Assembly: GCA_947259495.1 (NCBI GenBank)
Contig: CAMYLV010000025.1
Coordinates: forward strand, 48,398-112,397
DNA length: 64,000 bases
Origin: an uncultured Desulfobacterales bacterium
Lineage (GTDB): Bacteria; Desulfobacterota; Desulfobacteria; Desulfobacterales; JAHEIW01
Direction of reading: 5' to 3'
Shown here: positions 1-64,000 of the stretch, piece after piece
Numbering within the stretch: position 1 is the stretch's first letter
How the letters are laid out: each line of letters opens with the position of its first letter
Notes under the pieces: model-generated
The model's input: the letters and a program-made list of their open reading frames with translations, nothing else
The model's database searches: none
What the model was told of the DNA's origin: nothing
Position numbers and translations under genes: made by a program

Positions 1-518
1 TTTTTTTCGGGAAACAGGCAGTAGCGGTCAGCGCAGGCTTGATATTCCACCTGTATATCCAGACCGATGGATCCCGGGGGTATCTGCTCATCCAATTTCA
101 TCGAAAGGGTGATGATGGTGCGACCTTCAAAAGACATGAGGTCTCCGCTGGCGTAGTCTACTTTAAAAGGCTTGGCCTCCGGAAAGCGGGCGCTCTCAAT
201 GGTAACCCCGTCAGTGGCTGCCATAACCTGAACGTTGGTGGGATAGGGGTTAAAATCTTCAAAAGGCAGGATCTGACCGACATCCGCATTAATGTGAAAC
301 CCGTCTTTGATATCAACCACAACGGCCAGGGTTACTGTATCACCGGGACGCGCCCGGTCAACCGACCAGGCAGTCGCCAGCCGAACCACATCGGTCGCCG
401 GCGATTCAGCAGTCTGCGACAGGTTGTCGTTATCTTTCTGGTCTTTGGCACCGGAGATCCAGGGCATCATTGGGATCAAAATCAAGACCAAACTGCATGT
501 GAGAATAATGCGTTTCAT
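1..518 (-). CDS. DsbD-type N-terminal domain protein, 3' end outside window
   Basis: Reading the minus strand from the ATG at 518 gives an open frame of 172 codons that leaves the window without a stop. Residues 1-24 form a signal peptide (basic start, long hydrophobic run, ending ISGA-KD). The rest resembles the periplasmic N-terminal domain of thiol:disulfide interchange protein DsbD: a GFHINA-type strand, a PYPTNV segment and, near the cut, YQACADRYCLFPEK, which carries the Cys-x4-Cys pair expected of the redox-active loop. Known members receive electrons from a membrane domain and reduce periplasmic disulfides or feed cytochrome c maturation. It starts 45 bp after fdhE on the same strand, so it may be the last gene of that operon. 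Whether the membrane and thioredoxin domains follow cannot be seen. Confidence 0.7.
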   Translation of the reverse strand, partial: MKRIILTCSLVLILIPMMPWISGAKDQKDNDNLSQTAESPATDVVRLATAWSVDRARPGDTVTLAVVVDIKDGFHINADVGQILPFEDFNPYPTNVQVMAATDGVTIESARFPEAKPFKVDYASGDLMSFEGRTIITLSMKLDEQIPPGSIGLDIQVEYQACADRYCLFPEK

Positions 519-562
519 ATCTCTGAATTCTGATTTCTGTCCTCTGATTTCTGAAACCTGCC

Positions 563-1444
563 CTACTGCAGCTCAAGCTGAATGCCGCTTTGGAAACCCA
601 TTTCCTGAGCCTTGATGTCCAGATGCAGCGTTGCAACGAATTCAAGCGGCGGATAAATAAGTCGGTCGGTGGCGCGCTGATCGATGGCCTTTAGGTAAGT
701 TTTGCAGCTGTCACAAACATCAATTCGATAGTTTTTTTCTTTCTCACTGAAGTAGTAATGTATGGTTTTGCTGTCCTTATTTTCGCAAAACGGGCAATAG
801 ATTCTCTGGGCTGCCCAGGGATGCCAGCAAAATCCACAAAATATAACACGGTTTCCGTCATCTTCAAACAGTGAAAACCCGGGCGCACTGCCGCATATGG
901 GACAAAATCCTTTATCCCATGGATGGTCTGAATCCAGATAAGATGCCAGCTGCTCGGCGCAATGGACCACGGAAGGCTTGATGCTGCTGTAGGCAACAAA
1001 GGCCAGGGCTTTTTTTTCGATGCCCATGTCCGTTTCAATTTTTTTAAAATAAGCATCTTCCGTATTCAGAAGCGCCGCAAACACTGCGTGCGGATTCAGT
1101 TCGCCGGCAGTCATGGCATTTTGAATGACCCGGGCGGCATCCGCCATCTCGCTGTCGGCCGTTTCGGTTATCTGGCATATTTGTTTTAAAAGGGCGGTTG
1201 CTGCATTTTGATCGACGACAAATTCTGATATCGCAATCAGTGAAAATTTTTCCTTTCTCTTGAGCGCCAGGGTTTCTTTGCTGATCTTGAGCGGATCTAT
1301 ATTTATCTGGCTTTTGGAATCTTCCTGGGCCACAAAAATTTTTTCGTAAAAATTCAAAAGGTCTGCATAAGTCGGTCGCAGCTTTTTGAGGGCTGCAACC
1401 GCCTGTTTAACCTGCTGTGAGGTGATGGCCAGATCAGCTGTCAT
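563..1444 (-). CDS. fdhE: Formate dehydrogenase accessory protein FdhE
   Basis: 293 residues, close to the usual length of FdhE. The C-terminal half has the rubredoxin-like metal-binding cysteine pairs of the family: CPIC, CGFC, CPFC and CDSC, with the typical GFCPICGSAPG and WAAQRIYCPFC strings. FdhE is a cytoplasmic protein needed for assembly or activation of Tat-exported formate dehydrogenases; in the known systems it binds the catalytic subunit before export. The start has a good AAGGAG-type ribosome site. It follows fdhA and fdhB on the same strand, but a 440-bp spacer with a terminator (1573-1603) and a palindromic repeat separates it from fdhB, so it may have partly independent expression. 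Confidence 0.92.
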   Translation of the reverse strand: MTADLAITSQQVKQAVAALKKLRPTYADLLNFYEKIFVAQEDSKSQINIDPLKISKETLALKRKEKFSLIAISEFVVDQNAATALLKQICQITETADSEMADAARVIQNAMTAGELNPHAVFAALLNTEDAYFKKIETDMGIEKKALAFVAYSSIKPSVVHCAEQLASYLDSDHPWDKGFCPICGSAPGFSLFEDDGNRVIFCGFCWHPWAAQRIYCPFCENKDSKTIHYYFSEKEKNYRIDVCDSCKTYLKAIDQRATDRLIYPPLEFVATLHLDIKAQEMGFQSGIQLELQ

Positions 1445-1490
1445 GGATTCTCCTTTTGTGGGGTTGTCCTGCCAAGCAATCCTGAATCAC

Positions 1491-1545
1491 GCATGCCGTA
1501 ATTCCGCAATTGTGAACATTATTATGGGAAGCGGTGCAAATCATA
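1491..1545 (+). repeat. Tail fragment of the GGTTGTC hairpin repeat family
   Basis: The stretch from TGCCGTAATTCC to GGGAAGCGGTG matches the 3' tail of the full repeats at 37769, 46527 (reverse) and 61739, including the shared ACATTATTATG block. The hairpin part of the family is absent here, so this is a truncated copy. Confidence 0.55.
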
Positions 1546-1572
1546 TAATGAGCCTATCATACCTTCTGGTAT

Positions 1573-1603
1573 TAAAAAAGGAGAGCCGGTAAAACCGTCT
1601 CCC
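1573..1603 (-). terminator. Intrinsic terminator after fdhAB
   Basis: On the minus strand the sequence GGAGACGG-TTTTA-CCGGCTCTCC forms a short GC-rich stem followed directly by a run of seven T. It lies between fdhB and fdhE and should end or attenuate fdhAB transcripts. Confidence 0.7.
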
Positions 1604-1644
1604 CTCTCTATATAAATGTTGGTTTTGGACTTTTTTTTACCTGA

Positions 1645-1767
1645 GTTTTGCACGAGTTGGAGGCTTTCATATGCAAGGCACTTCAGGGCGAAGCGATAGT
1701 CAACTATGCTTCGCCCTGAATAACGCAGCAGATGGAAGCCTCCAGCTCGCCCGCAGGGTGAAAATTA
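1645..1767. repeat. Large nested palindrome (about 120 bp)
   Basis: The core is a perfect 13-bp inverted repeat, TTCAGGGCGAAGC (1682-1694) against 1708-1720, whose 13-base loop itself contains ATAGT/ACTAT. Outside it, GAGTTGGAGGCTTTC pairs imperfectly with GGAAGCCTCCAGCTC. The outer end TTTTGCACG..AGGCTTTCATATG recurs at 63953-63983, so this is a dispersed family and not a local terminator. It has no coding capacity. Confidence 0.7.
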
Positions 1768-1887
1768 ATGAGATAAAATGACTTTCATCCATTGTACAGC
1801 GTTGGTATTTTTATTTTCTCCGCTGATTTGCTTAAGCTGTTGTTATAAATAATAACATAAACTTCTCATTAATTTTCATGCAAATAA

Positions 1888-2607
1888 TTAAGCCAGTTGT
1901 GAGACCAAATTTTTCAGTGGACGCAACATTCGCCTTAACGCCACCTGACGTGAAATGCCGGAGCCGGTATTTGAGGCCACGGCATGGTCATGATAAAGGC
2001 CGGGCTTATAGGCGACCATAAAAACGACGCGAATGTCATCCGGATCCAGCAGCATGGCCTCACGATGGGTTCTTTTGATCACCGCCAGCCGTTTTTGGGC
2101 CAGATCCAACATTTCGGCGCGTTCCCCGAAGTTCATGGCGCCCGTCGGGCAGGTTTTGACACAGGCCGGTTGCATTCCGGCCGCAACCCGATCATAGCAC
2201 ATGTCGCATTTGGCCAGGGTGCCATCGGCGGCCTTGCGCGGGATGTTGTACGGGCAGGACTCGATGATTTCAGCCGCATCCAGATTTTTGGTTGCAGCCG
2301 TGTAAATCACCGCCCCGGAGGGCTCATCATAGTAGATGGCGGCCGGATCTCCGGCGGTCTCCAGGCAGGGCGCTTCGAGGCAGTGGCGGCATTGGTCCGG
2401 GAAAAACAGCCACCTCAACTGCCCGCCGATGACCTCCTCACGCATTCTTACCAGTTTGTAAGTATCGAAGGAGAGATCGGCCGGATTCTGGTAAGTCCCA
2501 CGGTTTTCAGTTTTTTCTGCGGGCAGATCGTGCCACTGCTTGCAGGCCACCTGACAGCCTCTGCAGGCCGTACATAATGTGGTATCGACAAAAAATGACT
2601 TACTCAT
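1888..2607 (-). CDS. fdhB: Formate dehydrogenase beta subunit, four [4Fe-4S] ferredoxin-type
   Basis: 239 residues. The N-terminus has CTACRGCQVACKQW, followed by CRHCLEAPCLETAGD, then CPYNIPRK and CDMCYDRVAAGMQPACVKTCP, the ordered cysteine groups of the FdnH/HybA-type subunits that wire the catalytic subunit to a cytochrome. It is cofactor-rich and lacks its own signal peptide, so it is expected to be carried through the Tat system with FdhA. There is no C-terminal membrane anchor helix, unlike E. coli FdnH, which suggests a soluble periplasmic dimer that donates to cytochrome c. The ribosome site AAGGAGGTGATC is a full match to the anti-Shine-Dalgarno. It starts 14 bp after fdhA, in one operon. 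Confidence 0.93.
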   Translation of the reverse strand: MSKSFFVDTTLCTACRGCQVACKQWHDLPAEKTENRGTYQNPADLSFDTYKLVRMREEVIGGQLRWLFFPDQCRHCLEAPCLETAGDPAAIYYDEPSGAVIYTAATKNLDAAEIIESCPYNIPRKAADGTLAKCDMCYDRVAAGMQPACVKTCPTGAMNFGERAEMLDLAQKRLAVIKRTHREAMLLDPDDIRVVFMVAYKPGLYHDHAVASNTGSGISRQVALRRMLRPLKNLVSQLA

Positions 2608-2621
2608 GCGATCACCTCCTT

Positions 2622-5600
2622 CTATATCTTCTGGATGTTGACCATAAAGGCCTTGGTTTCTGGTATGCGCGTGTTGGGATCACCGGTGGAAGGCGTCAGC
2701 AGATTGGCGCTTTCCTCTTTGCCGCCGGCCGGCGTTTGCCATCCATAACACCACGGGAATCCCACCTGATGCACTTCGGTACCCAGTTTGCCGGCCACCT
2801 TCAGCGGCCTGAGCCGCTTGGTGACGATGGCAGTGCATTCCAACTGACCCCGGGCCGAAGTGGCCAGAACCCGCTCGCCATTTTTGATGCCCTTGAGTGC
2901 GGCCAGTTCTTCGCTCATCTCCACAAACACCTGAGGTTGCATCTCCATCAGCCAGGGTTGATGACGGGTCATCACGCCGGTCTGCCAATGCTCCACGACC
3001 CGATAGGTGGTGCCCACAAACGGATAACGCGGATCACAGGTTTTATAAACATCCGCCTTGGATCCATAAACCGCTGCGGTGGGATTGGTGTAGGTCGAAC
3101 TCATGAAGTTTCTCTCCACCGGACATTCCATCGGTTCGTAGTGTTCCGGCAACGGTCCGTCAGCGCGGCCCGGGCCAAATATCTGGCCGTGACCGTGTTT
3201 GCGCATGATAAATGCATGCTTGCTTTTGGGATTGGGATTTTCCAGGCTGCCCAGCGGGGGCCACCCACCATCGGGTACATCTCCGCCCGACCATTTGGCA
3301 CCGTCCCACTTGATGACCCACTGCGCCTTATCCCAGGGCTGCCCCTGCAGATCCACTGAAGCGCGGTTGTAAATGATACGGCGGTTGACCGGCCAGCACC
3401 AGGAAAATTCGGGATACAGACCGATGTTGTTGGGGGCGTCTTTGGTACTGCGCCGCGCTGCCATGTTGCCCTTTTCGGTGTAGCTGTTGCAATACAGCCA
3501 GTTGCCCGAAGAGGTGGATCCGTCGGCCTGCAGAGATCCAAAACTGGGTACCAGCGTGCCCTTCTTGTAGACTGTGCCTTTAATGGTCACATCTTTTAAG
3601 AAGTAGCCGTTGATTTCTTTGGCCACTGCATGCGGATCATACTCACCTTTGGTCAAATAATCCCATTTAAGATTGCGGATGGGTTCAGGGAAGGTACCGC
3701 CATCTTTGTACTGGGCTTTAATTTTATTGCCCAACTCCATGATGATCTGGCCGTCGGGCAGGCTCTTGCCAAGGGGTTTGGGTCCCTGGTAGCGCCACTG
3801 CATCCAGCGGCCGCTGTTGGTGATGCTGCCTTCTTTTTCAAACGACACTGCAGCGGGCAGGAAAAACACCTCGGTTTTGATCTGGGCCGGATCCACGCCC
3901 GGTCCGCGCCAGAAGGAGCCGGTTTCGTTGTCAAAAATGTTGACATTGACCATCCAGTCCAGATTTTTCATGGCTGCGCGGGTCTTGCCGGCATGCGCCC
4001 CGCTGCAGGCCGGGTTCTGCCCCCAGGCAAAAAAGCCCGCAAAAGTGCCCCTGTACATTTCATCAAACAGATCCAACCAGGAATAATGTTTGCCGTCATC
4101 GACTTTGGGCAGCCAGTCATAGCCATAATCATTTTTCGGAACGGCATTGTCGCCAAAGAACGATTTGAGCAGGCTGATGGAATATTTGGGATAATTTTGC
4201 CACCAGTTGGCGCTGATGGGATCGTTGCTCTTGGGGGTCCATTTCTGGTTGTAGGCCGCCAGCGAAAAGTTGGATGCCCGAGGGGTTTTCAAATAACCGG
4301 GCCAGATGTGCCACAGCAGGCAATGGTCGGTGGAACCCTGTACGTTGGACTCCCCGCGCAGGGCATTGACGCCCCCGCCGGCTACCCCCATGTTGCCCAG
4401 CAGCAGCTGAATGATGGCCATGGTGCGGATATTCTGGGTGCCCACGGTGTGCTGGGTCCAGCCCATGGCATACATGATAGTGCCGGCCCTGCCTCTGGCG
4501 CCGGTGGCGGCATAGGTTTGATAGATTTTCTTCAGATCGGCCTGGGGGGTGCCGCTGATTTGGGAGACCAGTGCGACATTGTAGCGGCTGAAATGTTTCT
4601 TTAAAATCTGAAACACACATCGCGGATGCGCCAGGCTGCGATCCATCTTGGGGACCCCGTTGGCATCCATCTCAAAGGCCCATTTACGCTTATCATATTT
4701 TTTGCCTTGTTGATTGTAACCGGCAAACAGACCGTCTTCAAAAGAGTAGTCCGTGCCCACAATAAACGGCGCGTTGGTATAGGCCGCTATATACTCCTTA
4801 TTGTAAAGCTTGTTGTCGATGATGTACTTGATCATGCCGCCCAGGATGGCAATATCGGTTCCCGAACGCATGGGCGCATAAAAGTCCGCCCGGGCCGATG
4901 TACGCGTGAAACGCGGATCGACACTGATGAGTTTGGCGCCGTTTTGCTGGGCCTCGCTGACATACTTAAAGGAAATGGGGTGGTTTTCGGCAGCATTGCT
5001 GCCCATGATTAAAATGCAATCACTGTTTTTGATATCAATCCAGTGATTGGTCATCGCGCCGCGTCCGAACGACTCTGCCAGAGCCGCAACAGTGGCGCTG
5101 TGTCAGATACGGGCCTGATGCTCGATATAGACCACCCCGATCGCCCGCATCAGGGCCTGATACGTCCAGCACTCCTCATTGTCCAGGGCGGCAGAACCCA
5201 CCGAGGCAATGCCCATGGTGCGATTGACGACCTGGCCTTTGGCATTTCGGGCCTCAAACGTGGCGTCGCGCGTGGTTTTTACCCGTTTGGCAATTTCCGT
5301 CAGCGCCCAGTCCCAGGAAACTTTTTTCCATTCCTTGGCATATGGCGCCCGGTACAGCGGCTGGGTGATGCGCTCGCTGTTTTCGGAAAGCTGCCGCAGG
5401 GCCGCTCCCTTGGAACATAGTGTGCCGCGATTGATCACATGGCCCGGATCGCCTTCAATATTGATGGCGCGCTTATCACCGGTTTTGGCCGTGTGCACAA
5501 TGGCACCGCAGCCCACCGCGCAGTATGGGCAGATCGTGGTGGTTTCTTTGGCATCCTGGATCTGGAGCATTTTGGCCTGGTCCCTCGCCGGTGAAAACAT

Positions 5601-5687
5601 ACCACCTTTACCGGCGCAACTGCTTAACGCCAGACCGGCGGCTGCCGCCCCTGAGATCTGGATGAACTCCCGTCGGTTTATCCTCAT
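2622..5687 (-). CDS. fdhA: Formate dehydrogenase catalytic subunit, selenocysteine-containing
   Basis: The gene spans an in-frame TGA at 5103-5105; reading it as selenocysteine gives 1021 residues, the normal FdnG length. The context HQARI-U-HSATVAALAESFGRGAMTNHW is the conserved active-site segment, so Sec195 is the molybdenum/tungsten ligand that oxidises formate to CO2. A twin-arginine signal (NRREFIQISG) directs export. Cys53, 56, 60 and 91 form the [4Fe-4S] site (CPYCAVGC..LCSKG). The bis-MGD-binding domains follow to the C-terminus. The ribosome site AGGAGGGG lies 7 bases before ATG 5687. No cytochrome b gamma subunit lies nearby, which fits the soluble periplasmic FdhAB of sulfate reducers that reduces cytochrome c3. 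An LSSC string at residues 21-24 could be a lipobox. Confidence 0.95.
5066..5105 (-). promoter_or_regulatory. Selenocysteine UGA codon and putative bacterial SECIS of fdhA
   Basis: TGA at 5103-5105 is in frame with strong family homology on both sides. The following coding bases (CACAGCGCC..GTTGCGGCTCTGGCA) occupy the position of the E. coli fdnG SECIS and can form a small stem with a loop beginning GG. The codon assignment is strong; the exact fold is inferred. Confidence 0.8.
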
Positions 5688-6362
5688 AAGAGCCCCTCCT
5701 TTCTTTTGTCCTGCGTTAACGAAAAAACTTATTTGCTTAACCTCAGTGAAAAACTATATGCGTTGTCTGCAGACAAAAGCAATCTGAAAAACCGAGTAAC
5801 AAATCGCCCATCAACTCATTGCAGCCGCTGATACCCGGATGCGACAGCTTTCGATTGTTGCAAACCACTTGTGCAAAAATTTATGAATTCGTTTTCAAAA
5901 GGTTAGTTGCTATTACGAGATATCGTTTTGTCGAAAGATAAGGAGCGCCTGCTGAACTTCAGATCGGATCGAAGGTGATCGTAAATAATTAATCTTTTTG
6001 AATGTGCATTGAAGAAAGGAGCCCCCACAGATCCAATCTTGAGATGAGAAGAATCGCGTTTTGCTAGATCAAAATTTTAATACAGTTTTATGCAATTCGT
6101 GTCAAGCTCGAATCGAACAAACAGGTGCGCTTAACTCAAAATTCCCGGTGTTATAAAAATTGTTGAATATCGACAGCGCTCAAACGCAGCGATCAAACTC
6201 CCAACTTGACTTATCCTGACGGTTGATCTAAAAACTCCAGACTTCGGCAAATTTTATTTTGCTTATTTGTTGGATTTCAGTTAAACTGAAATTTTTATGT
6301 CTCGGCTATAATTTTTACCGATTCGCTGCCCAGATTTTTGAAATCCAAGTAAGGAGATCAAT
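5688..6362. other. 675-bp divergent intergenic region between fdhA and metK
   Basis: No credible coding sequence. It must hold the promoters for fdhA (minus) and metK (plus). Seen directly: an AT-rich stretch, a small palindrome ATTTCAGTTAAACTGAAAT around 6273-6292, and a TATAAT hexamer at 6308-6313 about 50 bp before metK, without a convincing -35. No SAM riboswitch of a class I know was recognised. Confidence 0.4.
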
Positions 6363-7526
6363 ATGGAAAAATATTTATTTACCTCTGAATCCGTGACTGA
6401 AGGACATCCGGATAAAGTCGCCGATGCCATATCCGACTCCGTTCTGGATGCGATTATGGCTCAGGATAAAAATTGTCGGGTCGCCTGCGAAACCCTTGTT
6501 ACGACGGGACTGGCTTTTATTTCCGGTGAAATCACAACCGATTGTTATGTCGATATGCCTCAGATTGTAAGGGATACCATCCGTGACATCGGATATTGCT
6601 CCTCACAGATGGGGTTTGACTGCCAGACATGCTCGGTGATTACCAGTATTGACCGCCAATCTCCGGACATTGCCCAGGGTGTCAACACCGGTCAAGGCTT
6701 ATTTAAGGAACAGGGCGCAGGGGATCAGGGACTGATGTTCGGATTCGCCACCGCTGAAACACCGGAACTGATGCCGATGCCGATTTCCTACGCCCATAAA
6801 CTGTGCAGCCGGCTGGCCAAGGTTCGCAAAAATGGTGCCCTGGATTTTTTAAGACCCGACGGTAAATCCCAGGTCACCGTTGAATATGAAAACGGGACGC
6901 CCAAACGGGTGGATACCGTGGTGGTATCCGCCCAGCATAAACCGGATGTGACCTATGACGATTTGAAAGAAGCCATCATCGAGGAAGTCATCAAAAAGGT
7001 CATCCCGCAAGACATGACCGACGGTGATACGCGCTATTTCATCAATCCAACCGGCCGGTTTGTGATCGGCGGCCCGATGGGAGACTGCGGCTTAACGGGC
7101 CGAAAAATTATTGTGGATACCTATGGCGGCCAGGGTAGCCATGGCGGCGGCTGCTTTTCAGGCAAAGATCCATCCAAGGTGGATCGCAGCGCTTCGTATA
7201 TGGGGCGTCATATTGCCAAAAACATCGTTGCCGCAGGGCTTGCAAAAAAATGTGAAATCCAGGTTGCCTACGCCATCGGGGTGGCTGAACCCGTTTCGGT
7301 TATGGTTGATTTGATGGGCACCGGTGCGATACCCAAATCAAAGGTGGAGGACATTGTCAAAGACGTTTTTGACTTAAGACCGGCAGCCATTATCGAACAT
7401 CTGGATTTGTTGCGCCCGATTTATCGCAAAACGGCGGCCTATGGTCATTTTGGCCGCAACGATCCGGATTTTTCATGGGAGAATACCGATATGGCTGAGG
7501 TTTTGAAAGAAAAAGCAGGTCTGTAA
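6363..7526 (+). CDS. metK: S-adenosylmethionine synthase
   Basis: 387 residues, the family's usual length. It makes S-adenosylmethionine from methionine and ATP in the cytoplasm. Diagnostic strings are [18 protein letters not shown] at the N-terminus, [10 protein letters not shown] (the ATP-binding signature) near residue 120, and [16 protein letters not shown] near residue 260. The ribosome site AAGGAG sits 6-7 bases before the ATG. The next gene on the same strand is ahcY, 290 bp downstream; the two enzymes make and clear the methylation cycle pair SAM and SAH. The spacer between them carries an imperfect palindrome instead of a recognised riboswitch. Confidence 0.97.
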
Positions 7527-7611
7527 AGCTGCTTTTAACACTGAAGGATTTTACTCTCTTGGATAGGGTAGAAATCATTTGCTTTGCAGTAATCAAATGT
7601 ATTGGGTTACT

Positions 7612-9075
<1,464 letters not shown>

Positions 9076-9076
<1 letters not shown>

Positions 9077-9219
9077 TTTTCGGTTCCTAAAAGGCCCTTT
9101 TTCCGATGGCCTGTGTTCTCCGCGGATTTTTACCCGGAACGTACTTCAAGTACGCCCCGGATAAAAACCCTTGTGCGGCCTGGCCCATCGAAAAAATTGC
9201 CCATCTAGGAACCGAAAAT
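9076..9219. repeat. Palindromic repeat with perfect 14-bp ends
   Basis: ATTTTCGGTTCCTA at 9076-9089 is the exact reverse complement of 9206-9219. The centre is GTACTTCAAGTAC, flanked by ACCCGG/CCGG and TTTTTACC/GGATAAAAA arms. The element overlaps the last base of the ahcY stop codon. It shares its layout and CTTCAAGTA/TACTTGAAGTA centre with the element at 9327-9472. Confidence 0.75.
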
Positions 9220-9240
9220 CCTGTAAAGCATATTATGAGA

Positions 9241-9290
9241 AAAAAGGCTTTCTGCGGGCTAATATTTTAGCCACACAGAAAGCCTTTTTT
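9241..9290 (+). terminator. Intrinsic terminator after ahcY
   Basis: AAAAAGGCTTTCTG (9241-9254) pairs with CAGAAAGCCTTTTTT (9276-9290), and the inner GGCTAA..TTAGCC extends the stem. It ends in a T run on the plus strand; the A run on the left arm would let it also serve nadK on the minus strand. Confidence 0.85.
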
Positions 9291-9326
9291 GCATTATTCC
9301 CGCTATGTGTTTTTGGTTATAATAGT

Positions 9327-9472
9327 TAATTTTCGAAACAGAAATGAGTATTTTTTTGCAAGGTCAAGGAAGAATCAGATTTTTACCGCAGGCATACTTG
9401 AAGTATGTCGAGGATTAAAATCTGATTGTGACGCAGAGATTGCGTAAAAAGGCCATTTCTGTTTGAAAATTA
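9327..9472. repeat. Palindromic repeat with CATACTTGAAGTATG core
   Basis: The ends TAATTTTCGAAACAGAAATG (9327-9346) and CATTTCTGTTTGAAAATTA (9454-9472) are near-perfect reverse complements. Inside, CAGATTTTTACC pairs with GATTAAAATCTG around a CATACTTGAAGTATG palindrome. The right end supplies the stop codon of nadK. It is a second member of the family seen at 9076. Confidence 0.75.
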
Positions 9473-10345
9473 GGCGCGGCTGCCGCTCCACTTGAGCTTA
9501 TCCTTTAATATATCGAAGTACTGCCGCTCCGGCAGCGTGATCAAATGAACCGGATGGGGTCCTTTTTGAATTTGAATTTCATCCTGGTCATTTATTTCCA
9601 GCCCCTTTTGTCCGTCGAACGTCAGGATGATATCGGAAGAACCTTTAGCCAGCCTGATATTAATGTGTGCCGATTCCGGAACGATTAAAGGTCGGTTTGT
9701 AAGGGTGAAGGGGCAGATCGGAGTTAAAATGATGCCCGGTACTGCCGGGTGGATGACAGGGCCGCCGGCGGCCAATGAATAGGCGGTCGAGCCTGTCGGC
9801 GTTGCCACGATTAAGCCGTCTGCGCTGTAGGTGGTCAAATAGTGGTCGTTGATGCGGGTTTCAATATGGGCCAGCCGCGCCAGTGCACCGCGGTTGATGA
9901 CCACATCATTCAATACGGTTTCCTGTGCCCGGGTCTTGTTGCGGCGCTTCACTTTGACGGAGAGGCGCATGCGGGACCGCAGAATAAAATCGCCTTTCAA
10001 AACCTTTTCAGCGGTTGCATAAAGGTTCTCCTCTGCAATTTCCGCCAGGAAGCCCACTTCCCCAAATTTTATCCCCAAGATGGGAACATCCTGATCCTCA
10101 ATCCAGCGGACTGCGCTTAAGAAGGTACCGTCTCCGCCCAGCACAAAAATGCAGTCCAAATCCGTAGGCGGCGGCAGACTGTCGCTGTCGTTTTTTTGCC
10201 CGGGCTCAACTGTTTTTTTGCGGACAATTTCAATTTTTTTAGACCGCAACCAGTCCTCGAGCTCGTCGGCCTTTTTTTTGGCTTTGGTATCTGATTTAAC
10301 AACCAGTCCGATTTTTTCCAATGCTTTAAGCTGCTCCTTTTGCAC
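9470..10345 (-). CDS. nadK: NAD kinase
   Basis: 291 residues. It phosphorylates NAD to NADP in the cytoplasm. GGDGT at residues 70-74 is the nucleotide-binding signature; [15 protein letters not shown] near residue 180 is the second conserved motif, and NDVVINRG precedes it. The N-terminal 60 residues are lysine-rich and less conserved. The stop codon lies inside a palindromic repeat, so the 3' end of the gene may have been set by that element. The gene is alone on the minus strand between ahcY and the first liv operon. Confidence 0.95.
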
Positions 10346-10513
10346 TATTTATTCTGATTATTCATACAAATTTGATGCAAAAACAGCAAGATGTTTTTCA
10401 ATGCACGCAAAACCGCGATTTTGCAGCTTTTTCATTTTTCTTGACAGACCAAAAAGCAATCGCATACTTAGATGACACAACATTGACCCGAATTGAGAAA
10501 GGAAGAACAGGGG

Positions 10514-11746
10514 ATGAAGAACGCTAAGATTTTTCCATCAGCAATTTTGGTAATTTTGCTTTTGCTGATACTCGGCGCCTTAATTTTCTGGATTTCCGCT
10601 AAATCCGATGTTTTCCCGGGCAACACCATCAAAATAGGTGAAATCCAAACCTACAGCAAACTAACCAGTTTTACATTTCCTTATCGAAATGGTTGGCAGC
10701 TTGCCTTGGAAGAGATCAACTCTGCCGGGGGTGTACTGGGCAAGAAGCTCAAGGTTATTTCCCGTGACGATGCTGGCGAACCGGGAACCGCAGTGACAAT
10801 TGCAGAAGAATTGATTCTAAAAGATAAAGTCGTTTTACTGATGGGCTCTTTTCTATCCAATGTCGGACTCGCTTTGTCTGATTTTGCTAAACGCAACAAG
10901 GTACTGTACTTTGCTACTGAGCCATTATCCGATGCCTTGGTTTGGCGCAAAGGAAATCGCTATACATTTCGGCTGCGTCCGTCTAACTCAATGCAAAATG
11001 CGATGCTGGCTGAAGAAGCAGCCAAGAATGAGGCGAAACGGTGGGCTACCATTGCACCGAATTATGCCTACGGTAAGGATGCGGTGGCCTCATTTAAAAA
11101 ACTACTGAAAGCCAAAAGACCGGATATTGAATTTGTGGCTGAACAATGGCCGGCATTGTTTAATATCAATGCGGGTGCAGAAATTCAGGCACTCACCGGT
11201 GCAAATCCTGAAGCAATATATAACGCCTTATTTGCCAGCGATTTGGCGAAATTCGTCAGAGAGGGTAAATTGAGAAATGCATTTAAAAATGTCTTCGTGG
11301 TCAGTTTGTTAACCGGCGAACCCGAATACCTTGATCCGTTAAGAGAGGAGGCACCGCAAGGGTGGCTGGTGACGGGGTATCCCTGGTACGATATTAGTTC
11401 ACCCCAACACAAAAAATTTCTGCAAGCCTATCAGAAAAGATTTAACGACTACCCACGTAACGGCTCACTTGTTGGATATAATGCCATGTATGCGGTTTAC
11501 CATATGTTAAAAAAGGCCGGCAGTGCCGATACCGAAAAAATGATTCAGGCCATGGAGGGATTAACATTCGATTCGATCGTCGGACCGATTACTTTCCGAA
11601 AAATTGATCATCAGTCATCAATGGGTGCGTTCGTCGGTTATACTGCTCTCAAAGAGGGTAAAGGCATCATGGTGAGATGGAATTATGCAGATGGCAAAGA
11701 CTATCTTCCCGATGATGCGCAGGTCATGAAATTAAGACCGCAATAA
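10514..11746 (+). CDS. Branched-chain amino acid-type ABC transporter substrate-binding protein
   Basis: 410 residues from the ATG at 10514, chosen because AGGAAG lies 8 bases upstream; a TTG 21 bp earlier has no site. Residues 9-31 form a long hydrophobic helix without a clear cleavage site, so the protein may stay anchored in the membrane. The rest is a LivJ/LivK-type type I periplasmic-binding fold: KIGEIQTYSKL, NGWQLALEEINSAGGVLGKK and GPITFRKIDHQ near the end. It heads a cluster with fused permease, LivG and LivF. Substrate is not determined; family members bind branched-chain amino acids, amides, urea or aromatic compounds. Confidence 0.88.
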   Translation: MKNAKIFPSAILVILLLLILGALIFWISAKSDVFPGNTIKIGEIQTYSKLTSFTFPYRNGWQLALEEINSAGGVLGKKLKVISRDDAGEPGTAVTIAEELILKDKVVLLMGSFLSNVGLALSDFAKRNKVLYFATEPLSDALVWRKGNRYTFRLRPSNSMQNAMLAEEAAKNEAKRWATIAPNYAYGKDAVASFKKLLKAKRPDIEFVAEQWPALFNINAGAEIQALTGANPEAIYNALFASDLAKFVREGKLRNAFKNVFVVSLLTGEPEYLDPLREEAPQGWLVTGYPWYDISSPQHKKFLQAYQKRFNDYPRNGSLVGYNAMYAVYHMLKKAGSADTEKMIQAMEGLTFDSIVGPITFRKIDHQSSMGAFVGYTALKEGKGIMVRWNYADGKDYLPDDAQVMKLRPQ

Positions 11747-11752
11747 TGCTCT

Positions 11753-11786
11753 GTTGCCGGTGTGGTCGTTTGGCCACACCGGCAAC
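11753..11786 (+). promoter_or_regulatory. Perfect intercistronic hairpin after the binding-protein gene
   Basis: GTTGCCGGTGTGG (11753-11765) and CCACACCGGCAAC (11774-11786) form a perfect 13-bp stem with an 8-base loop, 6 bp after the binding-protein stop. No T run follows, so it is more likely an mRNA-stabilising or partial attenuation hairpin that raises binding-protein yield over the permease, as known for other ABC operons. Confidence 0.7.
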
Positions 11787-11795
11787 AAAACTCGA

Positions 11796-13664
11796 ATGCC
11801 GAAACTCGAAAAAGGAATTCTTTTGGGTTTTTATTTTGTTCAGTTTCTAACCGGACTATCGGATGCATCTGCTCTGTTTCTGGTTGCCTGCGGGCTTTCT
11901 TTGATTTTCGGTGTTTTACGAATCGTTAACCTGGCCCACGGTTCCTTCTACATGGTGGGCGCCTACCTCGCCTATTATTTAATCGCTAATTTTCCTCAGG
12001 GGGCTTTTTTCTTTTGGGCCGGCATTTTGTTGGCGGCATTAACTGTCGGAACAATCGGCATCGTAATTGAAACTCTGCTGCTGAGACGGCTTTATTATGC
12101 GCCGGAGCTGTTTATTTTGTTTGCCACCTTCGGCATCGTTTTAATTTTCCAAGACCTGTCCCGCTGGTTCTTCGGAGCCGAGGATATTCTCGGGCAGCAG
12201 GCGCCGGGACTAGCCGGCAGCATTGATATCATGGGAGTTTTACTTCCGCAATATGATGTTGTCCTAATTGTTATTGCACCGCTGATCCTCGTTGGGCTCT
12301 GGTTTTTTTTATATCGAACCCGCTGGGGCATTCTGGTGCGGGCGGCTACTGAAGATCGAGAGATGTCGGATGCCCTGGGAGTAAATCAAAGCCGGTTGTT
12401 TACCGGCGTATTTTTTTTGGGTTCCTGTCTGGCGGGGTTGGGGGGTGCAATTCAGCTTCCCAAAGGAGGAGCCAATCTTCTTATGGATTTAAACATCATC
12501 GCAGCTGCTTTTGTTGTCGTGGTGGTTGGTGGAATGGGCAGTATTCCCGGTGCCTATCTGGCAGCGGTAATTATCGGTGAACTGAGCGCATTTGGTGTTC
12601 TCATATTTCCTCAAAGCACTTTAGTTTTGATGTTTCTGCTAATGGCCGTGGTGCTGGTGATGCGTCCCCATGGCCTGCTGGGCAATGCTGAGCCCGAGGT
12701 ACAAGGCGCAGCGAAGATGTCCACTGCGACGCTGAAGCCGGCATCAAAGAAATTAAAATTATTGGGCCTGGCGCTTTTGATCCTCCTATTTATGATGCCT
12801 GTATTTGTGGGTTCCTTCGGCTTGGTGCTGATGACTGAAATTGCCCTTTTTGCACTGGCCAGCATGAGCCTGTATTTTATCATGGGACCCGGCGGGATGG
12901 TGTCCTTCGGGCATGCGGCCTTTTTCGGCGGTGGCGCCTATGCCGCTGCTCTGACGGTGCACTATATGCAAACGCCGATGGAACTGGCCATTCTTTTAGC
13001 GCCCCTGTTAGTAGGGCTAGTGGCCCTGATAATCGGATGGTTTTGCGTGCGGCTGTCGGGCGTTTATCTGGCGATGCTCACTCTGGCATGTGCTCAGATT
13101 TGCTGGTCGATTGTGTTTCAATGGGGGAAATTTACCGGCGGTGATGACGGGATTCTCGGCATCTGGCCTTCGGCCTGGGCCAGCGATAAGACCGTGTTCT
13201 ACTATCTGACCTTGATTCTGTGCATCGGCGGTATTATGGCGCTGCGCCATTTTATTTTCGCCCCCTTTGGCTATACGCTGCGCGCCTGTCGTGATTCGTC
13301 GTTGCGGGTTGATTCGATCGGGATCAACCGGCACAGGCACCAATGGTTTGCTTTTACCCTGGCGGGAACTTTCGCCGGGTTCGCCGGCGGAATTTATGTT
13401 TTTTCTAAGGGGAATGTGTTTCCGGACGTAATGGCCATCCCGCGTTCATTTGATTTTCTATTTATGATTCTGCTGGGAGGCATTGAAACCTTATTTGGAC
13501 CGATTGCCGGTTCGGCCGCCTTTACCTGGCTGCATGACCAAATCGCACGGATTGATTATTGGCAGTTAATTTTAGGTTGTATTTTTATCCTTTTGGTCAT
13601 TGCTTTTCCTGATGGGATTGCCGGGTCCATTCATACTCGATTGGGCAGGTATTTTGAAGATTAA
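11796..13664 (+). CDS. livHM: Fused LivH-LivM branched-chain amino acid permease
   Basis: 622 residues from ATG 11796; upstream in-frame starts lie inside the hairpin at 11753-11786. Residues about 1-300 are LivH-like (GLSLIFGVLRIVNLAHGSFYM and VVVVGGMGSIPGAYLAA). After a linker of about 25 residues, residues about 325-622 are LivM-like (MVSFGHAAFFGGGAYAAA, VRLSGVYLAMLTLACAQI, GGDDGILGI and LGGIETLFGPIAGSAAF). The two permease halves, usually separate genes, thus form one chain with 14 or more predicted membrane helices. The order binding protein - permease - LivG - LivF supports a complete importer. No strong ribosome site was seen, consistent with a start somewhat further downstream or coupling. 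Confidence 0.88.
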   Translation: MPKLEKGILLGFYFVQFLTGLSDASALFLVACGLSLIFGVLRIVNLAHGSFYMVGAYLAYYLIANFPQGAFFFWAGILLAALTVGTIGIVIETLLLRRLYYAPELFILFATFGIVLIFQDLSRWFFGAEDILGQQAPGLAGSIDIMGVLLPQYDVVLIVIAPLILVGLWFFLYRTRWGILVRAATEDREMSDALGVNQSRLFTGVFFLGSCLAGLGGAIQLPKGGANLLMDLNIIAAAFVVVVVGGMGSIPGAYLAAVIIGELSAFGVLIFPQSTLVLMFLLMAVVLVMRPHGLLGNAEPEVQGAAKMSTATLKPASKKLKLLGLALLILLFMMPVFVGSFGLVLMTEIALFALASMSLYFIMGPGGMVSFGHAAFFGGGAYAAALTVHYMQTPMELAILLAPLLVGLVALIIGWFCVRLSGVYLAMLTLACAQICWSIVFQWGKFTGGDDGILGIWPSAWASDKTVFYYLTLILCIGGIMALRHFIFAPFGYTLRACRDSSLRVDSIGINRHRHQWFAFTLAGTFAGFAGGIYVFSKGNVFPDVMAIPRSFDFLFMILLGGIETLFGPIAGSAAFTWLHDQIARIDYWQLILGCIFILLVIAFPDGIAGSIHTRLGRYFED

Positions 13665-13690
13665 CCGGATTAGAATTCATCAAATATTTT

Positions 13691-13798
13691 AATTTACCAC
13701 AGAGAACACGGAGATCACAGAGATTGAATTCTGCGAGTTGTCGAGACACCAATTTATAATTTTTTCTGTGTGCTCTATGAACTCTATGGTGAAATTTT
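13691..13798. repeat. ACCACAGAG-type palindromic repeat between livHM and livG
   Basis: AATTTACCACAGAGAACACGG and GATCACAGAG are mirrored by CTGTGTGCTCTATGAACTC and TATGGTGAAATTT about 45 bp later. It occupies most of the 167-bp gap inside the liv operon. No coding content. Confidence 0.6.
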
Positions 13799-13831
13799 TA
13801 CAAGAAAGTAAAACTGAAGCAAAAAAAAGTC

Positions 13832-14581
13832 ATGGCAATTATACTAAAGGTTCAAAATCTGCATAAGGCTTTTGGCGGTCTCAGAGCCGTTGTTGATGTG
13901 AGTTTTCAGCTGGAAGCCGGGCAGTTAATGGCCATGATCGGGCCCAACGGGGCCGGTAAATCAACCTGTTTCAATTTAATCAACGGCCAATTAAATCCGG
14001 ATCAAGGCAGCATCTTCATTATGGGACAAAAGGTGAACGGGGAAAAACCCCGAGATGTCTGGAAACTGGGCGTGGGGAGGACCTTCCAGATAACATCAAC
14101 TTTTCCGTCAATGACAGTGTTGGAAAATGTCCAAATGTCACTTCTATCGCATAACCGAAGAACAAAATCTCTTCTCACAAACGTCAGCCGACTTTATGTA
14201 GCCGAAGCGATGGCGTTAATCGATCTGGTGGGCATTGCAGATCAAGCCCATCGCTCCTGTGGTGTTCTTGCTTACGGCGACCTCAAACGGGTGGAACTGG
14301 CCGTTGCATTGGCCAATCAACCTAAACTGCTGCTGATGGACGAGCCCACAGCCGGGATGGGGCCGGCTGAACGCCAGGGTTTAATGAAGCTGACTGAATC
14401 GATTGTGCATACTCGCGAAATGGGTGTTTTATTTACCGAGCATGATATGAAGGTGGTTTTTGACTACGCAAATCGGGTCATTGTTCTGAATCGCGGTAAA
14501 ATGATAGCTGCAGGCCCGCCGGATGAAGTTCAAAAAAATAATGAAGTCAAAAAAATTTATCTCGGGACCGCATCCTCATAA
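13832..14581 (+). CDS. livG: Branched-chain amino acid ABC transporter ATP-binding protein LivG
   Basis: 249 residues with Walker A GPNGAGKS near residue 36, a LivG-type GVGRTFQ strand and the Walker B segment LLLMDEPTAGMGP. The signature loop is unusual: LAYGDLKRVELAVAL replaces the common LSYGEQR form. LivG proteins are one of two unlike ATPases powering Liv importers at the cytoplasmic face. It lies between the fused permease and livF in the first liv cluster. Confidence 0.92.
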   Translation: MAIILKVQNLHKAFGGLRAVVDVSFQLEAGQLMAMIGPNGAGKSTCFNLINGQLNPDQGSIFIMGQKVNGEKPRDVWKLGVGRTFQITSTFPSMTVLENVQMSLLSHNRRTKSLLTNVSRLYVAEAMALIDLVGIADQAHRSCGVLAYGDLKRVELAVALANQPKLLLMDEPTAGMGPAERQGLMKLTESIVHTREMGVLFTEHDMKVVFDYANRVIVLNRGKMIAAGPPDEVQKNNEVKKIYLGTASS

Positions 14582-14629
14582 TGCTTATGAATTTGAAACG
14601 CTCAATTTAGGTTATCTTTAGAATTCACA

Positions 14630-15349
14630 ATGGAACATAACATTCAGGACATCATACTTAATGTTGAGTCTCTCAACACTTATTACGGAAAGGCTCAGAT
14701 TCTTTTTGATTTAGCGCTCCATGTCTACTGCGGGGAAGTTGTCGTATTGCTCGGTCGTAATGGCGCCGGTAAGACAACTGTTTTAAAAAGTATCATGGGA
14801 ATGATTTCATCAAAAAGTGGACGGGTGTTTTTCAAAGGAAAATCGATTGATAAATTGCCGCCCTATAAATGCTGTGCTCTGGGTCTGGGCTATGTACCCC
14901 AGGATCGTAGGATATTTAAAGGCCTTACGGTTCTTGAAAATCTGGAAGTAGGTCGGCAGCCGCCTTCAGAGGGGTATGGAGAGTGGACCCCTGCCCGCTT
15001 ACTTGAGCTCTTCCCAAATCTGGCAGAAAGGCGCAATCACCTGGCTGGAATGCTCAGTGGTGGAGAGCAACAAATGCTAACCATTGCCCGAACCTTGATG
15101 GGCAATCCGGAGCTGATCATTCTTGATGAGCCAACAGAGGGCTTAGCGCCGGTTATTGTTAATCATCTGTTGACAACCATCCAGAGATTAAAATCTGAAG
15201 GGATCTCCATTCTGATGGCGGAACAGAACCTGAATTTCGCCCGATCTATCAGTGATCGTGCTTGTATTGTTTATCAGGGGCAGATTCGGTACCAGAGTCC
15301 TATCGCTGAGCTTTCGCAGGCGGCCTACGAAAAATACTGCGCACTTTAG
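14630..15349 (+). CDS. livF: Branched-chain amino acid ABC transporter ATP-binding protein LivF
   Basis: 239 residues. Walker A GRNGAGKTT near residue 40, the LivF marker LGYVPQDRRIFKGLTVLENLEVG, signature MLSGGEQQMLTIAR, and Walker B LIILDEPTEGLAP. It is the partner ATPase of LivG and closes the first liv cluster. The gap to livG is 48 bp. After it, the downstream gene putA runs toward it on the opposite strand. Confidence 0.93.
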   Translation: MEHNIQDIILNVESLNTYYGKAQILFDLALHVYCGEVVVLLGRNGAGKTTVLKSIMGMISSKSGRVFFKGKSIDKLPPYKCCALGLGYVPQDRRIFKGLTVLENLEVGRQPPSEGYGEWTPARLLELFPNLAERRNHLAGMLSGGEQQMLTIARTLMGNPELIILDEPTEGLAPVIVNHLLTTIQRLKSEGISILMAEQNLNFARSISDRACIVYQGQIRYQSPIAELSQAAYEKYCAL

Positions 15350-15354
15350 TGGCA

Positions 15355-15660
15355 AAGGGCATGGGGCATAGGGCATGGCGCAAGAATTTGAATGACAGCA
15401 GGCGTGGCAAATTCATCTCAGGGATTCGGGGTTCTTTCATTTCAAATTTGTCCTGCCCGCGAAAGCGGGAATCCAGAAATGTTCATTTGGGTTTGGATCC
15501 CCGCATGCGCGGGGACTATGGCTGGATACCCGCTCCCATCTTAACGGGGACTAGTGCTGCGCGTGCCAGAAGACAGAGGACAGAAAACAGAGAACAGAAA
15601 ACAGAAGTCAGAATAGCTGTTTCATCTTCCGGGATTAACCAGCTGTCTTCTGACACCTGA
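15355..15660. repeat. Spacer of short repeats and REP-like palindromes
   Basis: The gap between convergent livF and putA holds iterated GGGCATGG(G) units, the palindromes CCCGC-GAAA-GCGGG (15456-15469) and CCCCGC-ATGC-GCGGGG (15499-15514) in a CGGGAATCC..GGATCCCCGC context, and iterated GACAGA/AACAGA units. This composition is typical of spacer repeats in these bacteria. No gene is supported. Confidence 0.6.
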
Positions 15661-15700
15661 CACCATAACGAATTGTCCGAAACAATCGACCGGCGCTGCA

Positions 15701-18700
15701 TCACGGACCTTCCCACTCCTGAGCTCGTTCACCGAGATTGCCGTAGCGGTGATAGGTATGACAGATGCTCTGCTGGCGGTAGTATTGCAAAAGTTCAATG
15801 CGACCTTCCATTATCACCGGGTTGCGGGCGATATAAAAGCCGGTTTTTGCGGCGGCTTTAAACAGTTCCGGCGGCACCCGATCGGGTGCGGCAAAGCGGA
15901 TGCGATCAATTGCGGGAATTTTGCTGATCAGATCCGCATCTGTTTCCCTTAAGACGGGGTGCTCACCGACCAGCCGACGGCCTTCTGCTGCAAGTAAAAA
16001 TTGGGTAACCGCGTTGTGTAATTTTTTGGGCGCACTGATCATCAATCGGCATCCGGTTATTTGTGCCGCCGCAATGCGGGCCAGGGTTTCAAACAGGCTA
16101 TCCTCTGCATGTAAGCGGACCACCACTCTGCCAACCGGCAGATACCGCAGGATATTATCCTGCCCCCGCAGATGGAAATAATCTATTGCCTGTGAAAACT
16201 CCTGTTCCACCTGATGCAGATAGCTTTTTATGGCTTGCACGGTTTTACGGATATCGGATTCAATACCCTCAAATTCTCCCCGATCGATTTTTTGTTGCCA
16301 CTGCTGTGCCAGATGCAGCAGGGGGTGCGATTTCTGAAGCTGGCCAACCGTTGGCATTTCCGTCTCTTCAAAGTGCATAAATTGGGCAACGTATTTGGGC
16401 CCACCGGCTTTTAGCCCGGCTCCCAAAGCTGATTTTCCTGTGCCCCCGAAGGGCTGACGCAGCGTCACCGCACCGGTGGTTCCCCGGTTGATGTACAGGT
16501 TGCCCGCCTTGACACCTTCTTTCCAGCGGGTCTGCTCCCGGGGATCCAGGCTTTCCAAACCGGAGGTAAGGCCATAGCCGGTTTGGTTGACCACCTCGAT
16601 GGCGTGATTCAAATCTTCAGCCCGCATCACCCCCAGCAGCGGACCAAAAAATTCTACCCTGTGGGTGCGGCTGCCCGGTTGAACGTCCCATTTAACTCCC
16701 GGTGTCCACATGTACGGATTGCCGTCAACATTTTCAGGTTTCAAGGCCCAGGTTTCGCCAGGCTCAAGATGGGTCAAAGCTTTTTTCAAATCACCCCGGG
16801 GCGGGCGTATCAGGGGCCCCATTTTGTTCTCAAAGTCCCAGGCGGGGCCCGTGCGGTAGCTGCAGGCAGCGTCGATCAGCTGATTTTTAAAATGCGGATC
16901 GTCATAAACTTCTTTTTCAAGAATCAGCAATGATGTGGCCGAGCATTTTTGACCGCTGTTGCCAAAGGCCGAGTAGATAACATCACCGATGGCCTGATCC
17001 CGATCCGACATGGCGGTGACGATGGTGGCATTTTTACCGCCGGTTTCGGCGGCCAGGAAAACATCCGGTCGCTGCTTCAATATGCTTAAGCCGGTGGCTG
17101 TCCCGCCGGTTAGAATAATGAAATCCACATCCGGGTGAGTGATCAAGCGACTGCCTGTCGTCTCACCGGAGCAGGGCAAAAACTGCAATGCTTTTTTGGA
17201 TACCCCGGCCCGCCAGAAGCATTGACACAGTTCCCAGGCCACCAGCACCGCCTCGGTTGACGGTTTAAAGATAACGGTGTTGCCGGCTGCCAGTGATGCG
17301 ACGATGCCCCCGCAGGGAATGGCAATCGGAAAATTCCATGGTGATAGCACCACCCCGACACCTTGGCCGCGACAGCGGATAGTCTGGATATTGGCAAAGA
17401 CGCTGGCCGACCGGGGATAGTACTCGGCAAAATCAATGGCTTCGGAAACCTCAACATCGGATTCGGTAAACACCTTGCCGGTATCAGCGGCGGCCGCGCC
17501 GATCAAGTCACCGCGGGCTTTGCGGATCTGCATGGCCACTTTCGAAAAAACCTGTTGGCGTTCCTTAAAACTGTTGCGGCGCCATCCGTCCGGATCGCTT
17601 TTGGCAATGGCTACGGCCCGATCTACATCGGCTGCAGCGCCCAGGGCAAATCGGGCCGCTTTGACATTGGCGTTGATTTGCGACGGATCCCGGCTATCAC
17701 CGAGTTCGCGATCGGCAAAAGTTTCTTCGCCGTCGATGACCAGTGGGATGTCAAAGGGCGGGTCCTCGGAACGCTTTTTCCATTTTTGGCGGATGCTCTC
17801 GGCCCATTTTCGGTTGGCTGCCAGGGACCAATCGGTGTTGGGTTCGTTTTTAAATTCCGAAGTAAAGTTGAGATCCTTTGAGGTCGTAAACGTTTCGTTG
17901 AGCCGGTTTTGTTTGCGGTGGGGTATCTGACCGACGTCGCTTTTTTGGCGGACAGAGTCGGCGAACCGGTCGGCAAGAACCTGCCAGTTACTGGATCGGG
18001 TGTAAAGCTGGCTGATGTGGCGCAAAAAATTTTGCGGCCCGGAATTTTCATCCAGGCGTCGAATCAGATAGGCAATGGCATTGATGAATTGCGCCCGGGT
18101 CGCAACCGGCGCATACAGTACGATTTCCTGACCGGTTTCTTGAATGGCCCGGCGCACATGATCGGCCATGCCTTCGAGCATCTCAAATGAGAAATACGGC
18201 AACACCTGATTTTGTTTGGCTGTCAGATAGGCATAGGCCAGTTCAAATAGATTATGGGAGGCGATTCCCAGGCGCACGGCCTGTATATTTTCGGGCTGCA
18301 TGCCAAAATCGAGCATGCGCTTGTAATTGGCATCGGTGGCCAGTTTGTTGTCATAGGGCGCCAGGGGCCAGTCAAAAATAGCGGCCTCGACTTTCTCCAT
18401 CTCCAGGTTCGCGCCTTTAACGATGCGGATTTTTACCGGGCTCCCACCGGCATCCACGCGTTGACGGGCCCAGCCCGCAATTTTTTGCAGCATGCCGTAG
18501 GAGTCCGGTAAATACGCCTGCAGCGCCATTCCGGCAAAATAGGACTTAAATTCCGGTTGATCCAGTGTTTGCATAAAAGCGGCGGCAGTAATGGGCAGGT
18601 CCCGGTAGGACTCCATGTCAAGGTTGACAAATTTAGGCGCCTGGCTGCCGTCAGTCCCGGTGAATTGGTGCCTTGCAGCCGTGCGGTACAATTCGGCGAG

Positions 18701-19309
18701 CCGCGCGCTGATAATGTTCACCGAATGGTCAAATGCCAGCGGATGAATCTGGGAGTAGATGGTTGAAATTTTAACCGAGATATATTCTATGTTAGGATTT
18801 TTCAAATCATCGAGATAGCGCTGAAGTTGCGTGCGGGCTTCTTCTTCTCCCAGCACCGCTTCCCCCAGGTGGTTGATGTTGATGCGCACCTTTTGCGCTT
18901 TTCTTTTTTGCAAATACCTCTGCAATGCATCGATTTCACCGGGAATGATCGCATGGCTGCTGTCTGTCCGCATTTTTGCGATCATTTTCGGAACCGTGAC
19001 ATCCGGAATAAACCGTGTGGCATATTGAAAAATATGCATCAGCAGGCGTTCAAACGGTGAAAAAAAGGCGGGAATACCATATTCGGCCAGCAGATAGCCT
19101 ATTTGATCGGCAACCCGATGCGGGTTGATGGACCGAAAGCATTGATCGATCAGTTTGGTGAGCAGAATTTTATCTTTTGGATTTTCCAGCAGACGGGCCA
19201 GTTGACGGTACCGTTTTTTTTCCTGCGGCTGCAGTAAATCATTGGCCCGTTTTTGCCAGGTTTCGGCCAGGGCGATAGCCGCTTTGATGATGTTTTCGTT
19301 ATCAGGCAT
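15701..19309 (-). CDS. putA: Bifunctional proline dehydrogenase / pyrroline-5-carboxylate dehydrogenase
   Basis: 1202 residues. It oxidises proline to pyrroline-5-carboxylate with FAD, then to glutamate with NAD. The FAD proline dehydrogenase barrel covers about residues 100-430, with VKGANLEMEKVEAA and the closing YLIRRLDENSGPQNFL near residue 414. The aldehyde dehydrogenase domain covers about 480-1000, with Glu755 (AAETGGKN) and the nucleophile Cys789 (SGQKCSA). About 190 further residues form an aldehyde-dehydrogenase-like C-terminal domain known from long PutA types. The N-terminal ribbon-helix-helix repressor domain of enteric PutA is absent, so it should not autoregulate. Flanking Liv transporters suggest coupling to amino acid uptake. 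Confidence 0.95.
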   Translation of the reverse strand: MPDNENIIKAAIALAETWQKRANDLLQPQEKKRYRQLARLLENPKDKILLTKLIDQCFRSINPHRVADQIGYLLAEYGIPAFFSPFERLLMHIFQYATRFIPDVTVPKMIAKMRTDSSHAIIPGEIDALQRYLQKRKAQKVRININHLGEAVLGEEEARTQLQRYLDDLKNPNIEYISVKISTIYSQIHPLAFDHSVNIISARLAELYRTAARHQFTGTDGSQAPKFVNLDMESYRDLPITAAAFMQTLDQPEFKSYFAGMALQAYLPDSYGMLQKIAGWARQRVDAGGSPVKIRIVKGANLEMEKVEAAIFDWPLAPYDNKLATDANYKRMLDFGMQPENIQAVRLGIASHNLFELAYAYLTAKQNQVLPYFSFEMLEGMADHVRRAIQETGQEIVLYAPVATRAQFINAIAYLIRRLDENSGPQNFLRHISQLYTRSSNWQVLADRFADSVRQKSDVGQIPHRKQNRLNETFTTSKDLNFTSEFKNEPNTDWSLAANRKWAESIRQKWKKRSEDPPFDIPLVIDGEETFADRELGDSRDPSQINANVKAARFALGAAADVDRAVAIAKSDPDGWRRNSFKERQQVFSKVAMQIRKARGDLIGAAAADTGKVFTESDVEVSEAIDFAEYYPRSASVFANIQTIRCRGQGVGVVLSPWNFPIAIPCGGIVASLAAGNTVIFKPSTEAVLVAWELCQCFWRAGVSKKALQFLPCSGETTGSRLITHPDVDFIILTGGTATGLSILKQRPDVFLAAETGGKNATIVTAMSDRDQAIGDVIYSAFGNSGQKCSATSLLILEKEVYDDPHFKNQLIDAACSYRTGPAWDFENKMGPLIRPPRGDLKKALTHLEPGETWALKPENVDGNPYMWTPGVKWDVQPGSRTHRVEFFGPLLGVMRAEDLNHAIEVVNQTGYGLTSGLESLDPREQTRWKEGVKAGNLYINRGTTGAVTLRQPFGGTGKSALGAGLKAGGPKYVAQFMHFEETEMPTVGQLQKSHPLLHLAQQWQQKIDRGEFEGIESDIRKTVQAIKSYLHQVEQEFSQAIDYFHLRGQDNILRYLPVGRVVVRLHAEDSLFETLARIAAAQITGCRLMISAPKKLHNAVTQFLLAAEGRRLVGEHPVLRETDADLISKIPAIDRIRFAAPDRVPPELFKAAAKTGFYIARNPVIMEGRIELLQYYRQQSICHTYHRYGNLGERAQEWEGP

Positions 19310-19650
19310 TATTTTTTAAGCAATATATGGATTATCCGTAATATTTATCATAGCAGCCCTTGCGAGGCAGAATTAACGTAATGCATGCACACTCAGTTGT
19401 CACGATGTGCTCGTTATTAGATGCCTGTCTCCTAAACGCAAAGTGCATAGCGCAACGCTTTTTTGACAACCACTATAAACGGAAATATAAATGGAGACGA
19501 TGCGACAGAGGGACAGTTACAGTGGCAGGTGATGAGTCGAGTTGCAGGATTTGTAGGAAATGTTGTGCTTTCCTTTTTTATTGTCCTCGGACGGTTTGGC
19601 GAGCAGGCGAGTTTTTAATTACTTGAACATCCACCCTATGCGCTATGCCA
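19310..19650. other. Intergenic region with a truncated hairpin repeat
   Basis: 341 bp upstream of putA and downstream of the second livF. No gene with a ribosome site and family resemblance was found. A partial repeat lies at 19452-19480. The rest has no structure I recognise; the putA promoter should be near 19310-19360. Confidence 0.4.
19452..19480 (-). repeat. 5' fragment of the GGTTGTC hairpin repeat family
   Basis: On the minus strand, GTTTATAGTGGTTGTCAAAAAAGCGTTG matches the left edge (TATAGTGGTTGTC) of the copies at 61739 and 37769. The right arm is not present, so the copy is truncated. Confidence 0.6.
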
Positions 19651-20361
19651 CTACTCACCCAGATAAGCCTCGCGAACCATTTCGTTTTTTTCCAGGTTTT
19701 CGGCGGTATCGCTAAGCACCACCGAACCCGATTGCAACACATAGCCGCGGCTGGCGACCTGCAGCGCTAGCCTCGCGTTCTGTTCGACCAGTAAGATGGT
19801 CGTTCCAGCATCGTGCAGCTGGCGAATGGTAGCAAAGATATCATCGACCAGCACCGGTGCCAGCCCCATGGAAGGTTCGTCCAGCAGCAGTACTTTTGGA
19901 TTGGTCATAAGCGCGCGGCCCATGGCCAGCATCTGCTGCTCGCCGCCGCTGAGGGTGCCGGCTACCTGTTTGCTGCGCTCTTTGAGCCGCGGGAAGAGTT
20001 CCAGAACCCGATTCAGGTTCTTTTTGTTCTTCTGACTGTTGGTGCAGATGAAGGCGCCCATGTCCAGATTTTCCATGACCGTCAGGGTCCCGAAAATACG
20101 GCGGCCCTCGGGAACCTGGACCACACCTTTTTCGACGATTTTATGGGGCCGCAGCTGGGTGAGCTCCTCATCGTTCAAGCGGATCGATCCTTTGCGGGGC
20201 TTCAGCAGGCCGCTGGTGGTTTTGAGCATGGTGCTCTTGCCTGCACCGTTGGCGCCGATGATGGTCACAACCTCGCCCTCTTCGACGTTGACCGAAACGT
20301 CTTTGAGCGCATGGATGAGCCCGTAATAGGTATGGATTCCTTCAACTTCAAGCATTGCCAT
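19651..20361 (-). CDS. livF: Branched-chain amino acid ABC transporter ATP-binding protein LivF (second system)
   Basis: 236 residues with Walker A GANGAGKS, LivF-type VVQVPEGRRIFGTLTVMENLDMGA, signature TLSGGEQQMLAMGRALM and Walker B VLLLDEPSMGLAPVL. It is the last gene of the second liv cluster, 26 bp after livG, with GGGAGG before the start. It is not a close copy of the LivF at 14630, so the two clusters are distinct transporters and not a recent duplication. Confidence 0.94.
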   Translation of the reverse strand: MAMLEVEGIHTYYGLIHALKDVSVNVEEGEVVTIIGANGAGKSTMLKTTSGLLKPRKGSIRLNDEELTQLRPHKIVEKGVVQVPEGRRIFGTLTVMENLDMGAFICTNSQKNKKNLNRVLELFPRLKERSKQVAGTLSGGEQQMLAMGRALMTNPKVLLLDEPSMGLAPVLVDDIFATIRQLHDAGTTILLVEQNARLALQVASRGYVLQSGSVVLSDTAENLEKNEMVREAYLGE

Positions 20362-20387
20362 GGTAAACTTTCCTCCCGATATCTAAT

Positions 20388-21173
20388 CTAAGCGGCGGCA
20401 TCAGCAGCGCTCGCTCCGGTTCCTAAATAGGCCTCGATCACTTTCGGGTTCTTTTGAATTTCCGCCGGTGTGCCCTCGGCGATTTTTTCACCATAATCTA
20501 TGACGGTGACAGTTTCAGAAATGCCCATGACCACTTTCATTTGATGTTCGATTAAAATAATCGTGATGCCGAGCTCATCCCGCAAGTTCTGAATAAAGTC
20601 CATCATCTCACGGGTTTCCCGGGGGTTCATACCGGCGGCGGGCTCATCCAGCAACAAAATTTTTGGATCGGTGGCCAGCGCGCGAGCAATTTCCAGCCGC
20701 CGCTGCTCGCCGTAGGGCAAATTTTTGGCCAGCTGCTCTCCTTTGCCGCCCAGATTGACAAAGCGTAGCAGGCGGCTGCTTTCTTCATCGGCCTTTTGCT
20801 CTTCTTTGCGGGTGCCCGGGGTTCCGATGACGATTCCGAGGAAACGTGCTTTGAGATGGGAGTGGAGGCCTACCAGAATGTTTTCCATGGCCGTTAGAGC
20901 GGGAAACAGGCGAATATTTTGATAGGTTCGTGCAACCCCCAGGCGCACGATCTGATCGGGCAGCAGCCCCACCAGAGCGTGGCCCATCAGGTCGATTTCG
21001 CCCAATTCGGGTTTGTAAAAGCCCGTGATGCAATTGAACAGGGTGGTTTTACCGGCTCCGTTGGGTCCGATGATGCTGTGGATACTGTTTTCTTTGACGT
21101 TCAGATCCAGATTGTCGATGGCAACCAGACCGCCAAACTGTTTGGTGAGTCTTTTTGTTGTCAGAATTGCCAT
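20388..21173 (-). CDS. livG: Branched-chain amino acid ABC transporter ATP-binding protein LivG (second system)
   Basis: 261 residues with Walker A GPNGAGKTT, VARTYQNIRLFPALTAMENI, signature NLPYGEQRRLEIARAL, Walker B ILLLDEPAAGMNP and the LivG-type EHQMKVVMGISE switch region. The ribosome site AGGAGG precedes the ATG. It follows livM by 9 bp and precedes livF, in the standard Liv order. The C-terminal alanine-rich tail is unremarkable. Confidence 0.95.
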   Translation of the reverse strand: MAILTTKRLTKQFGGLVAIDNLDLNVKENSIHSIIGPNGAGKTTLFNCITGFYKPELGEIDLMGHALVGLLPDQIVRLGVARTYQNIRLFPALTAMENILVGLHSHLKARFLGIVIGTPGTRKEEQKADEESSRLLRFVNLGGKGEQLAKNLPYGEQRRLEIARALATDPKILLLDEPAAGMNPRETREMMDFIQNLRDELGITIILIEHQMKVVMGISETVTVIDYGEKIAEGTPAEIQKNPKVIEAYLGTGASAADAAA

Positions 21174-21182
21174 GTTTTCCTC

Positions 21183-22834
21183 CTAAGCGCTTGCCGCCGG
21201 GGCGGCTTCTGCCGCCTCCGCCACATTTTCGTCTTCTTCGACGTGCAGCTCACGCCGCCGCTTGACGTCCGGCCACAACCCTTCCGGTCTCAACAGCATC
21301 ATGGCCACCAACGCGGCACCGTATACCAGCAGCCGGAACTCGGCAAATTCCCGCAGCAGTTCCGGTAAACCGACCAGGGCAAAAGCGCCCACAATGACGC
21401 CGGGGATGCTGCCCATGCCACCGACGATGATCAGACAGATAATGTTGATGGAAACGATGACGTTGAAACTGTGGGGATAGACCGAGCCGATTTTGGTGGC
21501 AAAAATAGCGCCGCTCAGGGCCGAAAAACCGGCGCCGGTGGCAAAGGCCATCAGTTTGGTAGCCACCAGGTTTATGCCCATAGCCTGGGCCACGTCCTCA
21601 TCCTCGCGCACGGCCATCCAGGCTCTGCCCAGACGGGAGTCGCGCAGGCGCCAGGAAATAAACCCGACCAGCAGACAGCCGGCCAGAATTAAATAATAGA
21701 TTTGCTGCGGGGTGCTAAAGATGTAACCGGCTATGCTGATATTGGGAATTTGGCCGATGCCCTGGGCGCCGCCGATCCACGGCCGCAGCCAGTCGGACAG
21801 GACCAGAATCCGAATGATTTCACCACCGGCACCCCCAGCAGCACCCCGGAAAGGATGCCCGCGGCCATCACAAAGGGCAGGGCAGACCAGAAGCCCATAC
21901 TAAAAAATCCCAGTTCAGGGGATGTCAAAACGGCGACCACATATGAACCCACCGCAAAAAAGGCCACATAGCCCAGATCCAGCAGGCCGGCAAACCCCAC
22001 CACGATATTGAGGCCCAGACCCAGCAGCACGTATAGGCCCACAATGGTCAGGACCTCACTGAGGAACAACCCCAGGATTTTCGGCAAAACCAGAAGGACA
22101 AACACAATGGCCAGCATGGTGGCGATCTTTAGGGTGCGTTGCTGCCCGGCCGGCAGCCCCACCACTTTGCTTTTAACGGTGCTGCCCTTGCGGCCCCATC
22201 CGTACACGAGGAGCGCGACCAAAACGAACAGCCCCACCGCGCCTTTGAAGGCCAAACCGTTGGCGGCGAATAAAAACAGGTTGATTTTGGCCAGCGGGCC
22301 CCAGAGGGAGATGACCGGGCGCAGCATGTCCTGCAGCACGCCGGCGATCATCACACTGCTAAGGGCTGTGATGAGTGTTTTACGAAGCATTGGCGGCGCC
22401 AGATAGAGGACACCGGCAAAAAGACCGCTCAGAACACCGCCCAACAGCACCAGAGGGATGCCCAGCTTGGGGCCGAAATAAAAGGTTAAAATTTGATACA
22501 GCGCCGGCGAGGCATTGATAAACATCATTCGCAAATTGATGAGCTGACCGACGGCGACCAGCAGGGCAATTCCGGCCGCTGTTATTACACCGGTGAGGAT
22601 GGCAGTGCCGATGGCCGTTAGGGTCTGATCACGGCCGGCTTTTTTAGCAGCCAGGAAACTGAGAAATACCGCTGTGAGCAGCAGCAGCGTATCGCCCATG
22701 GTCACGACTTTATAAATAATGTCGCGCTTGTTGAAGGCCGCGACCATGCCGATCAGAGCGAGCATAACCACCGTCAAAGCTCCGATCAGCCCGATGTTGA
22801 CCGCATAGCGCCAGGGAGATTGGTCCTGATTCAT
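21183..22834 (-). pseudogene. livM: LivM permease, disrupted by a deletion with frameshift
   Basis: From the likely ATG at 22834 (AAAGGA upstream) the frame encodes a long membrane N-terminus of about 230 residues, then the LivM core LGLGLNIVVGFAGLLDLGYV. At 21821-21829 the frame changes: after GVLLGVPV the original frame continues as nonsense to a stop at 21731, while the LivM continuation EIIRILVLSDW and onward to MAVREDEDVAQAMGIN and GGMGSIPG lies in another frame down to 21183. Between VPV and EIIR the usual LRLRGDYLAIVTLGFG-like stretch of about 16 residues is missing. So about 46-49 bases, not a multiple of three, are lost. It may be a real inactivating deletion or an assembly fault; livH, livG, livF and livK around it are intact. 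Confidence 0.85.
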
Positions 22835-22871
22835 ATTGCCAAAACCGTCCTTTCTGACAGCATAATAGTTG

Positions 22872-23933
22872 CTAAGCTTTCTTAACGGCCAGTCGTTCTC
22901 CAAGAAATCCGGTCGGGCGGAAAATCAGCACCATCACGAGCATGGTGAAGGCAATCGCGTCCTTTAACTGATAGGGTGCCACGATACCCAGTCCGTCGAG
23001 AAATAAACTGGGGCCGACCGATTCGACCAGGCCGAGGAAAATGCCGCCCAGCATGGCGCCCGGGATATTGCCGATACCACCTAAAACCGCAGCTGTAAAC
23101 GCTTTGATGCCGGGGATGAAGCCCATGAAAAAATGCACCTGTTTGAACATAATAGCATACAGTACGCCGGCCGCACCGGCGGCGGCGCCCCCGACCACAA
23201 AGGTCATAGAGATCATCTTGTCCACGTCGATTCCCATCAGAGCAGAGGCTTCCTTGTCCTCGGAGACCGACCGAATGGCCTTGCCGATGCGGCTTTTCAT
23301 GACAAAGGAGTACAGGGCGAACATCAGCATCACAGCGGCCACGATGACCACGGCCTGAAATTTGAGAATGCGGATGCCGGCAATAACCCAGTGGCCTTCC
23401 AGCATGGGGATATCTGGATACGCCTGGAAGCTGGAACCGTAAAGCCCCCGAAACAAATACTGCAGAAAAAAAGAGGCGCCGATGGCGGTGATCAGCGGGA
23501 TCAGCCGCGGTGCGCCTCTGAGGGGCCGGTAGGCTATGCGTTCCAGAAAAAAAGCAATCGTAACGGATACGGCCATGGACACGAGGAAGATGACTCCCAG
23601 ACAGAGAATGGGCTGGGCCTCCAGAAAGTCATTGCGGTAAAAATAGGCGGCCACAAAGTATGCCGTATAGGGGCCGCTCATGAAGACCTCGCCGTGGGCG
23701 AAGTTGATCATGCGCAACACGCCGTAGACCATGGTATAACCGGTGGCGATCAGCGCATACACGCTGCCCTGGGCCAGACCGAAGATGACAAAGTCGATCC
23801 AGTGTCGGGTGGTATAAGTCCCTTTGATCAGGGTAGCAATCGAGCCCCAGACGACCATGAACATCAACCCGCCGCCGATCAGCCACATCACCACGTCGGT
23901 GGGTGATATCCGTTCGCGAATTCGTTGCAGCAT
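22872..23933 (-). CDS. livH: Branched-chain amino acid ABC transporter permease LivH (second system)
   Basis: 353 residues from ATG 23933, chosen for an AAGGA site 8 bases upstream; the frame is open for a further 54 codons without a family match. The N-terminal 60 residues include one extra hydrophobic segment. The LivH core follows: YALIATGYTMVYGVLRMINFAHGEVFMSG, and later GIKAFTAAVLGGIGNIPGAMLGG. About eight membrane helices are expected. It lies between the binding protein and livM and is separated from the former by two hairpins. Confidence 0.93.
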   Translation of the reverse strand: MLQRIRERISPTDVVMWLIGGGLMFMVVWGSIATLIKGTYTTRHWIDFVIFGLAQGSVYALIATGYTMVYGVLRMINFAHGEVFMSGPYTAYFVAAYFYRNDFLEAQPILCLGVIFLVSMAVSVTIAFFLERIAYRPLRGAPRLIPLITAIGASFFLQYLFRGLYGSSFQAYPDIPMLEGHWVIAGIRILKFQAVVIVAAVMLMFALYSFVMKSRIGKAIRSVSEDKEASALMGIDVDKMISMTFVVGGAAAGAAGVLYAIMFKQVHFFMGFIPGIKAFTAAVLGGIGNIPGAMLGGIFLGLVESVGPSLFLDGLGIVAPYQLKDAIAFTMLVMVLIFRPTGFLGERLAVKKA

Positions 23934-24060
23934 CGTCCTTTTCCTTTTTAATCCTTGCAAGCCTGAGGTTTGTCTTATGATACAGAGCATTTTCCCGCAG
24001 CAGGAAGTGGTGTGTCTCGACGGGCGGTAGACGGGCGGGAAGAATATTCTGTTTTGCAGG

Positions 24061-24134
24061 GAGAGCCGGGTATCCTTTGAATACCCGGCTCTCATGCAGC
24101 ATCAAGGAAAAAGCCGGCTTCCAAAGAGGCCGGC
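24061..24134 (-). promoter_or_regulatory. Two hairpins between livK and livH
   Basis: GAGAGCCGGGTAT (24061-24073) and 24081-24093 make a perfect 13-bp stem with a 7-base loop. A second stem GCCGGC (24113-24118) pairs with 24129-24134. Neither is followed by a T run on the minus strand. They sit in the 215-bp gap after the binding-protein gene, as in the first liv cluster. Confidence 0.7.
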
Positions 24135-24148
24135 GTTATCGATTACAG

Positions 24149-25369
24149 TTAATAGGGTTTCCAGACGGGTTTGCTCGGCATTACGCCTTGCTTCACATTG
24201 TCGGCTGCCGTCTTATAAACCGCAATTTTCGGATCGGCGCAGTCGCCATACTGGTCACAGGTGATTGTGCCGGTCAGTCCCTGGTATTTTGTGGTGGCAT
24301 ACATCGCATCCCGCAGGGCTTTGCGGCCGATGTACAGATTGTCGCCTTCTTTGACGGCCACTTGGTCGATGGCCTTCAAAATTATCATGGTAGCGTCATA
24401 GGCGTGACCATGGAACGGCGCGATGGGTTTTTCACCATATTTTTTCTGGTGTGCCTTCAGAAACGCTGCATATCCACCCGCGAATGCCGAAAAATCCGGG
24501 CTGGAGTGATACATCCCCACGGCTGACATGCCGGCGGCTTTGTAGAAATCCGGCGAGAACATCCCGTCGGCGCCAAACATGACGGTCTTTTCCAGACCGG
24601 ACACTTCTTTGGCCTGACGGGTAATAAATCCGCCTTCGGCAATAAAGATCGGATAGTAGATAATATCCGGCATGCCGGTGGCGATTTTGGTCAACACCGG
24701 ACGCATGTCGGTGTCGTTGGGGGAAATGGCTTCCATGGATGTGACGGTGCCGCCCATTTGTTTAAAATTTTTGGCAAACACCTGCGCCAACTGTTCGGCG
24801 TAAACACTGCCGTCATGGATGGTGGCCGCTTTTTTGAGACCCAGCTTTCTAAAAGCAAAATTCGCCGCAATCGCGCCCTGGACCTTGTCGTTATGGCAGG
24901 TCCGCAAATACCCTCCGTAACCGTCACCGCGTTCGGGGTCGGTCAGGAATGGGGCGGTGTTTGAGGGAGATACACTCGGAATGCCGGCCTTCCACAGAAT
25001 GGGGACTCCGGGCTTGGCTGCACTTGAGCAGGCGGAGCCGATGGCGGCGACAACGGTCGGGTCGGCCGCCAGTTTGGTTGCAGCGGCTTGACCGCCTTCG
25101 GCACTGCAGCCGGCATCCTGGCCGGTAATTTTGATCGGCCAGCCCTTTATTTGACCGCCGAATTCGTCGACGGCAAGTTCAATGCCGCGGAAGATATCGG
25201 TGCCCAGTGACGTATTCGGACCCGAAATGACAACCCAGTAGGCAACATGGATGGGCTCACCGGGGCGCAGTTTGACCACTCCGATGGGATCTTTCACCTC
25301 GGCCTGAACGCCAAATGCGAAAGCGATCACAAACACACATGTCAACATCATAATTAGCTTGCGGTTCAT
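24149..25369 (-). CDS. livK: Branched-chain amino acid-type substrate-binding protein (second system)
   Basis: 406 residues from ATG 25369, with AAGGAG 8 bases upstream. Residues 1-23 are a cleavable signal peptide (MNRKLIMMLT..GVQAEV). The mature part is a LivK-type fold: VAYWVVISGPNTSLGTDIFRGIELAVDEFGG, GSACSSAAKPGVPILWKAGIPSVSP, and a C-terminal DPKIAVYKT. Four cysteines in the mature chain (CSAE, ACSS, CHND, CDQYGDC) suggest disulfides. It heads the second liv operon and is preceded by a strong promoter at 25494-25522. Substrate unknown. Confidence 0.92.
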   Translation of the reverse strand: MNRKLIMMLTCVFVIAFAFGVQAEVKDPIGVVKLRPGEPIHVAYWVVISGPNTSLGTDIFRGIELAVDEFGGQIKGWPIKITGQDAGCSAEGGQAAATKLAADPTVVAAIGSACSSAAKPGVPILWKAGIPSVSPSNTAPFLTDPERGDGYGGYLRTCHNDKVQGAIAANFAFRKLGLKKAATIHDGSVYAEQLAQVFAKNFKQMGGTVTSMEAISPNDTDMRPVLTKIATGMPDIIYYPIFIAEGGFITRQAKEVSGLEKTVMFGADGMFSPDFYKAAGMSAVGMYHSSPDFSAFAGGYAAFLKAHQKKYGEKPIAPFHGHAYDATMIILKAIDQVAVKEGDNLYIGRKALRDAMYATTKYQGLTGTITCDQYGDCADPKIAVYKTAADNVKQGVMPSKPVWKPY

Positions 25370-25493
25370 TTTTTGATCTCCTTTCATTATGTTTAACGCT
25401 TGATACGTTGAGAGTTCTGTCCAAAAAATACAACAGCATTGCCGGTTGGCATCACCTCCTTTCGGCGTCTGAGCGGAAGCCGGAAACTATTAT

Positions 25494-25522
25494 GCTATAA
25501 TCTCAATGGCTTAAAATGTCAA
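25494..25522 (-). promoter_or_regulatory. Sigma-70 promoter of the second liv operon
   Basis: On the minus strand TTGACA (25522-25517) and TATAGC (25499-25494) are separated by exactly 17 bases, about 125 bp before the livK start. The -35 is a perfect consensus. Confidence 0.7.
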
Positions 25523-25667
25523 ACAATCGTTTTAGATTTTTATGGACTATCCGCCAACATCCTGAAATCGATACTAAATAAGATTTAGTCGATGATTGCG
25601 CTTCAAACAGTTTGGCGCTTATTTAAACAACATTTGAGCATTAGTCAAGATTAATGTTCAGAAAATG

Positions 25668-26840
25668 TTAAACCAGCCCCGTTTCACTCAATGCTCGATT
25701 GTCAAGTATACGTTGTGGGGCAAAAATGGAAAGGTCCAGTGACAAAGGCTTTTGTAGAATGAGTTCGCTCAAATAGCGACCGACGGCGGGCCCCTGCTGC
25801 AGGCCGTGACCGGAAAATCCGTTTGCCAGGTACAGTCCATTAAGCTCCGGCCATTGTCCGAGAATGGCGTTGCCGTCCAGGGTATTGACCGCATACAGGC
25901 CGGCCCAGCCGCGGACCACTTTAAGACGGTCAAATTGCGGGACGAATTCAGCAAGTTCCGGCCAAAGATGGTTTATGAATCGCTGTTCGTCCCAGCTGAA
26001 CGCAAAACCGGTTGGATCGTCCGCCATCGATTTTCCCAACAGGATCAGCCCGCCTGTTTCCGAGCGAAAATACAGTCCCGAAGGCAATACCGTCAGGGGC
26101 AACGGCTTTTCGAATTTGAAGGCCGTGTCCAGCACAAATACCTGCCGTTTGACCGGAATAACCGGAAGGTCAATACCGGCCGTTTTGGCCACCTCAGCAG
26201 CCCATGCCCCGGCGCAGCTGACAACATATTCCGCGGTCTGGTTGCCATGGGTGGACAGCGCCACACCACTAACACCTCGCCGGGTTTTTGTAATCCTTAC
26301 AACTTCATCCTGAATGTAGACGGCCCCCAGTATACGGGCCCTGGCTTTGTAAGCCATCAGAACGGCATAGGCATCAAAATAGCCGTCATCCGGCCCGAAG
26401 GTCCCGCCCACAAATGGCTGCGGTTCGTACAGCGGATAATGGTCTATGATCTTCTGCGAGAGCCACCATTCAACCCGGCAACCGAGTTGCGTTTGCATTT
26501 GGAACGCCTGCCGGGCGTCATCTTCGTCACTGGCAGCCACCAGAAAAAGATTCCCTTCCTGCCGGAAATAGATTTTCGGTTTCTGGCCGTCTACGGCCAT
26601 ATCTTCTTCAAAGGAATTTAGAATCTGCAAGGTGTACTGGGAGATCTGGACGTTTTGTTTTAAACTGAACTGGGTGCGGACATTGCTCATTGAAAGGGTG
26701 GTTGACGCTTGCGCGTAACTAGGGTCACGCTCAACCACAGCGACCTTGAGCGTTGGATCGGCCATCATCAGATAATAAGCCGTGGCGCTGCCCATGATGC
26801 CGCCACCAACTATAATGATATCGTAGGTTTTAGGGCTCAT
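25668..26840 (-). CDS. FAD-dependent amino-acid/amine oxidoreductase (DadA/SoxB-like)
   Basis: 390 residues from ATG 26840 (an in-frame GTG lies 9 bases earlier). The N-terminus has the FAD dinucleotide motif IIIVGGGIMGSATAYYL, and the DAO family marks follow: VVERD, CAGAWAAEVAK near residue 220, and a C-terminal NGFSGHGLQQGPAVGRYLSELI. Family members oxidise sarcosine, glycine, D-amino acids, proline-like imino acids or opines. It is transcribed with neither liv operon nor the cyclodeaminase clearly, but it lies between livK and the cyclodeaminase gene on the same strand, and putA is near. An imino- or N-substituted amino acid substrate is inferred, not shown. Confidence 0.85.
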   Translation of the reverse strand: MSPKTYDIIIVGGGIMGSATAYYLMMADPTLKVAVVERDPSYAQASTTLSMSNVRTQFSLKQNVQISQYTLQILNSFEEDMAVDGQKPKIYFRQEGNLFLVAASDEDDARQAFQMQTQLGCRVEWWLSQKIIDHYPLYEPQPFVGGTFGPDDGYFDAYAVLMAYKARARILGAVYIQDEVVRITKTRRGVSGVALSTHGNQTAEYVVSCAGAWAAEVAKTAGIDLPVIPVKRQVFVLDTAFKFEKPLPLTVLPSGLYFRSETGGLILLGKSMADDPTGFAFSWDEQRFINHLWPELAEFVPQFDRLKVVRGWAGLYAVNTLDGNAILGQWPELNGLYLANGFSGHGLQQGPAVGRYLSELILQKPLSLDLSIFAPQRILDNRALSETGLV

Positions 26841-26884
26841 TATCTTCACAACCTCAACTCAAGCAAAATGTAAAATACGGGTGC

Positions 26885-27005
26885 CAAATTTTCAAGGTGT
26901 CGGGTGTCAGGTGTCGGGTGTCAGTCACTGTGTCCAAAGGTTCAGCGTTCAAAGGTTCAGAGATTCATAAATTCCGCAACCCTGAACGCAGAACCCAGAA
27001 CCCGT
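26885..27005. repeat. Low-complexity spacer of GGTGTCGG and GGTTCAG iterations
   Basis: GTGTCGGGTGTCAGGTGTCG is an iterated octamer, followed by AAAGGTTCAGCGTTCAAAGGTTCAG and GAACGCAGAACCCAGAACC. Similar GGTTCAG strings recur at 58170-58240. It contains no gene. Confidence 0.6.
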
Positions 27006-27010
27006 GAACC

Positions 27011-27988
27011 TTAGAGCGGCAGCCAGGTGCCAATCCCTTTCTCCAAGGAACGCTGATACAACAGCGGGGCAACGGCCATATCATCCAGGGCGAGGCCCAG
27101 ATTGGCGGTCATGGTCCGTTCTTCGGATGCCTGGCGTCCGGGCTTTTGAGCGCTCGCCAGTTCACCAAGATCGGCATAAATTTCCGGGATTTTTTTAAAA
27201 TACCCCATTTGTTGATACAGTTGCAGCTGGGCGGTGTCGTCCGTGCAGAATTTGGCGACTTCCGCCATGGCGGCCGGATCCCAGTAGGAATCATAATCCA
27301 CGAGTGAGGCAAAAGCACCCTCGTCCAGCCAGCCAGCCTGGATCGTGGCATGGGGCGTTTTTAAAATCGGACCGGCGGTAACCACAATATCGCAGCCGCT
27401 GACGGCGTCTCTGGGTGTTACAGCCGGCACGACTTCCAGATTCAGGCGAGAGTGGATATCCGCGGCATATTTTTCTACCGTTTCAGCATTCACATCATAG
27501 GCCCGGACGGTTTTTAAAGGAAACAACACCTTTAAGGCCTCTACATTACTGCGCCCCTGCACGCCGCAGCCCAGCACACCCACTACCGATGAATCGGCGC
27601 GTGCCAGATAGCTGGCGGCAACGGCGGTGGCCGCTCCGGTGCGCATGGCCGTAATCCAGACACAATCCATTACGGCAAGCGGTAAACCCGTCGCAACATC
27701 ATTGAAAATCAACAAACCGGTGACGTAAGGCAGTCCTTTCTGGTGGTTTTCCGGAAATCCGGCAACCCATTTAATCCCGGCCGATTTTAAATCCGCAATG
27801 TAGGCCGGCATGGCATGGATGAAATTGTCTCCCCCACCGGGGTGAATGCCCGGTTTGGGCGGCATTTCGGTGCGGCCTTCGCCTTTGGCGCGAAAAGTGA
27901 CTTTCAGAGATTCAATTATTTCGGCCATCGTTACGCCGATGGCTTCCACATCTGCTTTTGATAAATAAAGCAATTGGTTTTTCTGCAT
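27011..27988 (-). CDS. Ornithine cyclodeaminase / mu-crystallin family protein
   Basis: 325 residues. The family binds NAD(P) through a Rossmann fold, visible as SVVGVLGCGVQGRSNVEAL near residue 133, and has the N-terminal lysine/arginine-bearing substrate loop GIKWVAGFPENHQKGLPYVTG. Members convert ornithine to proline plus ammonia, or act as alanine dehydrogenase or reductases of cyclic imines. With putA and a FAD amino-acid oxidase close by, a role in ornithine/proline or imino acid breakdown is plausible. The ribosome site GGAGGC precedes the ATG. Substrate cannot be fixed from sequence. Confidence 0.87.
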   Translation of the reverse strand: MQKNQLLYLSKADVEAIGVTMAEIIESLKVTFRAKGEGRTEMPPKPGIHPGGGDNFIHAMPAYIADLKSAGIKWVAGFPENHQKGLPYVTGLLIFNDVATGLPLAVMDCVWITAMRTGAATAVAASYLARADSSVVGVLGCGVQGRSNVEALKVLFPLKTVRAYDVNAETVEKYAADIHSRLNLEVVPAVTPRDAVSGCDIVVTAGPILKTPHATIQAGWLDEGAFASLVDYDSYWDPAAMAEVAKFCTDDTAQLQLYQQMGYFKKIPEIYADLGELASAQKPGRQASEERTMTANLGLALDDMAVAPLLYQRSLEKGIGTWLPL

Positions 27989-28121
27989 GACGCCTCCGCC
28001 GCTTGCAAAATTCAGGTCTTATGCTTTTTGGTATATCGACAGATCGATTTCGCTGTCAAGGAATTATAGCCGGTCCGGCGGAAGAACCATTATGGCGCAC
28101 TTCGGTATTTGGGTGTTTTTA

Positions 28122-28262
28122 ACCGGGTGCTTTGCACCCGGTTACACCCGCACCGATTAAGGCACTACCGTGCCTTTGGCTTTTTCGCTGATGGCGCAAA
28201 AATCCAAGCCACCCGCTCTGCGGGTGGTCGGTGACCCGGCATGTTATTATGGAAAGCGATAT
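28122..28262. repeat. Cluster of four consecutive small hairpins with repeat tail
   Basis: ACCGGGTGC-TTT-GCACCCGGT (28122-28142), AAGGCA..TGCCTT (28159-28176), TTTTTCGC..GCGCAAAAA and CCACCCGC-TCT-GCGGGTGG (28209-28227) follow each other. The final ATGTTATTATGGAAAGCGATATAA resembles the tail of the GGTTGTC repeat family. The cluster sits between the fliN-like gene and the divergent-side start of the cyclodeaminase gene. Confidence 0.65.
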
Positions 28263-28365
28263 AAAACCGGACGAAATGCTCGTTCCTTGACTTTCAGCGG
28301 GGGGCATGATTTTCAAAATGAGTTGTATGGGTCATCGATGACAGCTTGTGGGAACAGGAAGCGTT

Positions 28366-28851
28366 TTAGTTGAGGCTCTTGATGCGATTCATGCGGCTGG
28401 TAATTTCAGTTATGCGAATCCCGTATTTTTTATTCTGCAAAACGACTTCTCCTCTGGCAATCAATTTGTCGTTTGCCAGTATGTCAACCGGTTCACCTTC
28501 GAGTTTGGAAAGGGTGACTGCTGAGCCGGGTTCGAGTTCGAGCAACTGCTGAATCTGAATGCGGGTCCGACCCAGTTCAACGGTTATTTCCAACGGAATG
28601 TCCAATAGCAAATTCAGGTCAAAGTCTTCAACCGTCTGTATTTCTTCAGAGCCATTTTCGTCGGCAGCTGCAGTTTCAGATAGCGCTTCTGCCTGTTTAT
28701 CTTCCTGAGCGGCAGATTCCTCAGCTATGCTGCTTTTGGCGCTGTCATCGTTTTTGTCAGCGGGGTTTGCCGAAGTTTCAGCGGGACCGTCACGCTCCGA
28801 ATTGTTTTCTTCAGATAGCCGCTCTGCCTCTTTGGTATTATCTTCCGTCAT
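28366..28851 (-). CDS. fliN: FliN-like flagellar motor switch / SpoA-domain protein
   Basis: 161 residues. About 75 N-terminal residues are acidic and low-complexity (Glu, Ala, Ser, Asp rich). The C-terminal 80 residues match the SpoA domain of FliN: LLLDIPLEITVELGRTRIQI, LELEPGSAVTLSKLEGEPVDI and GEVVLQNKKYGIRITEI. FliN forms the C-ring of the flagellar switch with FliM. No other flagellar gene lies in the window, so this is an orphan; it could alternatively serve a type III secretion or other switch-like complex. Confidence 0.8.
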   Translation of the reverse strand: MTEDNTKEAERLSEENNSERDGPAETSANPADKNDDSAKSSIAEESAAQEDKQAEALSETAAADENGSEEIQTVEDFDLNLLLDIPLEITVELGRTRIQIQQLLELEPGSAVTLSKLEGEPVDILANDKLIARGEVVLQNKKYGIRITEITSRMNRIKSLN

Positions 28852-29135
28852 CCCTGTTTTACCTCAATTTGCTATTTGTCAGCTGTATCATATAAATGGG
28901 AAATGCTGAATTCTCCATTACTACATATGTTAGTATAATCAGGCTAAAACCTCAATATATTTTACCGCATCCAGGGCGAGCCCTGCGGGATGAAGGTGGT
29001 GGTTCCCAAGCGCACAGGATTGTAATTTCGGCGATCGAATGCTATGAACCTGAGAAGACGTCGACAAACTTCCGCTAAAAGCATATGTGATGTTTGTTGC
29101 AAATTACATTTGAGGAGACCGGCATGTATCGCTAT

Positions 29136-29438
29136 CTATTGAGGTCCGGGCTTGATTCTTTCCTGTACATCGCCGCTTTCGTTTAGCAAAAAAATCAAAA
29201 AACCGCCGGCTGCGGCATCCTTGAATAATTCTTCACGCAAAATTGCCTGCACTTCGTATTTATGTCCCGGTTGGCGCGTCAGGTTCAGGAAACACTGCTG
29301 GGCAGCTTCCTTGTTGATAAAAGCTGGAATAAACGAGATATCCATATGCTGATCGTACTGGCCTAGAAACTGCTCATTGCCGCCGGGATCCTGAACCACC
29401 ACCCACACCCATTGATCTATATCTTTCATATTTTCCAT
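29136..29438 (-). CDS. Conserved hypothetical protein, SseB-like features
   Basis: 100 residues with a clear AAGGAG ribosome site. No signal peptide or membrane helix. The FIPAFINKEAAQQCFLNL segment followed by a hydrophobic GGFLIFLLNESG strand vaguely recalls SseB-type small domains, but I do not assign a family firmly. It lies 57 bp downstream of the asparaginase gene on the same strand, possibly in one transcript. Confidence 0.6.
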   Translation of the reverse strand: MENMKDIDQWVWVVVQDPGGNEQFLGQYDQHMDISFIPAFINKEAAQQCFLNLTRQPGHKYEVQAILREELFKDAAAGGFLIFLLNESGDVQERIKPGPQ

Positions 29439-29495
29439 GTCTACTCCTTAAAGCCATCCACTTTGCGCGAGATTTTTTTGCATTGTCTCCGCCAA

Positions 29496-30512
29496 TCAGG
29501 GGTGCGTTAATTCACCCCGCAAATCGGTTTGCATCAATTTTTTCATTTTTGTAACCGACAATTCCTGACTGAGCAAAAACGACAGTTTTGCCAAAGCTGC
29601 TTCGGGTGTCATATCAAAGCCACTGATGACACCGGCTTTTGCCAGTGAGGTGCCGGTGGCATAGCCTTCCATATTGACCGTACCTTTCAGGCACTGGGTG
29701 CAGTTGACTATGATGACGCCGCGGTCATTGGCTGCTTTCAATGTCGCAACCAGGTCACGGTTTTCGGGTGCATTGCCGGCACCGTAAGTTTCCAGAATTA
29801 AGCCCCGCATGGGCGGCTGCAGGAAGTTTTTGACAATATCGACTGAAATGCCCGGAAACAACCTTAGCCCGGCCACGCGCGATTCATTCAATGCCGTTAC
29901 TTTTATAGTTTTACGGGTTTTGGGGGGCGGCAAGACCAGATCCCAATTTATTTTGATTTCGATACCGACAGTTCCCAGAGGTGGGAAATTCGGTGATTCA
30001 AATGCATCCAGGCTGTCCGCATCGACTTTTACCGCCCGGTTGCCGCGCAGCAGTTTGTCGCCAAAGCACAGGCAGACTTCAGGGATTTTAAAATTGGCCG
30101 CTATTAGCAGCGCCGTAATCAGATTCTCGCGGGCATCGTTACGAATGTTGCACAGCGGGATTTGGGCGCCGGTGATGACAACCGGTTTTTGCAGCCCCTG
30201 CAGCATAAAGGGTAAAGCCGAGGCCGTATAGGCCATGGTGTCGGTGCCGTGCAGGACTACAAATCCGTCAAACTCGCTGTGGCGGTCGGATATGTCATTG
30301 GCTATTTTGAGCCAGTCGCCGGCAGTCATATTAGAGGAGTCCAGCAGCGGTTCGTACTCGCCAATCCGGTATTCCGGTAAAAATTCACTTTTAAGTTCCG
30401 GTACGTTGTCCATGAGTTGTTCGAGGTATCCGGCAGCCGGCACAAAACCGTCCGCTGTGCGCTTCATGCCGATGGTTCCCCCTGTATAGGCAATATAGAC
30501 TTTTTTCCGCAT
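29496..30512 (-). CDS. ansA: L-asparaginase, type I-like
   Basis: 338 residues from ATG 30512, supported by GGAGG and GAGG sites upstream. It hydrolyses asparagine to aspartate and ammonia. The first catalytic motif is YIAYTGGTIGMKR at the N-terminus; the second is GFVVLHGTDTMAYTASAL near residue 85, with the Lys partner in VITGAQIP. There is no signal peptide, so it is the cytoplasmic low-affinity type. It begins 32 bp after the Dabb gene in the same direction. This fits the amino-acid-degrading character of the region. Confidence 0.94.
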   Translation of the reverse strand: MRKKVYIAYTGGTIGMKRTADGFVPAAGYLEQLMDNVPELKSEFLPEYRIGEYEPLLDSSNMTAGDWLKIANDISDRHSEFDGFVVLHGTDTMAYTASALPFMLQGLQKPVVITGAQIPLCNIRNDARENLITALLIAANFKIPEVCLCFGDKLLRGNRAVKVDADSLDAFESPNFPPLGTVGIEIKINWDLVLPPPKTRKTIKVTALNESRVAGLRLFPGISVDIVKNFLQPPMRGLILETYGAGNAPENRDLVATLKAANDRGVIIVNCTQCLKGTVNMEGYATGTSLAKAGVISGFDMTPEAALAKLSFLLSQELSVTKMKKLMQTDLRGELTHP

Positions 30513-30544
30513 AAATACCTCGCCTCCGAAATAGGTGATCACGA

Positions 30545-30898
30545 CTAAACTCTGCCAAGACGGCTCAGTATTGCGCCCGCTTCATCTTTTTTAATCTTAC
30601 CGGCATCGGTCCCTTCAAAGTCAACCGTTAAAATGTTTGAGCTCAACTTACTTATCTTTTGCAGAACGTTCAAATGAGCAGGGTGCTCCTGGTAGCGTTT
30701 GATAGCATCGAGGTTGGCAAACAATGCTATCAGCGCGAAGTCATAAGATCTCTCAGAATGCAGCAGATCGCGCCCAAATTCATAGGTTTGAATCTCAACA
30801 ATCCTATTTGGGAGATTATCCAGACTTTTTTCGAGGTCATCGATGTCCGTATCTTTGACGCCCGGTTTAAATTCGATCAAAACGACATGATTGATCAT
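30545..30898 (-). CDS. Dabb (stress-responsive A/B barrel) domain protein
   Basis: 117 residues with an AAGGAG ribosome site. The N-terminus MINHVVLIEFKPGV, the central GRDLLHSERSYDFALIALF and YQEHPAHLNVL are the marks of the dimeric alpha-beta barrel Dabb fold. A C-terminal tail of about 20 residues is charged. Function in bacteria is mostly unknown. It precedes the asparaginase gene. Confidence 0.85.
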   Translation of the reverse strand: MINHVVLIEFKPGVKDTDIDDLEKSLDNLPNRIVEIQTYEFGRDLLHSERSYDFALIALFANLDAIKRYQEHPAHLNVLQKISKLSSNILTVDFEGTDAGKIKKDEAGAILSRLGRV

Positions 30899-31244
30899 AT
30901 TGACGTCTCCTTTTCATGGTTAATTAACAATATCGCATTTGTTAGATAAATCCAAAAGAGAATTTTTGACGCCCTGGATGATCATCTCAAAGAGAAACCT
31001 GCCCCATGGATTCACGCGGCTGAATTGGTCTGGGATAACCTACCGCTCCTTTTTATTTGATGCAATCGAATTATGCGAATTACGCCCGAAGGTGTCAGTT
31101 AGAAGTTATACCGCAAGAAAAGCAATTGAACCGCGATGTACGTTAGGAGGGCTTGATCCGTTCGAGAGCGATGATACCGCCTGGGGCGCGTCCATCAGAT
31201 GCTGGTTCGCTACCGGGGTTTTCAAAGCGGTGTTGAGATATGTC
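30899..31244. other. Intergenic region without recognised features
   Basis: 346 bp between the glutaredoxin gene (ends 31245) and the Dabb gene, both minus strand. An open frame on the plus strand crosses it and the glutaredoxin gene but has no family resemblance. No hairpin or repeat stood out; it may contain a decayed gene. Confidence 0.35.
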
Positions 31245-31766
31245 TTAGTCCTGCAGCGCCAGCGTGTAGGCCTGTTCAGAATATCCCTGAATCCCCTTAC
31301 CATTTATGACGACAAAGGGCACCGCCCGCCGCTTCGTCATGGTCTTCATTCGGCGTGCGGCCAGCGGATCTTTTTCGATATCATAAACGGTAAATTTGAT
31401 TCCCCGTGAGCGGAAAAAATTTTTGGCCTTTTTACAATAGCCGCACCAGCTGGTTTCATATATCTCGACAGTTGGGATATTGACAGCGACAGCGTCGTCC
31501 TGGGAATCCTTCAAAAAGTCAAAAAAATCAGGTTCCAGATTGCCCTTGCGGGTGTCATCAGCCGATGGGCGATTATCAGCAGGAGCCGCGGCGGAAGATT
31601 GAATGTCATCATTTTCAGTTTCAGTGGTATCTGGAATGTCGCGGGTTGGAGAATCTGAATAATGCGTAACGCCTTTTTCATCAACCCATTTGTAAATTTC
31701 GGCTGATGATATTCCAAGGGTTAGCGTCAGGAACATAATGATTAAAATAATTTTTTGGGCTTGCAT
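31245..31766 (-). CDS. DUF4124-glutaredoxin fusion protein
   Basis: 173 residues from ATG 31766 (AGAGGA 9 bases upstream). A signal peptide ends at about residue 22 (GISSAE). Residues 23-45 are the DUF4124 module EIYKWVDEKGVTHYSDSP. After an acidic linker, residues about 97-173 are a glutaredoxin domain: IYETSWCGYCKKAKNFF with the CxxC redox pair and RRAVPFVVINGK with the cis-proline. The protein is therefore an exported thiol oxidoreductase. Its partner is unknown. Confidence 0.85.
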   Translation of the reverse strand: MQAQKIILIIMFLTLTLGISSAEIYKWVDEKGVTHYSDSPTRDIPDTTETENDDIQSSAAAPADNRPSADDTRKGNLEPDFFDFLKDSQDDAVAVNIPTVEIYETSWCGYCKKAKNFFRSRGIKFTVYDIEKDPLAARRMKTMTKRRAVPFVVINGKGIQGYSEQAYTLALQD

Positions 31767-31971
31767 GTTTTCCATTCCTCTGGCGGCGGCGTATGTTTTG
31801 TTTGGGTCTTTGTGCGCAGCGCTATTTATACCGTTATAAATCAGTTTACATTGAGGCTGAGCTCCTTGGCGGTTAACGCTGGCGTCAGCACCTTAAATCA
31901 TTTATCGGCTGATTGAATGGGAGAGTTGAGAAAAACTTGGCGGGGGCAATACAATATAAGGCTTAAGCAGC

Positions 31972-32442
31972 TTATTTTGTTATAGATATGGTTTTTTCGG
32001 CATTTTTCTCGCCATTTCGCTGCCAATCGATTTGGTTTTTGATTTCACTGAGAATAAAACTGCTCATGAGGCTTGATGCGATTTCTGCCTCGCTGGGTTC
32101 ATTCGCGCCGGAATCTTTTACAAAGCGTTTCACCGTAATGAGGGCGTCTTGCATGTTTTCGTAAAATAGACCGGCTCGAACCAAGTTGTTTTTGGATGGG
32201 CCCGTTTTCAGGTTTATCTTCCAGAACGGATCTATTGCAGGCGTATCCGGGAGAGGCTGTGAAGCCTGTTTTTTGCGTTGAAATTTGATCTGGTTCCCGA
32301 TTTCGTTCAATAAAAAATAGCTTTTGAGGGCATCTGCAACTTCTGCCTGGGAGGGTTCATTTCCGGTTGTTGCTTTTACGTATTTCAACACCGTTAAAAT
32401 AGCATCTGTAATTTGTCTGCCCAGACGAACCAGCTTTGCCAA
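31972..32442 (-). CDS. Hypothetical protein with two internal repeats
   Basis: 156 residues starting at TTG 32442 (AAGGAG 8 bases upstream). Two copies of a helical module are visible: VLKYVKATTGNEPSQAEVAD then LKSYFLLNEIGNQIKFQR, and VKRFVKDSGANEPSEAEIAS then LMSSFILSEIKNQIDWQR. The copies are joined by a proline-rich linker of about 45 residues. No signal peptide or membrane helix. It lies 28 bp after the uracil permease gene and may belong to that operon. Function unknown; the EPSQAEVAD module resembles a small helix-turn-helix or adaptor helix pair only in general shape. Confidence 0.7.
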   Translation of the reverse strand: MAKLVRLGRQITDAILTVLKYVKATTGNEPSQAEVADALKSYFLLNEIGNQIKFQRKKQASQPLPDTPAIDPFWKINLKTGPSKNNLVRAGLFYENMQDALITVKRFVKDSGANEPSEAEIASSLMSSFILSEIKNQIDWQRNGEKNAEKTISITK

Positions 32443-32470
32443 AATACACTCCTTGAATTCACGCTTTTAA

Positions 32471-33715
32471 CTATATATCCGGTTTTTTTTCCGGAAGGAT
32501 CCGGTTCAAAATAACACCCGTAAGGGTTGCCAGCGTCACGCCTTTCAGGGAGAAGGCTCCGGCTGAAAAGGTGATCCCCCCGATTCCAGACACCAAAATG
32601 AGCACTACAACTAATATATTTCTGAATTCCATTAATTTGGACGGGTCTTTTAGCAGACAATTCATGCCTGCCACCACCAACGCACCAAAAAATAAAATCA
32701 GAATGCCACCGCTAACCGGATCGGGAATGGTTTGGATGATAGCGCTCAATTTACCCACAAAGGCCAGAATCATTGCTAATACAGCGGCCCAGACCATTAT
32801 GGCCGGCTGCCATTTTTTGAAGACGGCTACGGCTCCGGTAACTTCAGCGTAAATGCGAACCGGGGGGCCACCGACAAAGGCCGCGATTGTGTTTGCCGCG
32901 CCGTTGCCTATCAATGTGCGATGGATGCCGGGTTCTATCAGGTAATCCTTGTCAGTAACCGCGCCAATGGCGAAGATATCCCCGAAATGTGCGATGACCG
33001 GAGCAACCACTGCCGGTATTAGAAAGACAATGGCATCTATGTTGAATTGAGGAAATACAAATTTGGGGACCGCAAACCATGGCGCGCTGGCAACTATTGA
33101 AAAATCAACGATTCCAAATGGGATAGAGACCAAATATCCGGCTAAGAGGCCGCCCATAATCGGCATCAGTTTCAGGATGCCCCGGGCCAGCATAAAGATT
33201 AAAATGGTCACTGCCAGCGTAATGGCGGCGATCAGCAGGCCGATTTTATCGGGTATCAGATGAGCGGGATTCGACTTGCCCAAAGCCATGGAAACGGCTA
33301 CCGGTGCCAGCATCAGCCCGATGACCATAATAATCGGTCCGACCACAATAGGCGGAAATAAGGACGGAATGATTGTGCGGCCTTTCCAGTAAATGATGCC
33401 ACCGATGCCCATGTAGACAAATCCGGCGGCCACCAGTCCGCCGAGGGTGGCCGGAAGACCCCATGTTTCGGTTGCAACCATTATCGGAGCCGTGTAGGCA
33501 AAGGATGATGCCAGAAAAACCGGAATCTGCCTTTTGGCGAAGCCATGAAAAATGAGGGTTCCAACACCGGCCGAAAACAATGCGATGCTGGGATCGAGAC
33601 CGGTGAGGATGGGCACGGTAATCAGCGCACCAAATGCGACCAGAAGAATTTGGACACTGAATAGACTGTCTGGGTAATTCAATTTATAGTCTGTGATCCA
33701 ATCCTTTACGGCCAT
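32471..33715 (-). CDS. uraA: Uracil permease (NCS2 family)
   Basis: 414 residues with about 12-14 membrane helices. The NCS2 signature is seen in ATETWGLPATLGG, IVVGPIIMVIGLMLAP and, later, GIHRTLIGNGAANTIAAFVGGPP, which contains the conserved substrate-loop glutamate/asparagine region. It imports uracil with protons. The gene follows upp by 61 bp on the same strand; import plus phosphoribosylation forms a pyrimidine salvage unit. Close NCS2 relatives carry xanthine or uric acid, but the pairing with upp supports uracil. Confidence 0.92.
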   Translation of the reverse strand: MAVKDWITDYKLNYPDSLFSVQILLVAFGALITVPILTGLDPSIALFSAGVGTLIFHGFAKRQIPVFLASSFAYTAPIMVATETWGLPATLGGLVAAGFVYMGIGGIIYWKGRTIIPSLFPPIVVGPIIMVIGLMLAPVAVSMALGKSNPAHLIPDKIGLLIAAITLAVTILIFMLARGILKLMPIMGGLLAGYLVSIPFGIVDFSIVASAPWFAVPKFVFPQFNIDAIVFLIPAVVAPVIAHFGDIFAIGAVTDKDYLIEPGIHRTLIGNGAANTIAAFVGGPPVRIYAEVTGAVAVFKKWQPAIMVWAAVLAMILAFVGKLSAIIQTIPDPVSGGILILFFGALVVAGMNCLLKDPSKLMEFRNILVVVLILVSGIGGITFSAGAFSLKGVTLATLTGVILNRILPEKKPDI

Positions 33716-33776
33716 ATTTACGCTGGTTCCCTGATGACTGAAAATGAGGTGACAGAATCAATTATTTCCGCTGGGT

Positions 33777-34403
33777 TTACTTGGTACCAAATATTTTATC
33801 GCCCGCATCTCCTAAGCCGGGAAGTATATATCCGACCTCGTTTAGTTTTTCATCTATGGCGGCAACCCATATTTCGACATCGGGATGAGCAGTTTGTAGC
33901 CGTTCGATCCCTTCAGGTGCGGCGACCATAAAGATCCCTTTGATTTCTTTGCAGCCGGATTCTTTGATCAGATCAATTGTGGCGATCACCGTGCCGCCGG
34001 TTGCCAGCATGGGGTCCAGAATCAGCGCAATGCGCTCATCCATCTTGCTGGTCATTTTGACGTAATACCTAATGGGTTCAAGGGTTTCCTCGTTGCGGTA
34101 TAAACCGACAACGCTGACTTTGGCGGTTGGTATGAGGTTAAGGACGCCGTTCATCATGCCAAGTCCGGCCCGCAGAATCGGTACGACGGTGATCTTTTTG
34201 CCCTTAATTTTTTCAACTTCAATCTGACCGGCCCAGCCCTGAATGGTTACGGTCTCCGTCTCCAGGTGTTTGGTGGCCTCATAGGTCAGAAGATTGGCCA
34301 GCTCGGAGGCAAGGTCGCGGAAATCTTTGGTTGTGACACCATGTTCCCGCATGAACGCCAATTTGTGCTTGACCAAGGGGTGATCTACGACATGTACCGG
34401 CAC
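33777..34403 (-). CDS. upp: Uracil phosphoribosyltransferase
   Basis: 208 residues, the standard length. It makes UMP from uracil and PRPP. Marks are [16 protein letters not shown] at the N-terminus, [19 protein letters not shown], the PRPP loop [20 protein letters not shown] and the C-terminal [19 protein letters not shown] site precedes the ATG. It is the first gene of the upp-uraA unit. Confidence 0.96.
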
Positions 34404-34548
34404 GGCGACCTCCTTTTGTGATAGATTAAGTGTATGGTATGACAGGTAGGAGAAAAAACAGGTACAGCTGTATCATGAGTCATTAATTGCAGCCTCGTAT
34501 ATGCAATTAATACCCCTGTGTCAAGACAGAAGAAGACTTAAATGGGGG

Positions 34549-34851
34549 CTAAAATTCGCCTAAAGGTCGTTTAAAGGTATATGCGGCGGGTTCTTTCACC
34601 AGTTTTTTGGTCGCCGTATCGGTATTGTCACCCGAAGCCGAAAATGGCAACGAGATCAGCCAAAAAACCGATCCGACAGCTGTGGCCACTATACCGATAG
34701 GCCGGACAACAACCATATCATACATCATGGCGCCGCCGCCGGGTTCTTTGGCTTCAAAATACTCCTGAGCCTGGGCTGAAGTTGCAAAGGGCACGCAGAT
34801 CAAGGCCGCGATCACACCAATAACTGCCCCTGATTTTATAAAGTTTCGCAT
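34549..34851 (-). CDS. Hypothetical secreted or membrane protein
   Basis: 100 residues. A signal peptide (MRNFIKSGAVIGVIAALICV..TSAQAQE) is followed by an acidic/glycine stretch, a second hydrophobic segment PIGIVATAVGSVFWLISLPF, and a basic tail. A GGAGGC site lies before the ATG. I do not recognise a family; small proteins of this layout are common in Desulfobacterota envelopes. Confidence 0.6.
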   Translation of the reverse strand: MRNFIKSGAVIGVIAALICVPFATSAQAQEYFEAKEPGGGAMMYDMVVVRPIGIVATAVGSVFWLISLPFSASGDNTDTATKKLVKEPAAYTFKRPLGEF

Positions 34852-35153
34852 AACTGCCTCCTTAACTTATCTATCGTCCAGATCTGGAATTTCATTAGGT
34901 TTTTCCGAGCAAATATGCCTCGAAATAAAAATTTAAGCGGCTCAACCAGCCATCAAGATGTATTTTTAGAAACCGGTCAACGCTCGGGAACACTATAGGT
35001 TGAATCCTAACTAACTTAAGGCTATATTAGCACTATTTTTAGGATATGTATATCCATTTTGTTAAAAATTTAAAAGATTAGAAAGCGTTACGAATAGACT
35101 GACAAAAAATAACGATTTTTTTTAGCAAAAATTAAATGACTTGCTATTGACCC
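34852..35153. other. Divergent intergenic region upstream of priA
   Basis: 302 AT-rich bases between the small membrane protein gene (minus) and priA (plus). It must hold both promoters. No palindromic repeat or clear consensus hexamer pair was identified. Confidence 0.35.
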
Positions 35154-37595
35154 ATGACTGCCGGAAATTCAAACATCGAAGTTGCGGTTGCTTTACCCGT
35201 TCATCATACCTTTACGTATAGCGTCCCGTCTTTCTTGAGCCCGTTTATAGCAGCCGGCAAACGCGTTCTGGTTCCATTCGGGCAACGCCGGGTAACCGGC
35301 TACATCTTGGGGTCTGCTACAGAAACCGAGCCGGCTGAAATCAAGCATATCTTGGATGTGCTTGATCAAGAGGCCTTGTTTCCGTCGTCGATGGTCCCTT
35401 TTTTTCAATGGATTTCCGATTATTATAAACATCCCATCGGGGATGTTATCAAAAATGCGCTTCCCGGCGGCCTTACGCTCTATGATTATGCATCGCTTAC
35501 GATTACAGCGGAGGGAAATGCGGCCTTAACGAATAATACCGTTACTTCTCTTCAGAGAGCGGTATTAAACCTGCTTGAATCCGGGCCCTGCCGCCTAAAG
35601 CACCTGAGCGACAGGCTGAACCAAAATGTGCCCGGCGCACTTATCCAGTCACTTCAACGCAGCGGATGGGTCTCAAAGACGCGAGAATTGAGGCCTGCTT
35701 CGACCAAAACCCGCACGGAGCGCCAGATCGCTCTTGCAAAATCGATTCCGTCTCAGGATCGACTTTCAAAAGCCCGCCATAAGATTATCGAAATTCTCCG
35801 TCAGCAAGGTGAAATTTCGATGCCCGCGTTAAAAAGGCAGGTACCCAGCGCAACCCGTCTGGTTCGGGCCCTTGAAAAAGATGGGTATCTGATCGTTCGG
35901 CATAAACGAATCTATCGGGATCCGTTTGGTGAGACCATTCGTGCGGATACGGCCTTTGACTTGAATGCCGAACAGCAAAGCGTCGTAGAGCGGGTCAATG
36001 ATAGATTGAGCCAAGGCTTTGCAACATTTCTTTTGCAAGGCGTCACCGGAAGCGGCAAAACAGAGGTCTACATGCATATCGCTGCTGAAGTCCTCAAGCA
36101 GCAGAAATCCGTTTTGGTGCTGGTTCCCGAGATTGCGCTGATCACCCAGATGGAGCGCCGCTTTCGTGCCCGCTTCGGAGAACGCATAGCCGTGCTTCAC
36201 AGCGGTCTTTCGGCCGGTGAGCGCTTTGATCAATGGAGTCTTATCCTGCATGGCAAGGTGGATATTGCCATTGGTGCGCGGTCGGCTATTTTCGCACCAT
36301 TTCCTGCGGTCGGCCTCATTATTGTAGATGAAGAGCATGATGCTTCCTATAAGCAGGAAAACAACTTGCGGTATAATGCCAGAGACCTTGCGGTGGTGAG
36401 GGCAAAACGTAACGATTGCCTGGCGTTGCTGGGGTCCGCAACACCGTCGATCCAATCCTACTATAATGCCCGATCCAAGAAATTTATTGAAATCAATTTG
36501 AAACAGCGTATCGAACGCCGCTCATTGCCCGCCATAAAAATCGTGGATCTTCGTGAAAGCATGGGATATCGGGGAGTTCGACGCTTTATTACACCTGAAT
36601 TGCACCGATCGATGAAAGACACACTTGATCGCAGCGAGCAGGTGCTGCTTTTTATCAATCGTCGCGGGTTTGCCAATTTTGTGCTCTGTCGATCATGCGG
36701 TCAGGCCTTGCGTTGTAAACATTGTGATATTTCCCTGACCTATCACCAAAAGGCCAATGCCCTTAGATGCCACTATTGTGGATTTTCCCGTGCTGCGACA
36801 ACCAGCTGTGACAGTTGCGGATCTTCGGGAATAAAAAAAATAGGACTGGGTACCGAAAAGATTGAAGCCACGGTGCAGAAACTTTTTCCAAAGGCCCGCG
36901 TCGCGCGTATGGATCGGGATACCACCACCCGTAAGGGAAGCATTTTTAAATTGCTCAAGGGTCTCAAAGATCAGTCAATTGATATCCTGGTGGGCACACA
37001 AATGGTGGCCAAAGGGCACGATTTTCCAAATATCACCCTGGTGGGAATCATCTGTGCCGATTTATCGCTAAGCTTTCCAGATTTTAGAGCCGGTGAACGG
37101 ACCTTTCAGCTGATTGCACAGGTGGCCGGTCGCGCAGGCAGAGGCGCTTCTCCTGGGCGGGTAATCTTACAAACCTATAATCCGGACCATTTCAGTATCT
37201 CAGCGGCGAAAGAGCAAAATTTTATTTCCTTCTACAAACAGGAAATCAATTTCCGCAAAACTTTGAATTTTCCACCGTTTTCAAGAATGATCCAACTTAA
37301 GATCTCTGGAAAAGATCAACAGCGGACCAAAGATTGTGCCGCTACTCTCGGAAATTTATGCCTGTCGTTGAAAACGTCAAACGCATCTGTTTACGCTTCC
37401 GTTGAAATCCTGGGACCCATTGAATCCTCTTTGACAAAAATTGCCCGCCGATATCGATGGCAAATCCTTTTGAAAGGCACGCGTGCCAGTGCCCTGCATC
37501 AATTTGTCGGCCAACTGATGGCCAACAATCCTGCTGTGTTCAATCGTAGAAGGGTGAGGGTTGTTGTAGATGTCGACCCCGTTTCACTCATGTAA
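35154..37595 (+). CDS. priA: Primosomal replication restart helicase PriA
   Basis: 813 residues. PriA is the 3'-5' DNA helicase that reloads the replisome at stalled forks. The N-terminal DNA-binding region (VALPVHHTFTYSVP) is followed by the helicase core with Walker A GVTGSGKTEVYM near residue 300 and DEEH box IVDEEHDASYKQ. The zinc-binding insert has eight cysteines (CRSCGQALRCKHC, CHYCG, CDSCG). GTEKIEATVQKLFP and QVAGRAGRG complete helicase domain 2. It is convergent to nothing and followed by a repeat, then the OmpA-DUF1573 gene. Confidence 0.97.
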   Translation: MTAGNSNIEVAVALPVHHTFTYSVPSFLSPFIAAGKRVLVPFGQRRVTGYILGSATETEPAEIKHILDVLDQEALFPSSMVPFFQWISDYYKHPIGDVIKNALPGGLTLYDYASLTITAEGNAALTNNTVTSLQRAVLNLLESGPCRLKHLSDRLNQNVPGALIQSLQRSGWVSKTRELRPASTKTRTERQIALAKSIPSQDRLSKARHKIIEILRQQGEISMPALKRQVPSATRLVRALEKDGYLIVRHKRIYRDPFGETIRADTAFDLNAEQQSVVERVNDRLSQGFATFLLQGVTGSGKTEVYMHIAAEVLKQQKSVLVLVPEIALITQMERRFRARFGERIAVLHSGLSAGERFDQWSLILHGKVDIAIGARSAIFAPFPAVGLIIVDEEHDASYKQENNLRYNARDLAVVRAKRNDCLALLGSATPSIQSYYNARSKKFIEINLKQRIERRSLPAIKIVDLRESMGYRGVRRFITPELHRSMKDTLDRSEQVLLFINRRGFANFVLCRSCGQALRCKHCDISLTYHQKANALRCHYCGFSRAATTSCDSCGSSGIKKIGLGTEKIEATVQKLFPKARVARMDRDTTTRKGSIFKLLKGLKDQSIDILVGTQMVAKGHDFPNITLVGIICADLSLSFPDFRAGERTFQLIAQVAGRAGRGASPGRVILQTYNPDHFSISAAKEQNFISFYKQEINFRKTLNFPPFSRMIQLKISGKDQQRTKDCAATLGNLCLSLKTSNASVYASVEILGPIESSLTKIARRYRWQILLKGTRASALHQFVGQLMANNPAVFNRRRVRVVVDVDPVSLM

Positions 37596-37768
37596 ACCGG
37601 TTATACATAATACCTAAGATAAAGGTGTTAAAAAGGCGCGGGATGGTGTAACAGCGGAGTCCGCTGAAAGCAGGTGAGCATTTTGAACCAAGCCGGAATT
37701 CACCAGAGGCGGATGGCGATGGGTACCAGAATTGATTGTCGACTTTTTAGCGGCAATCCGGCTCTTTT

Positions 37769-37870
37769 TATAGGGGTTGTCAAAAAAACGTTCCGATATC
37801 AAAACGTTTTTTCTACAACCCCTTATGCCGCAATTCCGTAGTTCGGAACATTAATATGAAAATCGGTATA
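37769..37870 (+). repeat. Full copy of the GGTTGTC hairpin repeat family
   Basis: It starts TATAGGGGTTGTC, forms a stem of about 20 bp with TTTCTACAACCCC (arms 37772-37791 and 37804-37822 approximately, including AACGTT/AACGTT), and ends with TTATGCCGCAATTCC..GGAACATTAATATG..GGTATA. Copies occur at 46527 (reverse) and 61739, with fragments at 1491 and 19452. Confidence 0.8.
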
Positions 37871-37984
37871 AACAAAAAAACAAAGATATTCAAGTGCTCA
37901 ATCGCCAATGGCTTGACATCGATCGTATGGCAACATAAAATTTACACAGCGACTAAGGTTGAGTCCAATGAAGGAGAGACGTTT

Positions 37985-39061
37985 ATGGTCAGAAAAAAAT
38001 GGGTTTCTTTAATAGCGGTAATATTTGTCGTTTGCCTGGTGGCACATGCTTACGGGGCGAAAAGCGACCGTGCGCGAGTCGTTCAAGCGACCATCTATTT
38101 TAAAATCGAATCTGCTGAAATTGAGCCGGAATTTGAAAATGATTTAAAGAAAATTCAGGCAGCGCTTGAGGCGGATCCAGCTATGGGTCTGCGCATTGAA
38201 GGGCATGGCCATCAACAGGGCGCACCCCAAAAGAATCGCAAGGTTTCACAAAAACGCGTCCAGGCGGTAAAACAGTGGTTTTCGAAACACGGAATTGAAA
38301 ATAACCGGCTGATGACAATAAATTACGGTGGCGCTAAACCAGCAACTCCAAAGGATGGGCTCCAAGAGCCTTCACACAGCGAGCGCGTTGAGATTTTGCG
38401 GGTTTCCTTAAAGCTGCCGCTGGCGTTTCTGCCTGCCGGCCGTTACCAATTCGACACGGTTGTGGAAGGACAAGAAGTCGCTCATGATTTTATGGTTGAG
38501 AACAAGGGCTCTGCCCCGCTTAAAATTCAAAAAGTCAAAACCGACTGAGGGTGCACAGCGGCCTCTTATACGAGGCAGATCCCTCCCGGTGGTGAGGGCA
38601 AAGTTACGCTAAAGGTGAACACGAACAACAAGGGCGGTCACACAATCCAAAAACATGCCACTCTTTTCACAAACGATGAAAAAAATCCGCGGTTGAGACT
38701 TACCATTACCGGAAGCGTTGATAAATTTGTCACCATTCAGCCCAGGCGAGTTAAATTGCGGGGGGCTGCCGGAGACGAGATCAAAAGCAAAGTGACTATC
38801 ACCCCTGAAAAGAAATATCCATTCAAAATCGTGAAGATCAGCGCCAAAGACGGCAAAGACATTCGCTTTGAATTGTCGGAAGAAAAAGGCGAGAAAGGTC
38901 CGGTTTATGCGCTCTTGATTGAAAACAAGCGGTCACAGAAAGGGCGCTACTTTGATATGATCACTTTGGAAACCGACAGCAAGATTCAGCCAAAATTAAG
39001 TATAAGCGTTTTTGGTGATCTCCGGCAACGGACTGAAGAAACAAAAAAGCAAAATCAATAA
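37985..39061 (+). CDS. OmpA-like/DUF1573 exported protein with in-frame UGA (candidate selenoprotein)
   Basis: Read from ATG 37985 (GAAGGAGA upstream) to 39061, the frame contains a single TGA at 38546-38548 and no other stop, giving 358 residues. Residues 1-23 are a signal peptide. Residues about 28-140 are OmpA-like (ATIYFKIESAEIEPEF, LRIEGHGHQQGAPQKN, SERVEI). The C-terminal 190 residues start as DUF1573: FDTVVEGQEVAHDFMVENKG, then KVKTD-stop-GCTAASYTRQIPPGGEGK and NNKGGHTIQKHATLFTND. In DUF1573 the TGA position is normally the first Cys of the CGCT motif. So it is Sec188 in a U-G-C pair, or a TGC-to-TGA nonsense change. Recoding is plausible since fdhA in this window also needs Sec. Translational coupling to the HAD gene 6 bp later is likely. 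Confidence 0.7.
38546..38576 (+). promoter_or_regulatory. In-frame UGA with downstream stem, candidate SECIS
   Basis: TGA (38546-38548) is followed 12 bases later by GCCTC (38561-38565), loop TTATAC and GAGGC (38572-38576), a perfect 5-bp stem at the spacing usual for bacterial SECIS elements. The loop lacks the G that most known loops have near their start, which weakens the case. Confidence 0.4.
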
Positions 39062-39067
39062 ATCCAT

Positions 39068-39685
39068 ATGAAAAATATTCGTGTTGTTGCATTTGACTGT
39101 GACGGCGTTCTTTTTGACACCGAAGCGGCCAACTGGGCTTATTACAATCATATTTTGGAACATTTCGGCAGACCGGCGCTGACGGCGGACCAGTTTGCCT
39201 ATGCCCATCAGCACACATTGAATGAATCAATTGTGTACTTATTTGGTGACGACGAGAGCGTCGCTGCTGTGCACGCCTATCGACAAACGATGGATTACGG
39301 CGGGTTTCTTAAATACCTAAAAATTGAACCCGATCTGGCCCCGTTGCTCAATAAAATAAGGCCCCAATTTAAGACCGCTATTGCCACCAATCGTACAGAT
39401 ACAGTGGATCGGTTGCTCTCTGAATTCAATTTGACCGAATACTTTGATCTGGTGGTCACCTCTGTTGATATCCCACGTCCAAAGCCCTACCCGGACGTGT
39501 TGCTTAAAGTATTATCCCATTTTGACATTACCTCCGATCAGGCACTGTACGTCGGTGATTCACCGGTGGATGCCGAGGCGGCTGGTGCAGCAAAAATCCC
39601 TTTTGTTGCTTATCGGAATGAATCGTTACTCACACCGTATCATATTGAAAATTTAAAAGAACTTGAACGATTTCTGGAGGTCTAA
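39068..39685 (+). CDS. HAD-superfamily phosphatase (phosphoglycolate phosphatase-like)
   Basis: 205 residues. HAD motif I is VVAFDCDGVLFDTE with both aspartates; motif II is IATNRTD; motif III is the lysine in PRPKPYPDVL; motif IV is YVGDSPVDAEAA. The cap domain is alpha-helical as in Gph and beta-phosphoglucomutase. The substrate is not fixed. It starts 6 bp after the OmpA-DUF1573 gene and its stop overlaps the ribosome site of the next gene, so the three form a tight operon. Confidence 0.9.
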   Translation: MKNIRVVAFDCDGVLFDTEAANWAYYNHILEHFGRPALTADQFAYAHQHTLNESIVYLFGDDESVAAVHAYRQTMDYGGFLKYLKIEPDLAPLLNKIRPQFKTAIATNRTDTVDRLLSEFNLTEYFDLVVTSVDIPRPKPYPDVLLKVLSHFDITSDQALYVGDSPVDAEAAGAAKIPFVAYRNESLLTPYHIENLKELERFLEV

Positions 39686-39687
39686 AT

Positions 39688-40038
39688 ATGTCGGATGAGC
39701 CTGTCAATTTAAACGGCGAAGAAGAAAACGACTCGGATGATGTTAACTGGCAAAATCGCATCTTATGCAGCGATGAAAGCTGCATTGGTGTGATCGGGCC
39801 CGACGGGCGCTGCAAAGAATGTGGCCGCCCCCATGAACAACCGCAGACTGAAGATGAAGAGAGCAACGCCGCCCAGAGCAACAGCCAGCCGGTCGATGAT
39901 GCAGCTGTTGCTGCACCACCGCCATCCGACAGCGATGATGATTGGGAAAATCGCACGCTATGCATTGATGAAAGCTGCATTGGTGTGATCGGGCCCGATG
40001 GGCGCTGTAAGGAATGTGGTAAACCTTATGCAGGCTAA
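39688..40038 (+). CDS. Small protein with duplicated zinc-ribbon module
   Basis: 116 residues, GGAGG overlapping the previous stop. Two nearly identical modules are present: NRILCSDESCIGVIGPDGRC with KECG, and NRTLCIDESCIGVIGPDGRC with KECG. Each has the cysteine set C-x4-C-x9-C-x2-C that could hold one zinc. They are linked by an acidic, alanine/serine-rich stretch. No signal peptide. Function unknown; probably a cytoplasmic protein-protein adaptor. Its place after the HAD phosphatase and before the diadenylate cyclase may be coincidental. Confidence 0.75.
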   Translation: MSDEPVNLNGEEENDSDDVNWQNRILCSDESCIGVIGPDGRCKECGRPHEQPQTEDEESNAAQSNSQPVDDAAVAAPPPSDSDDDWENRTLCIDESCIGVIGPDGRCKECGKPYAG

Positions 40039-40246
40039 ATTTCGGTTTGGACCTGCGATTGATATGCTGCTCTTCGTTCCGCTATTCCTTTTTTATACCG
40101 CTTTCCATATTTGTGTCGCTGGCAGCAAAATTGACGAATGCCGGTTATCCTGCTAATATTCTTTTATATCCTTACTAAAATGTGGTGGCCGCAAGAAAAG
40201 GCTTTTGCCTTGCCAAACTTGTTGCAAATCGATAACGGAGTCACCC

Positions 40247-41461
40247 TTGTATCTGATTGATCTCATTCCGACGCCCATGTGGCGAGATATCGTCGATATT
40301 CTCTTTCTGACAATCGTCGCTTACCAATTGTACGTGTGGTTCCGTGAAAGTCGCGCACTTCGTGTGATTATCGGCCTGGTGGCTTTGGGCGGCGTTTATT
40401 CGCTTGCCAAATTATGGGATCTTTATCTGACAACCTGGGTTTTTCAAATCTTATGGCAAGTACTTCTCATTTTGTTACTGATTCTGTTTCAAAGTGAAAT
40501 TCGCCAGGTGCTTGAAAGAGTCAGTCCGATGCGATATCTGCGATCCCGCCGGCGCGCCTTCAAGAAGACTTTTGGCAGACAACTGTCTCAGATGCTATTT
40601 GAGATGGCTGCCGATCGAACCGGGGCTTTAATGGTGCTTGTCAGAAATGACAACCCTTCCGAATTTATTCACGCCGGACAGACAATTATGGCCCTGCCTG
40701 ATCCGGCTTTGATCAAAAGCATTTTTAATCGCTATGCACCGGCGCACGACGGTGCCATTATCATAAACCAGGATCGTATTACCCGAATGGGCTGCATCTT
40801 GCCGCTATCTGAGAATGAGAATTTACCGGCACAATATGGCACGCGGCATCGTGCGGCGCTGGGCCTGTCTGAAGTTACAGATGCTGTATGTCTGGTGGTT
40901 TCCGAAGAACGCTCGGAGGTTGCTACCATTGTGGGTGGCAAAATCGTAATCTGGCAGGACCCGGATGCATTAACCGCCAACCTCAATGAAGTTATTGGCG
41001 GTCCGCAAATCAACATGCCCGCTATGAAGGATTTTTTCAAAGGGCTATTTATGGAAAACTGGCGAACCAAATTAGGTGCGCTGGCGCTTGTTACGATTGC
41101 ATGGTTTGCTCTGGCGAGCCAGCAAGAATCAGAGCTGACCCTCGCGGTACCCGTACAACATACCAATATTCCCGATCAGCTGAAAGTGGGTCAGGGATCG
41201 ACGCCCACGGTGGATTTAACCCTATCGGGTCGGCGGAATAAGATCCGGACGCTTAAAGATCAAGACGTACAGGTCAGTGTTGACCTGAGCAACATCGACG
41301 CCGGCAAGCACCTCATCAGACTTTCTGCCAAAAACATTTTCTTACCCTTCGATGTCAAAATTGACCGGGTGGCCCCGCAAAAAATATTGGTCAATTTGTG
41401 GGCCCAAACCAAAAGTCAAAATCCGGACCAGGCACTCCCGAACGCCCAGCACGCTTTTTAG
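40247..41461 (+). CDS. cdaA: Diadenylate cyclase CdaA fused to a YbbR domain
   Basis: 404 residues from TTG 40247, supported by GGAG 6 bases upstream. Three N-terminal membrane helices (residues about 10-85) precede the DAC domain, with DGA at residues 168-170 (AHDGAIII) and RHR at 200-202 (GTRHRAALGLSE), the residues that bind ATP for cyclic di-AMP synthesis. A fourth helix (KLGALALVTIAWFALAS, about 270-288) leads to a single YbbR domain at the C-terminus (VPVQHTNIPDQLKV..VDLTLSG). In Firmicutes CdaA and its regulator CdaR (YbbR repeats) are separate neighbours; here they form one chain. Confidence 0.88.
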   Translation: MYLIDLIPTPMWRDIVDILFLTIVAYQLYVWFRESRALRVIIGLVALGGVYSLAKLWDLYLTTWVFQILWQVLLILLLILFQSEIRQVLERVSPMRYLRSRRRAFKKTFGRQLSQMLFEMAADRTGALMVLVRNDNPSEFIHAGQTIMALPDPALIKSIFNRYAPAHDGAIIINQDRITRMGCILPLSENENLPAQYGTRHRAALGLSEVTDAVCLVVSEERSEVATIVGGKIVIWQDPDALTANLNEVIGGPQINMPAMKDFFKGLFMENWRTKLGALALVTIAWFALASQQESELTLAVPVQHTNIPDQLKVGQGSTPTVDLTLSGRRNKIRTLKDQDVQVSVDLSNIDAGKHLIRLSAKNIFLPFDVKIDRVAPQKILVNLWAQTKSQNPDQALPNAQHAF

Positions 41462-41466
41462 CCATC

Positions 41467-43155
41467 CTATTTGAGCGGCAGTGTTATTGTAAATACAGCT
41501 CCGCCGTCTTTGTCATTATCGGCGACGATGTAGCCTTTGTGGTCTTCGATGATTCCGTGGCAGATGGACAACCCCACCCCCATACCCATGGTTTTTTTCC
41601 GTGTGAAAAAAGGATCGAAAATCCGCTCCAGATCGACCTCGGCAATACCGGGTCCGCTGTCTTTGACTTTGATAACAAGCTCTTTATTTTGATTGAAGGT
41701 GTCGATAAAGATCTCACCGCTGTGAGTCGGATTTTCTTTTAACTTTTTCTGAAACTCAGGAGTCCCGGTTATGGATTCGACGGCATTGTTGATCAGATTC
41801 ATAAGGACCTGTCCCAACTGCTGCGGCGATGCCGTCAACTTGGCTTTTTGGGCGGCCATATTCAGATTGATTTTCACCCGGCTTTTCGTCAGATAACTGC
41901 GAACCAGCGTCGCGGTATTTTCGATAACCTGATTGATATCCACCGGTTGTTTTTTCTCTTTACCTGGTCGGTTGAGATCGATCAGGTTGCGGACGGTATC
42001 CCGGATGCTTTCGAACGCACTCTTAACCAGATCCAACTGGTCCAATAATTTCTTATCTTTTTTATGTTGGTTTTGAATAACATTGATCAGGGCAGTTATT
42101 CCCTGAAGCGGCGAATTGATTTCATGCGCAATGGAGGCCGCCAACTGGCCGGTGGCGGCCAGCCTTTCGGAGCGGATCAGCTGGTTCTGAAGCATTTTCG
42201 TCTGCGTAATGTCGCGGGCGACACACAGATAGCAAAATTCGCCCAAATAGGAAATATAGCGGCAATTGATTTCATTGGGTATGCGGCCGTCAGACTTGGA
42301 CTTAAGGCTCAGTTCAAATCGAATTTCCTTTTCACGACTGACCTGTTCCATCGTTTTTTTCACAAAAAAGATTTGATCGGTTTCAACCAGGTCGCTAATA
42401 TTTAAATTCAGAATTTCTTCTTTGGTATATCCCGTGCTTTCAAGAACACGTTCGTTGGTTTCAATAAACTGACCTTTGCGGTTGAGAATAAAGACACCTT
42501 CGGCCACATTATCAAACAGCTCTTTGTAACGCACAAGTTCTTCCGCTTGTTTAAATTCCGTAGTATTTGACGCAATAATCGTGGCTGCGACCACTTTCCC
42601 GCCGATCCGCAGCGGGCCAACGCGGTAAGTGTACCAGGTCGTATCGGTGTTTTCGCCCACAAGGACTTCAAAACTGTCGGTTTCACCGGTTTGAAACACG
42701 CTTGCAACGCTTTCCATTGCCATCTCCTGATACGCTTGCGGCAGAAAATCATAGAAGCATTTTCCCATCATTTGATCAGGTGAAAGTATACCGGTGGATT
42801 GGTTGATAAAGTGGATCGTACCCTCGCGATCAACGGTAGTGATGATGTCCGGGGCGGTTTCCACCAGCGATCGCCATAGTTCTTCAGATTCATCCAATTT
42901 TTTTTTGGCCAGTTTCAGCTTATTTATGATCGCTTGCGCGTGGGACCCGAAAATAATGAACAGACACAATACAATCACCCGGATATAAACATTGTAAAGA
43001 TCAGGGCCGAAAAGTTCAGCGATCAAATTAAACCGGTTGGAAAAAAACAGGTTCAAAATCGAGTCCAAAACCCAATAGATGGTCGCAATCAGGATTACGG
43101 TCAAGACCATGTTATCCGCTAAACTTTCATTATCAAACATGAGGTCGGTTTTCAT
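41467..43155 (-). CDS. PAS-PAS sensor histidine kinase, membrane-anchored
   Basis: 562 residues. Two hydrophobic helices lie within residues 15-75. Two PAS domains follow (about 90-205: SLVETAPDIITTVDREGTI; about 210-330: DNVAEGVFILNRKGQF). The phosphoacceptor is in SIAHEINSPLQGI near residue 355. The ATPase domain shows NLINNAVESI, VKDSGPGI and GVGLSICHGIIEDH. The substrate signal is unknown; no response regulator is adjacent, so its partner lies elsewhere. It is convergent with cdaA with only 5 bp between stop codons. Confidence 0.9.
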   Translation of the reverse strand: MKTDLMFDNESLADNMVLTVILIATIYWVLDSILNLFFSNRFNLIAELFGPDLYNVYIRVIVLCLFIIFGSHAQAIINKLKLAKKKLDESEELWRSLVETAPDIITTVDREGTIHFINQSTGILSPDQMMGKCFYDFLPQAYQEMAMESVASVFQTGETDSFEVLVGENTDTTWYTYRVGPLRIGGKVVAATIIASNTTEFKQAEELVRYKELFDNVAEGVFILNRKGQFIETNERVLESTGYTKEEILNLNISDLVETDQIFFVKKTMEQVSREKEIRFELSLKSKSDGRIPNEINCRYISYLGEFCYLCVARDITQTKMLQNQLIRSERLAATGQLAASIAHEINSPLQGITALINVIQNQHKKDKKLLDQLDLVKSAFESIRDTVRNLIDLNRPGKEKKQPVDINQVIENTATLVRSYLTKSRVKINLNMAAQKAKLTASPQQLGQVLMNLINNAVESITGTPEFQKKLKENPTHSGEIFIDTFNQNKELVIKVKDSGPGIAEVDLERIFDPFFTRKKTMGMGVGLSICHGIIEDHKGYIVADNDKDGGAVFTITLPLK

Positions 43156-43425
43156 TTTTCATCTCTCTTTTAATGGATCTTTGGCGCTCAGTGGCCGGGT
43201 GTAGGTCTATCCTGGTGATTGATCATCAGGGCTTGACCACCGAGAATATAACACAGTAACATGAACCTCTTAACTTAAAACGAAGCGGATGGCAATTCAT
43301 TGTAAAATAAAGACAAGGGCTGATTTGTTAAGAGACCATCGATTTGTTTGTATGCATGTCTGTCATTTCAGCGGGCGCTTGTATGTGGATTGTATTTGGC
43401 GTTCCAAAACCACCAGGTAATAAAA

Positions 43426-43701
43426 TTATTTCGGCCCGTTCATATAAAAGAACATGCGCTTGCGCCACATTTCATTATTGGTCACACAAACATCGCCTTG
43501 GTCTTCCCGGGTCGCAATGACAACACCAAAATTTTCCGGGGACAGATCGCCGCAGGCATCCCCCGACCACTCTGTAAAGTCCGGATTTACAGAAATGAAT
43601 TTTTCAAAGATATCAAGGGTTATCGTGATGCTACAGCCCATTTCCGGTATGACAATGGTATCGGTTTCTTTTTTTTCATCGTAAACGTAATAGGCAATCA
43701 T
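43426..43701 (-). CDS. Hypothetical small protein
   Basis: 91 residues, start supported by GGGAGGA. No signal peptide or helix. Segments MIAYYVYDEKKETDTIVIPEM and TREDQGDVCVTNNEMWRKRM are not ones I can place in a family. Codon use matches its neighbours. It stands alone upstream (in its direction) of the histidine kinase gene with a 270-bp gap. Confidence 0.6.
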   Translation of the reverse strand: MIAYYVYDEKKETDTIVIPEMGCSITITLDIFEKFISVNPDFTEWSGDACGDLSPENFGVVIATREDQGDVCVTNNEMWRKRMFFYMNGPK

Positions 43702-43794
43702 TATTCCTCCCGCGTTGCATTATAGCATCATATTGCAGAATGGAGCAGTGGATTTATGTGCGATGTGTGCTTCGTTTTGACCGCTTTGCGGCTT

Positions 43795-43834
43795 ATCGGC
43801 AGCTGCTTTTATTAATCGGCAGCTGCTTTTATTA
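43795..43834. repeat. Two tandem 20-bp units
   Basis: ATCGGCAGCTGCTTTTATTA occurs twice head to tail (43795-43814 and 43815-43834), in the 304-bp gap between the hypothetical gene ending the minus-strand block and the small plus-strand gene at 44006. The rest of the gap shows no feature. Confidence 0.75.
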
Positions 43835-44005
43835 AATAGATGATGGACCTTGAACTTTTCAAGAACTTTTTATAAAATATCTTTGCCGGATGCGACGCAC
43901 AACGCCGTTGCTGATGGCGCATTTGGGGAAAAAATCGAGATTTAAGTTGATTTTTAGGCGGAATTGGCATAAAAAGAGCGATGCTTTTAATGTTTGGAGG
44001 CCAAA

Positions 44006-44176
44006 ATGGGTTTTTCAATGGCAGCAAAAAAGACGACAGATAAAAAAGATTCCAGCAAAGAAAATCGTCGTTCAAATGTTGATCGGCGACGATTTTCATA
44101 TACCGAGCACATTCCCGAAAGGCGGTCAAATGAGGACCGACGCAAACGTGAGCAAGAAGAAAAAAATAGGGAGTGA
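44006..44176 (+). CDS. Small basic protein with RRSNxDRR motifs
   Basis: 56 residues from ATG 44006, which has GGAGG 5 bases upstream. The sequence is very rich in Arg, Lys, Asp and Glu and carries NRRSNVDRRRFSYTEHIPER and RRSNEDRRKR, a double arrangement of the RRSxxDRR motif known from small uncharacterised proteins of Desulfobacterota. It is probably cytoplasmic; an RNA- or ribosome-linked role is only a guess. A strong terminator follows directly. Confidence 0.7.
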   Translation: MGFSMAAKKTTDKKDSSKENRRSNVDRRRFSYTEHIPERRSNEDRRKREQEEKNRE

Positions 44177-44207
44177 CCGCAGCACCATTTTAATCATTCG
44201 TGATAGT

Positions 44208-44244
44208 CAAAAAGGGAATCAGCTTAAATCTGATTCCTTTTTTT
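44208..44244 (+). terminator. Intrinsic terminator
   Basis: AAAAAGGGAATCAG (44208-44221), 7-base loop, CTGATTCC and eight T. Near-perfect 10-bp stem, 31 bp after the small gene's stop. Confidence 0.9.
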
Positions 44245-44309
44245 TGTTTTTCTGATGAACCGTGTATGGCCTGTTGAATTGGATAACATCATTATTTGTG
44301 AGTCATTAA

Positions 44310-44918
44310 ATGAGGGTTTTAACGGTTTCCGATCGGGTTGAACCCGCCTTATATGATCAGTTTGATCCTCTGCAGTTTGGGCGTGTCGAACTCATTCTGG
44401 CGTGCGGTGATTTGCCGCCTGAATATCTCTCGTTTCTGTCTGATCGCCTGAACGCACCGCTTTATTTTGTGCGCGGCAACCATGACCTGCGTTATGATGT
44501 TCGACCGCCCGGGGGCTGTACGCATTTGGCCCATGATTTGGCTGAATTTAAAGGGAAAAATATCCTGGGGTTGGAAGGCTCGCGCTGGTATAACGGCGGG
44601 CCTCACCAGTATACCGAGCAGGAGATGTACTGGAAGATACAACGTTTGCGTCCACGGATCTGGTGGCGAAAAGGTGTCGATATCGTTATTACGCATGCGC
44701 CCCCGCGGCATATCCACGATGCGGAAGACAGATGCCACCGGGGCTTTAAGAGTTTCCGGTGGCTGATTGAAAAATATTCACCGACCTATTTCATTCATGG
44801 ACACATCCATGCCAATTTTGCCGATGCATCCCAGCGCATAACCCTTTACAACCGTACCCGTGTGATCAACACCTACGGGTATTATGTGTTCGATATGGCC
44901 GCAGACAGCAACGCCTAA
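44310..44918 (+). CDS. Metallophosphoesterase
   Basis: 202 residues. The calcineurin-like metal ligands are present: ILACGDLPP, YFVRGNHD near residue 52, VITHAPPRHIHD near residue 130, and FIHGHIHANF near residue 165. The first motif lacks the usual DxHG at the N-terminus (here TVSDRVEP), so a metal site may be altered. No signal peptide. Possible substrates are cyclic nucleotides or phosphoproteins; none is indicated. It is 38 bp upstream of the ParB-like gene on the same strand. Confidence 0.85.
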   Translation: MRVLTVSDRVEPALYDQFDPLQFGRVELILACGDLPPEYLSFLSDRLNAPLYFVRGNHDLRYDVRPPGGCTHLAHDLAEFKGKNILGLEGSRWYNGGPHQYTEQEMYWKIQRLRPRIWWRKGVDIVITHAPPRHIHDAEDRCHRGFKSFRWLIEKYSPTYFIHGHIHANFADASQRITLYNRTRVINTYGYYVFDMAADSNA

Positions 44919-44956
44919 GTGCTGAATCCGGCTGCCGAACATTTAGGAAAACCCAG

Positions 44957-45982
44957 ATGCTCAAATCTTTCAAAGAAGTTCAGAAAAATGAAGCGGCCTA
45001 TGAAACCCGCGATCGCGGCATTCGTTCAGTTGCCCTGGTAAAAATTGTCGGCAGCGTTGGCCGGTATCACGATTTTGACGAACGGTTCCGGATCCGCTCG
45101 CACGTGCCCGTTGAGCGGCTGGAAAAGATCAAAAACAGAATGCGATCAGGCAAAATGCTCCCACCGGTAAAGCTATACCAGGTCAAAAATGAATATTACG
45201 CCCTGGATGGCAATCATCGCATTGCGGCTGCCAATGAACTCGGCTATGACGAAATCCAGGCACAGGTAACCGAATTTATTCCCTCCAAAGGTTCTCTGGA
45301 GAATCTGCTTTATCGTGAAAAGGCCAAATTCGACGACATAACCCAATTACCCTATACCATCGAACTGACGGATTTTGGCCAGTACGGGCTATTGCTCGAA
45401 CAGATTTACCGCCTTCGGAAATATCTTGTCGGCAAAAGCGAAGGGCCGATAACTATTCCCAATGCAGCCAAAGACTGGTATACAACTGTTTACCGGCCAC
45501 TGGTCGCCATTATTAAAAAGGGCGGTTTGATCGAACACTTTCCGGGCAGAACACTGGCGGATCTGTATACGTTTATATCGGTACACCAATGGGAAAGAAA
45601 TGACGAGGCGCTCAGATACGGGATCGGTATCAGTCAGCTGGTACCCAAGACCATGGAGGCGTTTAGAACTAAAATGGCCAAATTAAAGGAAACCGAATAT
45701 CCTGAGATGCTGCGGGAGATTACCGCTTTTGTGCTGATCAATGTTGCAGCTAAAAAGGAGGTCCGGCTTGTGGATAAGCTGTTCAAACTTGATGAAGTCA
45801 AAGAAGTGCATTCAGTTCACGGCAATGTCGATGTCATCGCCAAAGTTGTGTTGAAACGCGATCTGGTTTCCTCGGATGCTGAAACCATCGGGGATTTTGT
45901 GCACAACAAGATCCGGCAGATATCGGGCGTTTTGAGCTCTCAGACGCTGATCCCGGGTTACTCCAAACAAAAAAACAACTAA
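44957..45982 (+). CDS. ParB/sulfiredoxin-like domain fused to a RAM (AsnC-type) domain
   Basis: 341 residues. Residues about 20-115 are ParB/Srx-like: RIRSHVPVERLEKIKNRM, PPVKLYQVKNEYYALDGNHR and IAAANELGYDEIQAQVTEF, where DGNHR is the nucleotide-binding box. A middle helical region of about 140 residues is unassigned. The last 75 residues (AFVLINVAAKKEVRLVDKLF, VHSVHGNVDVIAKV) match the RAM/AsnC_trans_reg ligand-binding fold of Lrp regulators, without any helix-turn-helix. The combination suggests an ATPase/CTPase- or kinase-like switch controlled by a small molecule; this is inference. Confidence 0.8.
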   Translation: MLKSFKEVQKNEAAYETRDRGIRSVALVKIVGSVGRYHDFDERFRIRSHVPVERLEKIKNRMRSGKMLPPVKLYQVKNEYYALDGNHRIAAANELGYDEIQAQVTEFIPSKGSLENLLYREKAKFDDITQLPYTIELTDFGQYGLLLEQIYRLRKYLVGKSEGPITIPNAAKDWYTTVYRPLVAIIKKGGLIEHFPGRTLADLYTFISVHQWERNDEALRYGIGISQLVPKTMEAFRTKMAKLKETEYPEMLREITAFVLINVAAKKEVRLVDKLFKLDEVKEVHSVHGNVDVIAKVVLKRDLVSSDAETIGDFVHNKIRQISGVLSSQTLIPGYSKQKNN

Positions 45983-46362
45983 TCTTCGACTGTGATCTTC
46001 CCCAACCGTCCTCTGATAAACCCCTGGATCTGATTGGAAACCTCCCTGTCCATGTATCGGTCAACCCCGTTGCCGGTGCTGACCGATACTTGCGTAAAAT
46101 TTTGATCGACCCGCGTCACCATCACCGTCACCGGCGTGCCATCAGGACGTCTTGCCAAAAATTCGGTTTTCAGCTCATCCGATACTTCTTTAAGAACCGG
46201 GATCTCCAGATTCCACAGAGCGTCCGAGCTGGCCTGAACGGCAGCGCGATAATCAGAATGATAGGTTTTAATTGAGCGGCCCTGCATTTCAGCACAGCCG
46301 GCTGCCATTAAAAGCGACAGGCAAATCATCCTGATGGCAAACTTAATTTGAAGGCAGTTCAT
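45979..46362 (-). CDS. Lipoprotein with DUF3568-like domain
   Basis: 127 residues. The N-terminus has a lipoprotein signal ending LLMAAGCAEM, so Cys at about residue 23 should be lipidated. The mature part (YRAAVQASSDALWNLEIPVLKE, TPVTVMVTRVDQNFTQVSV) resembles the DUF3568 family of small periplasmic lipoproteins. It overlaps the convergent ParB-like gene by 4 bp. Function unknown. Confidence 0.75.
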   Translation of the reverse strand: MNCLQIKFAIRMICLSLLMAAGCAEMQGRSIKTYHSDYRAAVQASSDALWNLEIPVLKEVSDELKTEFLARRPDGTPVTVMVTRVDQNFTQVSVSTGNGVDRYMDREVSNQIQGFIRGRLGKITVED

Positions 46363-46526
46363 AAGCTCTATTATTATCTTAGATTTTCCTGATTAGCGTG
46401 ATTGTTCTTCCCTCATAATATCTGATTTGCCTCCGATAGTCAAAATATCGGAAATCCGAAATGTAGAAAAAAATAGACGCCGGAGTGATTGGCGCCAGCA
46501 TCAAAGATGTTGCCGGGGTCAATCGA

Positions 46527-46630
46527 ATATACCGTTTATCATAATAATGTTCCGGAATAAGGAACTGCGGCATAAGGGGTTGTAGAAAAAAACGTTTGAA
46601 TACCGGAACGTTTTTTTGACAACCCCTATA
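46527..46630 (-). repeat. Full copy of the GGTTGTC hairpin repeat family (reverse)
   Basis: On the minus strand: TATAGGGGTTGTC, ACGTTCCGGTATTC, AAACGTTTTTTTCTACAACCCC, then TTATGCCGCAGTTCC..GGAACATTATTATG..CGGTATA. The hairpin arms and the tail match the copy at 37769 closely. Confidence 0.8.
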
Positions 46631-46726
46631 AATGGGCGCCGGCTTCAAGCTGTTCTTTTTTGTTTTGTACTTGCAGATTTAATCAATTTGGTACAAAATT
46701 AATCCGTCGTTCGGCCGGATCTGTAT

Positions 46727-46742
46727 TGGCCGATGGTTTGCA
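46727..46742 (+). promoter_or_regulatory. Possible sigma-54 promoter of the signalling cassette
   Basis: TGGCCGATGGTTTGCA keeps the GG-N10-GC spacing and the TTTGCA -12 box; the -24 box is imperfect (TGGCCG instead of TGGCAC). It ends 57 bp before the first gene of the cassette. Confidence 0.4.
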
Positions 46743-46798
46743 TTATAACAAAGACTATCATTTTCCGACCTCAAGTTTCTTAGGATTGGAATTAGACG

Positions 46799-47206
46799 AT
46801 GGGAAATCGCAAAATCCTGGTGGTGGATGACGAACGCGACATGCGCATTTTTGTCTCCACGGTGGTGGAGACATCCGGCTTTGAAGCCATTAAAGCCCAA
46901 GATGGGATGGAGGCGATCGAAAAAGCTGATTTAGATCCACCGGCGCTCGTTATTCTGGATGTTATGATGCCTAAAATTGACGACGGTATCCAGACCTATC
47001 GGCGCTTCAGAACCGACTCAAAACTATCACGCATACCGATTATTATTCTGTCTGCTATTGCCCGCAAAACCTTTTTGCACTCCATTAGACTATTAAGCCC
47101 CCACCGGGGATCTGTGCTACCTGAACCCGAAGCTTACATGGAAAAGCCGCCGGACGCCGGTGAACTCAGTCGGCTGATCAGCAAACTTTCAGCAGCCGAA
47201 TCATAA
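46799..47206 (+). CDS. Stand-alone response regulator receiver
   Basis: 135 residues, receiver domain only. Acidic pocket VVDDERD, phosphoacceptor Asp in VILDVMMPK near residue 55, Thr/Ser in IILSAIA, and Lys in YMEKPPD. Between the last two there is an insertion of about 12 residues ending EPEAYMEKPP, which is also present in the receiver at 54340 (DPDAYIEKPP). The two are paralogs. With no output domain it may relay phosphate between kinases of this region. Confidence 0.9.
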   Translation: MGNRKILVVDDERDMRIFVSTVVETSGFEAIKAQDGMEAIEKADLDPPALVILDVMMPKIDDGIQTYRRFRTDSKLSRIPIIILSAIARKTFLHSIRLLSPHRGSVLPEPEAYMEKPPDAGELSRLISKLSAAES

Positions 47207-47230
47207 TTTTATAAAAAGGCCAACATCTGA

Positions 47231-49507
47231 ATGTTCAAACTTGTTCATCAAATTAATAGAAGCATCATATTAAAACTGACGATCCTGGTCGGATTTATCT
47301 TGCTGCTGTGCATTTCGATATGGGCCTATTTTAATATCAACTACCAGCAAAAAAAGATCATGCAGGGCATTGTAGAAGGCGCCGATGGACTGTCCCATTC
47401 CATCAGGCTCGGCATGCATTATGCCATGATGAACAATTTAAGAGCTGATATTACCCTGATCATCAAAAATATCGCGCAGGAGAAAAAACTCGAAAACATC
47501 CGTATATACAACAAAAGCGGTGAAATAAAGTTTTCAAACAAAGATGCCGAAGTCAACCAGATGACCAACATCAAAGCCGAGGCCTGTTACATCTGCCACC
47601 GCTCGGAGCCGCCGCTTTCCGAGCTGAGCCTGACGGAAAGGACCCGTATTTTTACCTTCCCCCAGGGCGGTCGATTTTTGGGTATCATCAGCCCCATTTA
47701 CAGTGAACCCGGATGCGCGTCGAATGCCTGTCACGCCCATCCGGCAGACAAAAAGGTTTTAGGGGCTCTGGATCTGGTGATATCGCTGGACAAAACAGAT
47801 GCGGAACTCGGCGTATTTAAAAGATGGCTGGTGGCCTTTGCCAGTATTTTATTCCTCATCACTTCAGTGGCGATCATCTTTTTCATATTGCGATTTGTGA
47901 AACGGCCCATAAAGAAAATGGTTGACGGAACGCATCAGATTGCCAACGGCGAATATGTAAATAAAATTGATGTGGATCAGGTTGACGAAATGGGCCAGCT
48001 GTCGCTGGCGATTGACAGAATGGGCAAAAAGATCGGCGAAAAACAGGCCGAACTGAACAAGCAGCGCAATGAATACCAGAATCTGTTCGAAAGAGTTCCC
48101 TGCATCATCACCGTTCAGGATCGCAACTATAAGCTGATTCGATACAATCGCGAGTTTTATCAAAAATTTAACCCACAGCCCGGAGATTATTGTTACGCCG
48201 CTTATAAAGGGCGTAAGGAAAAATGCGTGATCTGTCCGGTTGAAAGAACGTTCGCAGACGGCCGGTCGCACTTCAGCGAGGAAAGAGGGGTTAACAAAGA
48301 TGGAACCCCCACCCATTGGATTGTCAATACCTCGCCCATTAAAAACGAGCGGGGCGAAATTGTGGCTGCCATGGAGATGAGCCTGGATGTGACGCAAACC
48401 AAATTGCTCGAACAGGAGCTCGAAAAATCCGAGAAAAAATACTACGCCATATTTGACAATATCCCCAATCCCGTCTTTGTTTTAGATATGGATACCCTTG
48501 AAATACTGGATTGCAATGCCAGTGTAAGGGGCGTTTATGGATATGAAAAAGAGGAGATCATTCAAAAATCCTTTTTAGAGCTGTTCAGGCAAGAGGAGCA
48601 GGATCATTATCAGACGTTGATAAAAACGACCGCCGTCATCAATCAAGTCAGACACGTCGCTAAAAATGGCCAAACGCTTTTTGTCAATATCCGGATATCA
48701 CCGCATGAATATCCCGGCGAAAAAGTATATCTGGTCACCACCAGCGATATTACCCAGCGGCTGGAAACCGAACAGCAGTTGATTCAGGCCAGCAAAATGG
48801 CGACCCTGGGTGAAATGGCCACCGGCGTAGCGCACGAGCTCAATCAACCGCTTGCGGTCATCAAGACGGCCAGCCGTTTTTTTATGAAAAAGATTCGGAA
48901 AAAGGAAACAATAAAAGATGATATCCTGTTGACCATGTCAGAGGAGATCGACACATATGTTGACCGCGCCACCAAAATTATCAATCACATGCGGCAATTT
49001 GGCCGCAAGTCGGATATCTCCCTGGAAAATGTCCGGGTCAACGCTTTACTGGATAAAGCCCTTGAAATCCTGAGCCAACAACTAAAAGTCAGGGGAATTG
49101 AAATGATCCGGGATTTTGAGCAGGATCTTCCCCTGATCATGGCAGATCCGGACCGCCTGGAGCAGGTGTTCATTAATTTATTGATTAATGCCAGGGATGC
49201 CATTGATGAACGCTGGCAATCGCAGCCCCATCAAAAAGGCGACAAGGCCATTCGGCTGAAAACCAGATCCAATGCCTCAGAAATCACGGTTGAAGTCCAT
49301 GATACCGGATCGGGGATTCCGGATTCCATTTTAGAGCGCATTTTTGAGCCTTTTTTTACAACCAAGAAAGTGGGGCAGGGTACCGGTCTGGGTCTTTCCA
49401 TAAGCTACGGCATCATCCAGGATTGTAACGGCAGCATCCGGGCCGTCTCCCGCAAAGATGAAGGGGCCGCTTTTATTATCAAATTTCCCATCGCGGAAGA
49501 AGAATGA
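47231..49507 (+). CDS. Periplasmic heme-type sensor histidine kinase (HAMP-PAS-PAS)
   Basis: 758 residues. A first helix (about 13-34) and a second (about 200-222) bound a periplasmic domain of 165 residues. That domain holds CYICH at 119-123 and CASNACH at 162-168, one standard and one CxxxxCH-type heme c attachment motif, so it probably binds two c-type hemes. HAMP (about 222-285), a PAS with the C-x10-C-x2-CPV motif, a second PAS, the His box [15 protein letters not shown] and an ATPase domain ([29 protein letters not shown]) follow. It should sense periplasmic redox state or a heme ligand. Four bases overlap with the next gene. Confidence 0.88.
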
Positions 49508-50646
49508 TGGAAAAATCAATTTTACTCGTTGATGATGAAGCCGGGATTCGCAAGGTCCTCAGCATTGCATTGTCTGATTTGGGCTACCAGGTGCACACTG
49601 CCGAAAACGGTTTGGAAGCCTTGCGTATTTTCGAGGATAAACGTCCGCCCATTGTGCTGACCGATATTAAGATGCCCGAAATGGACGGTATTGAGCTACT
49701 GCGCCGCTTGAAGAAAATAAGCCCTGATACGGAAGTTATCATGATTACCGGTCACGGCGACATGGATCTGGCGATTAAAAGCGTTAAGTATGAAGCCACG
49801 GATTTCGTCACCAAACCCATCAACGATGAAGTCCTGGAAATCGCCCTGAACCGCGCTACCGAGCGAATTACCATGCGCCAAACGCTCAATGAATACACCC
49901 AAAATCTTGAGCAACTGGTGCAGGATAAGACCCAACAACTGGTTGAAGCCGAACGGCTGGCCGCTGTCGGGCAAACGGTGGCGGGACTTTCGCACGCCAT
50001 AAAGAATATTACCGGGGGGCTCAAGGGCGGCGCTTTTGTACTGGAGAAAGGGATCGAACTCAATGATCAGAAATATCTGATGCAGGGCTGGGAAATGATC
50101 AGAGGCAATGTCGATAAGATTACCAACCTTTCGCTGGATTTGCTCAATTATGCCAAAGCCACCGATTTGAATATTCAGGCCTGTGATCCCCGCCAACCGG
50201 CTCAGGAAGTCATTGACCTCATGCGCCCGCGGGCACAGGAACTGGGGATCGAGCTGGTCAGCGATTTTTCCCAAGATTTGAATTCCTGTCATTTTGATGC
50301 GGATCTCATTTGCCGCTGTCTGCTGAATCTGGTGACCAATGCCATTGATGCCTGCCGCAATGATGACCCGGATGCGCCGGACAAAAAGGTGACGGTTCGT
50401 GTGAAAAAAGCACGCGGCTGGGGGGTTGAATACCAGGTGCTGGATAACGGCTGTGGTATGAACGCAAAAACCCAAAAGAGAATATTTCAACATTTTTTTT
50501 CGACCAAAGGTTCCGAGGGCACGGGCATCGGGCTAATGATCAGCAAAAAAATAATCGATGAACACAACGGTGTAATCAACATCGAATCTGAGGAAGGTGC
50601 CGGCTCTAAATTTTTCATCAAACTCCCTAAAGTATCAAATGGATGA
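49504..50646 (+). CDS. Receiver-histidine kinase hybrid
   Basis: 380 residues: receiver (1-120, VLTDIKMPEMDGIELL with the Asp, TGHGDMDLAIKS, KPIND), a coiled linker (QNLEQLVQDKTQQLVEAER), the His box GLSHAIKNITGGLKGG near residue 165, and an ATPase domain (LLNLVTNAIDAC, LDNGCGMN, GTGIGLMISKKI). The receiver at the N-terminus means its kinase activity may be set by phosphorylation from the upstream sensor. It overlaps both neighbours and is paralogous to the protein at 59132. Cytoplasmic. Confidence 0.92.
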   Translation: MMEKSILLVDDEAGIRKVLSIALSDLGYQVHTAENGLEALRIFEDKRPPIVLTDIKMPEMDGIELLRRLKKISPDTEVIMITGHGDMDLAIKSVKYEATDFVTKPINDEVLEIALNRATERITMRQTLNEYTQNLEQLVQDKTQQLVEAERLAAVGQTVAGLSHAIKNITGGLKGGAFVLEKGIELNDQKYLMQGWEMIRGNVDKITNLSLDLLNYAKATDLNIQACDPRQPAQEVIDLMRPRAQELGIELVSDFSQDLNSCHFDADLICRCLLNLVTNAIDACRNDDPDAPDKKVTVRVKKARGWGVEYQVLDNGCGMNAKTQKRIFQHFFSTKGSEGTGIGLMISKKIIDEHNGVINIESEEGAGSKFFIKLPKVSNG

Positions 50647-52363
50647 CCTCCTTTTAAATTACCGGCAGCTCGGCGACATTTTTGACACCTTTTCCATGGG
50701 GGTCATGGTCGTGGGGCCTGATCGCAAAATCATTTCTTTGAATCACTCCGCTGAGATCATCACCGGGTACAACGAATCGGATTTGCGCGGCAAAACCTGC
50801 AGCCAGGTATTACTCGATTCTCTGTGCGGCGGCGAATGCCAGTATCAGGATGCGGTCGAAAGCGGTCGCCAGGCCGGCAGTGTCGATTTTGAGGTCAGCG
50901 ACCGCAGTAAAGGGAAACACAATATTACCCGAATCGTATCCCCTATTTATGGGCCGGACCAAATACCAGCGGGATGTATCGAGATCTTTCAGGATCATAC
51001 CGTTTTTAAAGATCTGCTTGAACGCGTCAGGCATGATGATCGGCGCTTGAAAATAATTCTGGATAACCTTGACATTGGCGTGCTGACGGTGGATCGGGGG
51101 GGGCATATTACTTTTTTTAACAACCGGGCTGAAACCATTACCGGGTTCAATCGCGGCAATGTCCTGGGAAAATCCTGCAGCATGATATTCGGCAAAACCA
51201 GCGCCCACGATATGTTGCTGTTTGAGGAAACCATCGCCGATGGGCAGGCACGCTCAACCGGCGAAGGAGAAATCAAAACCCGCGATGGGCAGGCCATTCC
51301 GATACGGGCCAATTACATGGCCCTAAAAAATGAAGATGGGCGCATTGTTGGTGGCCTGGCTACGATTTCTGACCTGTCCTTGAAGTATCAATTCAACAGT
51401 GAAATCAGAGGCCGCTATACTTTTTATGATATGGTCGGCAAGGATCCGGCCATGCAGAAAATTTTTGAAATTGTGCCTGTTGTGGCCGCCAGTGATGCCA
51501 CTATCCTGATCGAAGGGCCCACCGGCACCGGAAAAGATGTTTTGGCCAAGGTCATTCACAATGCCAGCAAGCGCTCGAAAAAAGCGCTGGTCAAAGTTAA
51601 CTGCGCGGCATTGCCCGATAATCTGCTTGAATCGGAGATGTTTGGTTACGTGAAAGGCGCTTTTACCGGTGCGGAAAAAGACAAACCGGGGCGATTTCAG
51701 GAAGCAGACCGCGGTTCCATCTTTCTGGATGAAATCGGAGACCTGCCGTTATCGCTGCAGGCCAAGCTGCTGCGGGTTTTGGAGGACAGAGAGTTTTATC
51801 CCCTGGGCAGCAGAAAAACCACTACTGTGGATGTGCGCATTATTTCGGCGACCAACCAGAATCTGGAGCAGCTGGTCAGGGAAAAACGATTTCGTGAGGA
51901 TCTTTTCTACCGGCTGAATGTGATGCGACTGGATCTGCCTTCCTTAAAGGATCGAAGAGGTGATATACCCCTGTTAATCTCCCATATTTTAAAGCGCCTG
52001 TGTGCAACCCGGAACACGGCAGTTGAAAAAATATCAAACGATGCCCTGGAGGTGCTTTTAAACTATGATTATCCCGGTAATGTCAGAGAATTGGAAAACA
52101 TCCTCGAACACGCCCTGATTGTCTGCCAGGGTAAAATCATCGAACGCAATCATCTGCCCCTGTCACTTCAGGGCGGCCCTCCATCCCGCCTGCCGGCCCC
52201 GGAAAAGCCAGCGTTTGAAAAAGAAATTGAATACAGCGAGAAAACCTTGATTTTAGATGCCCTGCAAAAATACAACTGGAATAAGGGCAAAACCGCCTCA
52301 GCACTCGATATGAACCGTTCCACCCTGTGGCGCAAGATGAAAAAATACAATATTTCCAATTAA
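50639..52363 (+). CDS. Sigma-54-dependent transcriptional activator with two PAS domains
   Basis: 574 residues from ATG 50639, overlapping the previous gene by 8 bp. PAS 1 (about 12-125) contains Cys54, Cys63 and Cys67; PAS 2 spans about 130-245. The AAA+ domain has Walker A GPTGTGKDVLAKV, the sigma-54 loop GAFTGA, and Walker B SIFLDEIGDLP. The Fis-type helix-turn-helix is at the end (NWNKGKTASALDMNRSTLWR). It lacks a receiver, so it should be activated by ligand or redox through the PAS domains. The next operon, with a sigma-54 promoter 380 bp downstream, is its probable target. Confidence 0.95.
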   Translation: MDDLLLNYRQLGDIFDTFSMGVMVVGPDRKIISLNHSAEIITGYNESDLRGKTCSQVLLDSLCGGECQYQDAVESGRQAGSVDFEVSDRSKGKHNITRIVSPIYGPDQIPAGCIEIFQDHTVFKDLLERVRHDDRRLKIILDNLDIGVLTVDRGGHITFFNNRAETITGFNRGNVLGKSCSMIFGKTSAHDMLLFEETIADGQARSTGEGEIKTRDGQAIPIRANYMALKNEDGRIVGGLATISDLSLKYQFNSEIRGRYTFYDMVGKDPAMQKIFEIVPVVAASDATILIEGPTGTGKDVLAKVIHNASKRSKKALVKVNCAALPDNLLESEMFGYVKGAFTGAEKDKPGRFQEADRGSIFLDEIGDLPLSLQAKLLRVLEDREFYPLGSRKTTTVDVRIISATNQNLEQLVREKRFREDLFYRLNVMRLDLPSLKDRRGDIPLLISHILKRLCATRNTAVEKISNDALEVLLNYDYPGNVRELENILEHALIVCQGKIIERNHLPLSLQGGPPSRLPAPEKPAFEKEIEYSEKTLILDALQKYNWNKGKTASALDMNRSTLWRKMKKYNISN

Positions 52364-52468
52364 TCTCCCTTCCTTCTGCCATCGTTTCCTAAAGACCTCC
52401 AACCGTACCCCATCCAAGCTTCTGCAGCCCGTGTTTCAAAAAAAGGCCTACTAATCGATGCAGAATGG

Positions 52469-52484
52469 TGCAATTTATATTGCA
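52469..52484. promoter_or_regulatory. Possible enhancer site, TGCAA-N6-TTGCA
   Basis: TGCAATTTATATTGCA is a 16-bp near-palindrome, about 260 bp before the sigma-54 promoter, with a further TTGCA directly downstream. It shares half sites with 52627-52642. Confidence 0.45.
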
Positions 52485-52626
52485 AATTGTTGCATTATAT
52501 TAAACCACATTTGGATCGATCTCAAATAGAGACTTAAATCATCTTAAATATTTATAAAAATAATAAAAATGCCTAACATCGAAGCACGCAAATAGATTTA
52601 TTTATCCTCGCCTTTGTCCAATATAC

Positions 52627-52642
52627 GTTGCAATATTGCAAC
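52627..52642. promoter_or_regulatory. Perfect palindrome, probable activator binding site
   Basis: GTTGCAATATTGCAAC is a perfect 16-bp inverted repeat, 99 bp upstream of the sigma-54 promoter at 52741, the usual distance for an enhancer. The adjacent gene encodes a Fis-type activator. Confidence 0.6.
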
Positions 52643-52740
52643 ATCCAATTTTACCGCTTATACTCAACAGCGCGCCGAATAAATATTTAAGTTACTAAAA
52701 TTATTATTAATTAATTTTTTTAAGACATGTAAAAGATTTC

Positions 52741-52756
52741 TGGCACGTTTGATGCT
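52741..52756 (+). promoter_or_regulatory. Sigma-54 promoter of the tmc operon
   Basis: TGGCACGTTTGATGCT matches the -24/-12 consensus: a perfect TGGCACG at -24, GG-N10-GC spacing and TGC at -12. It lies 78 bp before the first gene of the operon. Confidence 0.85.
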
Positions 52757-52833
52757 CAAAGCATAGGTAGCAGCGACCAATAGGACGCGTTCCGCAACAT
52801 ACCATCTTAGCTTACTGCAAACGAAAGAATGCC

Positions 52834-53367
52834 ATGAACGCTGTCACATTAAAAACGGATGGCTCCATTCACCTCAGCGGAAAGGCCGTGGACGCCGAAC
52901 GGCTTGATTTGCTCAGCTGCCAGATAGCGCTTGAGGAAGTATACACCCTGAGGTGCTTTTTTATGATGCTCGCTAATTATGCTTTGTTTGCAAAGCTGAA
53001 TGCTTTTTTTCCCACCTATGCCGAGCAGGTCCAAAGCTGTCCGGAACAGGGCTGCGATGCCGGTTTGCTCGATTATCTGGAATTCGGCAAAACGGTCGAA
53101 ATGATCGGCGTTCCGGATAAGCGTTTGGAGATATATAATTCCCTTTTTGGCGTCCGCGCCAGCGAGACGTCTGAGATTAAGTCCATGCAGCTGGCCAGCC
53201 TGCTGGACGTACCGCTCAAGCTCGGAAGGCTGAAGCACGTCGTTTTCGGAGACCGTGTCGACATCTTCGAGTTTGATACGGTTTACACGCTGTTTGAATT
53301 CATCGATGGGATTGCGTGGCAACTCAGTTTCCACGGCACCCCGGAACACTGCGAGCTAAGGAGGTAA
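52834..53367 (+). CDS. Unknown protein, first gene of the tmc operon
   Basis: 177 residues, cytoplasmic by sequence (no signal peptide). Four cysteines in the N-terminal half (CQIA, RCFF, SCPEQGCD) could bind metal. A conserved-looking C-terminal segment reads LKHVVFGDRVDIFEFDTVYT and FIDGIAWQLSFHG. I do not recognise the family. It is the first gene after the sigma-54 promoter and is followed 5 bp later by the universal stress protein, so it is co-expressed with the Tmc complex and may regulate or assemble it. Confidence 0.75.
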   Translation: MNAVTLKTDGSIHLSGKAVDAERLDLLSCQIALEEVYTLRCFFMMLANYALFAKLNAFFPTYAEQVQSCPEQGCDAGLLDYLEFGKTVEMIGVPDKRLEIYNSLFGVRASETSEIKSMQLASLLDVPLKLGRLKHVVFGDRVDIFEFDTVYTLFEFIDGIAWQLSFHGTPEHCELRR

Positions 53368-53372
53368 GCGAA

Positions 53373-54296
53373 ATGTTTAAAAAAATCCTTTTTGCCACAA
53401 CGGCTTCCCCCACCTGCGATAATGCCGCCAAAGTGGCCTTCGATCTGGAATTGAAGTGGGACGCCAAGCTTTATATTTTTCATGTACTCGGCATCCCGAG
53501 TCGCGGCTATAGCCCATTTGTCACCGACGTCAGAACCGGTGAGATTATGGAGCCGGATCCGGACTATATCGAGTGGGTCAAAGAAGAAATGAAAAATACG
53601 TACGATACCTTGCTGGCCGATAGCGAGAACGCGGTCATCGAAGCTGCGGTGGGCGTTCCTTATCGAGAAATCTTGAGAAAGGCGCGCAAGGAAGACATTG
53701 ATCTCATCATTATGGGATCGCACACCCGCCAGGAGGATGTCGGCGCGACGCGCTACCGCAGCATCGTCGGCAGTACGATGCAAAAGGTGGCTAAATCCGC
53801 GCGCTGCCCGGTGGTGATCATCAGCCGGCCGTGCACCACCTGCTGGAAGTTGTTTTCAAATATTGTATTCGGCACCGATTTTTCCAAGGCTGCCGACTAT
53901 GCCTATAAGTGGGCTTTCGGTCTGGCCCGCGAGGTGGGGGCCAAACTGCACCTTTTCCATGCCTGCGAAATCAACTCCGGACCTGCCGGCGTCATCATGG
54001 GGCAGTCAGAGATTGAACAGCAAATTGCAGCGGCCAGACAAAAAATTGAAAAGCGATATGTCGCCAAGATGGATGGATATGACAATTATGATATCGAAGT
54101 CCGCGAAGGGATTCCGTATGTTGAAATATTGAAGTTTGCCCGTGAAAAGACGGGTGATCTGATTGTGATGGCCCACCATACCCGGGAAGTTGATCCGGAA
54201 GAGGCGGAACTCGGCAGCACGGTTGAGCAGGTGGTTCTGCGATCCGCCTGTCCGGTGGCCAGCGTCAATCATCCGGACAAAGTCGCTCATCTCTAA
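53373..54296 (+). CDS. Tandem universal stress protein
   Basis: 307 residues from ATG 53373 (AGGAGG upstream). Two UspA domains in tandem: residues 1-150 (MFKKILFATTASPTCDNA to RCPVVIIS) and about 158-300 (FSNIVFGTDFSKAADYA to ACPVASVNHP). The nucleotide-binding loop is MGSHTRQEDVG..VGSTMQKV in the first and MAHHTREVD..LGSTVEQV in the second. A CTTC pair sits between the domains. USP genes accompany tmc genes in Desulfovibrio as I recall. A role in sensing ATP or energy state is inferred. Confidence 0.92.
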   Translation: MFKKILFATTASPTCDNAAKVAFDLELKWDAKLYIFHVLGIPSRGYSPFVTDVRTGEIMEPDPDYIEWVKEEMKNTYDTLLADSENAVIEAAVGVPYREILRKARKEDIDLIIMGSHTRQEDVGATRYRSIVGSTMQKVAKSARCPVVIISRPCTTCWKLFSNIVFGTDFSKAADYAYKWAFGLAREVGAKLHLFHACEINSGPAGVIMGQSEIEQQIAAARQKIEKRYVAKMDGYDNYDIEVREGIPYVEILKFAREKTGDLIVMAHHTREVDPEEAELGSTVEQVVLRSACPVASVNHPDKVAHL

Positions 54297-54339
54297 ACTG
54301 CGATGCTCGCAACGGCAGCTGTGTGGGTGGAGTTTTTAC

Positions 54340-54735
54340 ATGAAAAAGAAAACGGTTCTGATCGTAGAAGATGAATTGGATATGCGGATCTTCATATCCA
54401 CTCTGCTGGAAACCAGTGGATATCAGCCGATCATGACTCGAGATGGAAATGAAGGCATGCTCAAAGCCAAAGATGTTTGTCCGGATCTGATCATTTTAGA
54501 TGTCATGATGCCCGGTGAGGGCGGGGTTCAGATGTACCGGCAGTTAAAAACCGATAAAAACCTGTGTGACATACCGGTCATTATGCTGTCAGCCGTTACC
54601 CAAAAAACCTTTGCCCATTATCTAAATATGGTCAATGCGCGCATGCAGGACCCCATTCCGGATCCGGACGCCTATATTGAAAAACCGCCGGAAGCAGAGC
54701 AATTACTCAAAATGACAACCACCCTGATCGGTTAG
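54340..54735 (+). CDS. Stand-alone response regulator receiver
   Basis: 131 residues from ATG 54340 (GGTGGAG upstream). Acidic pair in IVEDELD, Asp in IILDVMMPG near residue 52, IMLSAVT, and lysine in AYIEKPPE. It shares with the receiver at 46799 the extra segment before the lysine and about half of all positions. It sits between the stress protein gene and tmcD in the sigma-54 operon and is likely to receive phosphate from one of the nearby kinases. Confidence 0.92.
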   Translation: MKKKTVLIVEDELDMRIFISTLLETSGYQPIMTRDGNEGMLKAKDVCPDLIILDVMMPGEGGVQMYRQLKTDKNLCDIPVIMLSAVTQKTFAHYLNMVNARMQDPIPDPDAYIEKPPEAEQLLKMTTTLIG

Positions 54736-54825
54736 CGGTGCCGACTTCGAGGAGGGATGCATCCCAAAAGAAGGGTAAACAGGGTGGTCAACGAAAGCCA
54801 AATCAAGCAAACGGGAGTTGCACAA

Positions 54826-56091
54826 ATGCTGACACGAATTGAATGGGATTGGGAACCCGGCAGCAGAGAAATTGCCAATATCGGTCAGTGGCAAAAAAAG
54901 TTTAACTGGATCGAGGAGCCTTACGTCAGTCCGAATGGCGAAAGGATTGCCGCCATCGTTAACCTGGCAGAAGGCGAGTTTAATGTCTGTGTCAACGGTG
55001 AGGCCTGGGAAACGGTTTTTGATAAAATCTGGCACCTGCGCTTTGCGCCCGACGGCCGCCTGGCGGCTTTTGTATCTGAAATGGGCGAATGGACCGTGGC
55101 GGTGGACGGCAGCGCCTGGGAGCATAAATTCGGCTATGTCTGGGATATGATGTTTAGCCCCGACGGGAAAAACATCGCCGTCGCCGTCCAGCAGGATATG
55201 AAATACAGCATGGCATTAAATGATGTTGTTTGGGCAGAAACCTTCTCCAATATGACCAACCCCACGCTCAGTCCTGATGGATCTCGGACCGCGGCCGCCG
55301 TTCAGGTTGTCGACTTTAGCGAAGGCCAAATTCACAAATTTCAGGAGGGTGTTTTTACCGCTGCGTTGGACGGCAAAACCTGGGACGCGCAATTCGTCAA
55401 CGTCTGGAGAACGGCCATTAGCGCTGACAGCCAAAATCTGGCCGCCGAGGTGCGGCTGGATCTTTACGACTACACGATTGCCGTTAATGGAACCCCCTGG
55501 CCACAAACCTTTGATTGTGTCTGGGAGCCGATCATTCATCCGCAAAACGGGGCCGTAATTGCCCCTGTCCGGACCAACGGCAAGTGGTTCCTGGCACAGG
55601 ACGGACAGATCCTCTGGGATCGAAAATTTGTGCAGCTCTGGCATCCGATGGTGAGCCCCAACGGCCATACGCTGGCAGCGATAGTGGCCCCCAAATACGG
55701 CCGATGGACCATGGCCGTCGATGGCCGCCCCTGGCGGGTTACATTTAAAGACCTGCTAACAGATGCTGTTTTCAGCCCGGATGGCAAACGTGTTGCGGCG
55801 GTCGCTAAAAACGATGCGCGCTGGCTGATGGTTGTTGACGGTGCTGTGTGGCAGAACACCTTTGATAGAGTCTGGCAGCCGATCTTCAGTCCAACAGGTG
55901 AAACGGTTGCCGCCAAAATTGAAAGAAACGGCAAATACAGCCTTGCTGTAAATGATCGCATCTGGCATCAAGCCTTTGATGCAATCTGGAATCCCGTCTT
56001 TAGTCCTGAAGGCGATAAAATTCTGCTGCGCACGCTGCAGGACGATATCTATACGCGGCACGTCTTGCCTATCGAAGAGATTTTGCGTTAA
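54826..56091 (+). CDS. tmcD: Tmc complex subunit TmcD (tryptophan-rich repeat protein)
   Basis: 421 residues from ATG 54826 with GGGAG upstream; the frame is open for another 23 codons but an ATG at 54757 sits too close to its site. Sequence is built of about nine beta-type repeats with the pattern SPDG..AAxV..WTVAVDG..W...F..VWxP, consistent with a beta-propeller. No signal peptide, so it is on the cytoplasmic side. In Desulfovibrio TmcD is the fourth subunit of the Tmc complex, of unknown function. Position immediately before tmcC (11 bp) supports the call. Confidence 0.85.
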   Translation: MLTRIEWDWEPGSREIANIGQWQKKFNWIEEPYVSPNGERIAAIVNLAEGEFNVCVNGEAWETVFDKIWHLRFAPDGRLAAFVSEMGEWTVAVDGSAWEHKFGYVWDMMFSPDGKNIAVAVQQDMKYSMALNDVVWAETFSNMTNPTLSPDGSRTAAAVQVVDFSEGQIHKFQEGVFTAALDGKTWDAQFVNVWRTAISADSQNLAAEVRLDLYDYTIAVNGTPWPQTFDCVWEPIIHPQNGAVIAPVRTNGKWFLAQDGQILWDRKFVQLWHPMVSPNGHTLAAIVAPKYGRWTMAVDGRPWRVTFKDLLTDAVFSPDGKRVAAVAKNDARWLMVVDGAVWQNTFDRVWQPIFSPTGETVAAKIERNGKYSLAVNDRIWHQAFDAIWNPVFSPEGDKILLRTLQDDIYTRHVLPIEEILR

Positions 56092-56102
56092 AAGGGGGTT
56101 TC

Positions 56103-56762
56103 ATGCACAGTATATACAATTTTGTGAGCGGCCCGCTGGCCTGGCTGGCATTTATCCTTTTTATCGGCGGTTGCCTTTACCGGTTGATCAGCTTAATGGT
56201 ATTGGTCCACCGCAAGGAGAAATTTATCTACTCTTACATGAGCCTGAAATACAGCCTGCGCTCCATTTTTAGATGGAGCACGCCCTTTGCCACTGAAAAT
56301 ATGAGAAGGCATCCGGCTTTGACCATCGTTGCCTTCGCTTTTCACATTTGTCTGATACTGACCCCGCTCTTTCTGCTGGCCCATGTGACCCTGATCGAAG
56401 AGTCCTGGAATCTTAGCTGGTGGACGTTGCCCGAAGGGCTGGCTGAAATCATGACGTTGATTGTGGTTGCCGCCTGTGTGTTTTTTCTGGTGCGGCGCCT
56501 GGTGAATCCGGAAGTTCGGTATGTCACTTCGGTGTCGGATTATATTCTTTTGGCAATTGTCGCGGCACCTTTTATTACGGGCTTCTTGGTATACTACCAG
56601 TGGTTTGGGTATCAAACGCTTTTGATTCTGCACATTCTCTCGGGAGAAGTCATGCTGGTGGCCATTCCCTTTACCCGTCTGAGTCACATGCTGTTTGCAC
56701 CTCTGACCCGGGCGTATATGGGATCGGAATTTGGGGGGGTGAGGCATGCCAGAGATTGGTAG
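56103..56762 (+). CDS. tmcC: Tmc complex cytochrome b subunit TmcC
   Basis: 219 residues with five or so membrane helices, of NarI/DsrM-like type. Candidate heme-ligating histidines lie in helices: HPALTIVAFAFH, LLAHVTL, LILHILSGE and RLSHMLF. The subunit holds b-type hemes and should carry electrons across the membrane between the periplasmic cytochrome TmcA and the cytoplasmic iron-sulfur protein TmcB. It lies between tmcD and tmcB. Confidence 0.9.
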   Translation: MHSIYNFVSGPLAWLAFILFIGGCLYRLISLMVLVHRKEKFIYSYMSLKYSLRSIFRWSTPFATENMRRHPALTIVAFAFHICLILTPLFLLAHVTLIEESWNLSWWTLPEGLAEIMTLIVVAACVFFLVRRLVNPEVRYVTSVSDYILLAIVAAPFITGFLVYYQWFGYQTLLILHILSGEVMLVAIPFTRLSHMLFAPLTRAYMGSEFGGVRHARDW

Positions 56763-56833
56763 AAAAGCTATCTTAAAAAGGATCTTTAATTTTAGTATTT
56801 AACTCACAAACATCGTCTCATAGGAGGACGAGA

Positions 56834-58168
56834 ATGACTGAAGCAGCGGTAAAAGAAGAAAAAAAGATTACAGACGAAGGCCTGGAAGTCGGTGTGCAGA
56901 ATCTGACCGCGGAGCGGATTCAAAAAGTGATCAACCGTGTGTTAAAAGGTGAATCCGGCGCACGCCTCAAAGCTTATGTAGATACCTGCGTTCACTGTGG
57001 CCTGTGCTCTGAAGCTTGCCACTATTACCTTTCGCATGATAAAGATCCGCAATATTCGCCGGTCGGAAAGGTGAAACAAACCCTGTGGAAAATGCTAAAA
57101 GCCAGAGGGAACGTCAGTGCTGATTTCATTAAAAGAGCATCTGAGATTGCTTCAACCGAATGCAATGCCTGCAAGCGCTGTGCAATGTACTGCCCGTTTG
57201 GCATCGACATTGCCTATATGATGCTGACCGTAAGACGCATCTGTCATTTGCTGGGCGTAACCCCGCTCTATATTCAGGACACCGCCCACAGCCATGCGGT
57301 CACCATGAACCAGATGTGGATCAAAGACGATGAGTGGATTGACACCCTGCAGTGGCAGGAAGAAGAGGCCCAGGCCGAGATACCCACCCTGCGCATCCCC
57401 CTGGAGAGAGAAGGGGCTGACATCATGTACTCGGTTATTGGTCCCGAGCCCAAATTTCAGGCCCAGCTGCTCTACCAGGCGGCGGTCATTATGGACGTGG
57501 CCGGGGTTGACTGGACCATGCCGGCTACGCCCGGCTGGGACAACAGCGATATGGCCATGTACACCGGTGATAATGAAATCATGGGGCGCGTCAAACGGGC
57601 CCATTTCGAGACCGCCGCCCGGCTGCGGGTGAACCGGATTGTGATGGGTGAATGCGGCCATGCCTTTCGCTCGGTTTATGATATGGGCAACCGCTGGTTG
57701 GGCTGGCGCATGCCCCCCATTCCCATCGTGCATGCCATTGACTTTTACTATGAATTGATCCAAAACAAAAAAATCACCATCACCGAAAAATTCAAGGAGC
57801 CCGTTACCCTGCACGACCCGTGTAACGTGATTCGAGGCGGCGGTCTGGCCGAAAAGGCCCGCTACGTGGTCAATGCCATTTGTGAAGAACTGATCGAGAT
57901 GCATCCCAACCGCGAACACAATTATTGCTGCTGTGCCGGCGGCGGGGTGATCAATTGCGGACCGCCTTATAAGATGACGCGCATGGACGGCAACCGCATT
58001 AAAGCCGAGCAGTTATTTGCCGCCAAGTCCAGAGGCGCCAAGATATTAATTGCCCCCTGTCACAATTGTCACAGCGGCCTTGAAGATATCAATCATCACT
58101 ACGGGCTGGGGTATGAGATTAAATTTATCAGTGATATTCTGTATGAGGTAATGGACAAGCCCGCTTAA
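56834..58168 (+). CDS. tmcB: Tmc complex iron-sulfur subunit TmcB (HdrD-like)
   Basis: 444 residues. Two [4Fe-4S] ferredoxin motifs are near the N-terminus (CVHCGLCSEAC, CNACKRCAMYCPFG). The C-terminal half has CCG-type cysteine-rich domains as in heterodisulfide reductase HdrD: CGHAF; then HDPCNVIRGGG, YCCCAGGGVINCG and APCHNCHSGL, the last with the CxxC that completes the noncubane-type cluster. No signal peptide; cytoplasmic face. GGAGG precedes the ATG. It probably reduces or oxidises a thiol-disulfide or DsrC-like carrier (inference from the family). Confidence 0.93.
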   Translation: MTEAAVKEEKKITDEGLEVGVQNLTAERIQKVINRVLKGESGARLKAYVDTCVHCGLCSEACHYYLSHDKDPQYSPVGKVKQTLWKMLKARGNVSADFIKRASEIASTECNACKRCAMYCPFGIDIAYMMLTVRRICHLLGVTPLYIQDTAHSHAVTMNQMWIKDDEWIDTLQWQEEEAQAEIPTLRIPLEREGADIMYSVIGPEPKFQAQLLYQAAVIMDVAGVDWTMPATPGWDNSDMAMYTGDNEIMGRVKRAHFETAARLRVNRIVMGECGHAFRSVYDMGNRWLGWRMPPIPIVHAIDFYYELIQNKKITITEKFKEPVTLHDPCNVIRGGGLAEKARYVVNAICEELIEMHPNREHNYCCCAGGGVINCGPPYKMTRMDGNRIKAEQLFAAKSRGAKILIAPCHNCHSGLEDINHHYGLGYEIKFISDILYEVMDKPA

Positions 58169-58270
58169 CCGTTCAGAGGTTCAGGGTTGACGCCAGATCT
58201 GAAGCATCGCTTTGTTTAACTCTGAACGCTGAGCGTTTAAACCGCAAATCTTGGCACACATGGAGACAAA

Positions 58271-58654
58271 ATGATGATGAAGTGGCTTAAATTGATTTTG
58301 ATCGCTCCGGCACTTGTTGGCATAATCCTGCTGCCGGCGTTTTCACAGGAAGATATGGAGGTGGTGGATGACGGCGGTTTTTCAAAAAAACAGCGCCCCC
58401 CGGCCATTTTTCGACATGACGAACACAACGAAAAAGCAGAGATAGAAGATTGCAACGAATGTCACCATGTTTACGAGGAGGGCAAAAAATTGGAAGATGA
58501 GTCCTCGGAAGACCAGATTTGCTCCGAATGTCATGACGAGAAGGGCTCAGGCAATACGCCCGGCCTGCGAAAGGCATTCCATACCAACTGCAAGGGGTGT
58601 CATCTTGAACAAAACAAAGGCCCGATTATGTGCGGTACCTGTCATGTCCGATAA
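58271..58654 (+). CDS. tmcA: Type II tetraheme cytochrome c3 TmcA
   Basis: 127 residues. A signal peptide (residues 1-25, [17 protein letters not shown]) exports it. Four CxxCH motifs, CNECH, CSECH, CKGCH and CGTCH, bind four c-type hemes. Further histidines ([21 protein letters not shown]) serve as sixth ligands. The many acidic residues fit the acidic type II cytochrome c3. It takes electrons from hydrogenase or formate dehydrogenase via type I cytochrome c3 and passes them to TmcC. FdhAB at the left end of the window would be one source. Confidence 0.94.
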
Positions 58655-58720
58655 TATCAAAGTCTAAGCTGAGCGATTTTTAAATTTGAAACGCTCAACT
58701 TAGACAAAGGAGAAAAACTA

Positions 58721-59071
58721 ATGCCTAAAAAGATTTTGATCATTGACGATGACCCGGCTATCGTCAGATATCTAAAGGCGGTGTTTAGTGATAACGGCTA
58801 TGCTACCTGCAATGCCTCCAGCAGCATGGAAGGGCTGGAGGTGGTCAAAGCGGAAAAACCGGATCTGATCTGCCTGGATTTGCAGATGCCTGGTGAATGG
58901 GGCCCCCGGTTTTACCGCAAGCTGCGGAAAGATAAAGAATTAAAAGACACACCGGTGATTGTCGTCAGCGGAATTGACGGTGACCATGCGGTTAAGGATG
59001 CCGTTGCCTTTGTTAAAAAACCCTTTGATCCGGAGAAATTAGTCGGTATCGTGAAAAATACGATCGGCTAA
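58721..59071 (+). CDS. Stand-alone response regulator receiver
   Basis: 116 residues. IIDDDPA acidic pair, Asp in LICLDLQMPGEWG, IVVSGID, and lysine in AFVKKPFDPE. Shorter than and not closely related to the receivers at 46799 and 54340. GGAG precedes the start. It lies directly after tmcA (about 66 bp) and upstream of the receiver-PAS-PAS kinase, so it belongs to the same transcript. Confidence 0.93.
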   Translation: MPKKILIIDDDPAIVRYLKAVFSDNGYATCNASSSMEGLEVVKAEKPDLICLDLQMPGEWGPRFYRKLRKDKELKDTPVIVVSGIDGDHAVKDAVAFVKKPFDPEKLVGIVKNTIG

Positions 59072-59131
59072 GGCAATTGCCTGGTTGCCACACGGGTAAC
59101 CACGGACTAAATTTTTTTCTGACCGTTCATT

Positions 59132-61075
59132 ATGGCTAAGAAATTATTACTCGTCGATGACGAAGAGGGCATTCGCAAAGTTCTCAGTATAGCGCTATCC
59201 GACAGCGGTTATACGGTTTTTACTGCCCAAAACGGTGAGGAAGCCCTCGACATCTTCCGCAGGGAAACCCCCCCGATTGTGCTGACCGACATTAAAATGC
59301 CGGGAATGGACGGGATCGAGCTTTTGCAAACCCTGAAGCAGGAAAGTCCCGACACCGAAGTGATTATGATAACAGGCCACGGCGACATGGAACTGGCCAT
59401 TAAAAGCCTCAAGTTTCAGGCCATTGATTTTGTTACCAAACCGATCAACGACGATGCATTAGAAATTGCCTTAAACCGGGCGCATGAAAAGATCCGCATG
59501 CGACAACAACTGCGGGAATATACTGAAAACCTTGAAGCCCTGGTTCGCGAAAAATCTGCGAAACTGGTCGAAATTGAAAGGCAAGTTGCCGTCGGGCAGG
59601 CGGTTGAAGGGTTGTCTTCGGCCATGCGCGATATTGCCGTGGATCTGGAAGGCGGCCTGACCTATTTTAACGAAATGCCCTGCTTTGTCTCCATTCACAG
59701 CCCGCAGCTAAAGGTGATCGCGGTAAATCCATTGTACCGGGACCGCCTGGGCGATAAAGTCGGACACAACAGCTGGGAAATCTACGCCGGCAAAACCGGC
59801 ACCCAAGCAAATTGCCCGGCCGGACAGACCTATAAAAGCGGCAAAGGACTGCGGACCAAGGCAACCGTGAAAACCGCAAGCGGTGGTAAAGCGCCGGTTA
59901 TGGTCAACACTGCCCCGATTCGCAATCAGGATGGTGATGTGGAACTGGTTGTGGAGATATCGGCCGACATTACGGAAGTCAAGCGTTTGCAGGAAGAATT
60001 GGACCGCAGCCAGCAGCGCTACCAGCAGCTTTTTGATGAAGTGCCCTGTTATATTTCGGTACAGGACCGCCAATTGCGGCTGACAGCGGTCAATCGACGC
60101 TTCAAAGAGGATTTTAATGTTGAACACGGGGCCTTTTGCCATGAGGTTTACAAACATCAGGGCGAGCCATGCCCTAATTGCCCGGTGGCCAAAACATTTG
60201 AGGACGGGCACTCGCACCAGTCGGAGATGGTGGTCACCTCCAAAGCCGGTGAACGTTACAACGTGTTGATCTGGACGGCGCCTCTGCGGAATGCTGCCGG
60301 AGAGATCACCCATGTGATGGAGATGTCCACCAACATCACCCAGATCCGCAAGCTGCAGGATCATCTTTCATCACTGGGATTGAAAATTAGCTCGATCTCC
60401 CACGGAATCAAAAGCCTGCTGACGGGTTTGGACGGTGGCATGTATCTGATGGAGACTGGCTTTGCCAAAGACAAATCTGAAAGAGTCAAAGCGGGCTATG
60501 AGGATCTAAAACTCATCGTCAGTCGCATTCGTAAACTGGTGTACAACATCCTATTCTTTGCCAAGGAAAGAGAACTGAAACGCGACCGGGTTGACATATT
60601 AAACTTTGTTGATGATGTGGCTTCAACGGTTGAGCCCAAAATAATAGCAAACGGTATTGAATTCGTCCGTGAATTCGACGCATCGGTCGGTGCGCTTAAA
60701 CTAGATGCAGGCGTTGTACGTCTGGCCCTGATCAATATTTTGGAAAATGCGCTGGATGCCTGCCTTGAAGATGAAGCCCAAAAATCTCATAAGATCCTGT
60801 TTCGTGTTCAACAGGACGATAAACAAATCTTTTTTGAAATAAGCGACAATGGGATCGGAATGGACCGGGAGGTCCGTGAAAGTTTGTTTACCCTGTTTTT
60901 TTCCTCCAAAGGCAACAAAGGAACAGGATTGGGTCTTTTTATCGCCGACAAAATTATTGATCAACACGACGGCAGGATAAGCGTCGAATCGAAACCCGGG
61001 CGCGGATCTAAATTTAAAGTTTCGATTCCGAAGATGATTTCGAAATCTGTGATAACCAAGAGGAAAAATGAATGA
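59132..61075 (+). CDS. Receiver-PAS-PAS histidine kinase hybrid
   Basis: 647 residues: receiver (1-120, nearly identical in motifs to the protein at 49504), coiled linker, then a segment GLSSAMRDIAVDLEGGL that aligns with the His box of the paralog but has lost the His. Two PAS domains follow (about 185-295 and 300-410). The second has C-x10-C-x2-CPV. A true His box comes after it (ISSISHGIKSLLTGLDGGMY), then the ATPase domain (LINILENALDAC, SDNGIGMD, GTGLGLFIADKI). No membrane helix. It overlaps the PocR gene by 4 bases. Confidence 0.9.
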   Translation: MAKKLLLVDDEEGIRKVLSIALSDSGYTVFTAQNGEEALDIFRRETPPIVLTDIKMPGMDGIELLQTLKQESPDTEVIMITGHGDMELAIKSLKFQAIDFVTKPINDDALEIALNRAHEKIRMRQQLREYTENLEALVREKSAKLVEIERQVAVGQAVEGLSSAMRDIAVDLEGGLTYFNEMPCFVSIHSPQLKVIAVNPLYRDRLGDKVGHNSWEIYAGKTGTQANCPAGQTYKSGKGLRTKATVKTASGGKAPVMVNTAPIRNQDGDVELVVEISADITEVKRLQEELDRSQQRYQQLFDEVPCYISVQDRQLRLTAVNRRFKEDFNVEHGAFCHEVYKHQGEPCPNCPVAKTFEDGHSHQSEMVVTSKAGERYNVLIWTAPLRNAAGEITHVMEMSTNITQIRKLQDHLSSLGLKISSISHGIKSLLTGLDGGMYLMETGFAKDKSERVKAGYEDLKLIVSRIRKLVYNILFFAKERELKRDRVDILNFVDDVASTVEPKIIANGIEFVREFDASVGALKLDAGVVRLALINILENALDACLEDEAQKSHKILFRVQQDDKQIFFEISDNGIGMDREVRESLFTLFFSSKGNKGTGLGLFIADKIIDQHDGRISVESKPGRGSKFKVSIPKMISKSVITKRKNE

Positions 61076-61584
61076 AACTGACTGACATCGCGCCCTTAAA
61101 AATATGGCTTGAACTTGAACAAAAAATCAATGAACGCTCCGGCTTAAATGCTTCGGTGTTTGACGTTGCGGGTGTGCGCATAACAGATTTTAAACGCTGG
61201 GCCAACAAGCTCTGTCCGGTTATCAAAGCCGATGAGAAAGGTCAGAACTATATTTGTGCCGTCGCGCATCAAAATATAGCCGCCCAGGCGAAACGCACGC
61301 GCAGACCGATCATCTCAGAATGTGATGCCGGGCTGATGAAACTGGTGGTCCCCATTTTTATTGGTGGTGAATTTTTGGGGGTTGCCGGTGGTTGCGGCTA
61401 TGTATTGGAAAACGGGGAAGTCGATTCATTTATGGTCAATAAAACCATCGGAATCGCCAAAGAGAAGCTAAAGGATCTATCTGCCGACGTTCCGGTCATG
61501 ACGATGGACCAGGCCGAGGCCCACACGCAGTTTATCCAGCACGAAGTGGATCAAATCATAAAAGAATCTGAGAAAATGCCTTAA
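61072..61584 (+). CDS. Stand-alone PocR-type sensor domain protein
   Basis: 170 residues that match the PocR domain of two-component and regulatory proteins: INERSGLNASVFDVAGVRIT, WANKLCPVIKADEKGQNYIC, and CDAGLMKLVVPIFIGGEFLGV. Cys in KLCPV, YICAV and SECDAG are at positions typical of the family. PocR domains bind hydrocarbons or redox ligands in known members. Here the domain stands alone, overlapping the preceding kinase, and may act as a detachable sensor for it. Confidence 0.88.
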   Translation: MKLTDIAPLKIWLELEQKINERSGLNASVFDVAGVRITDFKRWANKLCPVIKADEKGQNYICAVAHQNIAAQAKRTRRPIISECDAGLMKLVVPIFIGGEFLGVAGGCGYVLENGEVDSFMVNKTIGIAKEKLKDLSADVPVMTMDQAEAHTQFIQHEVDQIIKESEKMP

Positions 61585-61613
61585 AACCGAATTTTGCATG
61601 AAATAAGGAGAAT

Positions 61614-61646
61614 ATGAAAGTTTCCGACTCAAGCAAATTCAGGTAA
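61614..61646 (+). other. Ten-codon ORF with canonical ribosome site
   Basis: AAGGAG followed at normal spacing by ATG AAA GTT TCC GAC TCA AGC AAA TTC AGG TAA. The strong site before such a short frame suggests a truncated gene remnant or a leader peptide; a repeat copy begins 93 bp downstream. Confidence 0.3.
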
Positions 61647-61738
61647 TGCGTTTCCGCATATTGACTTTTACTTCCACATGCACATATTTTCAATATTGCA
61701 ATTCGGCAATTTTTATTCAATCACGCTTAATTCTGCGT

Positions 61739-61841
61739 TATAGTGGTTGTCAAAAAACGTGCCGGTATTCAAACGTTTTTTCCGACAACCACTTATGCCC
61801 CAATTTCATATATCGAAACACTATTATGGAAAGCGGTATAA
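61739..61841 (+). repeat. Full copy of the GGTTGTC hairpin repeat family
   Basis: TATAGTGGTTGTCAAAAAACG pairs with ACGTTTTTTCCGACAACCAC; the tail is TTATGCCCCAATTTC..GAAACACTATTATG..GCGGTATA. Here the outer pair is GTGG/CCAC where other copies have GGGG/CCCC, a compensated change. The 61585-61898 gap otherwise holds only the short ORF. Confidence 0.8.
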
Positions 61842-61898
61842 CCCACAGTCCGACGAATCTCTAAAGCCATTTTATTTACACTTTGAAAGGAGGGTGCC

Positions 61899-62099
61899 AT
61901 GTCAGTTGCTAAAATTACCGAAATCTCTGCCTCGTCCAAAAAAAGCTTTGATGATGCCTTGAAAGTCGGCGTCAAACGCGCCAACAAAACATTGAAAAAT
62001 GTTAAAAGTGTCTGGGTTAAAGATCAACAGGTGGATATTGCAAAAGGAAAAATCACCGAGTACAAGGTACTTTTAAAAGTTACATTTGTGCTCGAATGA
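61899..62099 (+). CDS. Dodecin flavoprotein
   Basis: 66 residues. The dodecin fold marks are VAKITEISASSKKSFDDALKV and VKSVWVKDQQVDI, with tryptophan 39 expected to stack on flavin. Bacterial dodecins form hollow dodecamers that store riboflavin or FMN. The gene has an AAAGGAGG site, is independent of the tmc operon and is followed by a terminator. Confidence 0.95.
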   Translation: MSVAKITEISASSKKSFDDALKVGVKRANKTLKNVKSVWVKDQQVDIAKGKITEYKVLLKVTFVLE

Positions 62100-62159
62100 T
62101 AGTTTTGCTGTGATACCTGTTTATCAAATTATACAATTTTATACGCCATAAAAATGACT

Positions 62160-62190
62160 AAAGGGAATCCGTTTCAGTTGGGTTCCCTTT
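62160..62190 (+). terminator. Terminator after dodecin gene
   Basis: AAAGGGAATCC pairs with GGGTTCCCTTT (one bulge), then a T-rich tract GTTGTTTTATTTTC. It is weaker than those at 9241 and 44208. Confidence 0.6.
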
Positions 62191-62328
62191 GTTGTTTTAT
62201 TTTCTTGTCTCGCTTCAGGGTTTTGCGCACTGGCGGGTTTTTTTTAAAACGGATTTGCGTTAATACCTAACTATTGTTAGATTTGACCAAAAGCGATGCG
62301 AACAAACGAAATAAGAAAGGAGATGCAA

Positions 62329-63354
62329 TTGGCAATACCAGGCAATTTATTGACAACTGCCATGGCGGTTATGCCGCATACAGATGTTGAATGTGCGCTC
62401 GAAAAGGCATTATCACTGGATGTACCTTTTTGGCCTCAGTTGCCCAATTATAGCTATTATGAGGACATGTACGTGCAGGCGGCCGAACATTTTCCGGGTA
62501 TTATATTGGACGTGCAAAATCGAACCCTGAGGTTCTCACTGGAAAAATTTATTGCCGAACTCGAAGAAACCATGGCTCATTTTGAAGAGCCGCAGTATTT
62601 TGACGTGAGCGAAACTTATTCTGTGGTTTATCACCGTTTTCTATCGCTGAACCTGTCGGATCGTCCGGCGATCCGGGGCCAGCTCGAAGGACCCATCAGT
62701 TTCGGGTTTAATATTTTGGATCAGGATGAACGTCCGATTCTGTTTGACGATTCGGTACGCCCCTTCATGTTGGAATTTTTGGCCAAGCGCATAAATGTTC
62801 AACTGGCGCGTCTCAAGGGTCTCAACCCGAATGCATTTATGTTTATTGATGAACCCGGACTCCAATTTCTTTTTTCGGCCATGGCCGGCTACGGGGATGT
62901 CAAAGCCAAAGCGGACCTGGATATATTTTTTTCTATGATCGACAGACCACGCGGCATTCATCTCTGCGGAAATCCGGACTGGGATTTTTTGCTGGGGCTG
63001 GATCTTGAAATTGTATCAATGGATATATACACAAACGCAGAAATTTTTGCGTCCTATGCTCCGGCGATCAGGCGCTTTCTTGAAAAAGGCGGCACACTTG
63101 TCTGGGGAATTGTGCCGACTGGAATGGAATCCTTTGAAATAGAAAGCATCCATTCACTGATTGCGAAGATGGAGCATGTCTGGCAAACCCTCGGCAAAAA
63201 AGGCATCGATATGGAACACTTACTATCAAAAAGCTTGCTTTCACCGGCTACCTGTTGCCTGGTTAACCCGGATAAAGAAAAAACGGTCGAAAAAGCATTT
63301 GAAATGATTAACCACTTGTCGGCGCTGCTAAGGCAAAAACATAAGCTCAGCTAG
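62329..63354 (+). CDS. Short MetE-like (core methionine synthase / UROD-MetE family) protein
   Basis: 341 residues from TTG 62329, which has AAGGAG at 6 bases; upstream in-frame ATGs overlap that site. The barrel fold resembles the C-terminal catalytic half of cobalamin-independent methionine synthase. HLCGNPDW (about residue 215) gives the His-x-Cys zinc ligands, and SPATCCLVNP near the end gives the last Cys. The N-terminal half of MetE is missing, as in core-MetE proteins, which take methyl groups from donors other than folate in known cases. It may join metK and ahcY in methionine metabolism, though unlinked. Confidence 0.8.
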   Translation: MAIPGNLLTTAMAVMPHTDVECALEKALSLDVPFWPQLPNYSYYEDMYVQAAEHFPGIILDVQNRTLRFSLEKFIAELEETMAHFEEPQYFDVSETYSVVYHRFLSLNLSDRPAIRGQLEGPISFGFNILDQDERPILFDDSVRPFMLEFLAKRINVQLARLKGLNPNAFMFIDEPGLQFLFSAMAGYGDVKAKADLDIFFSMIDRPRGIHLCGNPDWDFLLGLDLEIVSMDIYTNAEIFASYAPAIRRFLEKGGTLVWGIVPTGMESFEIESIHSLIAKMEHVWQTLGKKGIDMEHLLSKSLLSPATCCLVNPDKEKTVEKAFEMINHLSALLRQKHKLS

Positions 63355-63392
63355 AGTCCTATTTTACCTTTTGTGAACGGCAACGTTTAGAC

Positions 63393-63446
63393 AAAAACGG
63401 GGATGCGATCATCATTTTCTTAAATGATCACCGCCTCCCCGTTTTT
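63393..63446. terminator. Bidirectional intrinsic terminator
   Basis: AAAAACGGGGATGCGATCAT pairs with ATGATCACCGCCTCCCCGTTTTT around an 11-base loop. The A run on the left and T run on the right let it end both the MetE-like transcript and the convergent minus-strand gene. Confidence 0.85.
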
Positions 63447-63466
63447 CGTAAAAGGTTATATTCGGA

Positions 63467-63779
63467 CTATCGTTTTTTTCTGGTTGTCGTTTTTTTAGCG
63501 GCCGGTTTCCTTTTAGCGGTGGTTTTTTTCTTAGCGGCCGGTTTCCTTTTAGCGGTGGTTTTTTTCTTAGCGGCCGGTTTCCTTTTAGCGGTGCGGTTTC
63601 CTTTTAGCGGTGGTTTTCTTCTTGGCGGCCGGTTTCCTCTTAGCCGTGGTTTTCTTCCTGGCGGCCGGTTTCCTCTTAGCCGTGGTTTTCTTCTTTACGG
63701 CCGGTTTCCTTTTAGCGGTGGTTTTCTTTTTGGCGACGGGTTTCTTTTTGGCTGTTGTTTTTCTCTTTGCGACTGGCAT
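63467..63779 (-). pseudogene. Lysine/alanine/proline-rich histone H1-like repeat protein, frameshifted
   Basis: From ATG 63779 the frame reads MPVAKRKTTAKKKPVAKKK and continues as repeats of the 12-residue unit TTAKRKPAAKKK. At about 63590-63603 one 36-bp unit is shortened by about 17 bp (AAACCG-CACCGCT), so the frame stops at 63585-63587. The alternative frame continues with three more perfect units and ends KKTTTRKKR at 63467. The undamaged protein would have about 104 residues, resembling HctB/AlgP-type DNA-binding tails. The break could be true contraction of the repeat array or an assembly error. It has a strong promoter at 63877-63905. Confidence 0.75.
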
Positions 63780-63876
63780 GGCAATCTCCTTTTAAAAACT
63801 GTTTTTGGGGCAGGTGTGGCTGCCTGTTTCGAAAACGTGAATTTGGCTACAGAAAAGCTATCTTGTACGTGTACGA

Positions 63877-63905
63877 ATTATAATATACAATATATAGTAG
63901 GTCAA
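63877..63905 (-). promoter_or_regulatory. Strong sigma-70 promoter of the H1-like gene
   Basis: On the minus strand TTGACC (63905-63900), spacer of exactly 17, TATAAT (63882-63877). Very close to consensus. It lies about 100 bp before the ATG at 63779. Confidence 0.85.
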
Positions 63906-63952
63906 CGGTTTTTTTAGATGTGTGGTCGATGAAAGGCTGATTTTTTGTGAAC

Positions 63953-64000
63953 TTAATTTTGCACGGGTCAGAGGTTTTCATATGTCCCACTCCAAGGGAC
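63953..64000 (+). repeat. Start of a large palindromic repeat, cut by the window
   Basis: TTAATTTTGCACGGGTCAGAGGTTTTCATATG matches the arms of the element at 1645-1767 (TTTTGCACGAGTTGGAGGCTTTCATATG). The remainder is outside the window. Confidence 0.5.

Follow-up and report, generated by a model that had tools for sequence, protein, structure and literature searches.

In eukaryotes, the selenocysteine codon redefinition element (SRE) is a hairpin located just 3′ of the UGA codon and separate from the SECIS, which lies in the 3′ UTR. The canonical bacterial SECIS (the Escherichia coli fdhF-type model) is a hairpin within the coding region downstream of UGA, with published elements having a loop 16–37 nt from the UGA and a G in that loop; some bacterial elements lie outside this published model (PMC13188914). 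With respect to selenoproteins containing a DUF1573 domain, OS_HP2, assigned to pfam07610 and carrying a UxC motif, is listed in a 2008 survey (PMC2398784), and two reviews include a DUF1573 selenoprotein whose motif is UGC (PMC9312934; PMC13188914).

The gene described here lies on the plus strand, at positions 37985–39061, of a 64,000-nucleotide stretch of DNA from an uncultured Desulfobacterales bacterium (hereafter, the window). Its ATG at 37985 has a good ribosome-binding site, AAGGAGAG, upstream, and its frame consists of 359 codons including the final TAA, encoding 358 amino acids with UGA read as selenocysteine (Sec). The sequence-only reading had described the TGA at 38546–38548 as the sole stop inside this frame, as flanked on both sides by one domain family, and as replacing the first Cys of the DUF1573 CGCT motif; all of this was borne out, with a single DUF1573 domain spanning residue 188 (Pfam) and the motif reading UGCT. 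The N-terminus, MVRKKWVSLIAVIFVVCLVAHAYGA (37985–38059), reads as signal-peptide-like without a lipobox Cys, and the structure model places a helix at residues 2–28. It is followed by an OmpA/Pal-like peptidoglycan-binding domain (residues 38–125, 38096–38359; PF00691, 55.6 bits versus a cut-off of 27.2), by the Ig-like DUF1573 domain with the Sec-Gly-Cys motif formed by U188 and C190 (residues 153–245, 38441–38719; PF07610, 75.2 bits versus a cut-off of 26.1), and by a second Ig-like domain delineated from the alignment and predicted strands (approximately residues 250–347, 38732–39025) with an invariant KKYPFKI at residues 276–282.

The protein also scores 146.8 bits with NF041425 (NCBIfam OS_HP2 family (seleno)protein; cut-off 100), and one homolog is that of an Olavius-associated Delta 1 symbiont; OS_HP2 was named in organisms of this kind. 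The selenoprotein family is already catalogued and is not new: domain, Sec position, and motif of the window protein are the same as in the OS_HP2/DUF1573 selenoproteins. Unlike the window protein, however, most OS_HP2 members have no OmpA domain, and their usual layout is a signal-peptide-like N-terminus directly before DUF1573. The OmpA domain was found in eight distinct sequences examined, from the genus of the window and a few other families, and these members do not form one clade on the tree, with four changes required, at least two of which are forced by well-supported branches. No description of an OmpA–OS_HP2 fusion was found in the literature searched, which did not extend to the original 2007 report, and a plasmid search returned only partial matches, to either OmpA or DUF1573. 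The OmpA fusion of this known selenoprotein family may be new and, judging from its domains, would put a selenoprotein on the cell wall. In another member (L101, genome G207), a long near-perfect repeat of SSETAADVKA-like units lies between the signal peptide and DUF1573.

Scanning a genome collection with the protein showed the aligned codon to be TGA in 24 of the 24 relatives first found, in each case preceding GG(N)TG(C/T)—that is, U-G-C—with 37–72% identity to the window product in the aligned subset of these relatives; all three other species of the same genus also have TGA at this codon. More widely, a profile search detected the family in 344 of 389 genomes of the class, where most of the best matches listed have one in-frame TGA, and across 297 genomes of the phylum both UGA and Cys forms were recovered, again with most of the best matches having an in-frame TGA. 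The 115 loci read in detail comprise 85 with TGA, 25 with TGC, and 5 with TGT, a ratio that is not a frequency, as 28 of the 30 Cys loci were fetched on purpose as lacking an internal TGA. Homologs have either the U-G-C motif or Cys at this site, as membership in the DUF1573/OS_HP2 selenoprotein family requires. On the tree, several changes between Sec and Cys are needed, and some Cys forms sit inside groups of Sec forms (e.g., L086, L090, and L091 beside L102).

The host possesses a tRNA-Sec (75 bits) together with SelA, SelB, and SelD, all scoring above their cut-offs, and so has the full set that defines a Sec-decoding organism. The earlier statement that its fdhA needs UGA as Sec also holds, the window fdhA on the minus strand being interrupted by a TGA at 5105; this gene has an ordinary SECIS-like hairpin with a GG-starting loop 23 nt after the UGA. 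The host selD (L050, G000:C2:224486–225409) contains one in-frame TGA and a GGAGCU loop, and the selenophosphate synthetase SelD is probably itself a selenoprotein. The elements of both fdhA and selD have ordinary G-starting loops, about 18–23 nt from UGA.

Downstream of the TGA, a 5-bp stem with a G-less loop had been noticed from the sequence alone. This hairpin (hairpin 1, GCCUC-UUAUAC-GAGGC, 38561–38576, plus strand) is real, and the covariation that was to be looked for in its stem is found across the phylum; with TGA in 24 of 24 independent loci and this covariation, chance is far from a sufficient explanation. Compensated variants include GTCTC/GAGAC, GCCTC/GAGGC, GTTTC/GAAAC, and GCTTC/GAAGC, and the stem also occurs in a slipped register, as in TCTCTTT/AAAGAGA. 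All five fixed pairs are formed in 44 of 65 Sec sequences versus 2 of 30 Cys sequences, and of the 1596 column pairs at a distance of 4 or more, that between offsets 19 and 26 has the highest corrected mutual information, followed by that between offsets 16 and 29. The loop start 17 nt after UGA and the stem of 5 bp agree with the bacterial SECIS (bSECIS) ranges of 16–37 nt and at least 4 bp, respectively. A G in the first two loop positions, as in the canonical bSECIS, is absent in 121 of 123 Sec sequences, a figure that would drop for roughly one in four class members if the G of loops starting with G and ending with C (e.g., GTATAC), two bases that the program pairs with each other, were taken as a loop base.

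A second hairpin (hairpin 2, CCCUCCC-GGU-GG-(U)-GAGGG, 38581–38598, plus strand), which had been missed in the sequence-only reading, starts five nucleotides after hairpin 1 and has a GGU apical loop and one bulged base. It is encoded by the codons for Ile-Pro-Pro-Gly-Gly-Glu-Gly and lies within a conserved protein stretch, so that protein constraint had to be removed in testing it; in the null model, the protein was therefore held fixed and codons were redrawn from the usage of each gene. Against such synonymous recoding, the mean z in 123 Sec sequences was −2.74 for hairpin 1 and −2.06 for hairpin 2, versus −0.23 and −0.13, respectively, in 30 Cys sequences, with related sequences counted as independent. 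The windows flanking the hairpins before and after gave z values of 0.05 and −0.11 in the Sec sequences, and in the Cys sequences all four windows fell between −0.34 and 0.20. Codon choice within hairpin 2 is that which its stem requires: its Glu is encoded by GAG in 101 of 110 sequences versus a background of 38%, and its Ile by ATC in 95 of 111 versus 40%. Furthermore, offset 47 is C in 28 of 31 sequences with G at offset 39, versus 22 of 89 with C there (Fisher p 1e-10, related sequences again being counted as independent), an association that fits a register change within the hairpin. With the first 12 nucleotides taken as covered by the ribosome, both hairpins were predicted jointly in 86% of Sec versus 7% of Cys sequences.

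With respect to the bSECIS criteria applied to hairpin 2—a G in the first two loop positions, a small loop, and an energy of −7.5 kcal/mol or lower—the loop begins with GG in 116 of 123 sequences, and the GGU-loop hairpin of the window has an energy of −9.0 kcal/mol. The GG is also dictated by conserved Gly codons, making loop content by itself weak evidence for SelB binding. The loop starts 39 nt after the UGA in linear sequence, just outside the 16–37 nt spacing, or 23 nt after it when folded hairpin 1, which takes up 16 nt, is left out.

Two other foldings of this region were considered. Pairing of GGG (38549–38551) with CCC (38581–38583), which would give one long classical hairpin enclosing hairpin 1, was rejected, as its inner pair is broken without compensation in 5 of 25 sequences and the synonymous-site signal favors hairpin 2, to which this CCC also contributes. 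A stem of 38547–38550 with 38562–38565 pairs the UGA itself and excludes hairpin 1; it is favored over hairpin 1 in the RNAalifold consensus, but it is mostly invariant and hence uninformative. The UGA-containing stem may switch to the other structure upon arrival of the ribosome.

Taken together, the sequence comparisons very probably establish the UGA at 38546 as a Sec codon in a member of the known DUF1573 (OS_HP2) family followed by a conserved two-hairpin RNA. Of the earlier designation as a candidate new selenoprotein, the word selenoprotein is upheld by the conservation of UGA, the RNA structure tied to it, and the complete Sec machinery, whereas the word new falls to NF041425 and the reviews. 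The analysis thus settles the codon and avoids a report of novelty for a family that is already known. The conserved pair of hairpins after the UGA, on the other hand, looks new. No Rfam family was detected in the window, and when the genome was searched with a covariance model built on both hairpins, no other convincing match turned up (next best E 0.19).

Like the fdhF-type SECIS, the element described here lies in the coding region downstream of UGA, and hairpin 2 shares with that model the small GG-starting loop, a stem within 4–16 bp, and a bulge. It differs in having two separately conserved hairpins where one is usual, the proximal one without a loop G and the distal one 39 nt away in linear sequence (range of 16–37 nt in PMC13188914). 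Hairpin 1 may also be likened to the SRE in lying just 3′ of UGA, apart from the presumed recruiter of the Sec factor, with the difference that the SRE is eukaryotic and its SECIS is in the 3′ UTR. The conserved two-hairpin element is proposed to direct Sec insertion, with hairpin 2, through its GG loop and bulged stem, probably being the ligand of SelB. The folding of hairpin 1 would shorten the path between UGA and hairpin 2 from 39 nt to an effective 23 nt, within the usual 16–37 nt and in the range of the host fdhA and selD elements. Compaction of the spacer is the simplest reading of hairpin 1, which might also stall the ribosome in the manner of a redefinition element. The evidence leans slightly toward a distinct class of bacterial SECIS, composed of a proximal G-less compacting or stalling hairpin and a distal SelB-binding GG-loop hairpin, phylum-wide in one family and lost with the change to Cys. 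One Cys copy nested among Sec copies (L086, genome G018) has a hairpin 1 remnant (z −3.1) and is likely to be a recent Sec-to-Cys change, after which a leftover of this kind is expected.

The main competing explanation is that hairpin 1 alone is the SECIS, its G-less loop being read by a diverged SelB, and that hairpin 2 is a by-product or helper. The strongest covariation does belong to hairpin 1, its loop start 17 nt after the UGA is close to the 18–23 nt of the host fdhA and selD, and elements that do not fit the published model exist in bacteria (PMC13188914). However, synonymous sites of hairpin 2 are under a constraint of their own, solely in the UGA copies, and because the fdhA and selD loops of the host start with G, a single SelB would need two modes of recognition. 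This explanation is the less likely one, and SelB binding by hairpin 2 is given about twice the weight of SelB binding by hairpin 1. Since more than 100 genes have the two separately conserved hairpins, while ordinary G-loop elements occur elsewhere in the same host, the family provides a natural test case for distance measurement and RNA recognition by bacterial SelB, with the Cys homologs as natural knockouts of the insertion signal.

Sec codons in general terminate translation when Sec-tRNA is scarce, and the UGA could double as a regulatory stop, yielding at low selenium a deliberately truncated protein of OmpA plus half of DUF1573. A complete wall anchor is indeed encoded N-terminal of the UGA, but with OmpA absent from most family members, truncation would usually leave a mere broken domain, and such a function is highly improbable. 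Similarly improbable is that the hairpins are unrelated to Sec insertion and result from selection on the protein, at the motif and the IPPGGEG stretch: the amino acid sequence of this stretch is highly conserved, and the GG of the hairpin 2 loop follows from its Gly codons, but the Sec sequences, and not the Cys homologs, differ strongly from the protein-preserving null, with the signal residing in third positions, as in the GAG and ATC codons of Glu and Ile. Finally, a TGC-to-TGA nonsense change (a fresh pseudogene or a sequencing error), which the sequence-only reading had considered an equally good explanation, as the codons are one base apart and a single sequence could not exclude such a change, can be set aside in view of the same TGA in 24 of 24 independent assemblies and the whole genus, at identities for which a recent common mutation is far from sufficient, the frame open on both sides, and the RNA structure retained only in UGA copies.

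The AlphaFold2 model of the protein (mean pLDDT 87, pTM 0.60) consists of one domain of the OmpA type and two that are Ig-like. In the structure search, the first of these had the fold of the domains with which Pal and OprF bind peptidoglycan (target TM-scores approximately 0.7–0.85; approximately 0.8 for Pal), and this fold together with the PF00691 score places it in the OmpA/Pal-like class. For the remaining domains, the matches were to ciliary central-apparatus proteins, in their Ig-type domains, and to the Porphyromonas gingivalis protein 2qsv, the latter also being the one weak match in a sequence search of solved structures (E 0.013). Sec188 and Cys190 are invariant in the alignment and lie in a turn between the modeled strands 179–186 and 191–195. 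From these features, the product would be exported and anchored to peptidoglycan through its Pal-like domain, with an Ig-like domain displaying Sec-Gly-Cys on one of its loops and the Sec–Cys pair perhaps forming a selenenyl-sulfide. A Sec-Gly-Cys pair in a protein that also has a signal peptide and binds the wall through a dedicated domain would suggest a periplasmic redox site, a proposal held with about even confidence; metal binding would be a reasonable alternative. The neighboring genes are retained at most loci of the DUF1573 selenoprotein, which provides no pointer to function: priA (Pfam; 35154–37595, plus strand) lies upstream, with the same cluster at 28 neighborhoods including the window, and a HAD-family hydrolase gene (Pfam; 39068–39685, plus strand) begins 6 bp after the stop codon, with the same cluster at 31 neighborhoods.
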